DNA of 64,000 bases from Pantoea vagans (GTDB lineage Bacteria > Pseudomonadota > Gammaproteobacteria > Enterobacterales > Enterobacteriaceae). Location: contig NZ_CP038853.1 in the NCBI RefSeq assembly GCF_004792415.1, positions 3,472,001-3,536,000 on the forward strand, given 5' to 3'. Shown here piece after piece: positions 1 through 64,000 of this stretch (positions are counted from its first letter, which is position 1; every line of letters starts with the position of its first letter). The position numbers were made by a program, and so were the translations under genes. The notes under the pieces were generated by a model. The model ran no database searches. It worked only from the letters and a program-made list of their open reading frames with translations, and was not told the DNA's origin.

Positions 1-1
1 G

Positions 2-100
2 GTGCAGCAGGGGCTGGTGATTGGCTATGGTAATTGCAGCGACACGCAAATTACCGCAGCGACGCGCCAGCTAAGTCGCCTGCTCGGCTGGCCCGGATAA
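2..100 (+). CDS. MocR/GntR-aminotransferase regulator, C-terminal end (partial)
   Basis: Only the last 32 codons are in the window, so the start lies upstream. The residues (QGLVIGYGNCSDTQITAA, then a short helix ending LLGWPG) resemble the C-terminus of PLP-fold MocR-type regulators, where a conserved glycine-rich turn precedes a final helix. These proteins combine an N-terminal winged-helix DNA-binding domain with an aminotransferase-like domain that senses PLP or an amino compound. It converges with the LacI-family gene 5 bp away. The call rests on a short fragment and is tentative. Confidence 0.5.
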   Translation: MQQGLVIGYGNCSDTQITAATRQLSRLLGWPG

Positions 101-105
101 CCTAA

Positions 106-1191
106 TCATTCCGTGCTGACAAGGCTGGCCGGCGCAGCAATCGACTGGCGAATCATCAGGCGGGCATCAAAGCGCGGCATCGGCCCGACGGCTTCGCCGC
201 GTATCTCCGAAATCAGGCGTCGTGCGGCTTCCCGGCCCATCTCATACACCGGTTGCGCCACTACAGTCAGCGGCGGCGTGACAATCTCACTCCACGGAAA
301 ATTGTCATACATCACAAAGGAGAGATCGGCAGGGATGCGCAGTCCGCGCTGCGTGACTTCCCGCAGCAGCCACATCGCGACCACGCTGTCTGAGGCCACC
401 AGCGCCGTAGGCGGCTGCGGACGCTGCCACAGTTCAGCCACAATACGGGCAATCTCGGTTTCATCCAGCGCGTTCACTTTCACTAGCGTTTGATCAAACG
501 CCACGCCCGCGGCAGCAAAGGCCTGCATCATGCCGCCAACGCGCTGGGCGACCGGCGTCAGGCCAAAATCGCCTGGCGTGCTGTAGTCGGTTGCTAGCGC
601 CATGCTGGTGACATAGGCGATATGACGATGACCGGCCTCCAGCAATCGGGTAGTCGCCTGTTTAGCGACCTCAGTGAATTCGCAGCAGATCGCTTCCACA
701 TCAAGGTCAGTCACTGCGCGATCAAATAATTTCAGCGCTCTGCCGTCTTCCAGTACCTGCGTCAGATGGCTGTTGTGCTGGTGCTCCGAACAGCATGGCG
801 CCACGATAATGCCGTCGACCTGCTTTTCCAGCATCACCCGCACTGCATCCTGCTCAGCCTGCAGTTTCTCATCGCTGTTACTGAGCAGCAGATGGTAACC
901 CGCCGTGCGTGCCACATCGGCCATCCCGCGCAGCGCAAGGCCAAAGTGAGGATTTTCGATATCGCCGACAATCACACCGATGGTATTAGAACGCCCGGTA
1001 TTCATGCTGCGGGCCAGGGCATTCGGACGGTAGCCCAGCGCAGAGGCCGCGCTGCTGACCCGCTCCTGCACCTCATCACTGACTGCCCCATAGCCTCCCA
1101 GCGCACGCGCCGCCTGAGCTTTTGAGACGTTTGCTGCACGTGCCACATCCGCCACGGTAGGCGCTTTCGATTGTCGTTTCTGACTCGTCAT
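106..1191 (-). CDS. LacI/GalR-family transcriptional repressor
   Basis: 361 residues, the usual length for the family. The N-terminal helix-turn-helix is at about residues 12-32 (VADVARAANVSKAQAARAL), followed by the hinge helix and a periplasmic-binding-protein-like effector domain from about residue 70 (TIGVIVGDIENPHF). The gene is divergent from the ABC-transporter operon that starts at 1385, and two perfect palindromes of LacI type lie between them, so it most likely represses that operon and perhaps itself. The inducer is not evident; an amino acid or opine-like compound imported by the neighbouring transporter is an inference. The ATG at 1191 places the HTH at the normal distance from the N-terminus. 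Confidence 0.9.
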   Translation of the reverse strand: MTSQKRQSKAPTVADVARAANVSKAQAARALGGYGAVSDEVQERVSSAASALGYRPNALARSMNTGRSNTIGVIVGDIENPHFGLALRGMADVARTAGYHLLLSNSDEKLQAEQDAVRVMLEKQVDGIIVAPCCSEHQHNSHLTQVLEDGRALKLFDRAVTDLDVEAICCEFTEVAKQATTRLLEAGHRHIAYVTSMALATDYSTPGDFGLTPVAQRVGGMMQAFAAAGVAFDQTLVKVNALDETEIARIVAELWQRPQPPTALVASDSVVAMWLLREVTQRGLRIPADLSFVMYDNFPWSEIVTPPLTVVAQPVYEMGREAARRLISEIRGEAVGPMPRFDARLMIRQSIAAPASLVSTE

Positions 1192-1268
1192 AATTATTTT
1201 GAATCACAGGTTGATGACAGGAATATTGACGCCGAAAAAAGGCTGTGCTTAAACTCATTGTAACCCCT

Positions 1269-1282
1269 TGAGACCGGTCTCA
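1269..1282. promoter_or_regulatory. LacI-type operator O1 (palindrome)
   Basis: Perfect 14-bp palindrome TGAGACCGGTCTCA with a central CG, as bound by LacI/GalR dimers. It lies 78 bp upstream of the repressor start and about 100 bp upstream of the substrate-binding-protein gene. Same core as the second copy centred 45 bp away. Confidence 0.75.
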
Positions 1283-1312
1283 CAATGCCCACGTCTTAAG
1301 GTGCCACCTGCG

Positions 1313-1328
1313 TTGAGACCGGTCTCAA
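1313..1328. promoter_or_regulatory. LacI-type operator O2 (palindrome)
   Basis: Perfect 16-bp palindrome TTGAGACCGGTCTCAA, sharing its 14-bp core with the first copy. It is closer to the start at 1385 and is followed by AATTATAATT, a plausible -10 element (TATAAT at 1330-1335), so a repressor bound here would block the transporter promoter. Confidence 0.75.
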
Positions 1329-1384
1329 TTATAATTGCTGGCTCAACAGTCTCTGATGTTTAAACCTGCAAAAACGGATGAGCT

Positions 1385-2197
1385 ATGAAATCGCAAACCA
1401 CCCTGGGCAAACTGCTCGGCACCACGCTCGCACTCTGTTCACTTTCGTTCTGTACGCTGGCTGCCAGCGATAATAATCCTTATGGGCTGATCGAACCGGG
1501 TCAGCTACGGGTCGCCAGCGTCGGCGACTCCAAACCTTACACCTTCACGGACGCCAGCGGTCAGTTCACCGGCTTTGACGTCGAGTTTTTCCGGGACGTC
1601 GCCCACCGTATCGGGATCGATAAGGTCGATTTTATTGGTCAGGACTTCTCGGCGATCATGCCGGCCGTGGCTAACGGTCAGTATGACGCGGCGGTGGCGG
1701 CTATCGGCATCACGCCTGCGCGGGAAAAGACGGTCGACTTTTCGATGGGGTATCTGGCGGGATTTCTCACCGTTCTCACCCGATCTGACAGCGGCGTGAA
1801 GGATGTCGCCAGCCTGGCAAAACACCGGCTCGGCGTCGTTCAGGGCACGCTGCAGGAGAGCTATGCCGTCGAACACTTCCCACAGACCGATCTGGTGCGC
1901 TTCCCGGATAACAACAGCGCCGTCTCCGCGCTCAACAACGGCACGCTCGACGCCATTTTCCTGGACTACGAGGCGGCCAAAAGCTACGCCGAACGCTTCA
2001 AACTGGTTTCTGCCGCCGACATTCCCTCGTTTGATGCACCAGCTGGCATTGCCATAGCCAAAGGCAAACCCGCCTTTAAGGCCGCGCTGGACGGGGCCAT
2101 CAAAGCCGCGATGCAGGATGGCACCTGGAAACGACTTTACGAGAAGTGGTTCCCCGGATCGCCGATGCCAAAACAGTATCTGCCTGGCGGGCAATAA
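1385..2197 (+). CDS. ABC transporter substrate-binding protein, polar amino-acid family (SBP family 3)
   Basis: 270 residues with a signal peptide (charged start, hydrophobic [17 protein letters not shown], cleavage near residue 27) and a bilobed PBPb fold. Family features are [14 protein letters not shown] in lobe 1, the conserved [19 protein letters not shown] strand-turn and a C-terminal WKRLYEKWF. It should capture an amino acid or related polar solute in the periplasm and deliver it to the permease and ATPase encoded immediately downstream. First gene of a four-gene operon preceded by two LacI-type operators. Substrate unknown; the oxidase at the end of the operon suggests an amino acid or amine that is oxidised after uptake. 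Confidence 0.9.
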
Positions 2198-2203
2198 AGA
2201 GGC

Positions 2204-2240
2204 GGACGTTCGCGTCCTGAGTTAACCGGGGGAACCCCCG
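2204..2240 (+). promoter_or_regulatory. Tandem stem-loops between binding-protein and permease genes
   Basis: Two short hairpins fill the gap: GGACG-TTCG-CGTCC at 2204-2217 and CGGGG-GAAC-CCCCG at 2227-2240. No U-tract follows either. Hairpins at this place in ABC operons commonly protect or attenuate the message so that the binding protein is made in excess over the membrane parts; that role is inferred here. Confidence 0.5.
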
Positions 2241-2258
2241 CCCTGCATGGAGACGGCG

Positions 2259-3065
2259 ATGGACCTGCTCACGATTCTTTCGCGCACCTTCTTTGATTTT
2301 CCATCCATGATGGAAGTGCTGCCGCAGATGCTGACCACCGGGCTGGTCAACACGGTGATTATCTCGCTCGCAGCTACGCTGCTCGGCACGCTGTTTGGGC
2401 TGCTGCTGGCGCTGATGGGCATTTCGCCCTCACGCTGGCTGCGCCTGCCGGCCCGGCTCTATACCGATCTGTTTCGCGGGCTGCCTTCGATTCTGACCAT
2501 TCTGCTGATTGGTCAGGGCCTGGCGCGCTTCAGCTATCAGCTGTTCGGTCCTACGCCCTATCCGCTGGGGATCTTCGCCCTCAGCCTGATCGCCAGCGCC
2601 TATATGGGCGAGATTTTTCGCGCCGGTATTCAGAGCGTGGAGCGCGGCCAGATGGAGGCCTGCCGGGCGCTGGGGATGAGCTATGGCCGGGCAATGCGAC
2701 TGGTGGTGATCCCACAGGGGATCCGCCGCGTGCTGCCCGCCATCGTTAACCAGTTCATCGCCATCATCAAAGATTCCTCGCTGGTCTACCTGCTGGGCCT
2801 GATGACCCAGCAGCGGGAGCTGTTCCGTGTGGGTCAGGATGCCGCGGTGCTCACCGGCAACCTCTCGCCCCTGATGCTGGCCGGGCTGTTCTATCTGATC
2901 ATCACGGTGCCGCTGACGCACATGGTCAACTATGTCGATGTGCGCTATCGCACCGGCCGCCGTCGCCTGACGGCACCGAAAAGCGGCTTAAAAGAGGTGG
3001 ATGAAGTCAGAGCGCCCGGCGTTTCACTGGTCACGCAACCCCGAATCGGAGGCACCCATGAATAA
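2259..3065 (+). CDS. ABC transporter permease, HisM/GlnP (polar amino acid) family
   Basis: Inner-membrane permease with about five transmembrane helices and the EAA-type loop of the HisMQ family (ESV-type segment [19 protein letters not shown] before [14 protein letters not shown]), which docks on the ATPase. I prefer the ATG at 2259 ([11 protein letters not shown], 268 residues) to the ATG at 2247 because GGAG sits 6 bp before it. The C-terminal end overlaps the ATPase start by 8 bp, showing translational coupling. A single permease gene suggests a homodimeric channel. Confidence 0.9.
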
Positions 3066-3810
3066 CCTGAATGGCGCGAGCTGGCATGGTGCCAGCCTGG
3101 AGCTGCGCGATCTGACGCTGGCCTATGGCCCGATTGAGGTGCTGCGTAACGTCTCGCTGCGGGTCGCGCCAGGCAGCACCACCTGCATTATCGGGCCATC
3201 CGGCTCGGGTAAATCGACGCTGCTGCGCGGCATCAATCGGCTGCATGAGCCGCAGTCCGGGGATGTCCTGCTTGCTGACCGATCGGTGCTGCACGACAAG
3301 CCTGATGCGCTGCGGCTGCGGATTGGCATGGTGTTTCAGCACTTCAACCTCTTCCCCGATCACAGCGCGCTGGAGAACGTGGCGCTGGCCCCGTGGCGGG
3401 TTAAAGGCCTGCCCAAGGCGCAGGCAATGGCGATTGCGCGTCAGCGGCTGGAAGAGGTGGGCCTGGGCCAACGTGCCGATCACCGGCCACGCGATCTCTC
3501 CGGCGGCCAGCAGCAGCGCGTCGCGATTGCCCGCGCGCTGGCGATGGATCCCGAGGTGATGCTGTTTGACGAGGCGACCTCCGCACTCGATCCCGAACTG
3601 GTGAAAGGTGTCCTGACGCTGATGGCGGCTCTCTGTCGTCGCGGCATGACGATGGTTGTGGTGACCCATGAAATGGGCTTTGCACGCAAAGTGGCAGATC
3701 AGGTGGTGTTTATGGATGAAGGCGAGATTGTTGAAGCCGGACCGCCGGGTGCCATTTTTGATGCACCGCAGTCGCCGCGACTGCAACGTTTTCTCTCTGA
3801 AGTGCTGTAA
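3058..3810 (+). CDS. ABC transporter ATP-binding protein, polar amino-acid type
   Basis: 250 residues from the ATG at 3058, which has GGAGG 5 bp upstream; a longer in-frame start at 3001 lies inside the permease gene and lacks this site. Walker [10 protein letters not shown] is at about 46-54, the Q-loop is in MVFQHFNLF, the signature LSGGQQQR near 149, Walker [13 protein letters not shown] near 172 and the switch histidine in VVTHEMGFA. It hydrolyses ATP to drive import through the upstream permease. Layout and sequence match the GlnQ/HisP class. Confidence 0.93.
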
Positions 3811-3829
3811 CTGAGCAAGGAACCTGATA

Positions 3830-4942
3830 ATGGCGTTAAAAATTGAATTGAAAGTGGTGGTACTGGGCGGTGGCGTGATCGGTGTCTCGACGGCGCTGGA
3901 GCTGACCAAACGGGGTGCAGCGGTGACGCTGGTGACCGAAGCTGCGCTCTGTTCCGGCGCATCGGGACGTTCACTGTCGTGGCTCAACTCAGCGGGTGAG
4001 CGCTCCCTGCCCTACCACGCGCTGCGCATGGCGGGCATTGATCGCTATCGCACCCTGTTTACTCAACATCCTGACCTCGACTGGCTGCGTTTTGATGGCG
4101 GGGTCTGCTGGTTTAAAGACGATGCAGCCGGAACCCAGGCGCGGCATGCCTATGAGAAAGCCCACGGCTACGACTCACAACTTATGACCGCGGATAACGT
4201 GGCGCAGGCAGATGCGGCCATCGATCCCGACGCGCTGCCGTCGCAGGCGATATTCAATCCCGGTGAAGGCTGGGTCAGCCTGCCGCACCTGACCGATTAT
4301 CTGGTAAATCAGTTCCGGGCGCGCGGGGGTGAAGTGATAGAACACGCCGGTAAAGCCAGCGTGCTCACCGAGCAGGGCCGCGCCTGTGGCATCCGCAGTG
4401 AACAGGGTGAACTGCGGGCAGATGCGGTGGTGGTCGCGTGCGGTCCCTGGACACCAAATGTGGTTGCACCGCTTGGCGTGACGATCCCCAACGGATCGCC
4501 GGTCTCCATGCTGGTCATCACCGAACCGGGCAGCCATAAGTTGAAAGCGGTGCTGAACACGCCCCGCGCCGCTATCCGTCCCAATCCGGGTAACCGTTAC
4601 GCACTGGATCATGACTGGTACGAAGAGGATATCCGGCTGCTGCCCGGCGGTGAGTACCATATTGATGAGCAGGTCGTGGCAAAGCTGGCAGACGAAGCGA
4701 GCAGGCTGTTACGGGGTGACGAGCCGCTCAGCGTTCAGAGCTGGAAGATTGGCCTGAAGCCGATTCCGGGCGATGGCGATCCGGTGCTGGGACAGCTGCA
4801 AAAGGTGCCGGGCTGTTATGTGGCGTTCACGCATTCCGGCGCAACGCTGGCGCTGATTGTCGGGGAATTACTGGCGGAAGAGATCGTAAGCGGTGAGAAG
4901 CATCCGATGCTGGCAGGCTTTAGTGCAGAGCGTTTTAGCTAA
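3830..4942 (+). CDS. FAD-dependent oxidoreductase, DAO (glycine/D-amino-acid oxidase) family
   Basis: 370 residues, with an N-terminal Rossmann FAD motif VVVLGGGVIGVSTALEL (about residues 9-25) and the C-terminal DAO signature around GLKPIPGDGDPVLG, followed by THSGATLALIVGEL that closes over the FAD. AAGGA precedes the ATG by 8 bp. As the last gene of the LacI-controlled transporter operon it probably oxidises the imported amino or imino compound to a keto or aldehyde product. The exact substrate cannot be read from sequence; D-amino acids, sarcosine-like amines and opines are all possible. An intrinsic terminator follows directly. Confidence 0.85.
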   Translation: MALKIELKVVVLGGGVIGVSTALELTKRGAAVTLVTEAALCSGASGRSLSWLNSAGERSLPYHALRMAGIDRYRTLFTQHPDLDWLRFDGGVCWFKDDAAGTQARHAYEKAHGYDSQLMTADNVAQADAAIDPDALPSQAIFNPGEGWVSLPHLTDYLVNQFRARGGEVIEHAGKASVLTEQGRACGIRSEQGELRADAVVVACGPWTPNVVAPLGVTIPNGSPVSMLVITEPGSHKLKAVLNTPRAAIRPNPGNRYALDHDWYEEDIRLLPGGEYHIDEQVVAKLADEASRLLRGDEPLSVQSWKIGLKPIPGDGDPVLGQLQKVPGCYVAFTHSGATLALIVGELLAEEIVSGEKHPMLAGFSAERFS

Positions 4943-4946
4943 AAAA

Positions 4947-4974
4947 AGCCGGTCATCATGACCGGCTGATTTTA
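4947..4974. terminator. Rho-independent terminator, probably bidirectional
   Basis: Stem AGCCGGTCA with loop TCA and TGACCGGCT, flanked by an A-run on the left and GATTTTATTT on the right. It separates the oxidase gene (+) from the convergent RcnB-like gene (-) and can serve both. Confidence 0.85.
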
Positions 4975-4987
4975 TTTAGCCACGGAA

Positions 4988-5503
4988 TCAGCCACGGAAG
5001 AAGATATCACCCGATTTACCCATGACGATTTTGCCGGTGTCATTGGTAATCAGAATGTAGTTGGCGTTGATATACGCCCAGTGGGTATTTTCCTGCGGTG
5101 CAGGCAGATTACGCTTTTGCCACTCGGTGATGGTGAAAGTTTTATCGGTGTACTTCTCTGGCACGATGTCACCGATGTTGTACTGTTTGTAGTCGATGAT
5201 GATGGTGCTGAGATCGTAATTAGGGCGCGCACCATTAACCGTTGACGGCGTGTTTGGCGTGGTCGGCGTAATACCATCATTAGACTGTGAGCTGGTCGGT
5301 GCCTGGCTTTGCGCCGCACCGGCATCCGGCTGGACGCTGCCGGTATCAGGCGTCGCGGGCTGAGCATCAGGATTAGCGGGCTGGATCTGCGGCGGTGGCG
5401 GAACGGTATCCGTTGCTTCGCCAGCAGCCTGTACAGCGGGGATCAGGCTCAGCGAGCCAACCAGTAATCCCATTGATAAAAGTACACGTTGAGTCCTGCG
5501 CAT
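4988..5503 (-). CDS. RcnB-family periplasmic protein with Pro/Gln/Thr-rich linker
   Basis: 171 residues. Signal peptide (MRRTQRVLLSMGLLVGSLSL..., cleavage after AVQA), then a low-complexity P/Q/T/S linker to about residue 95, then a C-terminal module with Y..GD.VPEKY, a W-containing helix and THWAYINANYILITN, which fits the RcnB domain of enteric periplasmic proteins. RcnB itself affects nickel/cobalt efflux in E. coli, but most members have no proven role and no metal-ligand cluster is visible here. I chose the ATG at 5503, preceded by GTGGAAA; the GTG four codons upstream is less likely. Confidence 0.75.
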   Translation of the reverse strand: MRRTQRVLLSMGLLVGSLSLIPAVQAAGEATDTVPPPPQIQPANPDAQPATPDTGSVQPDAGAAQSQAPTSSQSNDGITPTTPNTPSTVNGARPNYDLSTIIIDYKQYNIGDIVPEKYTDKTFTITEWQKRNLPAPQENTHWAYINANYILITNDTGKIVMGKSGDIFFRG

Positions 5504-5535
5504 AATGATTTCCACGTTGAATTTTGACAGTCAGG

Positions 5536-5820
5536 CTAAAGTTTACCGCACTTCAGTTCCGTTGTGCTGCTGCTATGTGCAGGGAAAACAGCGCGGTTCG
5601 CTTTACTGCACACAGGCCAGGTAACGGATCTGACCACTTTATCCTGAGTTGCCAGATCGACCAACAACGCAATGCCTGAATTGTTGCTCCAGTTAAAGCC
5701 GTTCTGCAGCACCACAATCGCATTACCGTGACGTTTGTCGTAGCCGATAAAACTGGCGTAGCCGCCGATATAGCCCACCAGCGCGGAGATCTGCGACAGG
5801 GTGACACCACCCGCCAGCAG
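5536..5820 (-). pseudogene. C-terminal remnant of a serine beta-lactamase-like hydrolase
   Basis: The minus strand encodes ISALVGYIGGYASFIGYD followed by NAIVVLQNGFNWSNNSGIALL, which looks like the C-terminal strand-helix of penicillin-binding/class C beta-lactamase-fold hydrolases (the region around the KTG-like box and the following VVLTN motif). There is no N-terminal domain, no SxxK motif, and the upstream reading frame is interrupted by stops near 5815-5825. It is a broken relic rather than a functional gene. Attribution is by pattern only. Confidence 0.5.
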
Positions 5821-6137
5821 GCAGATTAAATCGCATTGTTATCTGCTCATCCACTGGCCGATAGCGGAGATCCGTGTGAAACAGCCAGCCAAAGCCATGC
5901 TGCAGGAAACGCTGTTTTACCTCTGCCAGTCATTTATTTAACGCGCCGCAGAGCGGCGGCAGCGCCAGAACGTACCTCAGATGCGACGTGCCTGCTGTTT
6001 CATAAAGGGTGACAGAGAGGCTAAACGCGGTTTCGCTGCCAGGGAATGCCCGAACAGGGTTAGCTGTGTTGCAGCCCACAAGGGTGTACACTGCTGCGGT
6101 TTTGAGGCTTAACGCCGCGCTGAAATTTGATATGCCC
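5821..6137. other. Gene-poor stretch between hydrolase remnant and yecA-like gene
   Basis: No convincing coding frame. The minus strand shows one open piece at 5830-5930 (RFLQHGFGWLFHTDLRYR) out of frame with the hydrolase remnant, perhaps more of the same decay. The promoter of the downstream SEC-C gene must lie in the right half. Confidence 0.4.
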
Positions 6138-6150
6138 GGGAGGCAACCGC

Positions 6151-6819
6151 ATGAAAGAAGGCCCACTGTCCGAAAAAGAGCTGCAATGGCTGGAAGATAT
6201 GCTGGAAAAATATGGCAGCGAAGCGTCAATTATCGATGTCTCCGAACTGGATGGCCTGCTGACTGCCGTTCTCTCCGGCCCCGTGACCGTCGAACCCAGC
6301 CAGTGGCTGGTGGCGCTGTGGGGTGGCGAGAAGCAGATTCCAAAATGGAGCAACGAGCGTGAAATGACGCGCTTTATGTCGCTGTGCTTCCAGCATATGA
6401 ATGATGTGGCTGACCGCTTATCTGAATTCCCGGAGCAGTTCGAACCGCTGTTTGGCATCCGCGAGATGGAAGGTCTGGAGTTTACCGTGGTGGAAGAGTG
6501 GTGCTTCGGCTACATGCGCGGTGTCGCGCTGACCGACTGGTCTGCCCTGCCTGCCGATCTGCAGCCTGCGCTGGACGCTATCGCCCTGCACGGTGTGGAA
6601 GAGAACCTCGAAAAGATCGACGCCATGACGCCGGACGAGATGGAAGCCAGCATTGAGGCGATTCGCCCTGCTGCGCTGGCGATTCACGATCACTGGATCT
6701 CCCAGCCGGAAGCTATTCCCGTGCCACAGAAACCTGTCTCAGCAGAGAAACTGCCTGGTCGTAACGATCCCTGCCCGTGCGGCAGCGGCAAAAAGTATAA
6801 GCAGTGCTGCCTGCATTGA
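6151..6819 (+). CDS. YecA/YgfB (UPF0149)-family protein with C-terminal SEC-C zinc motif
   Basis: 222 residues from the ATG at 6151 (GGGAGG 7 bp upstream). The N-terminal two thirds are an acidic helical UPF0149-type domain ([24 protein letters not shown]). The C-terminus is a SEC-C motif, [18 protein letters not shown], the same zinc-binding tail as SecA. Members such as E. coli YecA interact with the ribosome or the secretion machinery; a specific role for this protein is not known. It is monocistronic and followed by a strong terminator. Confidence 0.85.
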
Positions 6820-6840
6820 TTGAGGATGCTGTGTTGTGAG

Positions 6841-6874
6841 CTGCCGGGTGAAGGGCTAGCCCGGCAGGTTTTTT
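6841..6874 (+). terminator. Rho-independent terminator of the YecA-like gene
   Basis: Stem CTGCCGGG / CCCGGCAG around an 11-nt loop, followed by GG and six T residues at 6869-6874. Confidence 0.85.
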
Positions 6875-7171
6875 CCCGTCATTCTGACCTGTCTAACCCT
6901 GCCCACGTCTTTCTCCGGTTACACCGCTCACAACTTGAACAACCACGCGCTTATCGTTAAGCGTAGCGCGGTTTTACCTCCAAACTATCTGCTATCCTTC
7001 AACTCTGAATTTCCCCACTAATCTGACAAAACAAATCTTAGATGCACACCCATTTGAGTCGATAAAAAAGGTGATTTTACGTATCTGTATGTAATAAGAT
7101 CGCCAGCCTTTGGTTCGAAGTAGCCCACCTGGAGTGGATGCTGGCAATAAATTTTAGAAGGCATTACCTCT
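6875..7171. other. Junction between core chromosome and AT-rich glycan island
   Basis: No supported gene. Contains a small hairpin CGCTTA-TCGT-TAAGCG at 6948-6963 followed by GCGCGGTTTT, a weak terminator candidate. Base composition falls sharply towards AT from about 7015, marking the left edge of the acquired region. The promoter of the six-gene operon should be near 7060-7140. Confidence 0.45.
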
Positions 7172-7588
7172 ATGAAATTGTTTCTAAGCTTTGTGTTAAT
7201 CTCAGGTGTTGGATGGCTTCTGGATATGCTGACTTTTACTGTCATATCACAATTTTTTGGAACTGCCCCCGCTTATGCAAACTTCATATCTTCAATGGTT
7301 GGAGTGACATATGTCTGGATCGTCGCACTCAATCGCGTGTTTAAACGACGCGGGTACGGTAAGTCGGTGTACCTTCCTGTTTATTGGGGTTATCAGGGTA
7401 TATCAATATTGTCATACTCGGCATTGATTACCCAAGTTGCAACATCGAGATTCAATTTTGAAATTAGCGAACTACTTGGCATCAACTCTGGTCTGATTGC
7501 AAAAATAATTATCACAGGCCCAAATTTATTAACCAACTTCCTTTTTATGACATTGCTGACCAGGTTCATGAAACCTGAAAATCAATAA
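7172..7588 (+). CDS. GtrA-family membrane protein (flippase-like)
   Basis: 138 residues with four predicted transmembrane helices, typical of GtrA (bactoprenol-linked glucose flippase) proteins. Recognisable family features are the N-terminal F..ISGVGWLLDMLTFTVI and the NFISSMVGVTYVWIVALNRVF segment. It is the first gene of an operon and lies 11 bp before a GT2 gene, the same pairing as gtrA-gtrB in serotype-converting loci. Probably moves a polyprenyl-linked sugar across the inner membrane. AGAAGG lies about 11 bp upstream of the ATG. Confidence 0.8.
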   Translation: MKLFLSFVLISGVGWLLDMLTFTVISQFFGTAPAYANFISSMVGVTYVWIVALNRVFKRRGYGKSVYLPVYWGYQGISILSYSALITQVATSRFNFEISELLGINSGLIAKIIITGPNLLTNFLFMTLLTRFMKPENQ

Positions 7589-7599
7589 CAGGCGTATTT

Positions 7600-8406
7600 A
7601 TGAAACCAAGAATCTTAGTTTTTATACCAGCTTACCGATGCGAAGCACAAATTCGCCGTGTTATCAATCAATTTGATACTAAAGTACAGCAATGGATTGA
7701 TACCGTTATAGTCATTGACAATCAGTCACCCGACAAGACTTTAGAAGTCGCTATTGAATGTGGCAAGTCAGTCTTTACGCATTGCAATTTCATTGCCTGG
7801 CGCAACGATGATAATTATGGACTTGGTGGTTCACACAAGGCAGCATTTAATTATGCAATCGAACAGAATTTCGACTACCTCGTAGTACTACATGGGGACG
7901 ACCAGGCAGACATTCATGATCTGATTCCACAACTGGAAGCCGGAAATCATTTAGACGCTGACTGTTTACTCGGTGCAAGATTTATGCGTAACAGCCGTCT
8001 CAAAGGTTATTCATGGTTTCGTACCTTTGGTAATCGGGTATATAACTCTTTATTCTCTCTAGTGGCAAAACGTTCAATTTATGATTTAGGTTCAGGTCTG
8101 AATTTATATCGCATGGAAACCTTTCAGGAATTTTACCTGAAAAAGTTCCCTGACGATTTAACCTTCAATTATGTCATGCTTTTGGCAAGTTATCATCGCA
8201 AGCAAAAAGTGCGATTTTTTCCTATCTCATGGCGTGAAGAAGATCAACGTTCCAATGTCAAACTGTTTACTCAGGCATTTAAGGTACTCTGGTTATTGAC
8301 GAATTATGCGTTCAAACGCGGCAGATTCTTAAACAGCGAACTACGTACGAGGTCCTTCGAGAATTACACCGGGCAGATTCGCTACCGTAACAACGAAAAT
8401 AACTGA
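7600..8406 (+). CDS. GT2-family glycosyltransferase, polyprenyl-phosphate sugar synthase-like
   Basis: 268 residues. The N-terminus ILVFIPAYRCEAQIRRVI and the VVLHGDDQADIHDLI segment (the nucleotide/metal-binding D.D region) are those of dolichyl-phosphate-mannose synthase-like GT2 enzymes. Unlike GtrB it lacks the two C-terminal transmembrane helices, so it is probably soluble or peripheral. It should load a sugar onto polyprenyl phosphate for the GtrA-like protein. Its codon use and AT content match the rest of the island. Donor sugar unknown. Confidence 0.8.
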   Translation: MKPRILVFIPAYRCEAQIRRVINQFDTKVQQWIDTVIVIDNQSPDKTLEVAIECGKSVFTHCNFIAWRNDDNYGLGGSHKAAFNYAIEQNFDYLVVLHGDDQADIHDLIPQLEAGNHLDADCLLGARFMRNSRLKGYSWFRTFGNRVYNSLFSLVAKRSIYDLGSGLNLYRMETFQEFYLKKFPDDLTFNYVMLLASYHRKQKVRFFPISWREEDQRSNVKLFTQAFKVLWLLTNYAFKRGRFLNSELRTRSFENYTGQIRYRNNENN

Positions 8407-8416
8407 TGAATCCGAT

Positions 8417-9286
8417 ATGAGTAAAAGCCTAAAAATTTATTTGTGCCTGTTATTAGCCATTGTTGTAGGGTGGCTCAGTTGCCATATATCCGACATAGCC
8501 AGTCTCGGTCATGTCACAAACTGGGCGGGTCTGCTCGGTATCACGATGCTATATCTTTGCTCGCATGTTTTCCGAATGCTTCGTTTAGTTTTATTAACAC
8601 TCGACAAAAGAAAAAATGCATTTTCTCTTGTCTCGTCACACGCTTTAACCGCTCTACCCAGTAGCTTCCTGCCGTTCAAAATGGGTGAAATATTGCGTCT
8701 AATTGCATTCGTACGCGTATATGACGAACGTCAGAAGGGGATTGCAGTCTGGCTGGCTGAACGATTTGGCGATGTATTGATACTTAGTGTCTTCATTTTT
8801 AGCTTCTACCTATTAAATATTAATGTGCCACCTAAAATGCGTGTGGTTTTTATCGTTTTCGTACTGGCAAGCGGAATCGGCCTATTAGGATTATTCGCAG
8901 TAGCAAACGTATTCGTTTATCTTAATCGTCATCTGGTCCATACCAGCCTATCGAAACGCGGCCTGCTCATCCTTCGCACCAGCCATACCCTGCGTAATCT
9001 TGGGAATAATATAAATCGGTCACTAGAGGGACGTGTTTCAGGTTTCCTACTCCTGTCGGTTTTGATATGGTTATTTGAAATAATGGCCTTATCACTTTTC
9101 ATAAAATTGCTTGCCATCGACGAACCAAATTTTGCAGAGCTCTTTGCCTCGGGCCTGTTGGCTAGCTTACCAACAGGTAGTCAGGACGCCTTTGGCGTTT
9201 ACCAATCTCTTGCTCTAGTCATACTGACCATTGCGTTTCTGTTTGCGGTATGGCTTGCAGCACGCTTCAAAATAACGAGAATTTGA
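8417..9286 (+). CDS. YbhN/AglD (LPG-synthase TM, UPF0104) family membrane protein
   Basis: 289 residues, about seven transmembrane segments. The TALPSSFLPFKMGEILRLIAF segment with its loop of charged residues, and the later ASGLLASLPTGSQDAFGVYQ, are typical of the lysylphosphatidylglycerol-synthase transmembrane/AglD family, whose members move or modify lipid-linked groups. Often found beside GtrA and DPM1-like genes in archaeal and bacterial glycan loci. It ends one base before the next gene. Exact role unknown. Confidence 0.75.
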   Translation: MSKSLKIYLCLLLAIVVGWLSCHISDIASLGHVTNWAGLLGITMLYLCSHVFRMLRLVLLTLDKRKNAFSLVSSHALTALPSSFLPFKMGEILRLIAFVRVYDERQKGIAVWLAERFGDVLILSVFIFSFYLLNINVPPKMRVVFIVFVLASGIGLLGLFAVANVFVYLNRHLVHTSLSKRGLLILRTSHTLRNLGNNINRSLEGRVSGFLLLSVLIWLFEIMALSLFIKLLAIDEPNFAELFASGLLASLPTGSQDAFGVYQSLALVILTIAFLFAVWLAARFKITRI

Positions 9287-9287
9287 T

Positions 9288-10751
9288 ATGTCAGACATCC
9301 ACTCGAAACTTATCCTCATAGTCGACGATCGTGAACTCACAAGCGGTGAAGTATGCAGCCTGGTAGGTGTCCGCAGCTATGGCGACATCATATTGAAGCG
9401 TCGACCATTATTTGAACATTTCCGGGAAGCATTACCTGAGTGGGCGAAAAAGAGGCTGGTGCGCCTGAAAAACAATGCTGACCTTACAGCATTGCGTTTG
9501 ACTCTTGAGAACTGTAGCGAAGATACAGCGGCCTGTGTAATTGCTGGCCGTGCGGGCTTTTCCAAAGCTGATTCACTTACCCAGTTAATTGAACGTCTAC
9601 CTTATGCAGAAGAGGACTTTACTAATACTCTTTATAAGCCCTTGATGGTATTTTGGCATAATGCCCATAAATTGGTGGATGAGTGGGAAAAGTTCACTTC
9701 TTCGCCATTACATATCTGGTCAGAGTCATGGCAAGATAGCCAGCGCCTGCAATCGTTGCAATTACTTGACCTGGGAAAAATTCGCGACTTTATATTATTC
9801 AGCAGCGGTTCAACGGCAACGCGCCACTTTAATGAGGTCATGATTGATACGTATTACTATACGAAGCGTTCGAGTGATAAGCGCAAGATGCAGGCCGAGT
9901 ATATGTACTATAGTCTGGTCCCCGAGCGAATGAGACCATGGATTATTCAAACATTTAACTATAATGATGAAGGTGATTTTTCCTCTTACAAAATGCTTCG
10001 CTACTATCTTGCTGATTCTGCGCTGCAATGGGTACATGGCGCATTTGATCCAGATACCTTTGCTCCCTTTATTGAACGATTGCTATTCTTTTTTTCAGAC
10101 CGGCCTAAGAAATCCTGTACTAAAGAACAGATGACTGCCCTGACCCACAGTCTATTCGTGAGCAAGCTTGAAAAACGAGTAAATGAGTTTTTGACTATGC
10201 CTGAAGGCATAAGGATCAATCAACTTGCTTCAAGTACATCACCAGAAATTGACATCACCCATCTTTTGAATCGCTATTTAAAGCTTTTTAAGAAGTTCGA
10301 AAAATCATTTTGTTTCGACTATCTTGTAGTAGGCCATGGTGATCCGTGCTTTTCCAATATTCTGTATGACCAGCAGCGCTACTTACTCAAATTAATAGAT
10401 CCTAAAGGGGCTTTATCAGAAGAAGATCTATGGACTCATCCGTTGTACGACCTATGCAAAATTTCACACAGCGTATTGGGTGATTACGACTTTATCAATA
10501 ACGGTCTTTATAGCGTTGGTTTTGAAGACAATAACGATTTAGTTCTTAATTTTGATCATATTAATCATTTAACTCTGAAGCCAATCTTTGTCAATCAGGT
10601 AAAAGCTATGGGTCACGATGTTCGCATCATGCGATTAGGCGAGGCCTCTCTATTTTTATCGATGCTGCCACTGCACATCGACTACCCAAATAAAGTGCTC
10701 GCTTTTATGTTAAAAGCGCGCCAAATACTCGATGAGGTTGAAAATGTTTAA
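9288..10751 (+). CDS. APH-fold small-molecule kinase with extra N-terminal domain
   Basis: 487 residues. The C-terminal half has the choline/aminoglycoside-kinase catalytic loop VVGHGDPCFSNILYD (H.D....N) and a metal-binding LIDPKG in place of DFG. The first 170 residues are not part of the standard APH fold; they start LILIVDDRELTSGE and I cannot assign them, although a degenerate nucleotide-binding domain is possible. The neighbours (HAD phosphatase, nucleotidyltransferase) suggest that it phosphorylates a sugar or alcohol that is then activated with a nucleotide, much as LicA and LicC act on choline. Substrate unknown. Confidence 0.65.
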   Translation: MSDIHSKLILIVDDRELTSGEVCSLVGVRSYGDIILKRRPLFEHFREALPEWAKKRLVRLKNNADLTALRLTLENCSEDTAACVIAGRAGFSKADSLTQLIERLPYAEEDFTNTLYKPLMVFWHNAHKLVDEWEKFTSSPLHIWSESWQDSQRLQSLQLLDLGKIRDFILFSSGSTATRHFNEVMIDTYYYTKRSSDKRKMQAEYMYYSLVPERMRPWIIQTFNYNDEGDFSSYKMLRYYLADSALQWVHGAFDPDTFAPFIERLLFFFSDRPKKSCTKEQMTALTHSLFVSKLEKRVNEFLTMPEGIRINQLASSTSPEIDITHLLNRYLKLFKKFEKSFCFDYLVVGHGDPCFSNILYDQQRYLLKLIDPKGALSEEDLWTHPLYDLCKISHSVLGDYDFINNGLYSVGFEDNNDLVLNFDHINHLTLKPIFVNQVKAMGHDVRIMRLGEASLFLSMLPLHIDYPNKVLAFMLKARQILDEVENV

Positions 10752-11142
10752 TCAAATTGATGATGTTGATGGTACTCTGGTTGTTGACATAGACGGCACA
10801 CTCTGTGGAATTAAAACCGCAGACCAATCTTATGCGGATTTAATTCCAAGGCAGGAGATGCTTGACAAGCTGGCCGAATATCAGAGCAAAGGGTATAGAA
10901 TATTATTATATACATCGAGAAATATGAATACCTATAAAAATAACATTGGTGAAATTAATAAGCATACAGCCCCAGTGTTACTCCAATGGCTGGAAAAATG
11001 GAACGTTCCTTACGATGAAATTTTATTTGGAAAACCATGGCCACGAAAACTTGGATTTTATATTGATGACCGCTCAATTCGCCCTGATGAATTTCTCAAA
11101 CTGAGTGAAAATGAAATCCAAAAATTACTTGGACAGGAATAA
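10744..11142 (+). CDS. HAD-superfamily phosphatase, capsule-locus (EcbF/BcbF-like) type
   Basis: 132 residues from the ATG at 10744, which has GAGG 6 bp upstream and overlaps the kinase gene by 8 bp. HAD motif I is VVDIDGTLC (nucleophile D then DGT), motif II is LLYTSRN, a lysine is in FGKPWP and motif IV is YIDDRS. It is a short HAD enzyme with almost no cap, like the EcbF/BcbF phosphatases of Pasteurellaceae capsule clusters. It may remove a phosphate from a sugar-phosphate intermediate of the pathway encoded here. Confidence 0.75.
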   Translation: MFNQIDDVDGTLVVDIDGTLCGIKTADQSYADLIPRQEMLDKLAEYQSKGYRILLYTSRNMNTYKNNIGEINKHTAPVLLQWLEKWNVPYDEILFGKPWPRKLGFYIDDRSIRPDEFLKLSENEIQKLLGQE

Positions 11143-11152
11143 AGGTAAGATC

Positions 11153-11896
11153 ATGTCAATTAATATTGTTATCACTATGGCCGGACGGGGCTCGCGGTTT
11201 TATGAAGCGGGTTACAATACACCAAAATATGAAATCATGGCCCATGACCGTAGCTTGTTTGAATGGTCTATGCTTTCTTTAAAAAATTTCTTCACACCAG
11301 ATTGTAAGGTCATTTTTGTATGTCTGCGTGAAAATAAATCATCAGAATTTGTTCTACATCATACGAATGCTCTTGGCCTTGATGATGTTCACATTGTTGA
11401 AGTTGAAGAATTGACTGATGGTCAGGCTACCAGTGCTTATTTATCGCGCGAATTTTGGAATCCAGACTGGCCTTTACTAGTTTACAATATTGATACATAC
11501 GTCAAACCTCATGCACTCACTCCGGCCGATATACGTACAGGATCGGATGGTTGGGTACCTTGTTTTAAGGTTCCAGGAGATCACTGGAGTTTTGTAAAAT
11601 TAGGAGAGGATGGATGGGCAGTCGATCTTGCTGAAAAGCAGCGTATCTCAGATTATGCTTCTATCGGTTTATACTGGTTCGGTAATGCAGGCCAATATGT
11701 AGATCTTTACGACCGTTTTTTCAGCGAGCCACTTAATCTTGTTCGCGGCGAAAAATATATTGCCCCGCTATACCGTCAATTACTGATTGAAGGTGGAAAA
11801 GTATCTTTGTCTGACTTACAACTTTCTGATGTTCATGTGTTAGGAACCCCAGCTGAACTCAAGCAGTTCCTGCAATTACCGGCTAATAAATTGTGA
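11153..11896 (+). CDS. Sugar/alcohol-phosphate nucleotidyltransferase
   Basis: 247 residues from the ATG at 11153 (AAAGG 8 bp upstream). The N-terminal signature NIVITMAGRGSRFYEAGYN followed by TPKYE is the G-x-G-x-R-F...PK loop of nucleotide-sugar pyrophosphorylases. The acidic metal site is in VYNIDTY. It should join an NMP to a phosphorylated substrate made by the upstream kinase. Last gene of the operon, followed by a terminator. The nucleotide and the substrate are unknown. Confidence 0.75.
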   Translation: MSINIVITMAGRGSRFYEAGYNTPKYEIMAHDRSLFEWSMLSLKNFFTPDCKVIFVCLRENKSSEFVLHHTNALGLDDVHIVEVEELTDGQATSAYLSREFWNPDWPLLVYNIDTYVKPHALTPADIRTGSDGWVPCFKVPGDHWSFVKLGEDGWAVDLAEKQRISDYASIGLYWFGNAGQYVDLYDRFFSEPLNLVRGEKYIAPLYRQLLIEGGKVSLSDLQLSDVHVLGTPAELKQFLQLPANKL

Positions 11897-12037
11897 AATT
11901 TGGAAAGTAAAAAAATAATAATAAAAGGAATCGATAGTAAAAGAAAATATTTCGTAGAGTTATTACCGTAATATACAAATAGTGCAATGGCCTTTAAATT
12001 CCAGGCTGCAATTATTCTGTGCATGCGCTATTGCTTT

Positions 12038-12077
12038 TTCGCCGGTGTCAATTTGACGACAACCGGCGAAATTTTTT
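12038..12077 (+). terminator. Rho-independent terminator of the glycan operon
   Basis: Ten-base-pair stem TTTCGCCGGT / ACCGGCGAAA with an inner GTC...GAC pair, then TTTTTT at 12072-12077. It is 142 bp after the last stop codon. Confidence 0.8.
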
Positions 12078-12489
12078 AGCTTCTGTTGACCATTATAAAG
12101 AAGAAACCTGGTTTTTTTTATAAAAATTTGTTATTTTATAATTTAACAACCTAAGCAGTTATATTCCTAAAACTCATTTTAATTAATCAATGCACTTGCG
12201 TTTAAAATAACTTTGACGATTTATACCTTGTGGCTTTTTATTGAATTATTATATTTATCTATCGAATAGTTTATCGAAACGTTGATAAAGGTGACGATTA
12301 GCTTTTCGACAATAAAAATGCCGTAATCTATAAAAATTAGTTGTGACATTTTTTAATCTTACCTGAGACCCGATAAAAAATAAGGTAACCTTTTTATCAG
12401 TCACCTTACTTAGTAGAGATAAACTAAATTAGCATTAAATCTTCTTTCTTATCAATAATAAACCCCTGCTTTTTGAAATTATTTTGAAG
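12078..12489. other. AT-rich gene-free stretch
   Basis: About 410 bp, very AT-rich and full of stops in all frames. The only structure I see is a hairpin-prone GATAAAAA...TTTTTATC repeat at 12372-12398, which could end transcription of the membrane-protein gene on the minus strand. Confidence 0.5.
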
Positions 12490-13980
12490 TTAACGGTTAT
12501 TTTTTTTAGATATAGTTGCCTCTTCAAAACGATATAAGCCAGGCCCTTTACTCGCAATATCATCACCATTCATCGGTATAAATGGGATCCTTTTTGGCGG
12601 ATTAAAGTATTCTTCATATCCTTCTGGCTTATAAAGTTTATTTACAACCCAATTTTTCTGAAGACTCATACCTAATACCGTCCATGCCCATCCCCAGCGA
12701 TACTTATATGCATTTTCATTATTAGCAGCAACCAGGTACTTACGAACATTATCAGGGTCAATCCTTGAAAAAGATGAACTCTGCAATACCTGTGATGTAG
12801 CGTTAGTAAAGATTGACCATTGTAAATTATTTGATATCTGCCATAAGGATGCTGAAATTATACCTGCACAAATGATAGCCTTATTTATGGATTTAACATT
12901 ATTGCTAAGTGGTTTATTGTATAAATAATATAATATTGACAACAACATCCATCCACTTGAACCAAATGTTATCAAAAATCTATATTCATACTCTCTTGCA
13001 GGATCGGTAAAACTGAAGTCATTAATTGCATGAATTCCAATTAATAACATCCAACTAAAAATAAAAATAAGGAAAATGCAGGTGCAAATGTTTGATAATT
13101 TATTTTTTCTCGGATTGCGATTGAGCAATAACTGGCTAAAGAAAAATAATATCAAAGCTATCGTCATCACAACACTTATTTTCGTATTTCCAACCCAAAT
13201 CTCCGAGGGTTTCAACAGAGTAATGAGCTGTAGAAATGCAGATGTTTGCTCTCCAACAGGGTGTGAATATTGCCAGAACGCAACAAAACCTGACTGGAGC
13301 ATACCAAACACACCAATCATATATATTAGATATTTTTTATTATCAAAAAACATTCTATCCCGGAAAATTTTAACGCAAACAGCGCCGAGGAAAAAAATAC
13401 CACCCCATATTATCAGACTTTCATGCGCTCGAAATAAAATAGCGCAAATAACAAAAACTGCAGCATAATCAAAAGAATTTAATCTCAAATTCAATAGCAA
13501 GTAATGAATGACAATCCATGATAGGGCCAAAGAGGTGAAAGCCTGATTCAGGATAAACATATCCGATGGAATGGCACATGCTACAAGATTGAAAATTGAA
13601 AAATAGAAAACTCTAAAGTCCCCCGCCCTACGACTTAAATAAAAACAGTATAGATAAAAACATAGTGGCATCAGAAAAAGTCCCATGCCAAAGTAAATTC
13701 TTAGCGCAGGTAAATCAGTAACACCTGTTTTAAGTGCAATCACTATGGGAAGCTGATTGATAATATTGACGAACAATCTAATGTGTTTTGAATCGTCTGC
13801 GACTGGCCAGTTGCTCGTCTTAGTAAGTAACTCAACGAAGAAATTCGCCCCATCAGCATACAGCGCTCTCCCGGTATAAATAGCCTGAACCAGATATGCG
13901 GCGTAAATAATAATAGCAGCCATCATCAAAAGCGTTAGTGCCAGTTTTGCCGGACCTTTGCTATATTTATCGGTAATCAC
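12490..13980 (-). CDS. Polytopic membrane protein, possibly GtrC-like glycosyltransferase
   Basis: 496 residues with about ten or eleven hydrophobic helices and a soluble C-terminal domain of roughly 100 residues. No family signature is certain. Its size, topology and place opposite a GtrA/GT2 operon resemble serotype-specific GtrC proteins and GT-C glycosyltransferases, which transfer the lipid-linked sugar in the periplasm. A DE or DD pair in the first periplasmic loop (LYADGANFFVELLTK) would fit a GT-C acid but this is weak. The start codon is probably the GTG at 13980. Among the most AT-rich genes of the window. Confidence 0.5.
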   Translation of the reverse strand: MITDKYSKGPAKLALTLLMMAAIIIYAAYLVQAIYTGRALYADGANFFVELLTKTSNWPVADDSKHIRLFVNIINQLPIVIALKTGVTDLPALRIYFGMGLFLMPLCFYLYCFYLSRRAGDFRVFYFSIFNLVACAIPSDMFILNQAFTSLALSWIVIHYLLLNLRLNSFDYAAVFVICAILFRAHESLIIWGGIFFLGAVCVKIFRDRMFFDNKKYLIYMIGVFGMLQSGFVAFWQYSHPVGEQTSAFLQLITLLKPSEIWVGNTKISVVMTIALILFFFSQLLLNRNPRKNKLSNICTCIFLIFIFSWMLLIGIHAINDFSFTDPAREYEYRFLITFGSSGWMLLSILYYLYNKPLSNNVKSINKAIICAGIISASLWQISNNLQWSIFTNATSQVLQSSSFSRIDPDNVRKYLVAANNENAYKYRWGWAWTVLGMSLQKNWVVNKLYKPEGYEEYFNPPKRIPFIPMNGDDIASKGPGLYRFEEATISKKNNR

Positions 13981-14589
13981 ATTTCAACCCCTATTCGAAA
14001 GAATATTGCCAACATCTATTCCGTTAAAAAAGCTTACGCATAGGTCAATCATTTTATATGGAATGGTAATATTTAGCCACCTCACAATGTGCCTGCCTTC
14101 ATACTCTTAATCAGCTAAGATAAGAGGATGCATAATCACCCCCATACTAAAGGAGACCCTGTTAGCAATCAAATCATAATAACTGGCTTAACTATCAGAA
14201 ACGAAGAAACTATGCCCCATTGTAATCCTGCATACGAAGAAACACTGTTTTATTCTTATCCATAAATATCATGCGGCTAACATTTTATCAGATAAATGGA
14301 ACGTCTAAGGTAATCATGTAGTTATTCATTCAACTACAAAGCTGTCAACCTATGGTCATTGACAATAACCCTTATTAGGGCCGAGCGAGGCCTGAAGAAC
14401 TGGCCACTTCCGCTCTCAAATCAATAATACCCTTTAGCCACTTTATGTCTGCTTGCAGCGATGTTACTTGCAAATAATGTCTTTGTATCAGCTTAACATT
14501 TCTATAAACCTCCCTGAAGATGAGCATTTATCTTAACAGACTATAGGGCATGCAAAGCTTCCCCGAAATCCAAAAAACCGATTGGAGAA
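13981..14589. other. AT-rich gene-free stretch at right edge of glycan island
   Basis: About 600 bp with no usable frame and no repeat that I can support. Base composition returns to GC-rich around 14590, where the decayed PTS sequence begins, so the island boundary lies here. Confidence 0.5.
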
Positions 14590-15180
14590 CACATCACATT
14601 TAAGCAGTCAGTCCATCCTAGGCAAAGCGGGCATCGTGGCTAGCGCGGTGGGTGGGATAATGGCGATCTACGCCGGATCCGGCTTTCCCGGCGCGCTGAT
14701 TGGCGGCTTCCTGGCCGGTTACATCACGCAGCTTATCACCAACCATATTCACCTGCCCAAAGTCGTCGCTGGGTTAAACCTATCTTAATTGCGCCGCTGC
14801 TGAGCATGTTGCTGACCGGGGCACTGATGGTGCTGCTGATTGGTGAGCCAATCAAAATGCTGCTCGGCTGGCTGACCACCTTCCTATGTTAGCTGGGTAA
14901 CATTAACGCGGCGATCCTCGGCCTGCTGTTCTGCTTGATGGTGGCCTTTGATATGGGCGGAGCGCTGAACAAAACCGTCTGAATGTTTGCGATTGGCCTG
15001 ATGTCGAGCGGCATTTACGGACCGATTGCGGCCTGTATGGCGGCGGGCATGGTGCCGCCGCTGGGCATCGCGCTGGCGACCACCCTCTTCCGCCGCAAGT
15101 TTACCGAGCAGGAGCGTGAGACTGACGAGCGACTGGATTCATCGCTGATTCTGGAGATCCATTCTGAAGAGAGGGCGTTT
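14590..15180 (+). pseudogene. PTS fructose-type EIIC permease, decayed
   Basis: Consecutive frames encode AGIVASAVGGIMAIYAGSG, FPGALIGGFLAGYITQLI, PILIAPLLSMLLTGALMVLL, NAAILGLLFCLMVAFDMGG and MFAIGLMSSGIYGPIAACMA, which are in the right order for the membrane domain of a fructose-family EIIC (FrvB/FruA-like). The reading is broken by a frameshift near 14775 and by in-frame stops near 14890 and 14980, and there is no N-terminal region. Sugar uptake by this protein is lost. It was once part of a fructose- or tagatose-type PTS operon with the aldolase remnant that follows. Confidence 0.8.
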
Positions 15181-15874
15181 ACCGGCCCAGAATTTATCGG
15201 CTAGCTGCGAACGCTGGCGATTCAGTCACGTGTGCCGGTGGTGATCCACCTGGACCATGGCCGCACTCTGGAAGAGGTGATGAAAGCGGTCTACGCCGAT
15301 TTTACTTCGGTGATAATTGACGCCACGTCTCACCCTTTTGAGCAGAACATTGCACTGGCGAAGAAGATTGTAGAGATAGTGCAAACGGTGAATATTTTTG
15401 TGGAAGCGGAGCTGGGCACCATCGGTGTGGCGGAAGGCAGCGGCGAAGGCGACAGTAAAGAGATTTCTATACCAATCCGCTAAAGGCTGAGACCTTTGTG
15501 AGCGAGACCGGCACCGACACACTGGCGGTAGCTATCAGTACCTCACATGGTCTCTACCCAAAAGGAAAGCAGCCGAAACTGGACATCGAGCGCCTGCAGC
15601 AGATCCGTAAAGTGGTTAATATCACGCTGGTGCTGCATGGCGGTTCTGGCAACAAAGATAGCGAGGTTGCGAAGTTAATCCGTTATGGCGTCATTAAAAT
15701 CAATACCTCCAGCGACATGAAGAAGCTTTTTTCGTGGTGCTGGAGCAGGAGCTGAAGCCTGGGGGACACGAGCCTGATACTCTGTTTGTTGGGACGATGC
15801 AGGCCGCTAGTGAAGTCGTTGCGGCAACGATGGCGCTGTTTAGTTCAGCAGGAAAAGCGTCGCTGCATTGGTAA
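15181..15874 (+). pseudogene. Class II ketose-bisphosphate aldolase, decayed
   Basis: The first frame reads VPVVIHLDHGRTLEEVMKAV (zinc-ligand HLDHG), then FVEAELGTIG (metal and substrate loop). After a frameshift near 15480 another frame continues with LAVAISTSHGLYP, LVLHGGSGNKDSEVAKLI (HGGSG) and YGVIKINTSSDMKK. A further shift near 15727 leads to the end at 15874. These are the signatures of tagatose/fructose-bisphosphate aldolases (GatY/KbaY/FbaA class). The N-terminal quarter is missing and at least two frameshifts are present, so the gene is dead. Confidence 0.8.
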
Positions 15875-15992
15875 GCCAGTCGCCAGCGCTTAATGGGATA
15901 TCAGACCCGATGCTCGGGCGATCGTCCTCATAAGCCGGATTCGTGTTATCAGAGGGTTCCATTGCACCAAAGTGGCTGTGTCAGTGCAAAAT

Positions 15993-16829
15993 TCAGGGTG
16001 ATGAAGTTTGGTTAACCGCAGCTGAAACGTCAGCTGGCGGCGCTGAAAGAATAGCGCAGCGTTTATCCAGTAGCGACTCAACGGACGCCCGGTTGCCCTT
16101 ATCCCAGCCGCGTCGGGTGGTTAGCAGGATAAACCCCTTTTCTCCCGAGAAAGTCGCCGGGATAAGCGCCACACCAGACTCCGCCAGCTGCGGCGAGGAC
16201 AGATGGAAATGGTGCGCCACGGAGGAAACAGGATAGATCCCCATCGCCGTCGGTTGCATAACGCGACTGGCATAGTAGGTGTGATTCAGCAAACGGTCCG
16301 GCAAGGGTCGCCAGTCATTATGAATAAAGGGGCGCTCGGCCTGAAGCTGGCGATAGACATCTTCCCGCAGGCAGGTCAGATGAATATGTAGTTGATTCTG
16401 GCTGCGGCCATAAGCGGAATTCAACGCCATGCCGAGCCGATCCTCAGGTACTTCAGCACCGTAGGCCGCCATCAGACGATAACGCATTAACCAGGCGTAG
16501 CCGAAATAATCGGGACCTCCGGGGCGCGACAGCGCAATGCTCTCAATGCCGGACATCGCCACCGTCGGCACCAGAATAAAGTGCAGCCTGTGGCGAGGAT
16601 TCTGGATAATGCTGTAGCCCTGTGTGCTGTCCTGCGGCAGATAGACTTGCTGGCAGGGTGCCGGATCGCGACGGTAGTGATAGTTATTCATGCAGAGGTC
16701 ATGCGTGACCGTCCACAGCGCGTCAGAGCGGGCGCATCCCACCAGTAGCAGCGCAATGACCAGCGGCAGAGACCGGCGTCGCCACAATAATTTTCCGTTC
16801 AGTGGATTGCGTCCGGTCAGGCGACTCAA
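15993..16829 (-). CDS. cdh: CDP-diacylglycerol pyrophosphatase
   Basis: 278 residues. N-terminal membrane anchor SLPLVIALLLVGCARSDALW, then the Cdh domain with the HIT-like catalytic NQLHIHLTCLR and GIESIALSRPGGPDYFGYAW. It hydrolyses CDP-diacylglycerol to phosphatidate and CMP at the inner membrane, feeding phospholipid turnover. The only start at the right distance is a TTG at 16829, with GAGG about 11 bp upstream; a shorter start at the TTG before WRRRS is possible. The gene stands alone, between pseudogene debris and a defence-type HNH gene. Alignment with E. coli Cdh from memory supports the call along its length. Confidence 0.85.
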   Translation of the reverse strand: MSRLTGRNPLNGKLLWRRRSLPLVIALLLVGCARSDALWTVTHDLCMNNYHYRRDPAPCQQVYLPQDSTQGYSIIQNPRHRLHFILVPTVAMSGIESIALSRPGGPDYFGYAWLMRYRLMAAYGAEVPEDRLGMALNSAYGRSQNQLHIHLTCLREDVYRQLQAERPFIHNDWRPLPDRLLNHTYYASRVMQPTAMGIYPVSSVAHHFHLSSPQLAESGVALIPATFSGEKGFILLTTRRGWDKGNRASVESLLDKRCAILSAPPADVSAAVNQTSSP

Positions 16830-17009
16830 TGCAGATACAACCTCATCAGCAAGGGTTCATATTGGGGGAGTGTTTATGCAGTTTAGCATGGAGCCGGTGG
16901 TGATCTGTTTCAACGGATACAACTCACAGTATGTTCTCGTGAGCATGCATTGAATCTCATACTTTTTAAGAGCATGATCGCAATAATTATCCGTTGCTTA
17001 GCCCTGACT

Positions 17010-17882
17010 ATGACTCCAGCCCAATCACTTCAGACTGCCATTTCCGATGTCGCGGTCTGGCGCAAAGGCGATCAATGCGCCCCTCATAAGCCTCTATTGC
17101 TGCTCTATGTATTATCCCAATACAGGAAAGGACATTCGCGGCTGTTTAACTATGGAAATGAGATTGACGAGCCGTTAACCAGACTGCTGATTGAGTTTGG
17201 TCCGAAAAGGCGTGAGTACTATCCCAATATGCCTTTCTGGCGGTTGAGAACAGATGGGTTCTGGACGCTCGAAAACTCAGAGAACTGCAGACCTCGTAAA
17301 GGAAACATCCAGCCGACTAAGCGCGAGCTGATTGAAAATCAGGTTAGCGGCGGATTTGATGAGGATAATTATCAAACGCTGCAAAAAAATCCAGCCCTGA
17401 TCGACAAACTGGCGCAGCAGATTCTGACTGAGCGCTTTCCCGAGACTCTCCAGATTAAACTGGCCGAACTGTTAGGCTTCGATTTAGTCACGCTGATGAG
17501 AACTCGCAACCCTCGCTTTCGCGACATGATTTTACGGGCTTATCACTCACAATGCGCCATTTGCGGGTATGACTTGCGACTGGATGGTGCGCTGGTCGGA
17601 CTTGAGGCGGCGCACATACGCTGGAAGCAATATGGTGGACCATGTGAAGTCAATAACGGACTGGCCCTCTGCTCCGTACACCATTCTGCATTCGACAAAG
17701 GTGCTATCGGCATTGATGAAAACCTGAATATTCAGATATCAGGTGGGGTCAATCGTAGCCCCATTGTTGACCAGCTTTTCTGGGCGCTTGAAGGACACAG
17801 GCTTCATCTGCCTAAAGATAAAGTGCTGTGGCCTGCTGAGCGATTTATTGAGTGGCATCAGACACAGGTATTTAAAGCCTGA
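17010..17882 (+). CDS. HNH endonuclease with N-terminal sulfur-binding-like domain (type IV restriction, phosphorothioate-DNA type)
   Basis: 290 residues from the ATG at 17010; upstream ATGs at 16950 and 16974 are possible but add no conserved sequence. The N-terminal part (APHKPLLLLYVLSQY, then PFWRLRTDGFW) is that of the SBD domain found in ScoMcrA-like enzymes that recognise phosphorothioated DNA. The C-terminal HNH is complete: CAICG, LEAAHIRW, then NGLALCSVHHSAFD with cysteine pairs and the catalytic H. It should cut foreign modified DNA. There are no dnd modification genes in the window, as expected for a stand-alone type IV enzyme. Confidence 0.75.
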   Translation: MTPAQSLQTAISDVAVWRKGDQCAPHKPLLLLYVLSQYRKGHSRLFNYGNEIDEPLTRLLIEFGPKRREYYPNMPFWRLRTDGFWTLENSENCRPRKGNIQPTKRELIENQVSGGFDEDNYQTLQKNPALIDKLAQQILTERFPETLQIKLAELLGFDLVTLMRTRNPRFRDMILRAYHSQCAICGYDLRLDGALVGLEAAHIRWKQYGGPCEVNNGLALCSVHHSAFDKGAIGIDENLNIQISGGVNRSPIVDQLFWALEGHRLHLPKDKVLWPAERFIEWHQTQVFKA

Positions 17883-18140
17883 GGGCATAAAAGCCGCCTC
17901 AGCATCACGTTAATTATGCAGAGGTCAAATGTCGGAAGAGGCTGAATATTCTCTTTTATCAAAGAATGGTTTGCTGGCGCATTCACTTTGTATGAAGTCG
18001 ATATAACGTTGACGTCGGGTATAGTATTCCTTTGCAGTCGGACATTCAGGCGTCAGTCTGCAATGCGTTAAACGTGGCCAACTGTGAAGAAAGTCCGGCA
18101 ACAGATATGCTGGTAGAACTATTCTGGTCCTGATAGTTAA
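17883..18140. other. Intergenic region with possible protein tail
   Basis: One frame (about 17985-18135, +) is open for 45 codons and ends EESPATDMLVELFWS before a stop, with no start codon or ribosome site. It could be the tail of a lost gene; I cannot name it. Confidence 0.3.
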
Positions 18141-18167
18141 CCGCTCCCGATACGATGTCGGGAGCGG
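18141..18167. terminator. Hairpin between HNH gene region and symE
   Basis: Ten-base-pair perfect stem CCGCTCCCGA / TCGGGAGCGG with a 7-nt loop. No clean U-run follows on either side (CTTCTC on +, TTAACTATC on -), so termination would be weak; it lies just downstream of the symE stop. Confidence 0.5.
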
Positions 18168-18175
18168 CTTCTCAT

Positions 18176-18505
18176 TCAGACGAGTTTCTGTTTACCGGAT
18201 ATAACCTGAATAAACTCCTGCACCTGCTTTTGTTTCCGCGCCGACAGTTTGCACACCTGGCGCAGCGACTGCATCAGTTCGCTCTCCTGTCGGGCGGTGA
18301 GCACAATACAACCTTCCATTACCTTTACTTCTACGGCTGTGCCTGTGGCAAAACCGGCTGCTTCCAGCCATTGCCCTTTCATGGTGATGGCTGGAATCCG
18401 GCTGTAATCCGGATAGCGACTCGCGTAGCCAACAGTCAATTGACGGTTATTTGCCGGGGAGACTTCTGGTTCAGACGGTTGTGCAATAGAATGGGCGTCA
18501 GTCAT
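18176..18505 (-). CDS. symE: SymE-family type I toxin / SOS-induced protein
   Basis: 109 residues from the ATG at 18505, preceded by AAGGA at 11 bp. The core [30 protein letters not shown]... and [12 protein letters not shown] is the AbrB-fold SymE domain. E. coli SymE is an SOS-induced, RNA-associated toxin whose translation is blocked by the antisense RNA SymR. A LexA-box-like site lies 78 bp upstream. In E. coli symE sits beside hsd and mcrBC genes, as it does here at a distance, supporting a common restriction-island origin. The basic C-terminal tail [13 protein letters not shown] fits nucleic-acid binding. Confidence 0.85.
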
Positions 18506-18582
18506 GATTACTATTCCTTCTAAATAGTGATTGTGATTAGCGGCGCGGGTGTGTTGCAGCACATCCGCACCGCGCTAAATAC

Positions 18583-18598
18583 CTGTATATATCATCAG
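18583..18598. promoter_or_regulatory. LexA-box candidate upstream of symE
   Basis: CTGTATATATCATCAG matches the CTGT-N8-ACAG consensus with one mismatch in the right half, and has the AT-rich centre seen in strong SOS boxes. It lies 78 bp upstream of the symE start codon, where a repressor would cover the promoter. Confidence 0.65.
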
Positions 18599-18599
18599 G

Positions 18600-18943
18600 A
18601 AAGAGAAGAAAAGTCCAGCTTAAAACAGCCTTGAATAAGCTATTTATAAAATCATTTGAATATAAATATTAAGGTTTATCTGGCAGGAAATAATAAGTCT
18701 CGCGCCAGCCAAGTGCGCAGGTAAATAATGATCAGGAGTTTTTCCGCGAGGATCTTTTAACTGTACTCACTGCACGTTCGGCCTTGGTTATTTTTCAGCA
18801 ACGCGGCGACGCTTTTTTCTCAGTGTAATAAAATTTTCCGATACAAGACCCGGATACACACGAAGGTTACTCCGCTTTACGTTTTCTATTCACATATAAT
18901 CTTCGATTATCCAGTCATTCTGCTATAGTGCAAACGATTTGGA
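18600..18943. other. Gene-free stretch upstream of symE
   Basis: No supported coding frame or RNA gene. AT-rich in the first half; the second half may be further debris of the effector gene that ends at 18944, but I see no clear homology. Confidence 0.4.
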
Positions 18944-19203
18944 TTATCTTAACGTAGCACCATTTACGAAGTGGCTATAAATATCCCGCATGTAAGCATT
19001 TAATTGTGACATGAGTTCTCTCTGAGACCGATCAACCATCCAGTCTTTACCTGCAGGAACGAGGGCTTCCCTGGAAATCATTTTACAGGCCCCCGGTTAC
19101 GGTAAGCACCATTGCCAGAGAACACGAGGAACGTACCTAAATCCGAAAGGGACAGCAGTGAGTAGTACGCATCATTGATGATGAACTTTCCATTTAAAGC
19201 CAT
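18944..19203 (-). pseudogene. DUF2778/Tlde1-type type VI effector, broken fragments
   Basis: From the ATG at 19203 (AAGGA upstream) the minus strand encodes MALNGKFIINDAYYSLLSLS and then GTFLVFSGNGAYRNRG, the typical start of DUF2778/Tlde1 proteins, before a stop at 19080-19078. A second frame then gives EALVPAGKDWMVDRSQREL and LNAYMRDIYSHF, matching the family's PAGKYWIVDR region. The sequence between is shortened, the frame is shifted and the catalytic C-terminal half (His/Cys) is missing. Tlde1 is an L,D-carboxypeptidase/transpeptidase-exchange toxin acting on target-cell peptidoglycan. This copy cannot work. Family recognition is from memory of the motif. Confidence 0.65.
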
Positions 19204-19582
19204 AGATAATCCTTATATCTATAATCTTCAGTGCTTCTATACTACGCCTTTGAAATCAGTATGAGGAATGATTTTATATGGAAAAAAAATTGAAATTTTG
19301 GAATAGAGCAACTATGTTAGTGAAGAGTTAATAGAGAGGCGGAGAACTTGTAAAATACGTCACGCACAGATAAAAAATTCATGAGCCTTTTAACATTACA
19401 ATTAATGATTTATATTTTTTATTAGCTTTAGAAAAGCTCCGACCTCATCAGGCAACTACCGAATCATTATTAAAATATCGATTATCTGACAGGAATGATA
19501 TAAAACACTATCGCACTCCCGTCAGCTGAACCTACTCTTAACCTCGAGGCTTAAGTAGCCTTTAAATTAAAATGCTAATGAT
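19204..19582. other. AT-rich gene-free stretch
   Basis: Between the effector fragment and the small secreted protein gene. No frame or repeat that I can support. Confidence 0.4.
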
Positions 19583-19903
19583 TTATTTTTGAATTATTAA
19601 CACCCAGTAGGTTTTTGCTAAATCCTCTGGGTTCGGCGGCATTTTACCAGATTTCATTGAGGATAAAGCTGACATATCTGACTGCTCCAGAACATGCGTA
19701 ACTTTCCAGCCTGCTTTTGACAAAGCAGGTACTGAGCCAGAGATATCGCTACCACATGAAAACTGAGTATTATCAGACAAAGTTGCTGCACTATTGGATT
19801 GAGGCAGTGAGGCCGAACGACAGACGTGCGCCTCCTCAGCTAAAACAGTGGTAGAAAAGAGACCCAAAGCAAAAATAGAGGCTAAAAATTTTAATGTTAG
19901 CAT
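19583..19903 (-). CDS. Small secreted (periplasmic) protein of unknown function
   Basis: 106 residues with a clear signal peptide (MLTLKFLASIFALGLFSTTV, cleavage after LAEE or VLA). The mature part is about 85 residues and has two cysteines (VCRS and FSCGSD) that may form a disulfide, and an end GWKVTHVLEQ...TYWVLIIQK. I do not recognise the family. It is encoded just upstream, on the same strand, of the broken Tlde1-type effector; a periplasmic immunity protein retained after loss of its toxin would explain this, but that is a guess. AAGGAG is 6 bp before the ATG. Confidence 0.6.
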   Translation of the reverse strand: MLTLKFLASIFALGLFSTTVLAEEAHVCRSASLPQSNSAATLSDNTQFSCGSDISGSVPALSKAGWKVTHVLEQSDMSALSSMKSGKMPPNPEDLAKTYWVLIIQK

Positions 19904-20039
19904 AAGAAAAGCTCCTTTACAGAATCGTAGATGTAATCAGGTAACTAAATTAAGGAAATATTCTTATCGATTAATATTTCCTTCCCTTTATTTTGCAAAG
20001 CAAATACACGAAACTTTCCAGCTCGTGAATTTTTAAAAA

Positions 20040-22127
20040 CTAGTTATCCATTTGACGTTCAAATGCCTGCGTTACTAGAGACATTACATAAGGTAAATCT
20101 TCCAGCTTCTCGAATCCAATCTCAACATCACCATTTCCCCATCGACCCATATTAGAGACATCCCGGCATAATCCACGCGGATCATTAATTTCAGCAAACG
20201 GAATATTCAGTGAAAGATGCAGTCGCTTTGCCTGCGGCACGACATCCACAAAATTTACTTCAGCCTTATAGGCAACATAAAGCTTCAGGAAAACCTCTGT
20301 GACGCATGGGTCAAGCGCCAGCGTTGCTTTACGGAATGCTTCGAACAACTCATGAACATGTTTTTTCATAAGGTGGGGATGGTCTTTTAAGCCATAGGAA
20401 ATATTACCTTCACTTTTATGTTGGTAATTTTTTAGCGAATCTGCGGGAAGACTGGCACTTGGCCAGACATGACTTGCCTGCTCTGCCATCTTTTTCGCTC
20501 TGGCTATAATCGTCTCTTCATTCCATTCGCTAAGAGCAGCAAGCCCGTCATTCAGGCGCAAATGACTAAATTTAAATCCCCCATCCATATCACGCTTATC
20601 AGCGAATGAGCGATTGCTATATTCAGAGTTATAACCCGTTAGTGTCAGATTCCCCAGTGAATGCCGCCATGTTTCCCATACACGCTGCCATTCATCTCCT
20701 AACTCAACTTTCCACGCAGTTGGTACTTTGTCAATCTGGTTATCACACTGTGGCATGATGTGTTCAATGGTATATTCATCAACCGGGATAGGTTCTTTAT
20801 GGTTATGATTTTCGAGTTTTCTAAGCCAGTAGCTACGACTTCTGAAGTTATAGAGATCGCGTGTTTGTATATCTCTTTTAAACTCCTCATCGGTCGGGAA
20901 TCGACGATAAGATGGCAGCAATATAAACGCCGCTTTTAAACTTTCCAGATATCTTTCTTTATAAAAGCTTTTACTCAACCCAGCGAAAGTTTTGTTCATT
21001 GAGTTTGTTGGGATAGCACATACTGCCCGACGAAAAACATAGCTTTCTATCAAACGCAAAGCTTCCGAAAAGTCATTTAATTTCAGAACATTCAGTTGGT
21101 AGTCATCATAGAGTTCCAGCATAAGAGGATAGGCAACATCCATCCTTAACTCACGAATGTTATGGAATATCTCTTTAAGCTGTTTGTTTTTCTCAATACC
21201 TAATGCAATCGCACAATAGTAAGTGGCATATTTATGTATCTCTGCAACTGCAATTTCAACAGGCTGTCTGTTGCGACAGAAGTACTCTTTAAATGCATCA
21301 TAAATACCATCAATCTTAGGGATATCTCCCGTCTTTACCGTCAGGTAGTGACGCATAAAAGCATCAAATTGCTCAGAATAAGCTTCCTGACCAAACAGAA
21401 GCTCCATCTTACGCCAGTGATCATTATACAACATCGTCTGACGCTCGTTTTCCAGCCCCATGAGGATGTAATTGCGGATAAGATCGGCCTGACTTAATTT
21501 TTTCCCCGTGGAGTTCATACTTTCAAAGATAAGCTGTGGGTTATCATGATCGCGCTGAAGAGAAATATCGACCACGATGAGTTTACTCAGCCCTTTACAG
21601 ACAATATCCAGCAGTTCCTTATTTCTCAACCTTTCTCTGAAATACTCAAAATTTTCTGATACGCGTAAAGAAACATTCTCTGGCTGAGGTTTTCCATCAA
21701 TAATAGCGCGTAACGTGTCGTTGTCAGTTTTAGATAGAATGAGTTTATAGCGCTTCTCGCCTGACAATAAGGGGTTGGTTAAATAGAAACCCCGTAACTG
21801 AGCTTGATTGAACCCTTCAATAAATTCTTCATCGCCTACAGCTTCGGCTAAAGCTGCGATTAACAATGAGACTGTAGTGATGCGCTGTTGACCATCAATG
21901 ATCAACAAGGGTGACTGAGAAGTCACCGAATAAAGTCCGTTTTCGATATAGACTACGGAACCGATAAAATGTCCTTGATTATTCTCATCTCTTCCACAGC
22001 GAAGAATATCATCCCAAAGCTGTTCGCACTCCTTCAGACTCCATGAATAAATACGCTGATAGATCGGGATAACTAGCTGAGGCGCTGTCTGCAGAAAGTT
22101 GAGCAACTTGGCTTCTTTTGCCTTCAT
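20040..22127 (-). CDS. DUF262-DUF1524 GmrSD-like nuclease with C-terminal DUF5655-like domain
   Basis: 695 residues. The N-terminal DUF262 ParB-like NTPase domain has IPIYQRIYSW (about 20-29) and LLIIDGQQRITT (about 75-86). The DUF1524 HNH-type nuclease domain has YTIEHIMPQ (about 455) and GNLTLTGYNSEYSN with the following lysine (FADKRDM). The last 120 residues match the DUF5655 C-terminal domain. GmrSD enzymes cut DNA with glucosylated hydroxymethylcytosine using nucleotide hydrolysis, and relatives act with BREX or alone. It lies 135 bp downstream of hsdR on the same strand. Which modified or unmodified phage DNA it attacks cannot be told. Confidence 0.8.
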   Translation of the reverse strand: MKAKEAKLLNFLQTAPQLVIPIYQRIYSWSLKECEQLWDDILRCGRDENNQGHFIGSVVYIENGLYSVTSQSPLLIIDGQQRITTVSLLIAALAEAVGDEEFIEGFNQAQLRGFYLTNPLLSGEKRYKLILSKTDNDTLRAIIDGKPQPENVSLRVSENFEYFRERLRNKELLDIVCKGLSKLIVVDISLQRDHDNPQLIFESMNSTGKKLSQADLIRNYILMGLENERQTMLYNDHWRKMELLFGQEAYSEQFDAFMRHYLTVKTGDIPKIDGIYDAFKEYFCRNRQPVEIAVAEIHKYATYYCAIALGIEKNKQLKEIFHNIRELRMDVAYPLMLELYDDYQLNVLKLNDFSEALRLIESYVFRRAVCAIPTNSMNKTFAGLSKSFYKERYLESLKAAFILLPSYRRFPTDEEFKRDIQTRDLYNFRSRSYWLRKLENHNHKEPIPVDEYTIEHIMPQCDNQIDKVPTAWKVELGDEWQRVWETWRHSLGNLTLTGYNSEYSNRSFADKRDMDGGFKFSHLRLNDGLAALSEWNEETIIARAKKMAEQASHVWPSASLPADSLKNYQHKSEGNISYGLKDHPHLMKKHVHELFEAFRKATLALDPCVTEVFLKLYVAYKAEVNFVDVVPQAKRLHLSLNIPFAEINDPRGLCRDVSNMGRWGNGDVEIGFEKLEDLPYVMSLVTQAFERQMDN

Positions 22128-22262
22128 CCTTAAATTTCCTTGTTAACTATCTTAATTACAAAAGATGGTTATAACTAAATCCATAATAATTATGAGGCGA
22201 AAAGCAACAAGAGAAATACATTCCTTATCACTTAAACACCCCACTCATCGCCGACTTAAAAA

Positions 22263-25507
<3,245 letters not shown>

Positions 25508-25511
<4 letters not shown>

Positions 25512-26890
25512 GCGGTGGCCTCCTGTGGCTCCTCAATGTCCTGCGTGTCAGGGGCAACCCAATCACGGACGTCGATTTTTCCGGTGACGGCGGCAGAGAT
25601 AAGGGCGGTGCGTCGTTCCTGGAGTAAAGAGACTTGCAATAATGCCCTATCAATTAATTGATTATAAGACTCATTCATCCTGTCGACATAAAGCAAAATA
25701 CGGCTAATTTCATTCATTGGTGGTACGGGCAGATATATTGACTCAATACCTTCACTGGAAATATTTGGTTGATTTGTAACTGTCATATTATTTACAAAAT
25801 GAGCCAAAAACGCTGATGATTGTGTTGAAATCAAAATATATCTCGCCATATTTTTACTCCTAACCATCATAAAACCGACCCTTTGATTAACAAGGGGGGC
25901 ACTGTCATCATCAAGTAATGTAACTTTTATGCCGCCAGATATAACCGGACGAGTCATTGCAAAGACCAATGCCCCATTGGGGGCAAGATATTCTTTATGC
26001 GTAAATGAAAAGCTGGGGGGTAAGAAAGATGAGTCCCCCCAATCAAAACTAAGGTGAGAAACGTTGGATATCTTAATTACAGGATAACCTTCATCGGTAA
26101 AGTCAGTGCTTTTAAAAGCGAATCCACCAATGACTTTACCAAAATGCTTGATGCGTTTAACTTCCCAATGCTCCGGCACATCCCCCAGCCACTCAACACC
26201 AGAATCTTTCATCTGCACATCAGGGTCTAGTCCTTTGGTGACGGCATGGCTAATCACTGCCTGACGTTTTTCTTTCAGCAGTTCAATCAACTGCTGTTGC
26301 TTCTCGATCAGGTTATCGATTTTTGCGGTTTCGTGCTTGAGAAAATTTACTATTATTGATTGTTCTTTTTTACCTGGAAGCCCAAATTTAAAATTATTTA
26401 GAAGTTCTGAAGGTACCCTCTTCAATCCACCAGCACCGGTCATAGCACCTTCAGCGATGGACATGAAGTTATCTTCCTGAAGACGATAAAATAAAAAATT
26501 ATTGTTTATAATATCGTTACAACGTAAAATATAAATTTCAGAAGAGCCAAAGCCTATACCGTTATGCAAATCATGCGCAACGACCATGTTTTTATTTTCG
26601 AAGCATGGAGTAACTTTTGCAATTAAGATGTCTTCATTTTCAAAATATGTATATCCATTATATACATCGGAGACATCTTTTACTTCATCTAAAGATAAGG
26701 AGTTGAATTTGAGCTTTTCCATCGGAATAAAGCTACACATCCCTTTCATTTTTTCTATGCTAATACATGACTTAGAGGGATTTATTTGAGCTACATGTTT
26801 TATTGCTAACGTTGTCCAATGATCTGGAATTTCCCCCAGCCACTCAACCCCAGAATCCTTATACTCCGGATACGCCTTATACTTAGCCAT
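25508..26890 (-). CDS. hsdS: Type I restriction specificity subunit S
   Basis: 460 residues, two target-recognition domains separated by conserved helices. The same motif occurs at the start of each half: KDSGVEWLGEIPDHW at about residues 10-24 and KDSGVEWLGDVPEHW near 227, with a coiled stretch LIEKQQQLIELLKEKRQAVI between them and LLQERRTALISAAVTGK at the end. The two recognition domains are much more AT-rich than hsdM or hsdR, a sign of exchange. It sets the bipartite DNA target. Its start codon shares one base with the hsdM stop. Confidence 0.92.
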
Positions 26891-29250
26891 CAGGAATGTA
26901 CCTCCTGCAGCAGCTTCATAATCTCGGCGCTGACCGCATCCAGATCGGCATCAATCTCTTCGAGCGGGCGCGGTGGTTGATAGACGTAGAAATGGCGGTT
27001 AAACGGGATCTCGTAACCGACAATCCCCACCTCGCCATCTTTCGCATCACGTTTATCGGCGTTGATCCACGCGTCATTCACGTGCGGCAGCACTTCTGCT
27101 TTGAAGTAATTTTCAATCAAGTCGCTGGTAGGCACCGCCGGGTTCAGCGGCACGTTTTCGTTATCACGCAGGTCTCCGTCTTGTTCAAACTCGACCACTT
27201 TGCCTTTGTATTCAAACGCACCGTACAGCGGCTGAGCGGCTTCTTTCAGCGTCTTCTTCACCACCGGTTCGGCATCCGGGTTTTTGGTGGTGATGGCATC
27301 GATAAACTGCTTGTTCTCTTTCGCGTCCAGCTTCACGCCAGCGGTTTTGATGGCCCCTTTCAGGGTTAGCTGGAACTGGTTGAAGTCATTGCTCACCAGC
27401 GTTTTGCCACCCGCCTGCGTACCCAGAGCCGTCTGAATCTGCTGCGCCTTTTCCATTAACCCGCGCTGCGCCAGCCACAGCTTGCTGTCGAGCAGGTCTT
27501 TAATCTGCTTCTCTTTCAGCTCGGCAAATTCGGCTTTGATGATGGCGCGCGCTTCGGCTTCCAGTTCGGAGAAATCACCATAGGTATCCTCATGCCATTG
27601 GGAAGAGAACTCTTCATACAGGCGTTCCATCGGTGCGTTAAACGGCTTCGGCGCAAAGCGCAGCGTCGCAATGGATTCATCTGTCACCTGAGCAGATAAC
27701 CGCAGCGGACGCTCAATGGTCAGGCGGCGATAACCAAAGTCGGTGCTGCTAAAGATTTTGCTGGCAAAGGTTTTCGGCGCTTCGGTTTTGGCCGTAGCTG
27801 ACTGACGCCCACGGCTGGATTTTTGCTCGGCGGCTTTTTCCAGACCCAGTTCTTCCAGAGTGGTGGCATCCACCACCTCAAAATCACCGAAGGTCTGGGT
27901 GATCAGTTTGATATCGTCTTTGCCCATCAGATTACGTTTGGAACCCAGCGATTTACGCATTTTGCCGCACAGGTTGGTGCCATCAATCAGCTGCACTTTG
28001 CCCTTACGCTCGGCTCCTTTCTTATTCGACAAAATCCATACATAAGTAGCAATACCGGTGTTGTAGAACATGTCCGTCGGCAGCGCGACAATCCCTTCCA
28101 GCAAATCGGCTTCCAGAATGTAGCGACGGATTTCGCTCTCACCGCTGCCCGCACCACCGGTAAACAGTGGGGAACCGTTAAGGATAATCCCGATACGCCC
28201 GCCGTTGCTCACGGTGCCATCCACGTTGTGGTTGTCGCGCATTTTGCTGATCAGGTGCATCAGGAACAGTAGCGAGCCGTCGGAAACACGCGGCAGGCCC
28301 GGACCAAAGCGACCGCTAAAGCCTTTCTGCGTATGTTCGTCGTTAATCTCGCCCTCAATCTTCTTCCAGTCCACGCCAAACGGCGGGTTAGAAAGCATGT
28401 AGTCAAACTGGTCCTGCGGCAGCTGGTCGTTAGAGAGAGTGTTACCCAGCTTAATTCGGCTGACATCCTGACCTTTGATCAGCATATCGGCTTTACAGAT
28501 TGCGTAGGATTCCGGATTCAGCTCCTGGCCAAAGGCACGCATCACCGCGTTAGGGTTCAGCTCGTGCACATATTCCATGCCTGAAGAGAGGAAGCCGCCG
28601 GTCCCGGCCGTTGGGTCGTAAATGGTGCGGATGATACCGTCCTGCGTCAGCGCTTCATCATCTTCCATAAACACCAGCGAAGTGGTCAGACGCACGATAT
28701 CGCGTGGGGTAAAGTGCTCACCGGCGGTCTCGTTGGAGCTTTCCGCAAAACGACGGATAAGCTCTTCAAACACCAGCCCCATATCATGGTTGGAAATTGC
28801 TTTCGGGCTAAGGTCAGTCGTAGCGAATTTTTTCACCACTTTAAACAGCAGGTTGGCATCTTCCAGCAGGCCGACAAACTCGCTGAATTTGAAGTGTTCG
28901 AAGATTTCACGCGCATCCGCTGAAAACGCCTGCACGTAGCTTTCCAGGTTGGCTTTGATGTCATTCTGCCCCATTTTGCCCAAATCCATCTTCGAGGTGT
29001 TGAAGAAGGAAAATGTGCTGGTACGCAGCAGAAACTTCTCTTTCGCATCTTCCGGCAGCGGGCTGGTTTTTAATTCATCATATTTCGCCACCACCGCGTC
29101 TTTGGTCTCCGCCAGCACACATTCAAGACGACGTAGCAGCGTAAAAGGGAGGATCACGCGCCCGTACTGAGACTGTTTGAAATCACCGCGCAGTAGGTCA
29201 GCGACAGACCAGATAAAGGCAGCCGTTTGCGAAAAATTTTTGTCAGACAT
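26890..29250 (-). CDS. hsdM: Type I restriction methyltransferase subunit M
   Basis: 786 residues from the ATG at 29250 ([20 protein letters not shown]), with GGAA 6 bp upstream; a longer frame to 29328 has no site and no conservation. AdoMet-binding motif I is [13 protein letters not shown] near 210 and the catalytic NPPF ([11 protein letters not shown]) near 287, giving N6-adenine methylation. The long C-terminal half is coiled and contacts HsdS. First gene of hsdM-hsdS-hsdR; its promoter faces the Zorya operon. Confidence 0.93.
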
Positions 29251-29620
29251 AGGAATTCCGGAAAAACATTGAATACGCAACCTACCGCATGTGGTCGACA
29301 GCCTGTCGAAACGGCAAACGGAGGGCAATAAATGAGATGGGTAAAATCATACATCGCATGCGCTCAAGCACAAGCATCAACTTTCCCTCAGTAAAACTTC
29401 CGCTTAGCTTCAGGAATCCCCTGCAAAACTAATACTTCTCTTTAAATTCACCAGCCAAGGTCGCGGCAACCGCCAGGTAATTATTTGATTATCAAAATTA
29501 AAAATGCAGAACTCAAACTTCTTCTTAAGACGTGCTGTTAAGATAGATAAGAATAATGAAATCTATTAGAGTATTCCCAAAAGAAACACTTCCCTTCTTC
29601 TTGTTATCTATGGTGTAAAA
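29251..29620. promoter_or_regulatory. Divergent promoter region between hsdM and zorA
   Basis: 370 bp without a gene, AT-rich from about 29390. It must hold the leftward promoter of the hsd operon and the rightward promoter of zorABCD. I see no clear operator palindrome. Confidence 0.5.
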
Positions 29621-31657
29621 ATGGATTCGCTGCTGCTTCCCGGCGTGCTGGTGCGTAATGGCATTTTGTCTATCGCTTCAGTTTTAAAAAATGATGCTGC
29701 CCCTGGATTTGTCACTATCCTGCTGGTTGCCACGCTTTGCTTTGCCGTTGTCCGCTGGCGCAAGCTGGTAAAAAGCCGCCGCAATGCTCTCAGCAGCATT
29801 CACAGCATTATCGCAAACACGCCTGAAGGTCAGTTCAGCCAGCATGTGACTGAAATCGACGCCAGTATTGCAGCAGCCGATAAAACGGAAGAACAAAAGA
29901 ATGTTGCTGCAGCCTGGTATGAATATCGCGAAACCCACGTAATCGACGATCAGAACGGTACACTTGTCGTGCGCAATGCGGTCCGTCCCAGCCAATTTTT
30001 TAATCTGGATGACCTGCACTTTACGCAAGGCTTCTGGCGTATCGTTCCGGGGCTGTTTGTGACTGTAGGGCTATCTCTTACCTTTCTGGGCCTGATTTCT
30101 GCGCTTAACTCAATGAGTACTTCTCTGGATGACGGCGGGAGTGCAGCCTTAGAGGGCTTACTTACCATCGCTTCAGCAAAATTCATCATGTCCCTGACCG
30201 GTCTCTGCTGTTCGATTGTCTTTACCGTAGCTTTAAGACGCGGTACGTCACATTTAGAAAAAGCGGTTCATGGCCTCAATAGCCTGATTGAAAAGCGTCT
30301 GACGTTTATTAGCCTCGAAGATCTTTCTATTCGCCAGTTGAAAGCCACCATCGAGAGCCGCGAGCATTTCCGCAAGCTGGGACTGGAAATGGCTGCTGAG
30401 ATTGGCCGCCCGCTGCGTGAAGACCTTCCAAGAGCGATCTCGGAATCTATTAGTACAGCTATTACGCCGGTTATCGAACAGGTCAGTCGTTTGGGAAACG
30501 ATGGTGTGGGAGAAATGGTACAAAACCTCTCTTCACGTTTTTCTGAGGATGTCGGCAGGGCCCTGGCACAAGCCAGCGAACGTATTTCTCTGGCAGGAGA
30601 CCAGATCAAATTGCTGGCAGAGCGAATGGATAAAAGCTCAGGAAAAATGGGCAATGAAATGGAAAGCGCGATTGGACGCTTAGGCCAGGCGGTGGAAACG
30701 CTACGTGATGGCATGCAGCAAACGGCAGAGACGGCAACATCGGCATTCAACCAAGGTGCCGAAAACCTGCTGGCAACCATGAATTCAACCCTGCAGGGCA
30801 TTAAAGACAATACCGGGGAAGGCGCGCGTGCGATCGGCGAAGCGGCTGCTGATATGAAAGCCGCCGCCTTGGGTATTCGAACCGAACTCGAAGTTGCAGC
30901 GAAACAGGGGGCTGAAGCAGCGCAGGCACGTATGTCTGAATCAGCGTCCAAGGCCAGCGACGCGATTGGTCAGGCCGCAACACAAGTGCTGGGTGCTTTT
31001 GGCAATACCGCAGGTGAAATCACCAAAGCAACTGAGGCGATGACCCAGAAAGCCAGCAGCGAACTGCTTTCTCCTCTTTCTGTTATCGCTGAAAAACTGG
31101 AAGATGTGATGGGCATGCTGACCGAAACCAGCACTGCATTACGACGAGCTTCTGATGGGATTAAAGAAGGTGCTGTCGCCTCGGAGAACGCTTCAGGCAG
31201 CTTCCGCACATCCGCCCAATCATTGGCCAGCGCCGCCGATCCGATTCGAGCGATGATGGAGCGTATTGAAGTCAGCACACGCCAGCTGCGTGAGAGCAGT
31301 GAGAATAGCCTTTCGGCTATCGCTCAAGCCGCTAAAACCAATGCTGAACAATCTGCAATGACGCTTTCAGCTGCACAAGAGACACTGGGTGGGCAACATC
31401 GTGCGGTTGAATCCACGCTGACTAATCTCCAGTCTTTGATTGCGGCTTTACGCGGTCAGGGCGAACGTCTGGATGGCATTGACGAGAAACTTGGCAAGGC
31501 ATTCGACAGCTACCAACAGCAAGTTGCCACATCGGTTGAAACGCTCTTCGATCATGTCAAAACCTTGCAGAATGAACTCATGCCAGCATTGGACACAATG
31601 CAGAGCATTGTCGATCAGGCTGAAAACTTCGCACCGAAACAAGGGCGAATCTCATGA
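29621..31657 (+). CDS. zorA: Zorya anti-phage system protein ZorA (MotA/ExbB-like channel)
   Basis: 678 residues. Transmembrane helices near 25-45, 135-160 and 185-210 (GLFVTVGLSLTFLGLISALN; IMSLTGLCCSIVFTVALR) correspond to the MotA/TolQ/ExbB-type proton-channel core. The remaining 400 residues are a long, alanine-rich helical tail, as in known ZorA. With ZorB it forms a proton-driven inner-membrane motor that senses phage entry and signals through the tail. First gene of a four-gene system; it overlaps zorB by 4 bp. The ribosome site before ATG 29621 is weak (GGTG). Confidence 0.92.
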   Translation: MDSLLLPGVLVRNGILSIASVLKNDAAPGFVTILLVATLCFAVVRWRKLVKSRRNALSSIHSIIANTPEGQFSQHVTEIDASIAAADKTEEQKNVAAAWYEYRETHVIDDQNGTLVVRNAVRPSQFFNLDDLHFTQGFWRIVPGLFVTVGLSLTFLGLISALNSMSTSLDDGGSAALEGLLTIASAKFIMSLTGLCCSIVFTVALRRGTSHLEKAVHGLNSLIEKRLTFISLEDLSIRQLKATIESREHFRKLGLEMAAEIGRPLREDLPRAISESISTAITPVIEQVSRLGNDGVGEMVQNLSSRFSEDVGRALAQASERISLAGDQIKLLAERMDKSSGKMGNEMESAIGRLGQAVETLRDGMQQTAETATSAFNQGAENLLATMNSTLQGIKDNTGEGARAIGEAAADMKAAALGIRTELEVAAKQGAEAAQARMSESASKASDAIGQAATQVLGAFGNTAGEITKATEAMTQKASSELLSPLSVIAEKLEDVMGMLTETSTALRRASDGIKEGAVASENASGSFRTSAQSLASAADPIRAMMERIEVSTRQLRESSENSLSAIAQAAKTNAEQSAMTLSAAQETLGGQHRAVESTLTNLQSLIAALRGQGERLDGIDEKLGKAFDSYQQQVATSVETLFDHVKTLQNELMPALDTMQSIVDQAENFAPKQGRIS

Positions 31658-32517
31658 GAGCCAATGCCAGTCGTAAGCGCTCACATGAAGAGGAAGAAGA
31701 GTCCGTTTTTGTCTCGATGACAGATATGACGGTCAGCTTTCTTTTCATTGTCATGGTGCTGCTCGCTTTTTTTGCCAGCCGTTACAACGATAAGAACACT
31801 GTCCCGCGTGATGAGTATGAACAGGCGGTACAAACACGCGATAAAACCATCGTGGATTTACGCGCTGAGATTGAGTTGTTAAAGCAGGTTGATCCGCTGG
31901 AACAGTATATGTCGCAGGCTGCTGCTGCCCGGCTCAACTTACTCTATCAATTGCGCAATAATCTGAAGCATTCATTTCCTGAATTGCCAGTTGATGTCAT
32001 TCCTGAAGAAGGCACACTGCGCTTTCAGGGAGAAGGTTTGTTTACCAGCAATAGCTATACGCTAAGCGACGATAAGCGAAAAATCGTCGAAGCATTAGCG
32101 AAGACGCTCGATTCCCTGCTGCCCTGCTATACCTTCAGCCAAAGCGTCGGATGGAATAAAAGCTGCAATCCATCATTTGCCATTATTGAAGCGGTGCAGA
32201 TTGAGGGACACACGGACTCTAAAGGCGAAGATGTTTATAACCTGAATCTGTCGACTAACCGTGCTATCACCACATTCACCAGCATGCTTGCCGCAGCGCC
32301 AGACCTGGTCGCACATTTTAATATGCGCAACCAACCCGTTCTTTCTGTGGCGGGCTACGGCAAAATGCGTCCAGTTAAGCCCAATGATACCCCACAAAAT
32401 ATGGCGATGAACCGCCGTATTGATCTCCGCATCATTATGCATACACCGGCTAATGCAGCGGAAATTGAAGACATCCGCAAGCGCCTGTTCGAGCCGCTGA
32501 GGAAGAGTACGCTATGA
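31654..32517 (+). CDS. zorB: Zorya protein ZorB (MotB/OmpA-like stator)
   Basis: 287 residues. One N-terminal transmembrane helix with the proton-relay aspartate (SMTDMTVSFLFIVMVLLAFF, Asp24), a coiled linker, then an OmpA-type peptidoglycan-binding domain (IEGHTDSKGEDVYNLNLSTN, then SVAGYGKMRPV and NRRIDLRI). It anchors the ZorA-ZorB motor to the cell wall. Start overlaps zorA by 4 bp and its end overlaps zorC by 4 bp. Confidence 0.93.
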   Translation: MRANASRKRSHEEEEESVFVSMTDMTVSFLFIVMVLLAFFASRYNDKNTVPRDEYEQAVQTRDKTIVDLRAEIELLKQVDPLEQYMSQAAAARLNLLYQLRNNLKHSFPELPVDVIPEEGTLRFQGEGLFTSNSYTLSDDKRKIVEALAKTLDSLLPCYTFSQSVGWNKSCNPSFAIIEAVQIEGHTDSKGEDVYNLNLSTNRAITTFTSMLAAAPDLVAHFNMRNQPVLSVAGYGKMRPVKPNDTPQNMAMNRRIDLRIIMHTPANAAEIEDIRKRLFEPLRKSTL

Positions 32518-33839
32518 AATTGAGCGATGTTTTTCTTAAGCCTGTGGCCCTCTTCAAGCCAGCAATAGCTGTATCAAAAGGTTTAACGGTAAAGATCCAA
32601 GCCATTCATGAGCGCTGGCCTGATGTCGTTAAGGAGATTGCCGATCGCGATCGTGAAAAGGTGTTACGCAAGCTGCTTGACCATATAGAACGCTGGGAAT
32701 GGAATGATGTAAAAATGTCCTTTATCTGCTCTGGCGCACCGATTGTGTTTGATAAAGAATTCAGAACCCAGGAGGAGTTTGCTGTACTTCAGGAGTTCTA
32801 TTTACGGGAAACCATCGTTACGGACTCACAGCCCTTCATTTCTGCAATGATATCGGCCTATATCCGTAGTTATGAGCCGGGCTCAGTACACACAATCAAA
32901 ATTAAAAACTGCCTTGATATCGCAAGCGAACATATGAGCGATAAGTGGAAAGATATTGTCGAGCAACTACCCGAATTTTTTAACGCTCACCAGGCGCATC
33001 AAGCTTTAGCAGAGAGAATGATGGAGATGGATGCGCCATGGAAAGAGCTTAAACAGTTTGGTATTACACGCCCGCACGATCCGGGGTTAATGTCGTACGC
33101 TCATCTGGCCTATATAGCATCACTGGCACCTGGATTGAATGAAAGATCCGCTATTGAGAAGCTATTTGCCTGGTTAAAACCCGATGGCAGAAGTGGCGCT
33201 TTGATGAATGGCGCAGCGGAAGCCATCAATGCGCTGTTATCACACTGGTTATATAAACAACCCGACGAAGAACTTTCTCGCTATCTGACCGAAACGCTGG
33301 TGGCTTTTTATGAAGATCCGCGCCTGAGCCGCGGTGGCGTATGGGGAAGCGTAGATGAAGCTTGCCGAAACCTGATTATAAGCTGGCTGACACGCGAAAA
33401 TATTTTGTTCTTTTTAGATGTAGTTTCTGACGTTGAGGACAGCCATATGTGGGAGCCTCGACGCAAGTTCTGGCTCAATTTATACCATCAGGGCAGAATT
33501 GATTCAGCATGGGTGGCTTTTAGTGCAGAAGCAGATATGCGGGCCAGATCGATAAAAAAAACTATGCGGGAAAGTGCGACCTTAACCTTCGGACGGCAAG
33601 TTGCTGGCAGCCGCAAAAATACCTCATTGCTTATTCTGAAAATCGGACGTTGCATTGTGGTTGAAGGATCACACAACTACAAAGTGCATATTTTTAGCAT
33701 TGATAATAAAAAAGCGCCTGAACTATTTAGATTGACCTATGACTGCGAACATATCCGCATGCTACCTAATCCTGTTGCGATTCCACACCTCAGCGGTTGG
33801 CAGGAAAAAGTACGCGAACAAATTGAGTATCTGTCATGA
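32514..33839 (+). CDS. zorC: Zorya type I protein ZorC (EH-signature domain)
   Basis: 441 residues, assigned mainly by place between zorB and zorD and by the EH-signature-like pattern in the C-terminal half (SDVEDSHMWEPRRKFWLNLY, KIGRCIVVEGSHNYKVHIF). In type I Zorya ZorC is a cytosolic DNA-binding effector partner that helps recruit or load ZorD. No nuclease motif visible, and I see no truncation. Four-base overlaps on both sides show translational coupling across the operon. Confidence 0.85.
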   Translation: MKLSDVFLKPVALFKPAIAVSKGLTVKIQAIHERWPDVVKEIADRDREKVLRKLLDHIERWEWNDVKMSFICSGAPIVFDKEFRTQEEFAVLQEFYLRETIVTDSQPFISAMISAYIRSYEPGSVHTIKIKNCLDIASEHMSDKWKDIVEQLPEFFNAHQAHQALAERMMEMDAPWKELKQFGITRPHDPGLMSYAHLAYIASLAPGLNERSAIEKLFAWLKPDGRSGALMNGAAEAINALLSHWLYKQPDEELSRYLTETLVAFYEDPRLSRGGVWGSVDEACRNLIISWLTRENILFFLDVVSDVEDSHMWEPRRKFWLNLYHQGRIDSAWVAFSAEADMRARSIKKTMRESATLTFGRQVAGSRKNTSLLILKIGRCIVVEGSHNYKVHIFSIDNKKAPELFRLTYDCEHIRMLPNPVAIPHLSGWQEKVREQIEYLS

Positions 33840-36800
33840 CATTTATTTTCAATCATAATGCAGAGGCGATTACCCTCAATATTGCTGAAGAAAAGCAGAG
33901 CTTCATTAATCGCCTGTTTAAAAGACAGCAGCCCGCGACTTTGTCTGGCCTGACACATAACGATCGCGCCTTAGCTTTCGCTATCGCCGATCTGAAAGCG
34001 CTGGCAGAAGAATTTAGTGAACCCTTACACATCAGTGATGACGCTATCGTATTGAGTCATCATCTGGCAGGCAGACTAGACGCCGAAACGGCGCAAGCTT
34101 TGGGTATGCCTCCTCTCGTCGATCTGACATTGAAAACCGATATCGAAGGCTCACTTGGGAGCGATACCTTTCGCCTGCAGCATGAATGGCTACGCAATGG
34201 TGTTCGCCAGCTACCACACCGGACCGGATCAATTTTAACCACATCTCAAGGGCCACGCCGGTTGCCATTATGGATGATGGAGGCTGTTGAAGTTGCCGAA
34301 GACTTTACGCCAGGCGGCGGAGAAGCATCGGACTGGGAATCGCTGGCGCGCTTCCGTCAGGCCCTTGATCCTGGCGTCCAGATGGGCCATGAAATCAATG
34401 CCGTTCGTGTCTCGCTGACTGACTTTATGCAAGGTTTAGAAGTTCGCATTGCCGATCGTTTTTCTATTTCCACCAGCTCAAAGGGTGCTGATGATTTCGA
34501 AATCGTCCCTTTTTCCGGTAAGAGTATAGAAGAACTGGAAAGCAGTGGAGAGGCAGTTAGCGAGTCTGCAGGTGAGCTAAGTGAACAAACATTACGTCGG
34601 TTCCAGCAACGTGTCAGAACTCAAGGAGCGCTTTCCGCTTACCGTGTTGGCGAAGGCAATTATCTGGTCATTGACCGCAGCGCTCGGCCCACCCTCGATG
34701 TCATGGTGGAGAAGCAAAAGTCTTCACCTGACGAAAGACGCGCTTTTATTGAAAACCCACGACCTGCAATTACCAGTGCTGTTGAAAAATACTTAAGACA
34801 ATCAGGCAGGCTGGATGGTCTCGACGATGTGGGTGAAGAAGAAGCTATTGAAGCTGCAGCAGGTCCTGCATTTGTTGAAACCATTGAATATTCCGAGCGT
34901 GTTAAAGGAATTTTGCATTATCGAAAAGGTGCTGTTTCTACGCCTATGACCGGAGAAACGGTCTGGTTGCCTGAGGTAATCCCTGATGCCCTGACCAACA
35001 TTATCGCTGCGATGGATAGCCAGGTGCTGGCAAGCATCTGCGATCAGTTGCGTAATGCTATAGATGCATCTCAGAATGAAGTTGAGATCGCGTCTCATCC
35101 TGTTAAAGCCACAGAAGAGACATTGCACGCGCTAGAAACGCGTTTGGCTGATCTAAAAGAGATAGAAGGTTCAGCGGAAACAACAGAAATTGAAGATACG
35201 TCTGCGGTTAATGGTCTACCTCCCGCTACGGTAATCCTGGATACCAAAGACAACTTTGAGGAGCTGTTCTGGCAGCCTGACCTTAAAGAGCGTTCCGTAT
35301 TTATTGATGAACAACTTCCCGCAGGCATTAAAACAGTTTTGCGGCCGCATCAGCTTGAGAGCTTTAGCTTGCAGCTTTCATCATGGAAGTCAGGCATGCC
35401 AGGCATTTTGAACGCAGATGAGCAAGGCTTAGGTAAGACACTTCAGACCATTGCCTTTCTACGCTGGTTAAAAGAGAACAATAACGTCAGTACTGTCAGC
35501 AATAAAGAGCGCGGACCAGTACTTATTGTTGCGCCGACATCGTTGCTGGAAAACTGGAATGCTGAGGTAAGGCAGCATACTGATAGTGATGGACTTGGCC
35601 ATTTGCTGCGCCTCTATGGTTCATCTTTAAGCCAGTATAAAGATTTCGATGCTAAAGGTGTCGAGACAAAAGATGGCAATACCTTACTGAATTTTCAGCA
35701 GTTGCATGAGGCAATCAAAGAAGGAAAAGGTCATCGCTTTTGGATATTAACGACATATACAACGCTGACTAATTACCAACACTCCTTTGCGAAGATCCAT
35801 TTCTCAGCTGTAGTGTTCGATGAAATACAAGCCGTCAAAAATCCTGACTCACTGCGAGCTCGTGCCGCCCGCGCCGTCAATGCTGATTATCGAATTGGCC
35901 TGACAGGCACGCCAATAGAAAACACCACGACAGACTTATGGGCAGTAATGGACCAGTTGGCCCCTGGTTCTTTGGATACGTTACGTAATTTCAATACGCT
36001 GTATAGCGAACCTGATGAGCAAAATATGCTTCAGCTGTATCAGCGAGTCTTTGAACCTCACAATCAACTGCCACCTTTAGCGTTTCGCCGTTTAAAAGAA
36101 GATGTTGCGAAAGAGCTGCCTGCAAAAACACGCTTTCTTCATCCGCGCCTGATGCCGGAAGGACAAGCTATTGCTTACGAAACAGCCCGGTTAAAACTTT
36201 CTCAGGGCGGTCCCGGCGCTGCACTTAAAATGCTGCAGCATATCCGCGGCGTTTCAGTACATCCAGCTATGGAAATGAGCGGCGACAATCAGAGTTTTAT
36301 CGATGCCTCTGCGCGTCTGAATGCATGCTTTGAGATTTTGCATCGTATTAAAGCAAAAGGTGAGCGTGTTTTAGTTTTCATTGAACACCGGAAAATGCAG
36401 TTCCGGTTTATGGAACTGGCTCGCCAGGAATTCGGGCTTGAACATATTGATCATATTAACGGCGACACGCCCATTCAGAAGCGCCAGGCTATCGTGCGTC
36501 GATTCCAGCACCATCTTGAGCAAGATGGTGGCTTTGACTTGCTGGTGCTCGGCCCTAAAGCAGCCGGAACGGGTTTAACGTTGACTGCCGCAACACATGT
36601 CATTCACCTGTCTCGCTGGTGGAACCCTGCTGTTGAAGAGCAATGTAATGACCGTGTACATCGTATCGGCCAGCAGCACCCAGTCCAAATCCATATGCCA
36701 ATGGCCATACATGCTGGCTACCAAGAACACTCTTTCGACTGTTTACTCCAGGGGCTTATGTCACGCAAACGAAGTTTAGCGCGAGCGGCCCTCTGGCCAA

Positions 36801-36964
36801 TGGGTGACAGTGCTAGTGACATCTCACAGCTACAGGCCGCTTTAAGAAAAGACAAGTCTGAGGCGAGCGGAGATATTTTAGAAACAAGCATCCGAATGAT
36901 GTTTGAAAGAGATGCTGAAAATGATGGTACGCGAATGGACGATGGATCATATCGAATCAGTTAG
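33836..36964 (+). CDS. zorD: Zorya type I protein ZorD (SNF2-type helicase/effector)
   Basis: 1042 residues. An N-terminal region of about 480 residues precedes a SNF2-family ATPase: motif I DEQGLGKTLQTIAFLRWL near 527, motif II VFDEIQ near 661, motif III LTGTPIEN, and motif VI NDRVHRIGQ near 938. ZorD acts on phage DNA as the effector. The presence of zorC and zorD rather than an HNH zorE makes this a type I Zorya. It ends 39 bp before the McrB gene. Motifs look intact. Confidence 0.92.
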   Translation: MTFIFNHNAEAITLNIAEEKQSFINRLFKRQQPATLSGLTHNDRALAFAIADLKALAEEFSEPLHISDDAIVLSHHLAGRLDAETAQALGMPPLVDLTLKTDIEGSLGSDTFRLQHEWLRNGVRQLPHRTGSILTTSQGPRRLPLWMMEAVEVAEDFTPGGGEASDWESLARFRQALDPGVQMGHEINAVRVSLTDFMQGLEVRIADRFSISTSSKGADDFEIVPFSGKSIEELESSGEAVSESAGELSEQTLRRFQQRVRTQGALSAYRVGEGNYLVIDRSARPTLDVMVEKQKSSPDERRAFIENPRPAITSAVEKYLRQSGRLDGLDDVGEEEAIEAAAGPAFVETIEYSERVKGILHYRKGAVSTPMTGETVWLPEVIPDALTNIIAAMDSQVLASICDQLRNAIDASQNEVEIASHPVKATEETLHALETRLADLKEIEGSAETTEIEDTSAVNGLPPATVILDTKDNFEELFWQPDLKERSVFIDEQLPAGIKTVLRPHQLESFSLQLSSWKSGMPGILNADEQGLGKTLQTIAFLRWLKENNNVSTVSNKERGPVLIVAPTSLLENWNAEVRQHTDSDGLGHLLRLYGSSLSQYKDFDAKGVETKDGNTLLNFQQLHEAIKEGKGHRFWILTTYTTLTNYQHSFAKIHFSAVVFDEIQAVKNPDSLRARAARAVNADYRIGLTGTPIENTTTDLWAVMDQLAPGSLDTLRNFNTLYSEPDEQNMLQLYQRVFEPHNQLPPLAFRRLKEDVAKELPAKTRFLHPRLMPEGQAIAYETARLKLSQGGPGAALKMLQHIRGVSVHPAMEMSGDNQSFIDASARLNACFEILHRIKAKGERVLVFIEHRKMQFRFMELARQEFGLEHIDHINGDTPIQKRQAIVRRFQHHLEQDGGFDLLVLGPKAAGTGLTLTAATHVIHLSRWWNPAVEEQCNDRVHRIGQQHPVQIHMPMAIHAGYQEHSFDCLLQGLMSRKRSLARAALWPMGDSASDISQLQAALRKDKSEASGDILETSIRMMFERDAENDGTRMDDGSYRIS

Positions 36965-37003
36965 CTTCGTAATTTGCTCACTATTTAACAGAGGATAACA
37001 AGG

Positions 37004-39178
37004 ATGAGCCGCTATACCGGTGAAGAACAAGCAGAACAAATTTTAAAAGCAGCCAGTGAATGGCGGCAACGTTGCCTGATTAATGGCGGCTCACTTTTCA
37101 GCAATAAAAACCTCTGGGATAGTCAGCATCTGGTCGAAATTGAGCGCGATGTGGTCAACAGTCAGCTAGAGCTTGAAGGCAACTTTATTCATCGTCTTAA
37201 GGAACAGCTGGCCAGCGTCACTCCAGAGGCGAAGCAGCTCACTGCAGAGATGTTATGGCTACTCTTTCTTTGTGCCAGTAACATCAGCGTCAGAACCAAG
37301 CGTGAGCAGATAACCACTATCTGGGAGCTTGCTGGTGAAGCGCTAAATAATGATAACCCATTACTAAAAGATGCGGTGCTTTCAGGCGTAGGCAGTGCTG
37401 GGACTGGATTCAACACTTTCCGGGCGCGTGAGTTTGCTTATCTTACTAACGTCCTGAAAGCGTTATTAGCACTATCATTAGCTGAGCGTGAAGCTCGTCT
37501 GAGTGATGGCTTCGCCTTTGCAGAGTGGCTAAGCATAATCCCTGAAAATGCCAGCCGCCAGTTCCGCCATATGCTGATGTTTATGCTGTTTCCGGATGAA
37601 TTTGAACGCATCTTTAGTAACAATGATCGCCGCATCATTATCCACGCCTTCAAGCCACAACAAAAAGAAGAGCTGTCAGCTGTGGGAATGGACAGAGCGC
37701 TGCTTGAGATCCGTCGTGAACAGGAAGAAAAACAGAATAGTAAGCAGCTCGACTTCTACGTTCCACCGCTATCGGAAATCTGGCAAAAACGCGAAGAGGT
37801 TGTCGCAAAACCTGTAGCGATAACACCAATTGATAAAGTGCTTACACATCAGGAAATCATCAACCCTCTTAATTTAGTTTTATTTGGCCCACCAGGTACA
37901 GGTAAAACTTATGAACTTAATAAATTAAAGGAAAAGTACACAAGCAATGCTAATAGCATTTCACGAAAGGAATGGCTGGCGGAACAGTTAGCCAATAGCA
38001 CCTGGTGCGATATTATATACATGTGCATTCGAGACTTAGGTTATAAAGCCAGTCTATCTCAAATAGCAAATCACGAATACTTTATTGCGAAGTCAAAACT
38101 TCATACTGGGAATGCTGATGTTAAATCAACTTTAAGATCAACTCTCCAACGACATACGAGTAAGTTCTCTACTACAGTTAATCATCAAAAACGCTTGTCT
38201 CCATCTTTATTTGATAAAGATGCTGATGGTCTATGGTATATCATTCCAGATACTGAAGATGACTCAGCTCATCTGGATGAGCTACAAGAGAGGCTCAAGC
38301 GGCAACCTGCTGCCACAGAAATAATCAGCCGCTATGAATTCGTCACCTTTCACCAAGCTTATAGTTATGAAGATTTCGTCGAAGGTATTCGTCCGGAAAT
38401 GGACGAAGAAAGCGGTGAATTAAGCTACTCGCCGCAAGACGGAGTTTTTCGCCTTATCTGTAAGCGTGCCGAAGCTGATCCAGAGCATCGCTACGCTATA
38501 TTTATCGATGAAATAAACCGTGGCAATGTGGCAAAAATTTTTGGCGAGCTAATCACGTTAATTGAAACCGACAAACGCACTAACGGCGACAAAGGCATGC
38601 GTATTACATTGCCCTATTCTCGTAAGCCATTTGGCGTGCCTGATAACCTGGATATTTACGGCACGATGAACACCGCTGACCGTTCCATTGCACTGCTGGA
38701 TACCGCTTTACGTCGTCGTTTCCGTTTCAAGGAACTGATGCCGGACAGTAGCAAAATTGCTGGCTCAGACGGTGCGGGAAATATTATTGATGAAGATGGA
38801 GGCCAGATTGACCTTCGAGAACTGCTGGATGCGATGAATCACCGTATCCGCTTTCTTTTGAGCCGTGATCTTATGCTCGGGCATGCTTATCTTTGCTCCG
38901 TTACTAACCTTACACAGCTAAAGACAGTTTTCCTGAATCAGTTTATTCCTCTTCTACAGGAATACTTCTATGAAGACTGGCACAAAATCCAGCTGGTATT
39001 CCGCGATATCGACGCTACCGGTAAGCTGGTGGAGGCTCCACTGATTGGCCATGTTAAGCTGACCAGTAAAGATGTTTTCGGCTTTACCCATGATGACTTT
39101 GAAGAGGTCGTTGAATACCGTGTTTCAACTGCCCAGGAAATTACGCCCGACTCGATTCGCAAAATTTACGAGGATTAA
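37004..39178 (+). CDS. mcrB: McrB-family AAA+ GTPase subunit
   Basis: 724 residues. The C-terminal AAA+ domain has Walker A FGPPGTGKTYEL near 293, the McrB-specific YEDFVEGIRP, Walker B FIDEINRGNVAKIFGE near 505, sensor MNTADRSIALLDTALRRRF near 555. The N-terminal 280 residues, which should recognise the target, do not resemble the E. coli 5-methylcytosine-binding domain and I cannot assign them; a 12-residue PPLSEIWQKREE motif precedes the ATPase. A more AT-rich insert of about 110 residues follows Walker A. It should form a GTP-driven ring with the downstream McrC. GAGGATAACAAGG precedes the start. Same direction as zorD with a 39-bp gap. Confidence 0.88.
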   Translation: MSRYTGEEQAEQILKAASEWRQRCLINGGSLFSNKNLWDSQHLVEIERDVVNSQLELEGNFIHRLKEQLASVTPEAKQLTAEMLWLLFLCASNISVRTKREQITTIWELAGEALNNDNPLLKDAVLSGVGSAGTGFNTFRAREFAYLTNVLKALLALSLAEREARLSDGFAFAEWLSIIPENASRQFRHMLMFMLFPDEFERIFSNNDRRIIIHAFKPQQKEELSAVGMDRALLEIRREQEEKQNSKQLDFYVPPLSEIWQKREEVVAKPVAITPIDKVLTHQEIINPLNLVLFGPPGTGKTYELNKLKEKYTSNANSISRKEWLAEQLANSTWCDIIYMCIRDLGYKASLSQIANHEYFIAKSKLHTGNADVKSTLRSTLQRHTSKFSTTVNHQKRLSPSLFDKDADGLWYIIPDTEDDSAHLDELQERLKRQPAATEIISRYEFVTFHQAYSYEDFVEGIRPEMDEESGELSYSPQDGVFRLICKRAEADPEHRYAIFIDEINRGNVAKIFGELITLIETDKRTNGDKGMRITLPYSRKPFGVPDNLDIYGTMNTADRSIALLDTALRRRFRFKELMPDSSKIAGSDGAGNIIDEDGGQIDLRELLDAMNHRIRFLLSRDLMLGHAYLCSVTNLTQLKTVFLNQFIPLLQEYFYEDWHKIQLVFRDIDATGKLVEAPLIGHVKLTSKDVFGFTHDDFEEVVEYRVSTAQEITPDSIRKIYED

Positions 39179-39181
39179 ACC

Positions 39182-40414
39182 GTGGCGGAAATATTGTCGG
39201 TTATTGAACATAGCTCGCTACCGATTATTGCAGAAAGAACCATAGATCAGTACGCGCTGGGCATTCATCATGCCCGCTTGCTGGAAAAGCTGGCGCCAAG
39301 TCTTCCTGCCGGCACCTTTAGCTGGGGCCATCAATCGATTCGTTTCGCACAATTTTGCGGCGTAATTCAGCTAGACGATTTAACACTTGAAATCCTGCCT
39401 AAGATACATGGTAAAGAGGAACAGCCTGAATCGTGCCGTGCAGCAATGGTGCAAATGCTGCATACCGCCCGACTCATGCGTACACATAAAGGGGCGCAGG
39501 CGAGTATCAATACTCAGCAACATAGCCTACTGGATATATTTATCCAGCACTTTTGCCATGATTTGCATACGCAGATCCTCCAGGGCAAGTTACGCAATTA
39601 TATAGAACAGGAAGAAAACCTGTCAGTAATGCGCGGCCGCCTGGTTATCCCACAACATGTCCGGCACAACTTAGTTCATAAAGAACGTCTTTATTGTCGC
39701 TTCGACGAGTTTAGCGAAGACATGCTGTTAAATCAGATACTCCGCTTTACCCTACGCCTGCTAATACCTTGGACACGCTCCGGCAAAACCAAAAAAAAGT
39801 TAATCGAACTGTTAATGCATTTTAATGGCATTAATGATGCACCCATCACTCTGCAATCATTCAAGTTACTTAAAAACGATCGCATTACCCAACGATTTCA
39901 GCCTGTACTTGAACAGTGTCGATTGTTTATTGCCGCGATCAAACCAGATGTACTAGCGGGCAGCACGCCGCTGTTTTCATTGCTGTTTGATATGAATCGT
40001 CTGTTTGAAGCATGGGTAGCAGAAAAGCTGAAGCCTTGGGCACACCATCAGGGCTGGCATCTTCGTACTCAAGGCCCCCGAAAATATCTGGCAATGCACG
40101 ACAATGATTCCCCAAAATTTCAATTAAGGCCGGATATTGCATTAGTTGATGACGATGGAAATCCGCAGTTAATAGCGGACACTAAGTGGAAATTGCTGAA
40201 CGCAGCAGATAGAAAACTCGGGGTTTCCAGTAGCGATATGTATCAGCTTTATGCCTATGCAGGATGCTATAAGGTCTCACGCTTGCAGTTAATTTACCCA
40301 AGGCAGTCAGGTTTGCTTTCAGACTATAATTTTATGCTCCAGGGGATGCATGCGCCAAGACTTACAGTAAAAACAATCGATATAGACGGCTTCACGGAAA
40401 TGGCATGGGATTAA
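39182..40414 (+). CDS. mcrC: McrC-family nuclease subunit
   Basis: 410 residues, starting 3 bp after mcrB with a GTG at 39182. The C-terminal PD-(D/E)xK nuclease core shows LRPDIALVDDDG then LIADTKWK, with Asp and the D-x-K pair in place, and SSSDMYQLYAYAG behind it. The N-terminal half resembles the McrC stalk that docks into the McrB ring. Together they form a modification-dependent or non-self-sensing restriction machine. Last gene of the island before the satellite prophage. Confidence 0.9.
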   Translation: MAEILSVIEHSSLPIIAERTIDQYALGIHHARLLEKLAPSLPAGTFSWGHQSIRFAQFCGVIQLDDLTLEILPKIHGKEEQPESCRAAMVQMLHTARLMRTHKGAQASINTQQHSLLDIFIQHFCHDLHTQILQGKLRNYIEQEENLSVMRGRLVIPQHVRHNLVHKERLYCRFDEFSEDMLLNQILRFTLRLLIPWTRSGKTKKKLIELLMHFNGINDAPITLQSFKLLKNDRITQRFQPVLEQCRLFIAAIKPDVLAGSTPLFSLLFDMNRLFEAWVAEKLKPWAHHQGWHLRTQGPRKYLAMHDNDSPKFQLRPDIALVDDDGNPQLIADTKWKLLNAADRKLGVSSSDMYQLYAYAGCYKVSRLQLIYPRQSGLLSDYNFMLQGMHAPRLTVKTIDIDGFTEMAWD

Positions 40415-40580
40415 CTTCCCGTTGAGATTTTAAATTATTCGAGCCCGTTAAAAATAGCAAAGTATGTCCTGGATTTAATGAACTTACAGATTGAGAGAGT
40501 TGTGAGAAAAGACAATTTCGGTAGACACCAAATCCCAGACACAAAAAAAGCCGCCCTTGAGCGACTTTAATTCGTATACC
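40415..40580. other. Spacer between mcrC and satellite attachment site
   Basis: No gene. An imperfect hairpin AAAGCCGC-CCTTGA-GCGACTTT at about 40548-40569 may terminate mcrC transcription (one mismatch). Confidence 0.4.
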
Positions 40581-40604
40581 TGGTGCCGAAGGCCGGACTC
40601 AAAC
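40581..40604. repeat. att site: duplicated 3' end of tRNA-Leu (distal satellite junction)
   Basis: TGGTGCCGAAGGCCGGA (17 bp) is identical to the 3' end of the tRNA-Leu gene at 52714-52730, and 5 of the next 7 bases also match. A tRNA-end copy at the far side of an integrase-bearing element is the classic mark of site-specific integration. It defines a 12.1-kb element, 40581-52730. Confidence 0.88.
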
Positions 40605-40656
40605 AACACTGCAACCATATGTTTTTTATGAAGATAAAATCACAAAAAACTAAGAA

Positions 40657-40675
40657 TGCCCCCTTTTGTGCCCCC
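40657..40675. repeat. Integrase arm-type repeat pair, distal end
   Basis: Two TGCCCCC repeats start at 40657 and 40669, exactly 12 bp apart. The same pair with the same 12-bp spacing is at 52581 and 52593 beside the integrase, so these are probable arm-type binding sites of the P4-like integrase flanking attP. Confidence 0.65.
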
Positions 40676-40822
40676 ACTTTATTTTAATCAATTTTTAAGG
40701 GCAGATGATCTCTAAGATTGAAGAGTAGCCAACCAGCAGATTCCCCGACCGATAAGTTAGGCTCCGAAAGACGGAACCTAACCGCACTGGCCCTTACTGG
40801 ACGAGATAGCAACTTGCATCGA

Positions 40823-41173
40823 TTAGCTGAAAAGCCACCGTCCGGCTTTCGCTGATTCGACGAGCATATGAATCGTCAAGGGTTTCGGTTCAACGTCAGG
40901 GAGCTTTTGGGATTTAGGCCTTAAGAAGTTAGGTAGAAATCCTTTTTCATAAGGCCAATATGCAAGAAAATCAAATTCGCTGCTATCGACGCTAAATCGC
41001 TCGAAATAGTCATTCATTATTTCGTCGCCAGTTTCTCTGGCCCAGGGATATTTACCTGTTGATAGACTGGTTTCAAGCGTTAGCTCAGGCTTATTTTTTG
41101 CAAAAAGAGGCTTAGAATTATAATTATTGTCATACCATTCCAACACAGCGCTTTCCATTGTGTCTTTTACCAT
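40823..41173 (-). CDS. DUF1493-family protein
   Basis: 116 residues, soluble, with the DUF1493 signature: an acidic N-terminal part, FLAYWPYEKGF and the C-terminal PLTIHMLVESAKAGRWLF. Family members occur in enterobacteria, usually with the membrane-associated protein encoded just upstream. Function unknown. Its start overlaps the upstream gene's end by 7 bp. Lies between the distal att site and the crr-like region of the satellite, outside the conserved P4 core. Confidence 0.7.
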   Translation of the reverse strand: MVKDTMESAVLEWYDNNYNSKPLFAKNKPELTLETSLSTGKYPWARETGDEIMNDYFERFSVDSSEFDFLAYWPYEKGFLPNFLRPKSQKLPDVEPKPLTIHMLVESAKAGRWLFS

Positions 41174-41610
41174 AACTTGTCACCTTCCTTTGCAATCAGG
41201 TTATAGCTGTGAGTCGTTTTCCATGCAATTTGAACCACGTCATTCATGATAAATCCTATACCCAATATGGGTATCCAGCGCCCAGCGAAAGCACCCAGGT
41301 TATTTACGTAACTGAATCTCAATCCTTTAATGCTTTCGGTAGTAAGTGTTGGCCAGCGGTGCACTCTGATCTTTAACCAAACACGAAGATTTGCACTCAA
41401 GATTGAGGTTCCCTTAGTTGTTCCGGCTGGTTTTGCGCGCGTGGTTTGGGTTGGTTGACCTAAAATTATTAGTGCTAAAGTGGCTACATCTTCCACACCA
41501 AGCTGTTTCTGAGCCTCATCCAGGAACACGAAGAAAAAAAGCTCTCCAGCGGAAAGATTGAACATTCCTTTGTAAAAATACGTCCCTTTCAGCTCTTCGA
41601 CAGTATCCAT
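41167..41610 (-). CDS. Conserved protein of unknown function, partner of DUF1493 gene
   Basis: 147 residues. A moderately hydrophobic C-terminal segment (GAFAGRWIPILGIGFIMNDVVQIAW) may be membrane-associated, and the Gly/Pro pattern recalls proteins that accompany DUF1493 genes. The N-terminal half is VEELKGTYFYKGMFNLSAGELF. I do not recognise an activity. GGAGATG lies just before ATG 41610. The pair is likely satellite cargo. Confidence 0.6.
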   Translation of the reverse strand: MDTVEELKGTYFYKGMFNLSAGELFFFVFLDEAQKQLGVEDVATLALIILGQPTQTTRAKPAGTTKGTSILSANLRVWLKIRVHRWPTLTTESIKGLRFSYVNNLGAFAGRWIPILGIGFIMNDVVQIAWKTTHSYNLIAKEGDKLW

Positions 41611-41754
41611 TACGCATCTCCTTTATGACTGTCTCAGTACCTTATCTACCGAATTGAGGTTCGTCCATAATCAAAATTTGAGATTTATTAATTGCAGTAG
41701 AGGATACTGAATTCAAATTTTCGATAAAAAAAGATTTTACAGAAAACCCTTCAC

Positions 41755-41850
41755 ATTGTTCACCTTTCATTTTTATTTATATATATCAGTTAATTACCTG
41801 ATGAATGATAGATGTAGGGTGAAGGATATCATTCATCACTGGTGAAATTC
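41755..41850. other. crr-like replication region (GGTGAA iterons and inverted repeat)
   Basis: Three GGTGAA hexamers (41759-41764 on -, 41818-41823 and 41841-41846 on +) and a perfect 11-bp inverted repeat GATGAATGATA / TATCATTCATC (41800-41810 and 41827-41837) around one of them. P4 alpha protein binds GGTGAACA-type iterons in ori1 and in crr, about 4.5 kb apart on either side of the alpha operon; here the second cluster is 4.1 kb away at 45883-45973. Confidence 0.65.
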
Positions 41851-41856
41851 AGGCAT

Positions 41857-41880
41857 AAAAAACCGGCTTTCGCCGGTTTA
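41857..41880 (-). terminator. Rho-independent terminator of the primase operon
   Basis: Eight-base-pair stem AAACCGGC-TTTC-GCCGGTTT; read on the minus strand it is followed by TTTTTT. It lies 6 bp after the primase stop codon. Confidence 0.9.
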
Positions 41881-41885
41881 GATAG

Positions 41886-44216
41886 TCATGCTGCTGGAGG
41901 GGCGTCGCACTTTGGCAGCCAGTCGGTGCTACTTTCTTCCGTCAGATCAAGGTTGGTCTGAACACCCAGCTTTGTCCGGCGCTTCATGTAGTGCTGTCCG
42001 TATTCCCGCATGATGCTCTCCAGCGACAGGCCGAACATCTTCATGCTGAGCGGATTCCTGTAGCCGTTGGCCTCCATGTAAGCAAGATAGGCGTGATAGA
42101 GGTAACGCCTGGGCTGAAGCGGCCTGATACTTGCGTTCCCCATATAGAGCGCATTTGGCTCCGGCGTGGTGAACAGGTAGCCGCAGAAGTCCACCATCGG
42201 ATCCGCATCACGCTTGATGCGCATCGCCTCGTCAGAGTTCTGCTGCGACTGAAGCAGCGACCGGGCCTGCTGTGGCTGGCTGAACTGCTGCATCAGCTGA
42301 CGCACAATGACGGCCAGCTCACCGCTGATTTTTTCCTTCAGCTGCGGGTCACGTTCGTCTGCCGGGATGATTTCCGGGAAGTGCAGTATCACCCGGCGGC
42401 GCGACACGCCCCCGCTGCGGTCGGTAAAGCGCATCGGGTTGTTGTTCACCGCCAGAATCACCGCCGGTATGTGGGTTGAATAGGCGTCGCGGTACTTCGG
42501 GTCAACGGACACCGCATCGCCACCGGTAATCGCCTTGATGCCCGCGCCGTCGCCGCTCCACTTTTCCTGGTCGGGCAGGATAATCAGCGAATACCCAATC
42601 ACCGCCGCGCGTTCGCGGGACGACTCCAGCGTTTCGATGGTCGCGGAGGTGGTGTTGTCCGTTCCGGCCAGCATGGTGGCGATTTCCGCCATGATGCTCT
42701 TACCGCTGCCCCCGGGGCCGGTGACCTCCAGAAACAGCTGCCAGTCGTAACGGTTCGCCAGCACCATAAACAGCGCAGCCAGAATGATGTCGCGTTTGGC
42801 CGGGTTACGTCCGGCGGCGCGGTCGAGCCACTGCCAGAAGTGCGGCGCATGGTCTGCCAATGTTTCACCCTGAACGGGCTTCGTATAGTCCACCTCGCTG
42901 ACCGTGCGCAGCCAGAAGTCTTTGCTGTGCGGGCTGAAGCCGCCGGTGCGGGTGTCCAGCACGCCGTTACGGAAGCCAATCAGGCGACGCGCCGGGTCGG
43001 CCTGCTGTGGCAGCATCAGCTTCAGCGTGTCCACTACGCCCGAAATTTTGCCCGCCGAAAACGGTGCGCGCAGGCGCTGGAACAGCTTCGCCACGTCGCG
43101 CTCAAACTGCTTCCCGGAAATCACCTTCCACGCGCCGGAGCGGTAACGGGACAGAATTTCCCCGCTGGCGTCCACGGCCAGCGCGCTGCGGTAGTGCTCC
43201 GCCACGCGCTCCGCCTTTTCGCTGGCGCTCATGGCCGAAAACTCCGCCTCGCTCATCACGTCGAACGGACTGGCGGCGGGTGGCGTGGCGGCTCCGGCCA
43301 GCGCCCGCCGGGTGCTTTCCTCACCGTGCTGCATGAAGGCGTCATTCCAGTCGCCGAACACCGGCGGCAGGGCCACGGCGGCGTGGCTGGCTTCAGCGGC
43401 CTGCTTTGCTTTCTTCTGCCCGTCGCCGTTCAGGTCGCGGTCGGCGGCAATCAGCAGAGGCAGCGTGGCGTGCTTTTCACGGGCAAGGCCAGCCAGAGAA
43501 AGGAGATTGACGGACGACAGGGCAATCCACACCTCATCCCCGGTCAGGTTGTGTACCGTCAGGCCGGTGGCGTAGCCCTCCGTCAGCCAGATGCGCGCTG
43601 CCGGTTTGCCGGTGCTGAGAACGTGGCACGCGCCTTTGACCTGGCCGCCCTTCAGCGTGCGCTTCTCGCCCGCGGCGTTAATCAGCTGCACGTTCACCAG
43701 CTGCCCGCCCGTATCGTGCAGGGGAACGAGCAGGTCACCGGCACGATACGCCGTGAGCGCGACTTTCTGCGGCTTCGCCAGCGTCAGGCAGGACTGCTCC
43801 GGCCAGCCCTTACGGGACAGGTAGGCGTTCCCGTTGGCCTGCTGCGCGGTGCTGACCAGCTGCTGTGCCTGCTTCACGGCGGCCGCACGGGCAGCTTCGT
43901 TATCTTCGCCCGCGCTGGCGACAGGCGTACTGTCCACCGGTGGCAGGCTGCCGGTCAGGCTGTTTACCCGCGCAGCGGCTTCGGTCAGGCTCAGTGAGAG
44001 GGCCTTTTTCACCAGGTCCATGCCGTCACCGGCACCGCACTGATTACAAATCCACGTGCCGCGTCCCTCCTGGTCGTCAAAGCGGAAGCGGTCGGTTCCG
44101 CCGCACACCGGGCAGGAGGTATGGCGGTTCTTCACCACCTTCACGCCCAGTGCGGGCAGAATGCGGGGCCACTGGCCCCGCGCGGCCTTTGCCGCGTCTG
44201 ATACGGTCATTTTCAT
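41886..44216 (-). CDS. P4 alpha-type primase-helicase
   Basis: 776 residues, almost the same length as P4 alpha (777). N-terminal zinc finger CPVCGGTDRFRF...CNQCGAGDG (about 36-63), a Toprim-type primase region near 170-290 (WLTEGYATGLTVH, LLIAADRDLNGDG), then an SF3-type helicase with Walker A GPGGSGKSIMAEIA near 505 and ILPDQEKW, and a C-terminal origin-binding part. It initiates satellite replication at the iterons. GGGAG precedes ATG 44216; a second ATG two codons later is possible. High GC, unlike the cargo. Confidence 0.95.
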   Translation of the reverse strand: MKMTVSDAAKAARGQWPRILPALGVKVVKNRHTSCPVCGGTDRFRFDDQEGRGTWICNQCGAGDGMDLVKKALSLSLTEAAARVNSLTGSLPPVDSTPVASAGEDNEAARAAAVKQAQQLVSTAQQANGNAYLSRKGWPEQSCLTLAKPQKVALTAYRAGDLLVPLHDTGGQLVNVQLINAAGEKRTLKGGQVKGACHVLSTGKPAARIWLTEGYATGLTVHNLTGDEVWIALSSVNLLSLAGLAREKHATLPLLIAADRDLNGDGQKKAKQAAEASHAAVALPPVFGDWNDAFMQHGEESTRRALAGAATPPAASPFDVMSEAEFSAMSASEKAERVAEHYRSALAVDASGEILSRYRSGAWKVISGKQFERDVAKLFQRLRAPFSAGKISGVVDTLKLMLPQQADPARRLIGFRNGVLDTRTGGFSPHSKDFWLRTVSEVDYTKPVQGETLADHAPHFWQWLDRAAGRNPAKRDIILAALFMVLANRYDWQLFLEVTGPGGSGKSIMAEIATMLAGTDNTTSATIETLESSRERAAVIGYSLIILPDQEKWSGDGAGIKAITGGDAVSVDPKYRDAYSTHIPAVILAVNNNPMRFTDRSGGVSRRRVILHFPEIIPADERDPQLKEKISGELAVIVRQLMQQFSQPQQARSLLQSQQNSDEAMRIKRDADPMVDFCGYLFTTPEPNALYMGNASIRPLQPRRYLYHAYLAYMEANGYRNPLSMKMFGLSLESIMREYGQHYMKRRTKLGVQTNLDLTEESSTDWLPKCDAPPAA

Positions 44217-44230
44217 TATTCTGTTCTCCC

Positions 44231-44554
44231 TCAGTGCAGCACCGGCGCGTCTTTGAGGCGCCCGCAGAGTTCATCCATCACCACCTGTCCCAGAAAGCTC
44301 AGGCACGGAACCGACTTGAGCGGCCCGGCGGCCAGCAGGTCGTCGAGCAGCGCGCAGGCAATTTCCTGACCGCGCTGGCGTCCGTGCTGGCGCAGATAGA
44401 AGCCTTCCAGCTCGGTTTCAATGGCGTGCTCAAGGCGCGCCAGCGTCAGGCCGGGATAGCGCTTCTGTTCGCGGCAGACGGTCAGCCAGGCGCAGGCCAC
44501 CGCGCGGCGGGACAGCGCGGCCCGCAGCTCAGTTGAAAGGGTACGCGCGCTCAT
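44231..44554 (-). CDS. P4 orf106-like (DUF5375) early protein
   Basis: 107 residues, matching in size and place the P4 protein of 106 residues encoded before alpha. Helical, rich in Ala, Leu and Arg, with [21 protein letters not shown]. Function unknown. Its ATG overlaps the upstream stop by 4 bp, so it is translated as part of the leftward early operon. Confidence 0.75.
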
Positions 44555-44775
44555 GGCTCAACCTCTTCGTTCATCCAGCCGTCCTGACAGCGGTTTACCA
44601 CCCCGTCCAGCTGTTCGGTGATAAGAAACACAAGAGAAGCCAGCTGCGCCTGCTGTGTGGCCGGTGGCTGTTCGTGGCACTCCTGAAGCAGGGTCATGTC
44701 GCTGATAAAGCGCCCGGCGTTGCGAAGGTGCTCAAGGCATAACAGGTCGGCGTGGGAAATGGTGGCGTGAGTCAT
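44551..44775 (-). CDS. Small early-operon protein of the satellite
   Basis: 74 residues, helical and acidic ([20 protein letters not shown]). Four-base ATGA overlaps at both ends couple it to its neighbours. Such short proteins are typical between the Kil-like and orf106-like genes of P4 relatives. No known domain. Confidence 0.65.
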
Positions 44776-45203
44776 GCGCGCACCTCCCGGACCGGCAGGC
44801 GGGCGGCAAGGGACAGCACGTAATCGCGGGCCAGCTTCTGGCGGGCGGCACGTTCGTCAGCGGCAACGGTGCGGAGCATGTGGATACGCTGCTGGCGCTC
44901 AGTACGGCGCACGGCGGCAAAGACGAAAACAAACTGAGGGTATGGGGAATTCAGGACCGTAGCCATGATGGCAGTCTCCATTGAGTAGCGGTTATCGCCA
45001 CCACCGGAAACGCCAATTTCACTGGTGGTAGCCCGGACGGGGTTGGCGTAACCGGCCTCAATGGATACCGGCGCTTCGTGAGAAGCCCCCGCCCGGGCCA
45101 CCATTACACAGACGGCACTACGGCAATAAAACCGCAGCCCGAAAAATGGTTGCACTAAGGCATGGACACAAAAAAAGACGCATTGGGCGTCTGGTGTCGC
45201 CAT
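44772..45203 (-). CDS. Ash/Icd-like (P4 orf199/Kil region) protein
   Basis: 143 residues from the ATG at 45203; the frame stays open to 45380 (202 residues, close to P4 orf199) and an internal ATG at 44966 would give a 64-residue product. The middle carries [12 protein letters not shown] and [19 protein letters not shown], typical of Ash proteins, and the last 64 residues ([20 protein letters not shown]) match Icd-like/Kil host-cell-division inhibitors. Which starts are used is unknown; both nested products are likely. In P4 the immunity RNA CI is made from the leader of this operon. Confidence 0.65.
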
Positions 45204-45339
45204 TGAGATATTCAGGACGCCAATCCCGGCTGCCGATTTTGCGACAGCAGAAAGACTGTACCAGGGAATGGCCCCGGCGCGCAAGCCGGGGAACACAGGA
45301 AAATGCAGCATGGCGGAAAATCTCAAGAGTTGGTGAAGA

Positions 45340-45606
45340 TCATGCTGCACGTTCCCGACCACGTGCGGCGATGCGTGCATTCATCCAGGCACTGATTTCA
45401 CTGGCAAGCCACGCGACGTTCTTGCCGCCAAGCGACACCTGCGCCGGAAAAGCACTGCGGCTGATGAGGTCGTAAATGGTCGAGCGGGACAGGCCGCAGA
45501 CGTGGATCACTTCCGGCAGACGCATAAAGCGTTCCTGGACCGGGAATGATACCGGCATGGCAGGGGCCGCCGGGGCGGATGAATGAGCGCTTAAAGTCGT
45601 GTGCAT
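45340..45606 (-). CDS. vis: AlpA/Vis-family excisionase-repressor
   Basis: 88 residues, exactly the length of P4 Vis. A MerR-like winged helix of AlpA type occupies 27-75 ([20 protein letters not shown], then [19 protein letters not shown]). P4 Vis represses the late leftward promoter and is needed for excision. GAGG is 6 bp before the ATG. A Delta-box lies 102 bp upstream. It overlaps the long version of the next frame, not the version chosen here. Confidence 0.88.
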
Positions 45607-45707
45607 GAGCTACCTCTAAGGTGTCCGTGAAGCGCCGCACAGGTGTGTACGGCATCGGGTAGCTCTTTATTTTGCGAATATTTTTGCCAGTGACAACAAC
45701 AGAAATC

Positions 45708-45725
45708 TGTCTGACCGGTCGCACA
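45708..45725 (-). promoter_or_regulatory. Ogr/Delta activator site for leftward late promoter (PLL-like)
   Basis: TGT-N12-ACA (TGTCTGACCGGTCGCACA), the Ogr/Delta binding pattern that sits at -55 in P2/P4 late promoters. It lies 102 bp upstream of vis on the minus strand, so transcription would begin near 45661. Shares TGTCTG and the right-hand CA with the rightward copy. Confidence 0.65.
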
Positions 45726-45882
45726 AAAACCACATAAAGTATGGGTGTACCAGAACAGTACTAAATAGTACTAAAGAGGGATAGTAAGGTTTTATCCAAT
45801 AACTTTAAGTTCGTTTGAATCGGATTTTAAAAACCAATCATTCTAAAGGATAAGCTAGGCCAATATCCTTCTGATGAAGAAT

Positions 45883-45973
45883 GGTGAACAGAGGGTGAAG
45901 GATTATTTTTTCACTCTTCACCTCTTAATTAACTGTATTTACTAATTTTTTCTCTCTGGTGAAGAATGGTGAA
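45883..45973. other. Replication origin candidate (ori1-like GGTGAA iterons)
   Basis: Five GGTGAA hexamers in about 90 AT-rich bases: 45883, 45894, 45958 and 45968 on + and 45917-45922 on -. The first reads GGTGAACAGA, the P4 alpha-binding iteron. Located between the divergent vis and sid transcription units, as ori is in P4. Confidence 0.72.
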
Positions 45974-46047
45974 TAATTTATTTAAAACTGAAAGCTGATA
46001 ACAGGCTTCATTGAGGCCTTTCCCTGGCTCGCCAGAAGTAATGCTTT

Positions 46048-46065
46048 TGTCTGGTCCGTCATACA
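46048..46065 (+). promoter_or_regulatory. Ogr/Delta activator site for rightward late promoter (Psid-like)
   Basis: TGT-N12-ACA (TGTCTGGTCCGTCATACA) centred at 46056.5. A -10-like CACAAT is at 46101-46106, which places the transcription start near 46112 and the site at about -55, as required for Ogr/Delta activation. The leader to the Sid-like start at 46139 is then about 27 nt. Confidence 0.75.
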
Positions 46066-46138
46066 ACGCCCTCCGGTAGCAGCCGCTGTGCCAGACCCGG
46101 CACAATTGACTTACTGAAACCAGCCGACAGGAATGCCC

Positions 46139-46882
46139 ATGACCGATAACGCCACCGTAACAGCAGCTGACGCGCTCCCTGCTTCCGTGCAGAGTGCGCT
46201 GGAAAAGGTTAACGCTGCCCGAAATGCCTGGATTGAGACGCGCCATAAACAGGAGTCAGCGGCTTCGCAGGCTGACACCATCCGCCAGCGCCGTGCTGAG
46301 ACTGAGGCGAACGCGACCGCACAGAATGACGAATGGCGCAGGCTGTTCCGTGAGAACGGCGGCGTGATGACGCCGGAGATGAAGAAGCTGCGCGCGGAGA
46401 TTGCGCTCTACCGCGAGTCGCTGGAAGAGTTTGACGCCCTGCTGGCCCTGCACGCACAGGAAAGTGAGTTCCTGCCGTGGGAGACTGCCGACCGCGCGAA
46501 AGATTACATCAGCGCCCATAACGAACTCATCCGGCTGCGTGCCATGCAGCTGTGGCAGGACTTCATGCAGACGCACGGCGGGCCGCTGATTCAGACGCTG
46601 AGCCTGCTGAAAATCACGCTGGGCCGCGAGGCATCCATCACCACCGGCGTCGTCCGGGGCGTCAACGACCCGGAAAGCGTACTCAGGGAATTTATCGCAA
46701 AACATATCACACGCCCTGCGCTTGAGCGCGACGCCCTGCCGGAGCAGGACGCAGCCTTCAGGCTGGCAGGTGTATTCCCGGATCATGCAGCCCGCACTGA
46801 CCTCAGCAAAGGCCCGTCACCGGCAGCACGGAACAGAATGCTGATCCGCCGCGAAATGGCGCAGAAGGAGCAGCAACAATGA
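46139..46882 (+). CDS. Sid-like capsid-size determination protein (first copy)
   Basis: 247 residues from ATG 46139 (AGGA 6 bp upstream; the ATG at 46133 has no room for a site). Mostly helical. The pattern ETEANATAQNDEWRRLFREN followed by GGVMTPEMKKLRAEI matches in place and kind the P4 Sid region NDADDWRTAFRAAGGVLSDE. Sid forms an external scaffold that makes the helper phage build small capsids. First late gene, downstream of a Delta box; its end overlaps psu by 4 bp. A second related gene follows at 47721. Confidence 0.72.
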   Translation: MTDNATVTAADALPASVQSALEKVNAARNAWIETRHKQESAASQADTIRQRRAETEANATAQNDEWRRLFRENGGVMTPEMKKLRAEIALYRESLEEFDALLALHAQESEFLPWETADRAKDYISAHNELIRLRAMQLWQDFMQTHGGPLIQTLSLLKITLGREASITTGVVRGVNDPESVLREFIAKHITRPALERDALPEQDAAFRLAGVFPDHAARTDLSKGPSPAARNRMLIRREMAQKEQQQ

Positions 46883-47439
46883 CCGCTGCAATCACACCCG
46901 CACAGGCGGTGGAACAGTTCCGCACCGCCCGCAGCCAGTGGCAGACGCACCTGAGTGAGCGTCAGGAGGCCGAAACGGCGCTGAATACCCTGCTCACGGC
47001 GGGCGAAAATACGGCTGATTACAGTGAGCAGGTGCCACAGCTGCGCGAACGCATCGCGGTGCTGAACTGGCAGATTAACTGCGCCGCGCGCGAGAGCGTG
47101 TATTCACAGCGGATGGTGCTGGAGGCCTGCACGGAGGATGCGCTCAGCGGTTTTATGAGCGAACACGGCCCGGCGCTCACCTCCGCGCTGGCCCCGTTCC
47201 TGAACGGCCCCGGCGGGCTTGACGTGGCCGCCCGGCTGCTGCGCAGCGCCGTGGCGCGTGAGGTGCAGCGGACGCGCCCGGCGGTGGCCGCAGCCTATCA
47301 GGACGCGCTGGCCGAAACGGGCCTTGCCCCGGAGGCCGGTATGCTGCGCGACTGTCAGGGCAGCCACACCCCCGCGCAGCACCTGCGCTTTGCGCAGCGC
47401 CGGGACCGGATTTCGCAGGAGGGCGCGCAATGGCCCTGA
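46879..47439 (+). CDS. psu: Psu-like polarity suppression / capsid decoration protein
   Basis: 186 residues (P4 Psu has 190). Conserved features are FMSEHGPALTSALAPFLNG, matching the QHGTALAAALAPEL of P4 Psu, and the C-terminal HTPAQHLRFAQRRDRIS, matching FTPAQNMIFSRKSAQL. Psu inhibits Rho-dependent termination and decorates the small capsid. AAGGAG precedes ATG 46879, which overlaps the upstream stop. Confidence 0.85.
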   Translation: MTAAITPAQAVEQFRTARSQWQTHLSERQEAETALNTLLTAGENTADYSEQVPQLRERIAVLNWQINCAARESVYSQRMVLEACTEDALSGFMSEHGPALTSALAPFLNGPGGLDVAARLLRSAVAREVQRTRPAVAAAYQDALAETGLAPEAGMLRDCQGSHTPAQHLRFAQRRDRISQEGAQWP

Positions 47440-47705
47440 AATGCCCGGAGTGCGGCACCACCGCGCACACACGCACCAGCGCCTACGAGTCAGCGACCGT
47501 CAAGCGCACCTGGTATCAGTGCACCAACCTTGACTGCTCCTGCACGTTCACCGCGCTGGAGAGCGTCGAGAAAATCATCATGAAGCCGCAGAAGCCTGCG
47601 GAGTCAGAACCCGCAACTGAACCACTGAGCGCGGCGCGTCAGCCGCAGACGCTGGGCCGCTACGGCGACGCCTGCACCCGCCGCGACCGCCACGCACAGC
47701 CCTGA
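47430..47705 (+). CDS. Ogr/Delta zinc-finger transcriptional activator
   Basis: 91 residues. One zinc finger with cysteine pairs CPECG (4 and 7) and CTNLDCSC, and the YQCTNLDCSCTFTALESVE signature of P2 Ogr. P4 Delta is about twice as long, with two such domains, so this is a single-domain, Ogr-like form. It should activate the two TGT-N12-ACA promoters of the satellite and perhaps helper late promoters. Start overlaps the psu end by 10 bp. Confidence 0.88.
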   Translation: MALKCPECGTTAHTRTSAYESATVKRTWYQCTNLDCSCTFTALESVEKIIMKPQKPAESEPATEPLSAARQPQTLGRYGDACTRRDRHAQP

Positions 47706-47720
47706 CAGAGAGAAAAAAGC

Positions 47721-48533
47721 ATGACACAGCAGAACATGACAGAAGAAGAGATGAAGACAACCGCTGAACTCGTTGGCTCGCTCGTGGCAAGAAGCCGGAA
47801 GCCGCTGCAGGATGCGGGATGGCTCCTGAAGCTGCCCGAGGCCGACGTTATCAGCCACACGACCGCGCTGGTGAAGGACCTTCCCGCTGGCTGGCAGGCC
47901 CGCGTACAGGACCTCCAGTGCAAAATGCTGGCCTGGCTGGAGGCAAAGCAGGCAGAAGCCGCCGCTGAGGACAGCATCAGCGCACTGCGCCAGCGTAAGG
48001 CCGAAACGGAGCAGACCAGCCAGGACAACCGGGCGCGCTTTCGTGAACTGCTTGAGCAGAACGGCGGCACCGTCACGCCGGAAATGAAAGCGCTGCGCGC
48101 GGAGTATCTGGAACAGCAGGAAACGGCATCAGACCTTGCCGGACTGATTGCCGAAAGGGAAAAGCAGCTGCCCGCGCTGGCCGATGCGACCGGACGCAAG
48201 GCAAATGCCTATGTGTTCTGCCATGACGGCATTACGGACGAGCGTATTGACACGCTCATTGATGAATTTTTTATGGTGAACGGCGTTGAACTCGGCAGCC
48301 TGCTCAGAATGAAATACAGCCAGTTTGAGCGAAACGGATCAATTCATGCGCCCGGCGTGATTGAAGGAGCGAACGATGCGGATACGCTGTACCGTAAATT
48401 TGCCGTGAACCTCATTGAGAAATGGACGCATAAAAACCTGCCGCTGATGTTCCGGGATGACGTTATCAGCCTGGCTGGCGCTTATCCTGTCAGGGGAGCC
48501 AGAACCGACCGGCGCAAGCGCAAAATTTTCTGA
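47721..48533 (+). CDS. Second Sid-like protein (paralogue of the gene at 46139)
   Basis: 270 residues, helical. Its section LRQRKAETEQTSQDNRARFR followed by ELLEQNGGTVTPEMKALRAEY aligns well with RQRRAETEANATAQNDEWRR...ENGGVMTPEMKKLRAEI of the first copy, and both go on with a GVxxGxNDxxxxxxxFxxx segment (GVIEGANDADTLYRKFAVNL against GVVRGVNDPESVLREFIAKH). It therefore belongs to the same family. It ends the late operon, before a strong terminator. Two Sid-type genes in one satellite are not part of the P4 plan I know. It could be a scaffold variant or have another capsid role. Confidence 0.7.
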   Translation: MTQQNMTEEEMKTTAELVGSLVARSRKPLQDAGWLLKLPEADVISHTTALVKDLPAGWQARVQDLQCKMLAWLEAKQAEAAAEDSISALRQRKAETEQTSQDNRARFRELLEQNGGTVTPEMKALRAEYLEQQETASDLAGLIAEREKQLPALADATGRKANAYVFCHDGITDERIDTLIDEFFMVNGVELGSLLRMKYSQFERNGSIHAPGVIEGANDADTLYRKFAVNLIEKWTHKNLPLMFRDDVISLAGAYPVRGARTDRRKRKIF

Positions 48534-48558
48534 GTCTCTGATTTAAAATCCCACAGAT

Positions 48559-48583
48559 GCCCGGCCATGTGCCGGGCTTTTTT
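48559..48583 (+). terminator. Rho-independent terminator of the late operon
   Basis: Stem GCCCGGC-CATGT-GCCGGGC followed by TTTTTT (48578-48583), 26 bp after the last late gene. Confidence 0.93.
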
Positions 48584-48732
48584 GTGCCTGCACACACCAG
48601 CATGAGCGTGCATGTCTATGCTGCATGAAAACGCATGATTCTCAGACACCCAAAAGCGGCAGCAAAGGCCAGCAGCGGCGGGGTCCGGAGCCACTCATGC
48701 AGTTGCATGAAAACCGCTGCATGAAGTGCGCA

Positions 48733-48751
48733 GGCGTGGCGGGGCTACGAG
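48733..48751. other. cos-like site (cohesive-end candidate)
   Basis: GGCGTGGCGGGG is identical to the first 12 bases of the 19-base cohesive ends of 186-type phages as I remember them (P2/P4 differ at one base, GGCGAGGCGGGG). It is followed by a CG-rich stretch and preceded by repeated GCATGAA words. The place, after the late genes and before cargo and int, is where P4 has cos. Confidence 0.6.
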
Positions 48752-48928
48752 CGCGCGCTGGGCGTTGTACATCAGAACTGCATCTGTAAACGGCATGAGC
48801 ATGCACGCATCGTGCAATATCGAAATAGACATAGCATTAATCCTAAAAATGTGTAAAAAATAGTGAAGAATTTTTAAACCACTTGTCCGCTCTTTCAAGA
48901 AAAAATCTTCACTCAAGAGAGTCATAAG

Positions 48929-49309
48929 ATGCTAAATCATATTTATGGAATAGTTGGTATAGTCGGCACATTGGTTACGATTGTGACGAGCTACATAAGG
49001 AATCAAGAAATATCACAATGGTTACTTGTATGTTCTGGTTGGCTGGCGGCGCTACTGATCGGTTGGTTTACACATAGAACTATTGAACTTCTAAGCAATA
49101 ACCACAAAGAGACAATCATCAGTAATGATGGTATCAAACAAACTTTGATTGAACGTAATGAAACTTTGACCTCCCAGCTTACACACGCATTAGAACAGAA
49201 AGAAAAAATGGAAGGAATCGCAGCTTATTTAGCCACTCAGAACCCACAAATTAATGCTATGCCCAGAGCCATCGCGCGGCAAGAAAGCACTGAGTTAGGA
49301 GGTAATTAA
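48929..49309 (+). CDS. Small membrane protein of the satellite cargo locus
   Basis: 126 residues with two N-terminal hydrophobic helices (IYGIVGIVGTLVTIVTSYI and WLLVCSGWLAALLIGWF) and a cytosolic or periplasmic helical tail with a coiled stretch (TLTSQLTHALEQKEKMEGIA). No family recognised. It is strongly AT-rich compared with the satellite core and lies 1 bp before the Beta-family gene, so the two should be co-expressed. A membrane partner beside a soluble protein is common in abortive phage-defence systems. Confidence 0.65.
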   Translation: MLNHIYGIVGIVGTLVTIVTSYIRNQEISQWLLVCSGWLAALLIGWFTHRTIELLSNNHKETIISNDGIKQTLIERNETLTSQLTHALEQKEKMEGIAAYLATQNPQINAMPRAIARQESTELGGN

Positions 49310-49310
49310 G

Positions 49311-50375
49311 ATGAAAGTAAATTTTGATAGTTATTCGTATTATCCTGCGTTAAGAACTCGCGCAGCTGAAATCCTTGGTTTAAGCAATCTGGCTCATGAT
49401 AAAAAAGAGAAAATAATCCCACTAATTACTTTAGGCAAATGGCCTCGTTCAGATGAAATTCAAGTCTCTCTCGACAAAAGCCTAGATGCAATGGGTGGTT
49501 TACCTTTTATCTTAGACGTTACGCAAGAGAATAAGCATCATTGTGCATCAAGCTTTGATCTTCTGTCCTCTGAAAATAACTTCTCGAATTGGATATCTTT
49601 TTGCTCAAATAATGAAAACATTATTCCCGTAGTTCAAATGCCTGAATCTGCTAGATTAAGAGACATAGTGCAGCAAGCAAGGATACTTGAAGATAACAAA
49701 GGATCTATTGCATTTCGCATAAAGAACCTTAACAATGATATAAATAAAACAATAGCATCTTTAGTTTCTATCGACTCACCTGAGAACGCCATTATATTCA
49801 TAGACTTGGGCTACATACGCGGGCATGTTTCCGCAATGACGTCTGCTGCCATTAGTGCAATAAATCAAATAAGGACAGAAATACCCGAAGCTATAATAAG
49901 TGTGCTATCAACTAGTTTCCCAAGCTCTGTAGCAAACTTTGCAGGGGAGAATGGTCAGGCTGGATTTATTGATATTATGGAAAGAGAATTTCACCAGACC
50001 ATTGGAGGACGAGGTGTTTCTATATACGGAGACCATGGTTCAATTCACTCTGTTGTATATGATGATGTTGGGGGGCGTTATGTTCCAAGAATTGATGTTG
50101 CATTAGACGATGCCTGGTTCTTTGAGAGAAGACCAGGACTCGACAGCAAAGGTTATATTGAAGCGGCAAGATCGATCCTCAAAAGATATCCTAATTATTT
50201 AGAAGAAGAATCTTGGGGGGCGTTGATGATTAAAAATGCTGCCTCAGGGGATGTTGCGGGTATGGGTAGTCCAGCTAAATGGATTTCTGTGCGTGTAAAC
50301 CTTCATATAACAAAGCAAATCGAGTTATCAGAGGCACTTAAAACAGCCTACGATCCTGAAGAAGATTTCTTCTAA
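49311..50375 (+). CDS. Beta-family protein (P4 Beta / sce7725-like)
   Basis: 354 residues, soluble, with the start YYPALRTRAAEILGL and KIIPLITLGKWP, then a repeated strand-rich core (GLPFILDV; NIIPVVQMPES; AIIFIDLGYIRGH), and a C-terminal WGALMIKNAASGDVAGMGSPAKW region. This is the Beta protein family, named after P4 beta, part of the gop-beta-cII defence module. AGGAGGT 8 bp upstream gives a strong ribosome site. No catalytic motif is obvious. Same operon as the membrane protein, convergent with the nuclease-like gene. Confidence 0.75.
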   Translation: MKVNFDSYSYYPALRTRAAEILGLSNLAHDKKEKIIPLITLGKWPRSDEIQVSLDKSLDAMGGLPFILDVTQENKHHCASSFDLLSSENNFSNWISFCSNNENIIPVVQMPESARLRDIVQQARILEDNKGSIAFRIKNLNNDINKTIASLVSIDSPENAIIFIDLGYIRGHVSAMTSAAISAINQIRTEIPEAIISVLSTSFPSSVANFAGENGQAGFIDIMEREFHQTIGGRGVSIYGDHGSIHSVVYDDVGGRYVPRIDVALDDAWFFERRPGLDSKGYIEAARSILKRYPNYLEEESWGALMIKNAASGDVAGMGSPAKWISVRVNLHITKQIELSEALKTAYDPEEDFF

Positions 50376-50378
50376 TGC

Positions 50379-50402
50379 ATAAGGGAGGAACACCTCCCTT
50401 AT
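50379..50402. terminator. Bidirectional terminator between cargo genes
   Basis: Ten-base-pair perfect stem ATAAGGGAGG-AACA-CCTCCCTTAT lying in the 23-bp gap between the convergent Beta-family and sce7726-family genes; the stop codon of the latter is in the right arm. Confidence 0.8.
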
Positions 50403-51190
50403 CTCACTACCCTTTTTAATACCTTGATAGGAGTAACACTTCCAAACTCCCCGTATTTTCTCATTAATTCTTCCATATTGACTGTATAAAAATCTTTCGA
50501 TTTTTCGTCGTTACTGCCTTCAAAATCTTTAAAGTTAATTTGTTCTCGTCTTTTTTTTGACTTACTCAACAAACTCAAATCAACAGATGACAATCCACTT
50601 ACCGTCAATTGTTTCAAATAATCATCAGAAGTTTCTTTATAGCGCAACTTAATTGCTTCCAGCACAAACCCCCTAATTTTAGATAGAGGGATTTTTTCAG
50701 CGATACGTTCTAAAGCTTCACGTCCAGATTCAAATAGAAAACTTTTACCATTTTCAATAAGTAGTGATTGCAATTCTTTCTTTAGTAAAAAATTAATGTA
50801 GACTTTTTTATTACCGAGTACAGTTGTCCGACCACGCTGAACTATTTTGAAATGAATACCTTTACTAGTATTTAGGTATTCAATAATACCAACATTTGAT
50901 GATACTTTCGTCGCAATTTCATAGGTAAACTTTGGCGCGCAAACAACAGTGACCTTTTCAAAACGAGAAGTGAATGTTTCCAGTTGACCATCTAATCTCT
51001 TAAGGGAGTCGAAATCACTTTTTATTTCAATGGCTTGCAGATGACCATTAGCCACGGCTAAATCAGCGCGCCGACTCCAATTAGCCACAACCATTTCATT
51101 AATAATGGTTGCGTTTTCTAATAGACCCTTTCTATAAAGCCAGTCAATAAATGCGACTTTTATATCTTGCTCTCTTAATAAACCTGACAT
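50399..51190 (-). CDS. sce7726-family, PD-(D/E)xK nuclease-like protein
   Basis: 263 residues from ATG 51190 (MSGLLREQDIKVAFIDWL), which matches family starts; a frame 11 codons longer exists. The core WSRRADLAVANGHLQAIEIK SDFDSLKRLDGQL has the D...E-x-K pattern of PD-(D/E)xK nucleases, followed by the family's VTVVCAPKF strand. The C-terminal half is basic. Sce7726 proteins often accompany Beta/sce7725-type genes. Probably a DNA- or RNA-cleaving effector controlled by the Beta-family partner, but no member is well characterised to my knowledge. Confidence 0.72.
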   Translation of the reverse strand: MSGLLREQDIKVAFIDWLYRKGLLENATIINEMVVANWSRRADLAVANGHLQAIEIKSDFDSLKRLDGQLETFTSRFEKVTVVCAPKFTYEIATKVSSNVGIIEYLNTSKGIHFKIVQRGRTTVLGNKKVYINFLLKKELQSLLIENGKSFLFESGREALERIAEKIPLSKIRGFVLEAIKLRYKETSDDYLKQLTVSGLSSVDLSLLSKSKKRREQINFKDFEGSNDEKSKDFYTVNMEELMRKYGEFGSVTPIKVLKRVVR

Positions 51191-51284
51191 GATTTCGTCA
51201 CACCTTAAAATGTTATTAATCATTATAGCAAAAAAAGGAGATATTATCTATTCGTCCGCGTTAATAGTTTTGTATTTTAATTCA

Positions 51285-52550
51285 TTAGACCTTATTTATT
51301 ATCCTTCCGTAATCATAGGGTGAAATGTATTGATCTTTGTTTAATTGTAGATAGTCAGCCCACCATTGAATCATTTTGCGCCTTTCATCTAAATGTTCTG
51401 ACGTATGAATATAAGCGGCCCTAACATTATTACGTTCTGTGTGGCTCAACTGGCGCTCTATCGCGTCATCGCTCCATAACCCTGACTCACCTAATGCGCC
51501 ACGCGCCATAGTTCTAAATCCATGCCCGCAGACCTCTTTTTTTGTGTCATATCCCATCGTACGTAATGCACTATTTATCGTATTTTCACTCATGACCTTA
51601 GTTGCATCGTGATCCCCCGGAAAAAGCATCTCTTTATCACCACTAATCTGTTTAAGCTGCTCTAACAAAATCATCGCCTGTCGACTGAGAGGAACAATAT
51701 GCTCCTCTTTCATCTTCATACCCCGGTATGAGTAACGCACGCCTTTAATTTCTTCTCGTTTTGCAGGTATACGCCAAAGAGATTTATCAAAGTCGAATTC
51801 ATCCCAACGCGCGAAACGTAACTCACTGGAACGTACAAAAGTTAGCAAGGAAAGCTCGACCGCGATCCGTGTCATTACACGGCCACGATATGCAGCTAGA
51901 CGTGTAAGAAACTCATGGAACCGGCTGGAAGGTAAAGCCGGGTAATGTCGCGCTTTGGTTGTCGATAGCGCACCGGCCATATCGCTGGCTGGATTTGAGT
52001 CGATGTAATCGTTCTGTACGGCATAACGCATAATGGCCGTGACGCGCTGTTGCAGGCGCTGAGCAACATCGTGTTTGCCACTGGCATCAACTTTTTTAAT
52101 CGGGGCTAACAGGTGGCTGGTTTTAAGCTGCCGAATGTCGGACGAACCGATGTGGGGGAAGATATAAAGCTCAAGATAGCGTAGAACGCGTGATCGATGG
52201 TCTTCACTCCAGCGCTTGTTACTGGCATGCCATTCGCGAGCAATTGTTTCGAAAGTGTATGCCCCCGAATTCTCAGCATGAGCTTCTTTCTGTTCGGCTT
52301 TTGGGTCAATGCCCTGTACTAAGAGCTTTTTAGCCTCATCACGCTTTGCTCTTGCCTGAGCAAGCGTCACAGTAGGCCAAACACCAAAGGCAAGGCGATC
52401 CTCTTTTTTGTCAGAGGGGCGTCTGTATTTCATGCGCCAGTATTTAGAACCCTTGGCCGAAACCTCGAGATACAAACCACCGCCATCGGCCATTTTGTAG
52501 TTTTTGTCTTTTGGCTTTGCGGTCTCGACCTGTCTGGCGTTGAGCTTCAT
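51285..52550 (-). CDS. int: P4-type tyrosine-recombinase integrase
   Basis: 421 residues from the ATG at 52550 (MKLNARQVETAKPKDKNYKM, the P4 integrase start); a frame four codons longer starts at 52562. An N-terminal arm-binding domain precedes the catalytic domain with Arg in SSELRFARW (about 243), HGFRTMARG (about 337) and the tyrosine in VRAAYIHT (about 380). It recombines attP with the 3' end of leuX, which is 164 bp from its start. Sequence agrees closely with P4-type integrases along the first 100 residues, as far as memory allows. Confidence 0.95.
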   Translation of the reverse strand: MKLNARQVETAKPKDKNYKMADGGGLYLEVSAKGSKYWRMKYRRPSDKKEDRLAFGVWPTVTLAQARAKRDEAKKLLVQGIDPKAEQKEAHAENSGAYTFETIAREWHASNKRWSEDHRSRVLRYLELYIFPHIGSSDIRQLKTSHLLAPIKKVDASGKHDVAQRLQQRVTAIMRYAVQNDYIDSNPASDMAGALSTTKARHYPALPSSRFHEFLTRLAAYRGRVMTRIAVELSLLTFVRSSELRFARWDEFDFDKSLWRIPAKREEIKGVRYSYRGMKMKEEHIVPLSRQAMILLEQLKQISGDKEMLFPGDHDATKVMSENTINSALRTMGYDTKKEVCGHGFRTMARGALGESGLWSDDAIERQLSHTERNNVRAAYIHTSEHLDERRKMIQWWADYLQLNKDQYISPYDYGRIINKV

Positions 52551-52552
52551 TT

Positions 52553-52599
52553 GGGGGCACATTTCTAATCGAAGTTAAGATGCCCCCAATTATGCCCCC
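52553..52599. repeat. Integrase arm-type repeats, int-proximal end
   Basis: TGCCCCC at 52581 and 52593, spaced 12 bp, plus one in reverse (GGGGGCA at 52553-52559) at the start of int. They mirror the pair at 40657-40675 near the other att site. Confidence 0.65.
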
Positions 52600-52619
52600 A
52601 ATGACATCCGGATTTCAAC

Positions 52620-52700
52620 GGACTATCTCGGACGACTCAGGACGTGAAAATCGCTGCAAGCATTGATTTTAAAGGGATAACTGGACTTTCTCGGATGGTC
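52620..52700. repeat. Imperfect direct repeats beside attachment site
   Basis: GGACTATCTCGGACGACTC (52620-52638) and GGACTTTCTCGGATGGTC (52683-52700) match at about 15 positions and lie 63 bp apart between int and the tRNA. They may bind Vis or the integrase. Confidence 0.45.
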
Positions 52701-52713
52701 TTAGAAGTACTAA

Positions 52714-52798
52714 TGGTGCCGAAGGCCGGAATCGAACCGGCACGCCTCGCGGCGGTTGATTTTGAATCAACTGCGTCTACCGATTTCGCCACTTCGGC
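52714..52798 (-). tRNA. leuX: tRNA-Leu (anticodon CAA), with encoded CCA
   Basis: 85 nt. The acceptor stem GCCGAAG pairs with CTTCGGC before ACCA; the anticodon arm is GTTGA-TTCAAAA-TCAAC with CAA in the loop; there is a long variable arm, as in class II tRNAs, and the T-arm is CCGGTTCGATTCCGG. Sequence is close to enteric leuX, the classic P4 integration site. Its last 17 bases are duplicated at 40581, so the tRNA was kept intact on insertion. Confidence 0.96.
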
Positions 52799-52920
52799 AC
52801 TGAAGGGTATGCGGAAAACGTTGAGGATTATACCGTTACCCCCTGTTTCCGCAACCCTTATCCGCAGACGAAGGTGTAACTGCTGAAAAAACCGTCTTTT
52901 GGGTTCTCCGGTTTACCTGC

Positions 52921-53967
52921 CTAACCCGAAACAGCCTTAACATCCGTCACCAGCGTCGGCAGATCCCAGGTGCCGCCCGCATGGATATACCGACACATGC
53001 CGGTCCCGCCGTCATAGCTTTTGCGGAAGGTCTTGCCGTCCCATACCCAGCTTTCCTGGCTCATGCAGTCGCCAATACCGCGGCCTTTCTGCACGCTGGT
53101 GATCTCGCCTTTGTCGTAATCCGACCCGGAAATGGTCACCAGCTCAGGCTTGCCTTTTAACTGGTTATCAATGACCCAGTAGCCATAGCCTTCGTTATAA
53201 GCGGCACGCCAGCAGAGTGCCGAAAGCAAGGCGTGTGTGTCATCCAGTGGCGTAAGCGTGAGTCCGTCGGTTTCCGGATCGCTGTTTTCTGCCGGTGAAT
53301 AGAGGCTGTCGCACGTGTCATCATCATTATGATTGACCGTTGCAAGCAGCCGGGTTTTCAGCGCGTCACTCTCTAAGGCGGTCAGCAAACGCGGTTCGCC
53401 GCCGAGGGTTTTAGCCGCCTGTATAACCGGTGCGGGCACAGCCTTAACCACGCTGTTTTCCGGCTTATTGCCCTTTTTGGTGAGCGCACCTGGCGTGCCG
53501 ATACGGCCCTGTACGTCGTCCGCTTTCAGCAGCACGGCATAGGCGCCTTCGCCGGAAAGCTGGAATGGCTTTGTGCCTCCTTTAAATTCGACTTTACCGC
53601 TGCCTTTCACGGCGCTGATCACCGCAGCGGTCTGACTGGCCGACATTCGCCAGTTGTCATCAGCCGCCACCAGATCGCCAGCTGATTTACCATTGATCCA
53701 CAGCGTCAGATTTTCCGCTGGTTCACTGTCATCTTCGGTGTCGCCGAGCGTCACTTCGCCCACTGTCTCCGTTCCCGGTCCAGCGGCACGGGTGAGCAGG
53801 ATGGAGCCGGAGGGATCCTCTTCTCTGGCATAACCCGCAATGCGGCAGGTCCGAGTGTTATCACAGACCACTTCCCAGTCTTTGTGCTCAAGCGTTTTTC
53901 CGCTCTGAGCGGCCTGAGCCGACAGGGAAAGCATCGCCAGCACGAAAAGCATCGGTTTACAGTTCAC
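52921..53967 (-). CDS. DUF1176-family secreted protein
   Basis: 348 residues with a signal peptide (MNCKPMLFVLAMLSLSAQA). The mature part starts KTLEHKDWEVVCDNTRTCRI and has six or more cysteines spread through the chain (CDNTRTC, TCDS, LCWR, DCMSQ, MCRY), probably in disulfides. The pattern KDWEVVCDN and GGTWDLPTLVTDV fits DUF1176, whose function is unknown. It is monocistronic and reads towards the tRNA gene. Confidence 0.8.
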   Translation of the reverse strand: MNCKPMLFVLAMLSLSAQAAQSGKTLEHKDWEVVCDNTRTCRIAGYAREEDPSGSILLTRAAGPGTETVGEVTLGDTEDDSEPAENLTLWINGKSAGDLVAADDNWRMSASQTAAVISAVKGSGKVEFKGGTKPFQLSGEGAYAVLLKADDVQGRIGTPGALTKKGNKPENSVVKAVPAPVIQAAKTLGGEPRLLTALESDALKTRLLATVNHNDDDTCDSLYSPAENSDPETDGLTLTPLDDTHALLSALCWRAAYNEGYGYWVIDNQLKGKPELVTISGSDYDKGEITSVQKGRGIGDCMSQESWVWDGKTFRKSYDGGTGMCRYIHAGGTWDLPTLVTDVKAVSG

Positions 53968-54075
53968 GTTAATCCCTCAGGTTTTATTTCTGCCCGGCCT
54001 GCACAGATAGCGCCTGATTATATCGAAGAGAATTTGACGTCGTTATCCGTTTTTATTGCCCTCCTCCACAACGCA

Positions 54076-54103
54076 AAAGAGCCAACCTCTCGGTTGGCTC
54101 TTT
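54076..54103. terminator. Rho-independent terminator
   Basis: Twelve-base-pair perfect stem AAAGAGCCAACC-TCTC-GGTTGGCTCTTT, followed on + by CTT and preceded by an A-run that would be U on -. It ends the DUF2382 operon reading leftwards. Confidence 0.85.
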
Positions 54104-54168
54104 CTTGCATCTTCAGCATCGGGTATCAGCAATACCCATCAGCGCCTGTTGTTGTCAGGATAAGCGCC

Positions 54169-55152
54169 TCAATGCGAATGATCATGCAGCTTATGCTCCA
54201 CTTTATCTTTCACTTCGCCAGCTTTGTCCTTCACCTTCTCAGTCAGACTCTCTTTGTGGTCGCGGTTATGCGCCGCTGGTGACTGCGTAGCGGCGGCAGG
54301 TTTCACCCCTGCAGTTGTACCCGGCAGTTCGCTCTCCAGACCACCTCGTGCATGGTCGATATCCACTTCCTGACGACGCACCGTGTCATTAATGGTCTCG
54401 GTACGATCGCTGCCGTCGGTACGCACCACTACTTCTTCTTTCACGTGGGTCGTTTTGTTAATCACCGGCTGTTCGTGAGTTTCAGCGACTTCAACGGTTT
54501 TCTCTGACCAGTCCACTTCTCCGGCCAGCGCGGGTTCATTCACCGAGCGGCGGAAGATGTCAGCGTGCTGCTCATGCAGCGAGATATCTTCAGATACGGT
54601 ATCGGTCACGGTATAGCGTCGTACGCGGGTCGAGCCTTCACTGACCAGACGTTTGCCCACTTCCACCTGCTCTTCGGCCAGACGCAGAATATCTGCTTCG
54701 CTCTCATCACCGGTCAGTGAGGTGCGTAGCGGCTCAGCCGGACGGTCATTGGTCTCACCGGCAAACTGCTTGCCTGCGGTCGGGTTGATGCCCGGTGCGG
54801 TGGTGCCGTTCCCGACTGAACTTTGCATACGTGACGGCACATCTACCGAGTCATGAGAATGGAGAATCGTCATGGCGCGGGCCAGCTTCTCCTCCTCGGT
54901 GCGGATGGTCAGCACTACGCCGCCCTTATCCATTGCTCTGGTGTAGACATCCGCCTCATCTTTATCGACGTCGTGCCCAAACAGACGCTGCCACAGGCTC
55001 GGATGGCGGACAGACTGCCCTTCCTGCTGCAAACGTTCTCCACTGATAAGACTGATGTCCCGATCAGAAAAGCCTGCTTTCACGAGATTTCTTTTCGCGG
55101 CCTCTGCCTGAATTGCAGAATCGAACAGTGTTACGATTTTTTCCTGTGCCAT
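54169..55152 (-). CDS. YsnF/AvaK (DUF2382) stress protein with N-terminal GsmA-like domain
   Basis: 327 residues from the ATG at 55152 (GAGGAACC upstream). The first 110 residues have IVTLFDSAIQAEAAKRNLVKAGFSDRDISLISG, of the general-stress-protein 17M type. The centre is a DUF2382 PRC-barrel-associated domain (LAEEQVEVGKRLVSEGSTRV, VEVAETHEQPVINKTTHVKE). The C-terminus is a disordered charged tail (EKVKDKAGEVKDKVEHKLHD) like LEA/CsbD proteins. Likely involved in envelope or desiccation stress; evidence is family-level only. Confidence 0.8.
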   Translation of the reverse strand: MAQEKIVTLFDSAIQAEAAKRNLVKAGFSDRDISLISGERLQQEGQSVRHPSLWQRLFGHDVDKDEADVYTRAMDKGGVVLTIRTEEEKLARAMTILHSHDSVDVPSRMQSSVGNGTTAPGINPTAGKQFAGETNDRPAEPLRTSLTGDESEADILRLAEEQVEVGKRLVSEGSTRVRRYTVTDTVSEDISLHEQHADIFRRSVNEPALAGEVDWSEKTVEVAETHEQPVINKTTHVKEEVVVRTDGSDRTETINDTVRRQEVDIDHARGGLESELPGTTAGVKPAAATQSPAAHNRDHKESLTEKVKDKAGEVKDKVEHKLHDHSH

Positions 55153-55168
55153 GATAGGTTCCTCTCTG

Positions 55169-55570
55169 TTAGCTGATTTGATCGTCATCTCTCTCAACGT
55201 TCACCTGCTGCTCACGTCGGGTCACCACTTCCTGAAAAGGAACATTCTCCTGCACTTTTCGGATGTGGATCTCCTCTTTAAGCACCAGCTTTCTGACGAT
55301 TTGGATTTCTTCCTCTACTACCGGGACAATCAGTACACCGTTCTCTTCCCTGATTTCGGGCATCGTTTCAACGGGCTGTGCTTTCGCTACATGCTTAACC
55401 TCAACCTTCTCCTGGGTAAGCAGTGTACTGATGACCTCGTCATGTTCAGTTGTGGAACGGGTAACACGGACATGTCCATCCACAATCTTTTGCTTCGTCA
55501 GGGCTATTTTCTCTTCAGCGAGTTTAAGCGTGACCTCTGCATTATTATTGTGCTCTGGCTGTCCAGCCAT
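55169..55570 (-). CDS. YsnF/DUF2382 stress protein, short
   Basis: 133 residues from ATG 55570 (GGGAG 7 bp upstream). It consists of one DUF2382 domain: LAEEKIALTKQKIVDGHVRV, then VEVKHVAKAQPV and RKLVLKEEIHIRKVQ. It lies 16 bp upstream of the larger DUF2382 gene and forms an operon with it. Function unknown beyond a probable general stress role. Confidence 0.8.
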   Translation of the reverse strand: MAGQPEHNNNAEVTLKLAEEKIALTKQKIVDGHVRVTRSTTEHDEVISTLLTQEKVEVKHVAKAQPVETMPEIREENGVLIVPVVEEEIQIVRKLVLKEEIHIRKVQENVPFQEVVTRREQQVNVERDDDQIS

Positions 55571-56091
55571 AATAACTCTCCCGTTAATTTTAAATATCGG
55601 CCACAACTGCCTGACACAGTGATTAAGCATGAACACCCTCGCGATTTTCGCAAGGCGGGATAATAAAATTTTTTGCGGGCCCGATTTAATTACGGTACGA
55701 AAAATACCGCCAAATCTCTTTCATCACCGCTACGCTAAAAATAAAAAATATCTATAAATCAGTAATCTGCAAAGAAGTAATTGCGAAGATAAATATTAAC
55801 ACCGCAGACACAAAGACTTTTAAAATCGCTTATAGAAAAACGAATATTTTAATTCAGACCAGGACAATTCCTGATAAAACTGGCGAGAATATTAAAGAAT
55901 GTTTCAGCAAAAGTGATAATTAACGCATCAGAGTGAATCACCTCACGAAATAATAACACCCGTGCTCATCCGGATATTTTATTGCCTCTATTACAGAAGA
56001 TTCCCAAAGCGTTATTTATGAAGGGAGTTCAGGAACTTTCTGCTCGTCAGACTCTCTTAGCAAAACTGAATACGCAGATACTGAGGTTAAG
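55571..56091. other. AT-rich promoter region, no gene
   Basis: About 520 bp between divergent genes, with no supported frame, RNA or repeat. Should contain the promoters of the DUF2382 operon (leftward) and the YjjA-like gene (rightward). Confidence 0.5.
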
Positions 56092-56601
56092 ATGAAACAG
56101 GCACAACGCAGTGCATGGATGTTGGGCATGGCGGCGCTTCTGGTGGCAGGCAGTGCATCAGCGGCAAGCTGGCAGGATCAGCTGAGCAGTGCAGCATCGC
56201 AGCTCAGCCAGCAGAATAACGGCACCACCACCAGTACCACGCAGCAGAATGGCGGCATGTCGCTCTCTACTATTACCAGCATGCTGGGCGGCGGCGACAA
56301 AGCGGTCAGCGCCAACAGCATGACCAACGCGGCCGGTGTGATGCAGTACTGCGTCGAACACAACGTGGTAAAAAATAATGTGCAGTCGGTAAAAGATCAG
56401 GTACTGAGCAAGCTCGGTCTGAATACGACTACCGCGCAGGAACAGAAAACCGACTACACCCAGGGCGTGGCAGGACTGCTGAATACCGGGAACGGCCAGC
56501 AGCTGAATCTGCAAAGCCTGAGCAACTCACCGATGGGTGAGAAGCTGAAAACCAAAGCCTGTGACGTGGTCCTGAAGCAGGGCAAAAACTTTATCTCCTG
56601 A
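56092..56601 (+). CDS. yjjA: DUF2501 (YjjA-like) secreted protein
   Basis: 169 residues. Signal peptide (SAWMLGMAALLVAGSASAAS), then a Gln/Ser/Thr-rich stretch and the DUF2501 core with MQYCVEHNVVK and LKTKACDVVLKQGKNF, including one cysteine in each. Function unknown; E. coli YjjA is a member. GAGGTTAAG precedes the ATG. A hairpin without a U-run follows (56607-56630). Confidence 0.75.
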   Translation: MKQAQRSAWMLGMAALLVAGSASAASWQDQLSSAASQLSQQNNGTTTSTTQQNGGMSLSTITSMLGGGDKAVSANSMTNAAGVMQYCVEHNVVKNNVQSVKDQVLSKLGLNTTTAQEQKTDYTQGVAGLLNTGNGQQLNLQSLSNSPMGEKLKTKACDVVLKQGKNFIS

Positions 56602-56721
56602 TCCCTCTCCCCTCTCTTCTCAGAGGGGAGCGTTAAACCCCGCTTTGCTGTGATACCTGACATTCCCTTAACCTGGGATTGAGCGTTATAGTGTTGTTTT
56701 GATTTCAACAGGACAGCACGC

Positions 56722-57357
56722 ATGAAAGGCATCAACATCGCACTTTACTTCGACCCCGATCAGATTCAGGCCTGCGTTCACGAACAGGACGACAGCTATC
56801 TCAGCAAAAAATTCGAGTATGACGATGGCGTGATTGAAGAGATCTACCAGTGGCTGGAGCAGTACGAACCTAAACGCACCCACATCTGCCTGATTGAAAA
56901 CGAAACCGCCGAGCTGCTGGCCGATGAGCTGGTCGACAGCGGATTTCGCGTCCATCAGGTCACCATGCATCAGCTGCTGAGCTGGTTTGCTACCGAGCCA
57001 CCATCCACGCCAGACGGTACGCCGATGCGCGCCATGCTGCGCTTCCTGGAAGATGAACATCCGCGTGAATATGAGTCGCGCACGCCGCAGACCGAAGCGC
57101 TGATGGAGATGTTCGACGAGCTGGATGCGCTGGAAATGGTCGATGACGGCGATGACGAAGACACGCTGCCAGGCGATCTGCTGCGCGCCATGAAGAAGCA
57201 CAAAATCACCGCCAGCGCTGCGGCCCAGCGTCTGCTGCCGGATGTTAACGAGCGTATCCGCGAACATCTGATGCAGTATCCCGAACTGATGACGCCCGAA
57301 ATCCTGCAGGACTTCTTCCCGGAGCTGCTTGAGGCGCTGGAGCGCCCGAAACACTAA
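56722..57357 (+). CDS. Acidic protein of unknown function
   Basis: 211 residues, soluble and very acidic (long DELDALEMVDDGDDEDTLPG stretch near 135-155). The first 100 residues look like an alpha/beta Rossmann-like or NYN-like fold (INIALYFDPDQ, THICLIENETAELLADELV, FRVHQVTMHQLL). I do not recognise the family. It is 15 bp upstream of the MarC-family gene on the same strand and probably co-transcribed. Confidence 0.7.
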   Translation: MKGINIALYFDPDQIQACVHEQDDSYLSKKFEYDDGVIEEIYQWLEQYEPKRTHICLIENETAELLADELVDSGFRVHQVTMHQLLSWFATEPPSTPDGTPMRAMLRFLEDEHPREYESRTPQTEALMEMFDELDALEMVDDGDDEDTLPGDLLRAMKKHKITASAAAQRLLPDVNERIREHLMQYPELMTPEILQDFFPELLEALERPKH

Positions 57358-57372
57358 TCAGGGAGATCGGAC

Positions 57373-58041
57373 ATGCTGGAGCTGATTAAAGCGGTCAGCC
57401 TGGGGCTGGTCGTCATCCTGCCGCTCGCGAACCCGCTCACCACCGTGGCGCTGTTTTTAGGGCTGGCGGGTGACATGAATTTCGAGGAGCGCAACCGTCA
57501 GGCGCGCCAGGCTTCCATCTACGTTTTCGCCATCATGATGGTGGCGTGGTACGCGGGCAGCGCGGTGCTGAATACCTTCGGTATCTCTATACCGGGTCTG
57601 CGCATGGCGGGCGGTCTGATCGTCGCCTTTATCGGCTTCCGGATGCTGTTTCCGGCGAAGCCGGCGGGTCATTCGGTCGAAGCGAAGCATAAACTGGATG
57701 AGCAGGAGGCAACCAAAGAGCCGGTGAACATCGCCTTCGTGCCGCTGGCGATGCCAAGCACGGCGGGACCGGGAACCATTGCGATGATCATCTCCTCTGC
57801 CTCAACGGTGAGAAGTGGCGTCGATTTTCCCGCCTGGGTGATCAGCGTGGCACCGGTGCTGACCTTCCTGCTGGTGAGCCTGATCCTGTGGATCTCGCTG
57901 CGCAGTTCGGGGGCCATTATGAAGCTGGTGGGTAAAAGCGGCATTGAGGCGATATCGCGCCTGATGGGATTTTTACTGGTCTGTATGGGCGTGCAGTTCA
58001 TCATTAACGGCGTGCTGGAAGTGGTGCGCACCTTCCATTAA
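57373..58041 (+). CDS. marC: MarC-family integral membrane protein
   Basis: 222 residues and six transmembrane helices, the size of E. coli MarC. Family features: [20 protein letters not shown] near the N-terminus, [15 protein letters not shown], and [16 protein letters not shown] in the second half. Members were once linked to multiple antibiotic resistance, but the substrate remains unknown. GGGAG is 8 bp before the ATG. Confidence 0.85.
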
Positions 58042-58048
58042 TACGGGT

Positions 58049-58078
58049 TTTCCCCTCTCCGGACAGGCAGAGGGGAAA
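58049..58078. terminator. Hairpin between convergent marC-like and cytochrome genes
   Basis: Ten-base-pair stem TTTCCCCTCT / AGAGGGGAAA with a 10-nt loop. Lacks a long U-run, but its place between convergent stops supports a terminator. Confidence 0.6.
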
Positions 58079-58084
58079 GCGCGA

Positions 58085-59347
58085 TTACTTCAGCGTTTTA
58101 CGCACTTCAGCAACCTGATCTTTGCTCACCGCAGGCGCGGTGTTGCTCCAGCCCTGACGAATAAAGGTCGCCAGTTGCGCGACTTCATCATCATTCAGCC
58201 GCTGGGCAAAGCCCGGCATCGCCAGTTTAGACGGTGCTTTCTCGGTAGAAGGCTGCTGCGCGCCGGCCAGAATGGTGTGGATCAAGCCGGTTGGATCCTT
58301 AGCATTGACGATGGTTGCGCCATCCAGCTCCGGGAAGATCCCAGGCGCGCCTTTGCCGGTCACGAAGTGACAGGCACCGCAGTTATCCAGATAGAGACGC
58401 TCGCCTTCGCTGAGGTTCTTCGCGGCGGTGAGTTTCGCTTCCGTTGCCTGCTGCGCCTGCACGCTGAACGCCTGCAATGGCGGATTACCGCCCAGGAACT
58501 TCAGATAGGCCGCGATAGCTTTGAGATCGGCATCGGTCATGTGTGAGCTGCTGTGCTCAACCACCGAGGTCATCTCGCCGCCGACTGCCGCTTTATCGTT
58601 ACGGCCGGTCTGCAGGTAATCAATGACTTCCTGCTCGCTCCAGTGTGGCAGGCCACGCAGTGACGGCACATCCCAGTTGTTCAGGCTGCCGCCCGCCAGG
58701 AATTTATCGTCACCGCTATCCAGCGCTTTCTCATTCATGCCCAGACCGCGCGGCGTATGACAGCTGCCGCAGTGGCCGAGACTTTCCACGATATAAGCAC
58801 CGCGGTTAACTTCGGCTGATGCGCCACCAATCGGCTGGAACGGTTTATCGGACGCGAACGCCCAGTTCCAGAACCGCATGCCCCAGCGCTGACTGAACGG
58901 GAAGCTCAGATCGGTTTCCGGTGGCTGTTCTGCGCTCGGCTGCACGCCTTTCATAAAGTAGACGTAGAGCGCGTGCATATCGGCATCGCTGATTTTGGCG
59001 TAGTCAGGATACGGCATCGCCGGATAGAGATGCGATCCGTCCGGTAATACGCCCTTGCGCACCGCGTCAGAGAACTGCTGCTCGCTGTAGTTACCGATAC
59101 CGTGCTGCTTATCCGGCGTAATGTTGGTGGAGAAGATAGTGCCGAGGTTCGACTCAATCGCCAGACCACCCGAATAGGCCGGTTTGCCGGGCAGCGAGTG
59201 GCACGCCATACAGTCGCCCAGCCGCGAGAGATACTCGCCCTGCTTAATCAGTTGCGCTTCATCTTCGGCGTGAACCGGCAGCGCAAATCCGCTGGCCAGC
59301 AGCACCGCGTTGGCAAAAATAAAAGACTTCAGTTTCAGCTTATTCAT
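58085..59347 (-). CDS. Triheme cytochrome c subunit of gluconate 2-dehydrogenase-type enzyme
   Basis: 420 residues. Signal peptide (KSFIFANAVLLASGFALPVH), then three c-type heme sites CMACH (about 47), CGSCH (about 193) and CGACH (about 325), each followed by a distal Met region. It passes electrons from the flavoprotein subunit to ubiquinone at the periplasmic face. Last gene of the three-gene operon; 4 bp after the large-subunit stop. Confidence 0.93.
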   Translation of the reverse strand: MNKLKLKSFIFANAVLLASGFALPVHAEDEAQLIKQGEYLSRLGDCMACHSLPGKPAYSGGLAIESNLGTIFSTNITPDKQHGIGNYSEQQFSDAVRKGVLPDGSHLYPAMPYPDYAKISDADMHALYVYFMKGVQPSAEQPPETDLSFPFSQRWGMRFWNWAFASDKPFQPIGGASAEVNRGAYIVESLGHCGSCHTPRGLGMNEKALDSGDDKFLAGGSLNNWDVPSLRGLPHWSEQEVIDYLQTGRNDKAAVGGEMTSVVEHSSSHMTDADLKAIAAYLKFLGGNPPLQAFSVQAQQATEAKLTAAKNLSEGERLYLDNCGACHFVTGKGAPGIFPELDGATIVNAKDPTGLIHTILAGAQQPSTEKAPSKLAMPGFAQRLNDDEVAQLATFIRQGWSNTAPAVSKDQVAEVRKTLK

Positions 59348-59351
59348 GCGC

Positions 59352-61121
59352 TTATGCCTGTACCAGTGGGCCGGGATTTTTCAGGTAGTGATCTTTGATC
59401 GCCTGCGCCGCCATCAGGGTAATCGCACCGATGGTATCGGTCGGGTTCGCCTGGAAGTTCTGCGGGAAGGCGTTGCCGCCGGGCACAAAGACGTTATGCA
59501 CATCCCAGCTCTGCAGATACTTGTTCAGCGCCGAGGTTTTCGGGTTATCGCCCATCACCGCGCCGCCCACGTTGTGGGTAGAGACATATTTGGTGAGATC
59601 GAAGTCCGCGCCCATCGGCAGGAAGCTCATGCTCATGCTGTCCGGGTTCAGCTCTTTAGCGATGTTGCCGACGATGCCTTTCAGATGCTGCTGCAGCTTC
59701 AGCTCATTCTCTTTCCAGTTAAACGTCATGCGCAGCAGTGGCAGGCCACGGTGATCGTTGTAGTTCGGATCGAGATCCAGATAGATGTCGCGATAAGACT
59801 GGCAGGTGGTGGTGATGCTGATCTTCATCGAATGGCCGTACCACTCTTCCAGACCTTCCTTGTAGCCCATGCCCCAGGTCGGCGTGCCTTTTGGCAGCGC
59901 GGTACTGATCGGCGTGCCGGTCGCCTGTGAGCTGTGGATCTTCGCGCCGCCCAGGAAGCCGAGTGAAGGACCGTCGAAGTTGCCTGGCGAGATATCGTTA
60001 AACATCTGGCCGGTCGCGCCCGCAGTCGCATACGGATTGAAGTTTTTATCTTTGAAGAACAGCGTTGCACCGCCGTTCGACAGGAACGCGTAGTTACGGC
60101 CGACCACGCCCTCTTCGGTAATCGGGTTGTAAGGTTTGCCGATGCCGGAGAGCAGCATCAGACGCACGTTGTAGAGCTGGAAGCTGCTCAGCACCACGAT
60201 TTTCGCGGGCTGGAAGCACTCGTTGCCCTGTGCATCGATGTAGATCACGCCCTTGGCGGTTTTCTTATCATCGTTCAGCACGACCTTAATCACTTCCGCA
60301 TTCACTTCATAGGAGAAGTTCGGCATCCGCTTCAGCGAATCCATCACCGCGGTCTGCGGCGAGGCTTTGGAGTAGTTCAGGCAGGGATATTTGCTGCAAT
60401 AGCCGCAGTAGTTGCACGGTGCGATCTGGTTGCCGTACGGGTTTTTCCACGCGCGCGACACACAGGCTGACGGGTTCGGGAACGGGTGATAACCCAGTTT
60501 CGTCGCCACCTCTTTGAACATCACGTTGTTCAGCGTGTCATCCAGCGCAGGCAGCGGATAAGGTTCGGAACGCGGGCCTTCAAACGGGTCGCCGCCTTCC
60601 AGGATTTTGCCGCGCAGGTTGCCGGTGTTGCCCGACTGGCCGCAAATCAGTTCGAATTTGTAGTAGTACGGCTCGATCTCTTCCCAGCTGAACGGGAAGT
60701 CCATTACCCGCATATCGTCCTGCAGAATGCCGGGCTTGTAAGCCTCGTCAACGTAGGTTTTAAGTTTAATATCGGTCGGCGTCGGACGAATCAGTACCGC
60801 CGTCCAGTGCAGGCCGGAACCGCCTACGCCGGTGCCCGGTGCAAATGCGCCCCACTTACGGGTCGGCAGTGCCGTCTGGCTGCTGTTATAACGGACGGTG
60901 ACAGCCACTTCGGCGGGTGTCGCAAACACTTTATTGCGTACCGCATAGGCGTATTCATCTGCCGGTTTCGGGTAGGCGAATTCGTCATAATCGCGATCGC
61001 CGCCGCGCTCAAGGGCGCGCACGTCCAGACCTGCCAGTGCCAGCTCGATGCTCATCAGCGAGCCTGCCCAGCCGAGGCCGCAGACCACGACGTCGACTTC
61101 TTTTTTAGTAACCTGTGCCAT
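59352..61121 (-). CDS. GMC-type flavoprotein large subunit, gluconate (or 2-ketogluconate) dehydrogenase
   Basis: 589 residues. N-terminal FAD motif VDVVVCGLGWAGSLMSIELA (GxGxxG at about 15-20), GMC-type substrate domain, and a C-terminal HNVGGAVMGDNP and NPTDTIGAITLMAAQ. A cysteine cluster CNYCGYCSKYPC near 233 matches the [3Fe-4S] ligands of membrane FAD-glucose dehydrogenases. It oxidises an aldonate or sugar in the periplasm. Which of gluconate, 2-ketogluconate or sorbitol is used cannot be told. Confidence 0.9.
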   Translation of the reverse strand: MAQVTKKEVDVVVCGLGWAGSLMSIELALAGLDVRALERGGDRDYDEFAYPKPADEYAYAVRNKVFATPAEVAVTVRYNSSQTALPTRKWGAFAPGTGVGGSGLHWTAVLIRPTPTDIKLKTYVDEAYKPGILQDDMRVMDFPFSWEEIEPYYYKFELICGQSGNTGNLRGKILEGGDPFEGPRSEPYPLPALDDTLNNVMFKEVATKLGYHPFPNPSACVSRAWKNPYGNQIAPCNYCGYCSKYPCLNYSKASPQTAVMDSLKRMPNFSYEVNAEVIKVVLNDDKKTAKGVIYIDAQGNECFQPAKIVVLSSFQLYNVRLMLLSGIGKPYNPITEEGVVGRNYAFLSNGGATLFFKDKNFNPYATAGATGQMFNDISPGNFDGPSLGFLGGAKIHSSQATGTPISTALPKGTPTWGMGYKEGLEEWYGHSMKISITTTCQSYRDIYLDLDPNYNDHRGLPLLRMTFNWKENELKLQQHLKGIVGNIAKELNPDSMSMSFLPMGADFDLTKYVSTHNVGGAVMGDNPKTSALNKYLQSWDVHNVFVPGGNAFPQNFQANPTDTIGAITLMAAQAIKDHYLKNPGPLVQA

Positions 61122-61151
61122 GATAATCCTGTTTACCTGATGTGGAAGCGC

Positions 61152-61880
61152 TTATGCGCGTTCACCTTTGATGCTGACCGGGCCGAGTGGATAAGGAACG
61201 TTGTGCTGTTTCACCCATTCGGTGAAGCTGGCACGCGCCCCCGGGAAGCCGATGGCGATCCAGGCTTTCATGCCTTTATTACCGCCGTACATCGGGTCGG
61301 CCAGGTAGCCATGCTTGGTATCGGAAAGCAGCTGGCTGAAGAAATGGGAAGGCTTCAGATCGGCTTCGCCCAGCGCGGCAAAGTCGATCTCGTTTTTGTT
61401 GACCTGGGTCAGCACAGCATCTTTCTCTTCCAGCGTCAGCGCATGAAACGCTTTCTGGTGCGTATTCTGCGACCACTGATTGATCAGCCGGATACCGGTC
61501 TGATACATCTGCTGGGGACGGAACGGGATCTGATAACCCATCGTGGCGGGTGCTTTCGTGTTGAAAGGTCCCTGAATGTAGATTTCGCTGCCAAACGCTT
61601 CGCTGTGCAGCTGCTGATCGATAAAGATCGGCACGTTAGTTTCCAGCGCGCCTGGCGCTTTGCCTTTGCCGCCCGCCGGAATCAGGCGGTCGGTGGCGGC
61701 CAGAATAAACTGCCACTCATCGGCACTAAAAAAGATCGGTTTGTAATCGGCTAACTCGGGGGCGGCCATCTCTGCAGCCTGTGCCGCAGTCATGCCTTTC
61801 AGGACCAGCTCACTTAATGGCAACGCCAGCAGTGAACCGAGCAAAAATTTACGCCTGGTGGTGGGTTTTTCTAAAAGCAT
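61152..61880 (-). CDS. Gluconate 2-dehydrogenase subunit 3 (Tat-signal small subunit)
   Basis: 242 residues from the ATG at 61880. A twin-arginine signal TTRRKFLLGSLLALPL near the N-terminus carries the folded large subunit to the periplasm (hitch-hiker export, as the flavoprotein has no signal). The body FFSADEWQFILAATDRLIP is the subunit-3 family signature. First gene of the operon. The upstream frame continues to 61976 but has no better start; the ribosome site is poor. Confidence 0.88.
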   Translation of the reverse strand: MLLEKPTTRRKFLLGSLLALPLSELVLKGMTAAQAAEMAAPELADYKPIFFSADEWQFILAATDRLIPAGGKGKAPGALETNVPIFIDQQLHSEAFGSEIYIQGPFNTKAPATMGYQIPFRPQQMYQTGIRLINQWSQNTHQKAFHALTLEEKDAVLTQVNKNEIDFAALGEADLKPSHFFSQLLSDTKHGYLADPMYGGNKGMKAWIAIGFPGARASFTEWVKQHNVPYPLGPVSIKGERA

Positions 61881-61976
61881 ATCCGCACGACTCTCATCTG
61901 CTAAATACCCGCTTACGGTGTTATGCAGCTGAAAGGCCTGGTGCAGGCAGGAAACTCCCCGCAGGGATGAACGCAC

Positions 61977-62568
61977 ACAGCACAGACAACGGCAGAACAG
62001 CGAAGGCAGGTAGAATTATGGTTCGGTAACTAACGGAACATATCGGTTAATAACCTGGCAATATTAGGGATATAACTATGTCTGAATGTAAAAATTGAAT
62101 TTAAAATGTGTCGCAGTGAAAGTTTATCATGGTGTTGCGGAAGGGTTACGGAGAGGTAAAAGATTTACAGCGAGGAAATTGCGTCTAAAACCGCATAAAC
62201 ATCGGGTATTTAGCCGTTTTAACGCAGGAGCGACGGATATTATTTTCATCCTGTCATCATCACGCTGAATAACCGATAAAAAAATATCATACTTCCATAC
62301 CAGAGAATCATTCTCATCGATAACACTATAGTGACTTTGATGGTCATACAATCAGACAGTGCGCAAATTGTGATCGCCTGAATAAATCCGGCTTTATTCC
62401 GCCTGCTGTAAAAGGACGCTGAAATAATAACTGGCCGACATTATCTTAATTCGTCTTTTTGCCTGAATAACTAAGCATGTAATTGTGCAAAGCTCATAAC
62501 AAACCGGCATTTTGAGATTATCCGGCGCCCGATAGAGTAGAGCGATCAACGACTCAGGATAACTCTCG
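61977..62568. promoter_or_regulatory. Divergent promoter region between dehydrogenase operon and peptide-binding protein
   Basis: About 590 bp without a gene, AT-rich from 62040. The clearest structure is the palindrome at 62303-62315 listed separately. Confidence 0.5.
62303..62315. promoter_or_regulatory. Fur-box-like palindrome
   Basis: GAGAATCATTCTC is a perfect 6-1-6 palindrome; extended on the minus strand, GATGAGAATGATTCTC resembles enteric Fur sites (GATAATGATAATC). It lies about 250 bp upstream of the peptide-binding-protein gene and 420 bp from the dehydrogenase operon. Function inferred from pattern only. Confidence 0.4.
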
Positions 62569-64000
62569 ATGCGCAAATCGCTACTCTCACTCTCCTTATT
62601 GACTGCACTGGCACTGGTTCACCCGGCACACGCCGCGACGCCTGCCGACACGCTGGTGGTTGCCGTTCCGCTGGATGGCATCATCAGTTTCGATCCGGCG
62701 GAAAGTTTTGAAATGGTCAGCAACAGCAGCCAGCGCAATATCTATCAGAGGCTCGTGGAGCCGGACCATCAGAATCCGCAAAAATTATCGCCGCTGGCCG
62801 CTACGCACTGGCAGGCCGGGAAAACGCCGCACAGTCTCGTTTTTGACCTCAATCCGCAGGCCCGCTTCTCCAGTGGTAATCCCCTGACGGCACAGGATGT
62901 GGTGTTCTCCTTAACCCGTGCGGTAAAACTCAACAAGGCGCCCTCCTTTATCCTGGGTGAGTTTGGCTGGACGCCGGAAAATATCGATCAGCAGTTCACG
63001 GTGATCAACGACCACCAGATTGAGCTGCGCTGGCCTGCTGAGATCGGCAGCGATCTGGCGCTGCGCCTGCTGACTGCGCCGGTCGCCTCCATCGTTGACA
63101 GTAAACTGGCACAGCAGCACGTCAGCAACAATGATTACGGCAACGCCTGGCTGAAAACGCACTCGGCTGGCAGCGCGGCATATGCCATCAAACAGTTTGT
63201 CCCGCTGCAGGCACTGGTGCTGGAAGCTAACCCTTACAGCACGCAGAAGCCGCATCTGAAGCGGGTATTGCTCAAGGGCGTCGCCGAAGCCGGCAGCCGC
63301 CGACTGCTGCTTCAGCAGGGTGACGTGGATGTCGCCTACCAGCTCGGTCCGGACCAGATTGCCGCGCTGAAAAATGTGCCCAATGTGCGGGTCGACGCCT
63401 TCCCGTCCAGCCTGGTTTACTACGTTGGCTTTAATACTCAGAGCGCGCAGCAACCGGCGCTGGGCAATCCGGCACTGTGGCAGGCGGCACGCTGGCTGGT
63501 GGACTATGACAGCCTGGCAAACCAGCTGCTGAAAGGTCAGTACCGCATCCATCAGAGCTTCCTGCCGGACGGCTTCGATGGTGCACTGAACACCACGCCG
63601 TTCCATTACGATCTGAAAAAGGCGCAGGAAATCCTGCAGAAAGGCGGCATCAAACCGGGCACCCACATCGCGCTGACGGTGGTGAACCAGCCGCCGTTTA
63701 TTGACGTGGCGCAGGCGCTGCAGGCGAGCTTTGCCAAAGCGGATGTGCAGCTCGATATCCAGCCGGTGGCGGAGTCAGAGCTGTGGAGCAAAATGCGCAG
63801 CCGCGACTTCCAGGCCATCTTCACTTACTGGGGCGCGGACTACGTCGACCCGAACACCAATGCCAGCGCCTTTGCTTCTAACGTGCCAGGCGGCGGCAAA
63901 ACCCTGGCGTGGCGCGTCGGCTGGACCATTCCGGAGCTGAGTGCGCAGACCCGCGCCGCCGCCGGAGAGAGCGATGCGGCCAAACGCCGTAGCCTCTATA
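62569..64000 (+). CDS. ABC transporter substrate-binding protein, peptide family (SBP 5), partial
   Basis: 477 codons are visible and the frame runs off the right edge; full members have about 510-540 residues. Signal peptide MRKSLLSLSLLTALALVHPA, cleavage after HAA. The family 5 pattern follows: LVVAVPLDGIISFDPAESF, NIYQRLVEPD, VVFSLTRAVKLN, and FQAIFTYWGADYVDPNTNAS near the edge. It should bind peptides or a similar solute in the periplasm; the permease and ATPase genes are expected beyond the window. AGGAT lies about 9 bp before the ATG. Substrate unknown. Confidence 0.88.
   Translation, partial: MRKSLLSLSLLTALALVHPAHAATPADTLVVAVPLDGIISFDPAESFEMVSNSSQRNIYQRLVEPDHQNPQKLSPLAATHWQAGKTPHSLVFDLNPQARFSSGNPLTAQDVVFSLTRAVKLNKAPSFILGEFGWTPENIDQQFTVINDHQIELRWPAEIGSDLALRLLTAPVASIVDSKLAQQHVSNNDYGNAWLKTHSAGSAAYAIKQFVPLQALVLEANPYSTQKPHLKRVLLKGVAEAGSRRLLLQQGDVDVAYQLGPDQIAALKNVPNVRVDAFPSSLVYYVGFNTQSAQQPALGNPALWQAARWLVDYDSLANQLLKGQYRIHQSFLPDGFDGALNTTPFHYDLKKAQEILQKGGIKPGTHIALTVVNQPPFIDVAQALQASFAKADVQLDIQPVAESELWSKMRSRDFQAIFTYWGADYVDPNTNASAFASNVPGGGKTLAWRVGWTIPELSAQTRAAAGESDAAKRRSLY

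Follow-up and report, generated by a model that had tools for sequence, protein, structure and literature searches.

A diverged gop-beta-cII defence module in a P4-type satellite of Pantoea vagans, and frequent pairing of Beta with CII

The 64,000-nucleotide stretch of Pantoea vagans DNA that was analysed (hereafter, the window) contains a 2.3-kb block of three genes. Two of them are read from the plus strand: gop (48929–49309), which codes for a small, 126-aa membrane protein, the putative toxin of the module, and beta (49311–50375), which codes for a 354-aa protein, the putative antitoxin or control protein. A single base separates the gop stop codon from the beta ATG. The third gene, cII (50399–51223, minus strand), converges on beta and codes for a 274-aa protein of the sce7726 family; the start codon corresponding to that of P4 CII is at position 51190. 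Between beta and cII, a strong hairpin is predicted at 50379–50402 (−15.4 kcal/mol, z −4.4). The hairpin was not among the calls of a simple terminator scan, and it is considered a putative terminator because P4 has one annotated as putative at the same place (NC_001609). The GC content of the module is 37.5%, versus 61.2% for positions 41886–48533; since the module of P4 itself is 35.9% GC, such AT-richness is ordinary for gop-beta-cII.

The block is carried by a 12.15-kb element (40581–52730) that lies between two attachment sites and is integrated in tRNA-Leu(CAA). The 20-bp core of P4 attP is present without mismatches at the far end (40581–40600), while at the tRNA end only 17 bp of the core are matched (52714–52730, within the 3′ part of the tRNA gene). 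To the right, the block is bordered by int (51285–52562, minus strand), whose product contains Pfam integrase domains and is identical to P4 Int at 393 of 414 positions. To the left, it is bordered by a cos-like stretch (48676–48758, plus strand), which aligned to the joined P4 ends with a score of 66, the maximum among 200 single-base shuffles being 31; exact 12-base words of the P4 ends were not found within 40000–54000. The alpha protein is identical to P4 alpha at 534 of 776 positions, and cI-, ORF106-, and ORF88-like proteins also match P4. The features of a P4-type satellite are present (int, alpha primase, an AlpA-type regulator, the Sid, Psu, and Delta proteins, the attachment core, and cos). 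From the attachment cores, the P4-like Int and alpha, and the cos-like stretch, we conclude that the element is such a satellite and that the module occupies its customary cargo position. The late genes (46133–48533) are rearranged: where P4 has sid-delta-psu, the satellite encodes a Sid-like protein, Psu, an Ogr/Delta-like protein of reduced length (91 aa versus 166 for P4 Delta), and then an extra 270-aa protein. The extra protein, which adjoins the cos-like stretch, gives a Sid/Psu-type match to phrog_6165 (4e-20). The overall layout agrees with an earlier, sequence-only reading of this DNA, which had placed the three open reading frames, the AT-rich block within a GC-rich satellite, its position between a cos-like site and int, and the close translational spacing of the membrane protein and Beta-family genes as found here. 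Of the shared terminator proposed in the same reading, the convergence and the hairpin were confirmed, the terminator itself being putative. The membrane protein had been described, by eye, as two-helix; for the window copy, a single helix was counted from a crude hydropathy profile.

Pairwise comparison with P4 revealed 82 identical residues of 126 in Gop (65%), 258 of 352 in Beta (73%), and 142 of 262 in CII (54%). When a phage collection of 50,697 records was searched with tblastn, P4 was the top match for all three proteins (61.7%, 73.3%, and 52.9%, respectively). The PADLOC profiles matched are PDLC03001 for Gop (1e-72, positions 1–126 of 126), PDLC02985 for Beta (4e-186, 1–352 of 355), and PDLC02989, listed as “cll”, for CII (3e-113, 1–263 of 265); Beta also matches PF14350 (6e-55), and CII matches NF033832 (6e-41). 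The gop-beta order, the convergent cII, and the slot between cos and int are all as in P4. We conclude that the block is almost certainly the gop-beta-cII defence module of P4 carried by a P4-type satellite; as judged by sequence, it is a diverged copy of a known system and not a new one. A whole-genome search for Beta produced a single match, and near-identical DNA was absent from phage and E. coli collections, from which records of the same genome may be left out. The earlier statement that Beta is not accompanied by Gop or CII is incorrect: the PADLOC matches and the comparison with P4 identify the 126-aa protein as Gop and the sce7726 protein as CII. The two were probably thought missing because P4 CII is labeled “sce7726 family protein” by NCBI (NC_001609) and because Gop has no Pfam family. 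No Pfam or NCBIfam family was matched by Gop above the cut-off, and no PHROGs family was found (its alignment, A3, used 22 of 27 proteins). What looked like new cargo is thus a defence module that was already catalogued but is masked by its database labels, sce7726 being P4 CII.

Structural predictions were obtained for Beta and CII. For Beta, a TIM barrel was predicted (model pLDDT 90.3), with conserved polar residues at the strand ends of the modeled barrel; of 60 hits, the 55 Beta open reading frames exceeding 300 aa entered the conservation count, and the Beta alignment (A1) contains 29 sequences taken among 120 matches listed of 222 found. In the fold comparison, the listed structures differ by no more than about 1.5 Z units, and Foldseek returned six matches below 0.001, one of them to a FabG reductase, so that no ligand or activity of Beta can be named. 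A sequence search for solved structures returned nothing usable for Beta (best E 0.017) or for CII (best E 0.42). The core of PD-(D/E)xK nucleases has the alpha-beta-beta-beta-alpha-beta topology. The predicted model of CII and its PDB matches fit such a core, one Foldseek match only being below 0.001. The D...E-x-K residues are present in 33 of 33 aligned CII sequences and in 49 of 50 CII open reading frames, the exception being half of a broken gene (alignment A2 contains 31 sequences, among 120 matches listed of 310 found). Judging from its motif residues and predicted fold, CII is a PD-(D/E)xK nuclease-like protein, as had been proposed in the sequence-only reading, which a lack of conservation of the D/E-x-K residues would have contradicted.

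The sequence-only reading had named failure of the three families to co-occur elsewhere as grounds for rejecting a common system. We examined 58 loci outside the window, all of which were fetched via Beta and none via CII (L007–L030, 24 loci; L041–L050, 10 loci; L059 and L079–L101, 24 loci). One of them, L101, has no Beta open reading frame and corresponds to sce7725; all counts below refer to the remaining 57 loci, which are partly dependent, with four Beta pairs at least 90% identical. In 48 of the 57 loci, cII is located tail-to-tail behind beta; it is missing there in L044, L045, L047, L079, L080, L091, L092 (where the contig ends), L094, and L095. The families therefore do co-occur, a Gop-like protein being found upstream of beta in only 16 loci. 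The gene upstream of beta is of several kinds, assigned on the basis of size and motif, with Pfam Peptidase_M78 checked for two proteins (L046 and L050). The Gop-like small membrane protein (12 loci via an iterated Gop profile, three via a hydropathy count, and L023 by eye) is always accompanied by cII (16/16). A 160–220-aa HExxH protein is found in 13 loci, 11 of which contain cII; in 11 loci of this class, a membrane protein is encoded further upstream. A 400–472-aa HExxH protein, taken as the PD-lambda-2 type, is found in eight loci, three of which contain cII; membership of this class was checked with PADLOC for one locus, L042. The three loci with a 282–297-aa HExxH protein all contain cII. 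In the last 17 loci no upstream partner was recognised, and 15 of these contain cII.

Several individual loci deserve description. The three PD-lambda-2-type loci with cII tail-to-tail behind the Beta-like component are L042, L043, and L093; the five other such loci lack it. In L084, L087, and L096, beta and cII are preceded by the 282–297-aa HExxH protein and a 216–244-aa protein. L047 contains two tandem Beta genes, each behind its own gene for a HExxH peptidase-like protein; the array is headed by one two-helix membrane protein, and no cII was found in the stretch examined. In L028 (Photorhabdus asymbiotica) and L029 (Curvibacter sp. HBC28) beta is broken, and in L028 cII is also in two pieces; the genes are whole in relatives from the same genera (L024 and L025; L017 and L018).

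As a control, 394 genomes of the order to which the window belongs, its own genome included, were searched for both proteins, apparently as the same set. Beta was found in 18 genomes, CII in 22, and both in 15 (Fisher p 2.6e-19). One of the 18 Beta genomes, G710, is a sub-threshold hit that corresponds to sce7725, and in G813 the beta and cII genes are on separate contigs. The two genes are adjacent in 13 genomes by the two control searches; in G649, cII was found by the iterated profile only. The frequent pairing of Beta with CII, with changing partners, looks to be the fresh part of this analysis: no paper joining the two across systems was found in searches that included the main text of PMC13092281, most subscription papers and every supplement being out of reach.

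The control search for CII also revealed nine CII-like places that are not beside Beta. In eight of them, the CII-like gene forms a same-strand pair with a gene for a 301–317-aa protein; no such pair is present in L123. Five of five 301–317-aa proteins scanned were identified as sce7725 by NF033831, and two of seven scanned gave sub-threshold matches to PF14350 (2e-4 and 4e-4). When a broad Beta alignment (85 sequences) was compared with eight sce7725 proteins using hhalign, the probability was 94% in local mode (E 1.4e-7, 292 columns) and 97% in global mode. A narrow alignment of P4-type Beta proteins gave 4.7%, which is not significant, so that kinship of Beta and sce7725 is no more than probable. 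The sce7725/sce7726 pair may represent a remote variant of the Beta–CII pair.

The P4 module cloned in E. coli K-12 was reported to protect against lambda and P1 (Rousset et al. 2022, PMC9122126), and that article cites earlier work (Ghisotti et al. 1990) for the toxicity of P4 Gop without Beta. By analogy with these results, published for the copy of P4, Gop of the window may be toxic and the module may protect from phages, Gop and CII being only 65% and 54% identical to their P4 counterparts. No explanation of the gop-beta-cII mechanism was found in the literature searched. We consider it likely that Beta, the predicted TIM barrel described above, would keep the membrane toxin Gop silent. 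With somewhat less confidence, we propose that infection alters what Beta or CII senses, whereupon Gop would be freed, the membrane harmed, and the infection aborted. More tentatively, CII could couple infection to Beta or make the signal to which Beta responds, rather than serve as a mere second effector; alternatively, its presumed nuclease activity could be used to cut phage nucleic acid.

Considering all loci together, we lean towards the view that Beta and CII are a portable two-protein immune core, in which a predicted TIM-barrel receptor or enzyme and a PD-(D/E)xK nuclease-like protein, usually encoded tail-to-tail, would be plugged into Gop-type two-helix membrane proteins, into a membrane protein with an ImmA/IrrE (M78) peptidase, or into the HigB/HigA-peptidase genes of PD-lambda-2, with sce7725/sce7726 as a distant same-strand form. 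A version to which we give less than an even chance is that the defence core consists of a sensor, Beta, and a nuclease, CII, with Gop as one of several exchangeable killers, so that CII rather than Gop may act directly on the phage. The tail-to-tail pairing behind upstream genes of several kinds, the near-complete retention of the CII motif residues, and the presence of cII in most loci with no recognised upstream partner argue for it; the lack of cII in most PD-lambda-2-type loci and the three-component composition published for PD-lambda-2 argue against it, and no experiment separating CII from Gop was found in the literature searched. It is rather unlikely that the module is mainly an addiction or superinfection-exclusion device that keeps the satellite in place and defends against phages only incidentally: relief of Gop toxicity by Beta is addiction-type behaviour (PMC9122126) and the module resides in a mobile element, but protection against lambda and P1 was measured for the copy of P4, and CII would have no role in addiction through Gop and Beta alone. 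The remaining proposal, a new defence system of three genes that lacks Gop and CII, to which the small membrane protein lacking a recognised family and the NCBI name of CII might lend some credence, is effectively ruled out by the full-length identification of all three proteins, so that one anti-phage system of three genes in the P4 cargo slot is what stands of it.

If the view of Beta and CII as a portable core is correct, gop-beta-cII, PD-lambda-2, and sce7725/sce7726 would belong to one superfamily of defence systems. The pairing also leads to two testable ideas: that Beta, the “antitoxin” of P4, acts together with a nuclease as an enzyme or sensor of TIM-barrel fold, and that some PD-lambda-2-type systems include CII as well.

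Among known systems, the module of P4 (NC_001609; Rousset et al. 2022) is like that of the window in its three genes, their order and strands, the hairpin between beta and cII, the cos–int slot, and AT-richness. It differs in that Gop of the window is seven residues shorter, and the late genes of the window satellite include Sid-like, Psu, Delta-like, and a further Sid/Psu-like gene. PD-lambda-2 (Vassallo et al. 2022) has a third component related to a P4 antitoxin (PMC9519451), and Beta of the window matches PD-Lambda-2_C at 6e-10. The part of that article consulted describes three components and does not mention CII; the relative L042 carries cII (2e-24 by PADLOC) besides components A (1e-42), B (4e-155), and C (1e-78). 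Unlike in PD-lambda-2, the gene upstream of beta in the window is gop and not a HigB-like A followed by a HigA-peptidase B, and no such pair was present upstream of beta in the list of open reading frames for 42–56 kb. Finally, sce7725/sce7726 resembles the window module in that CII belongs to the sce7726 family and sce7725 resembles Beta at the profile level, but the eight pairs observed are read from one strand with the cII-like gene first, and Beta of the window has no NF033831 hit.
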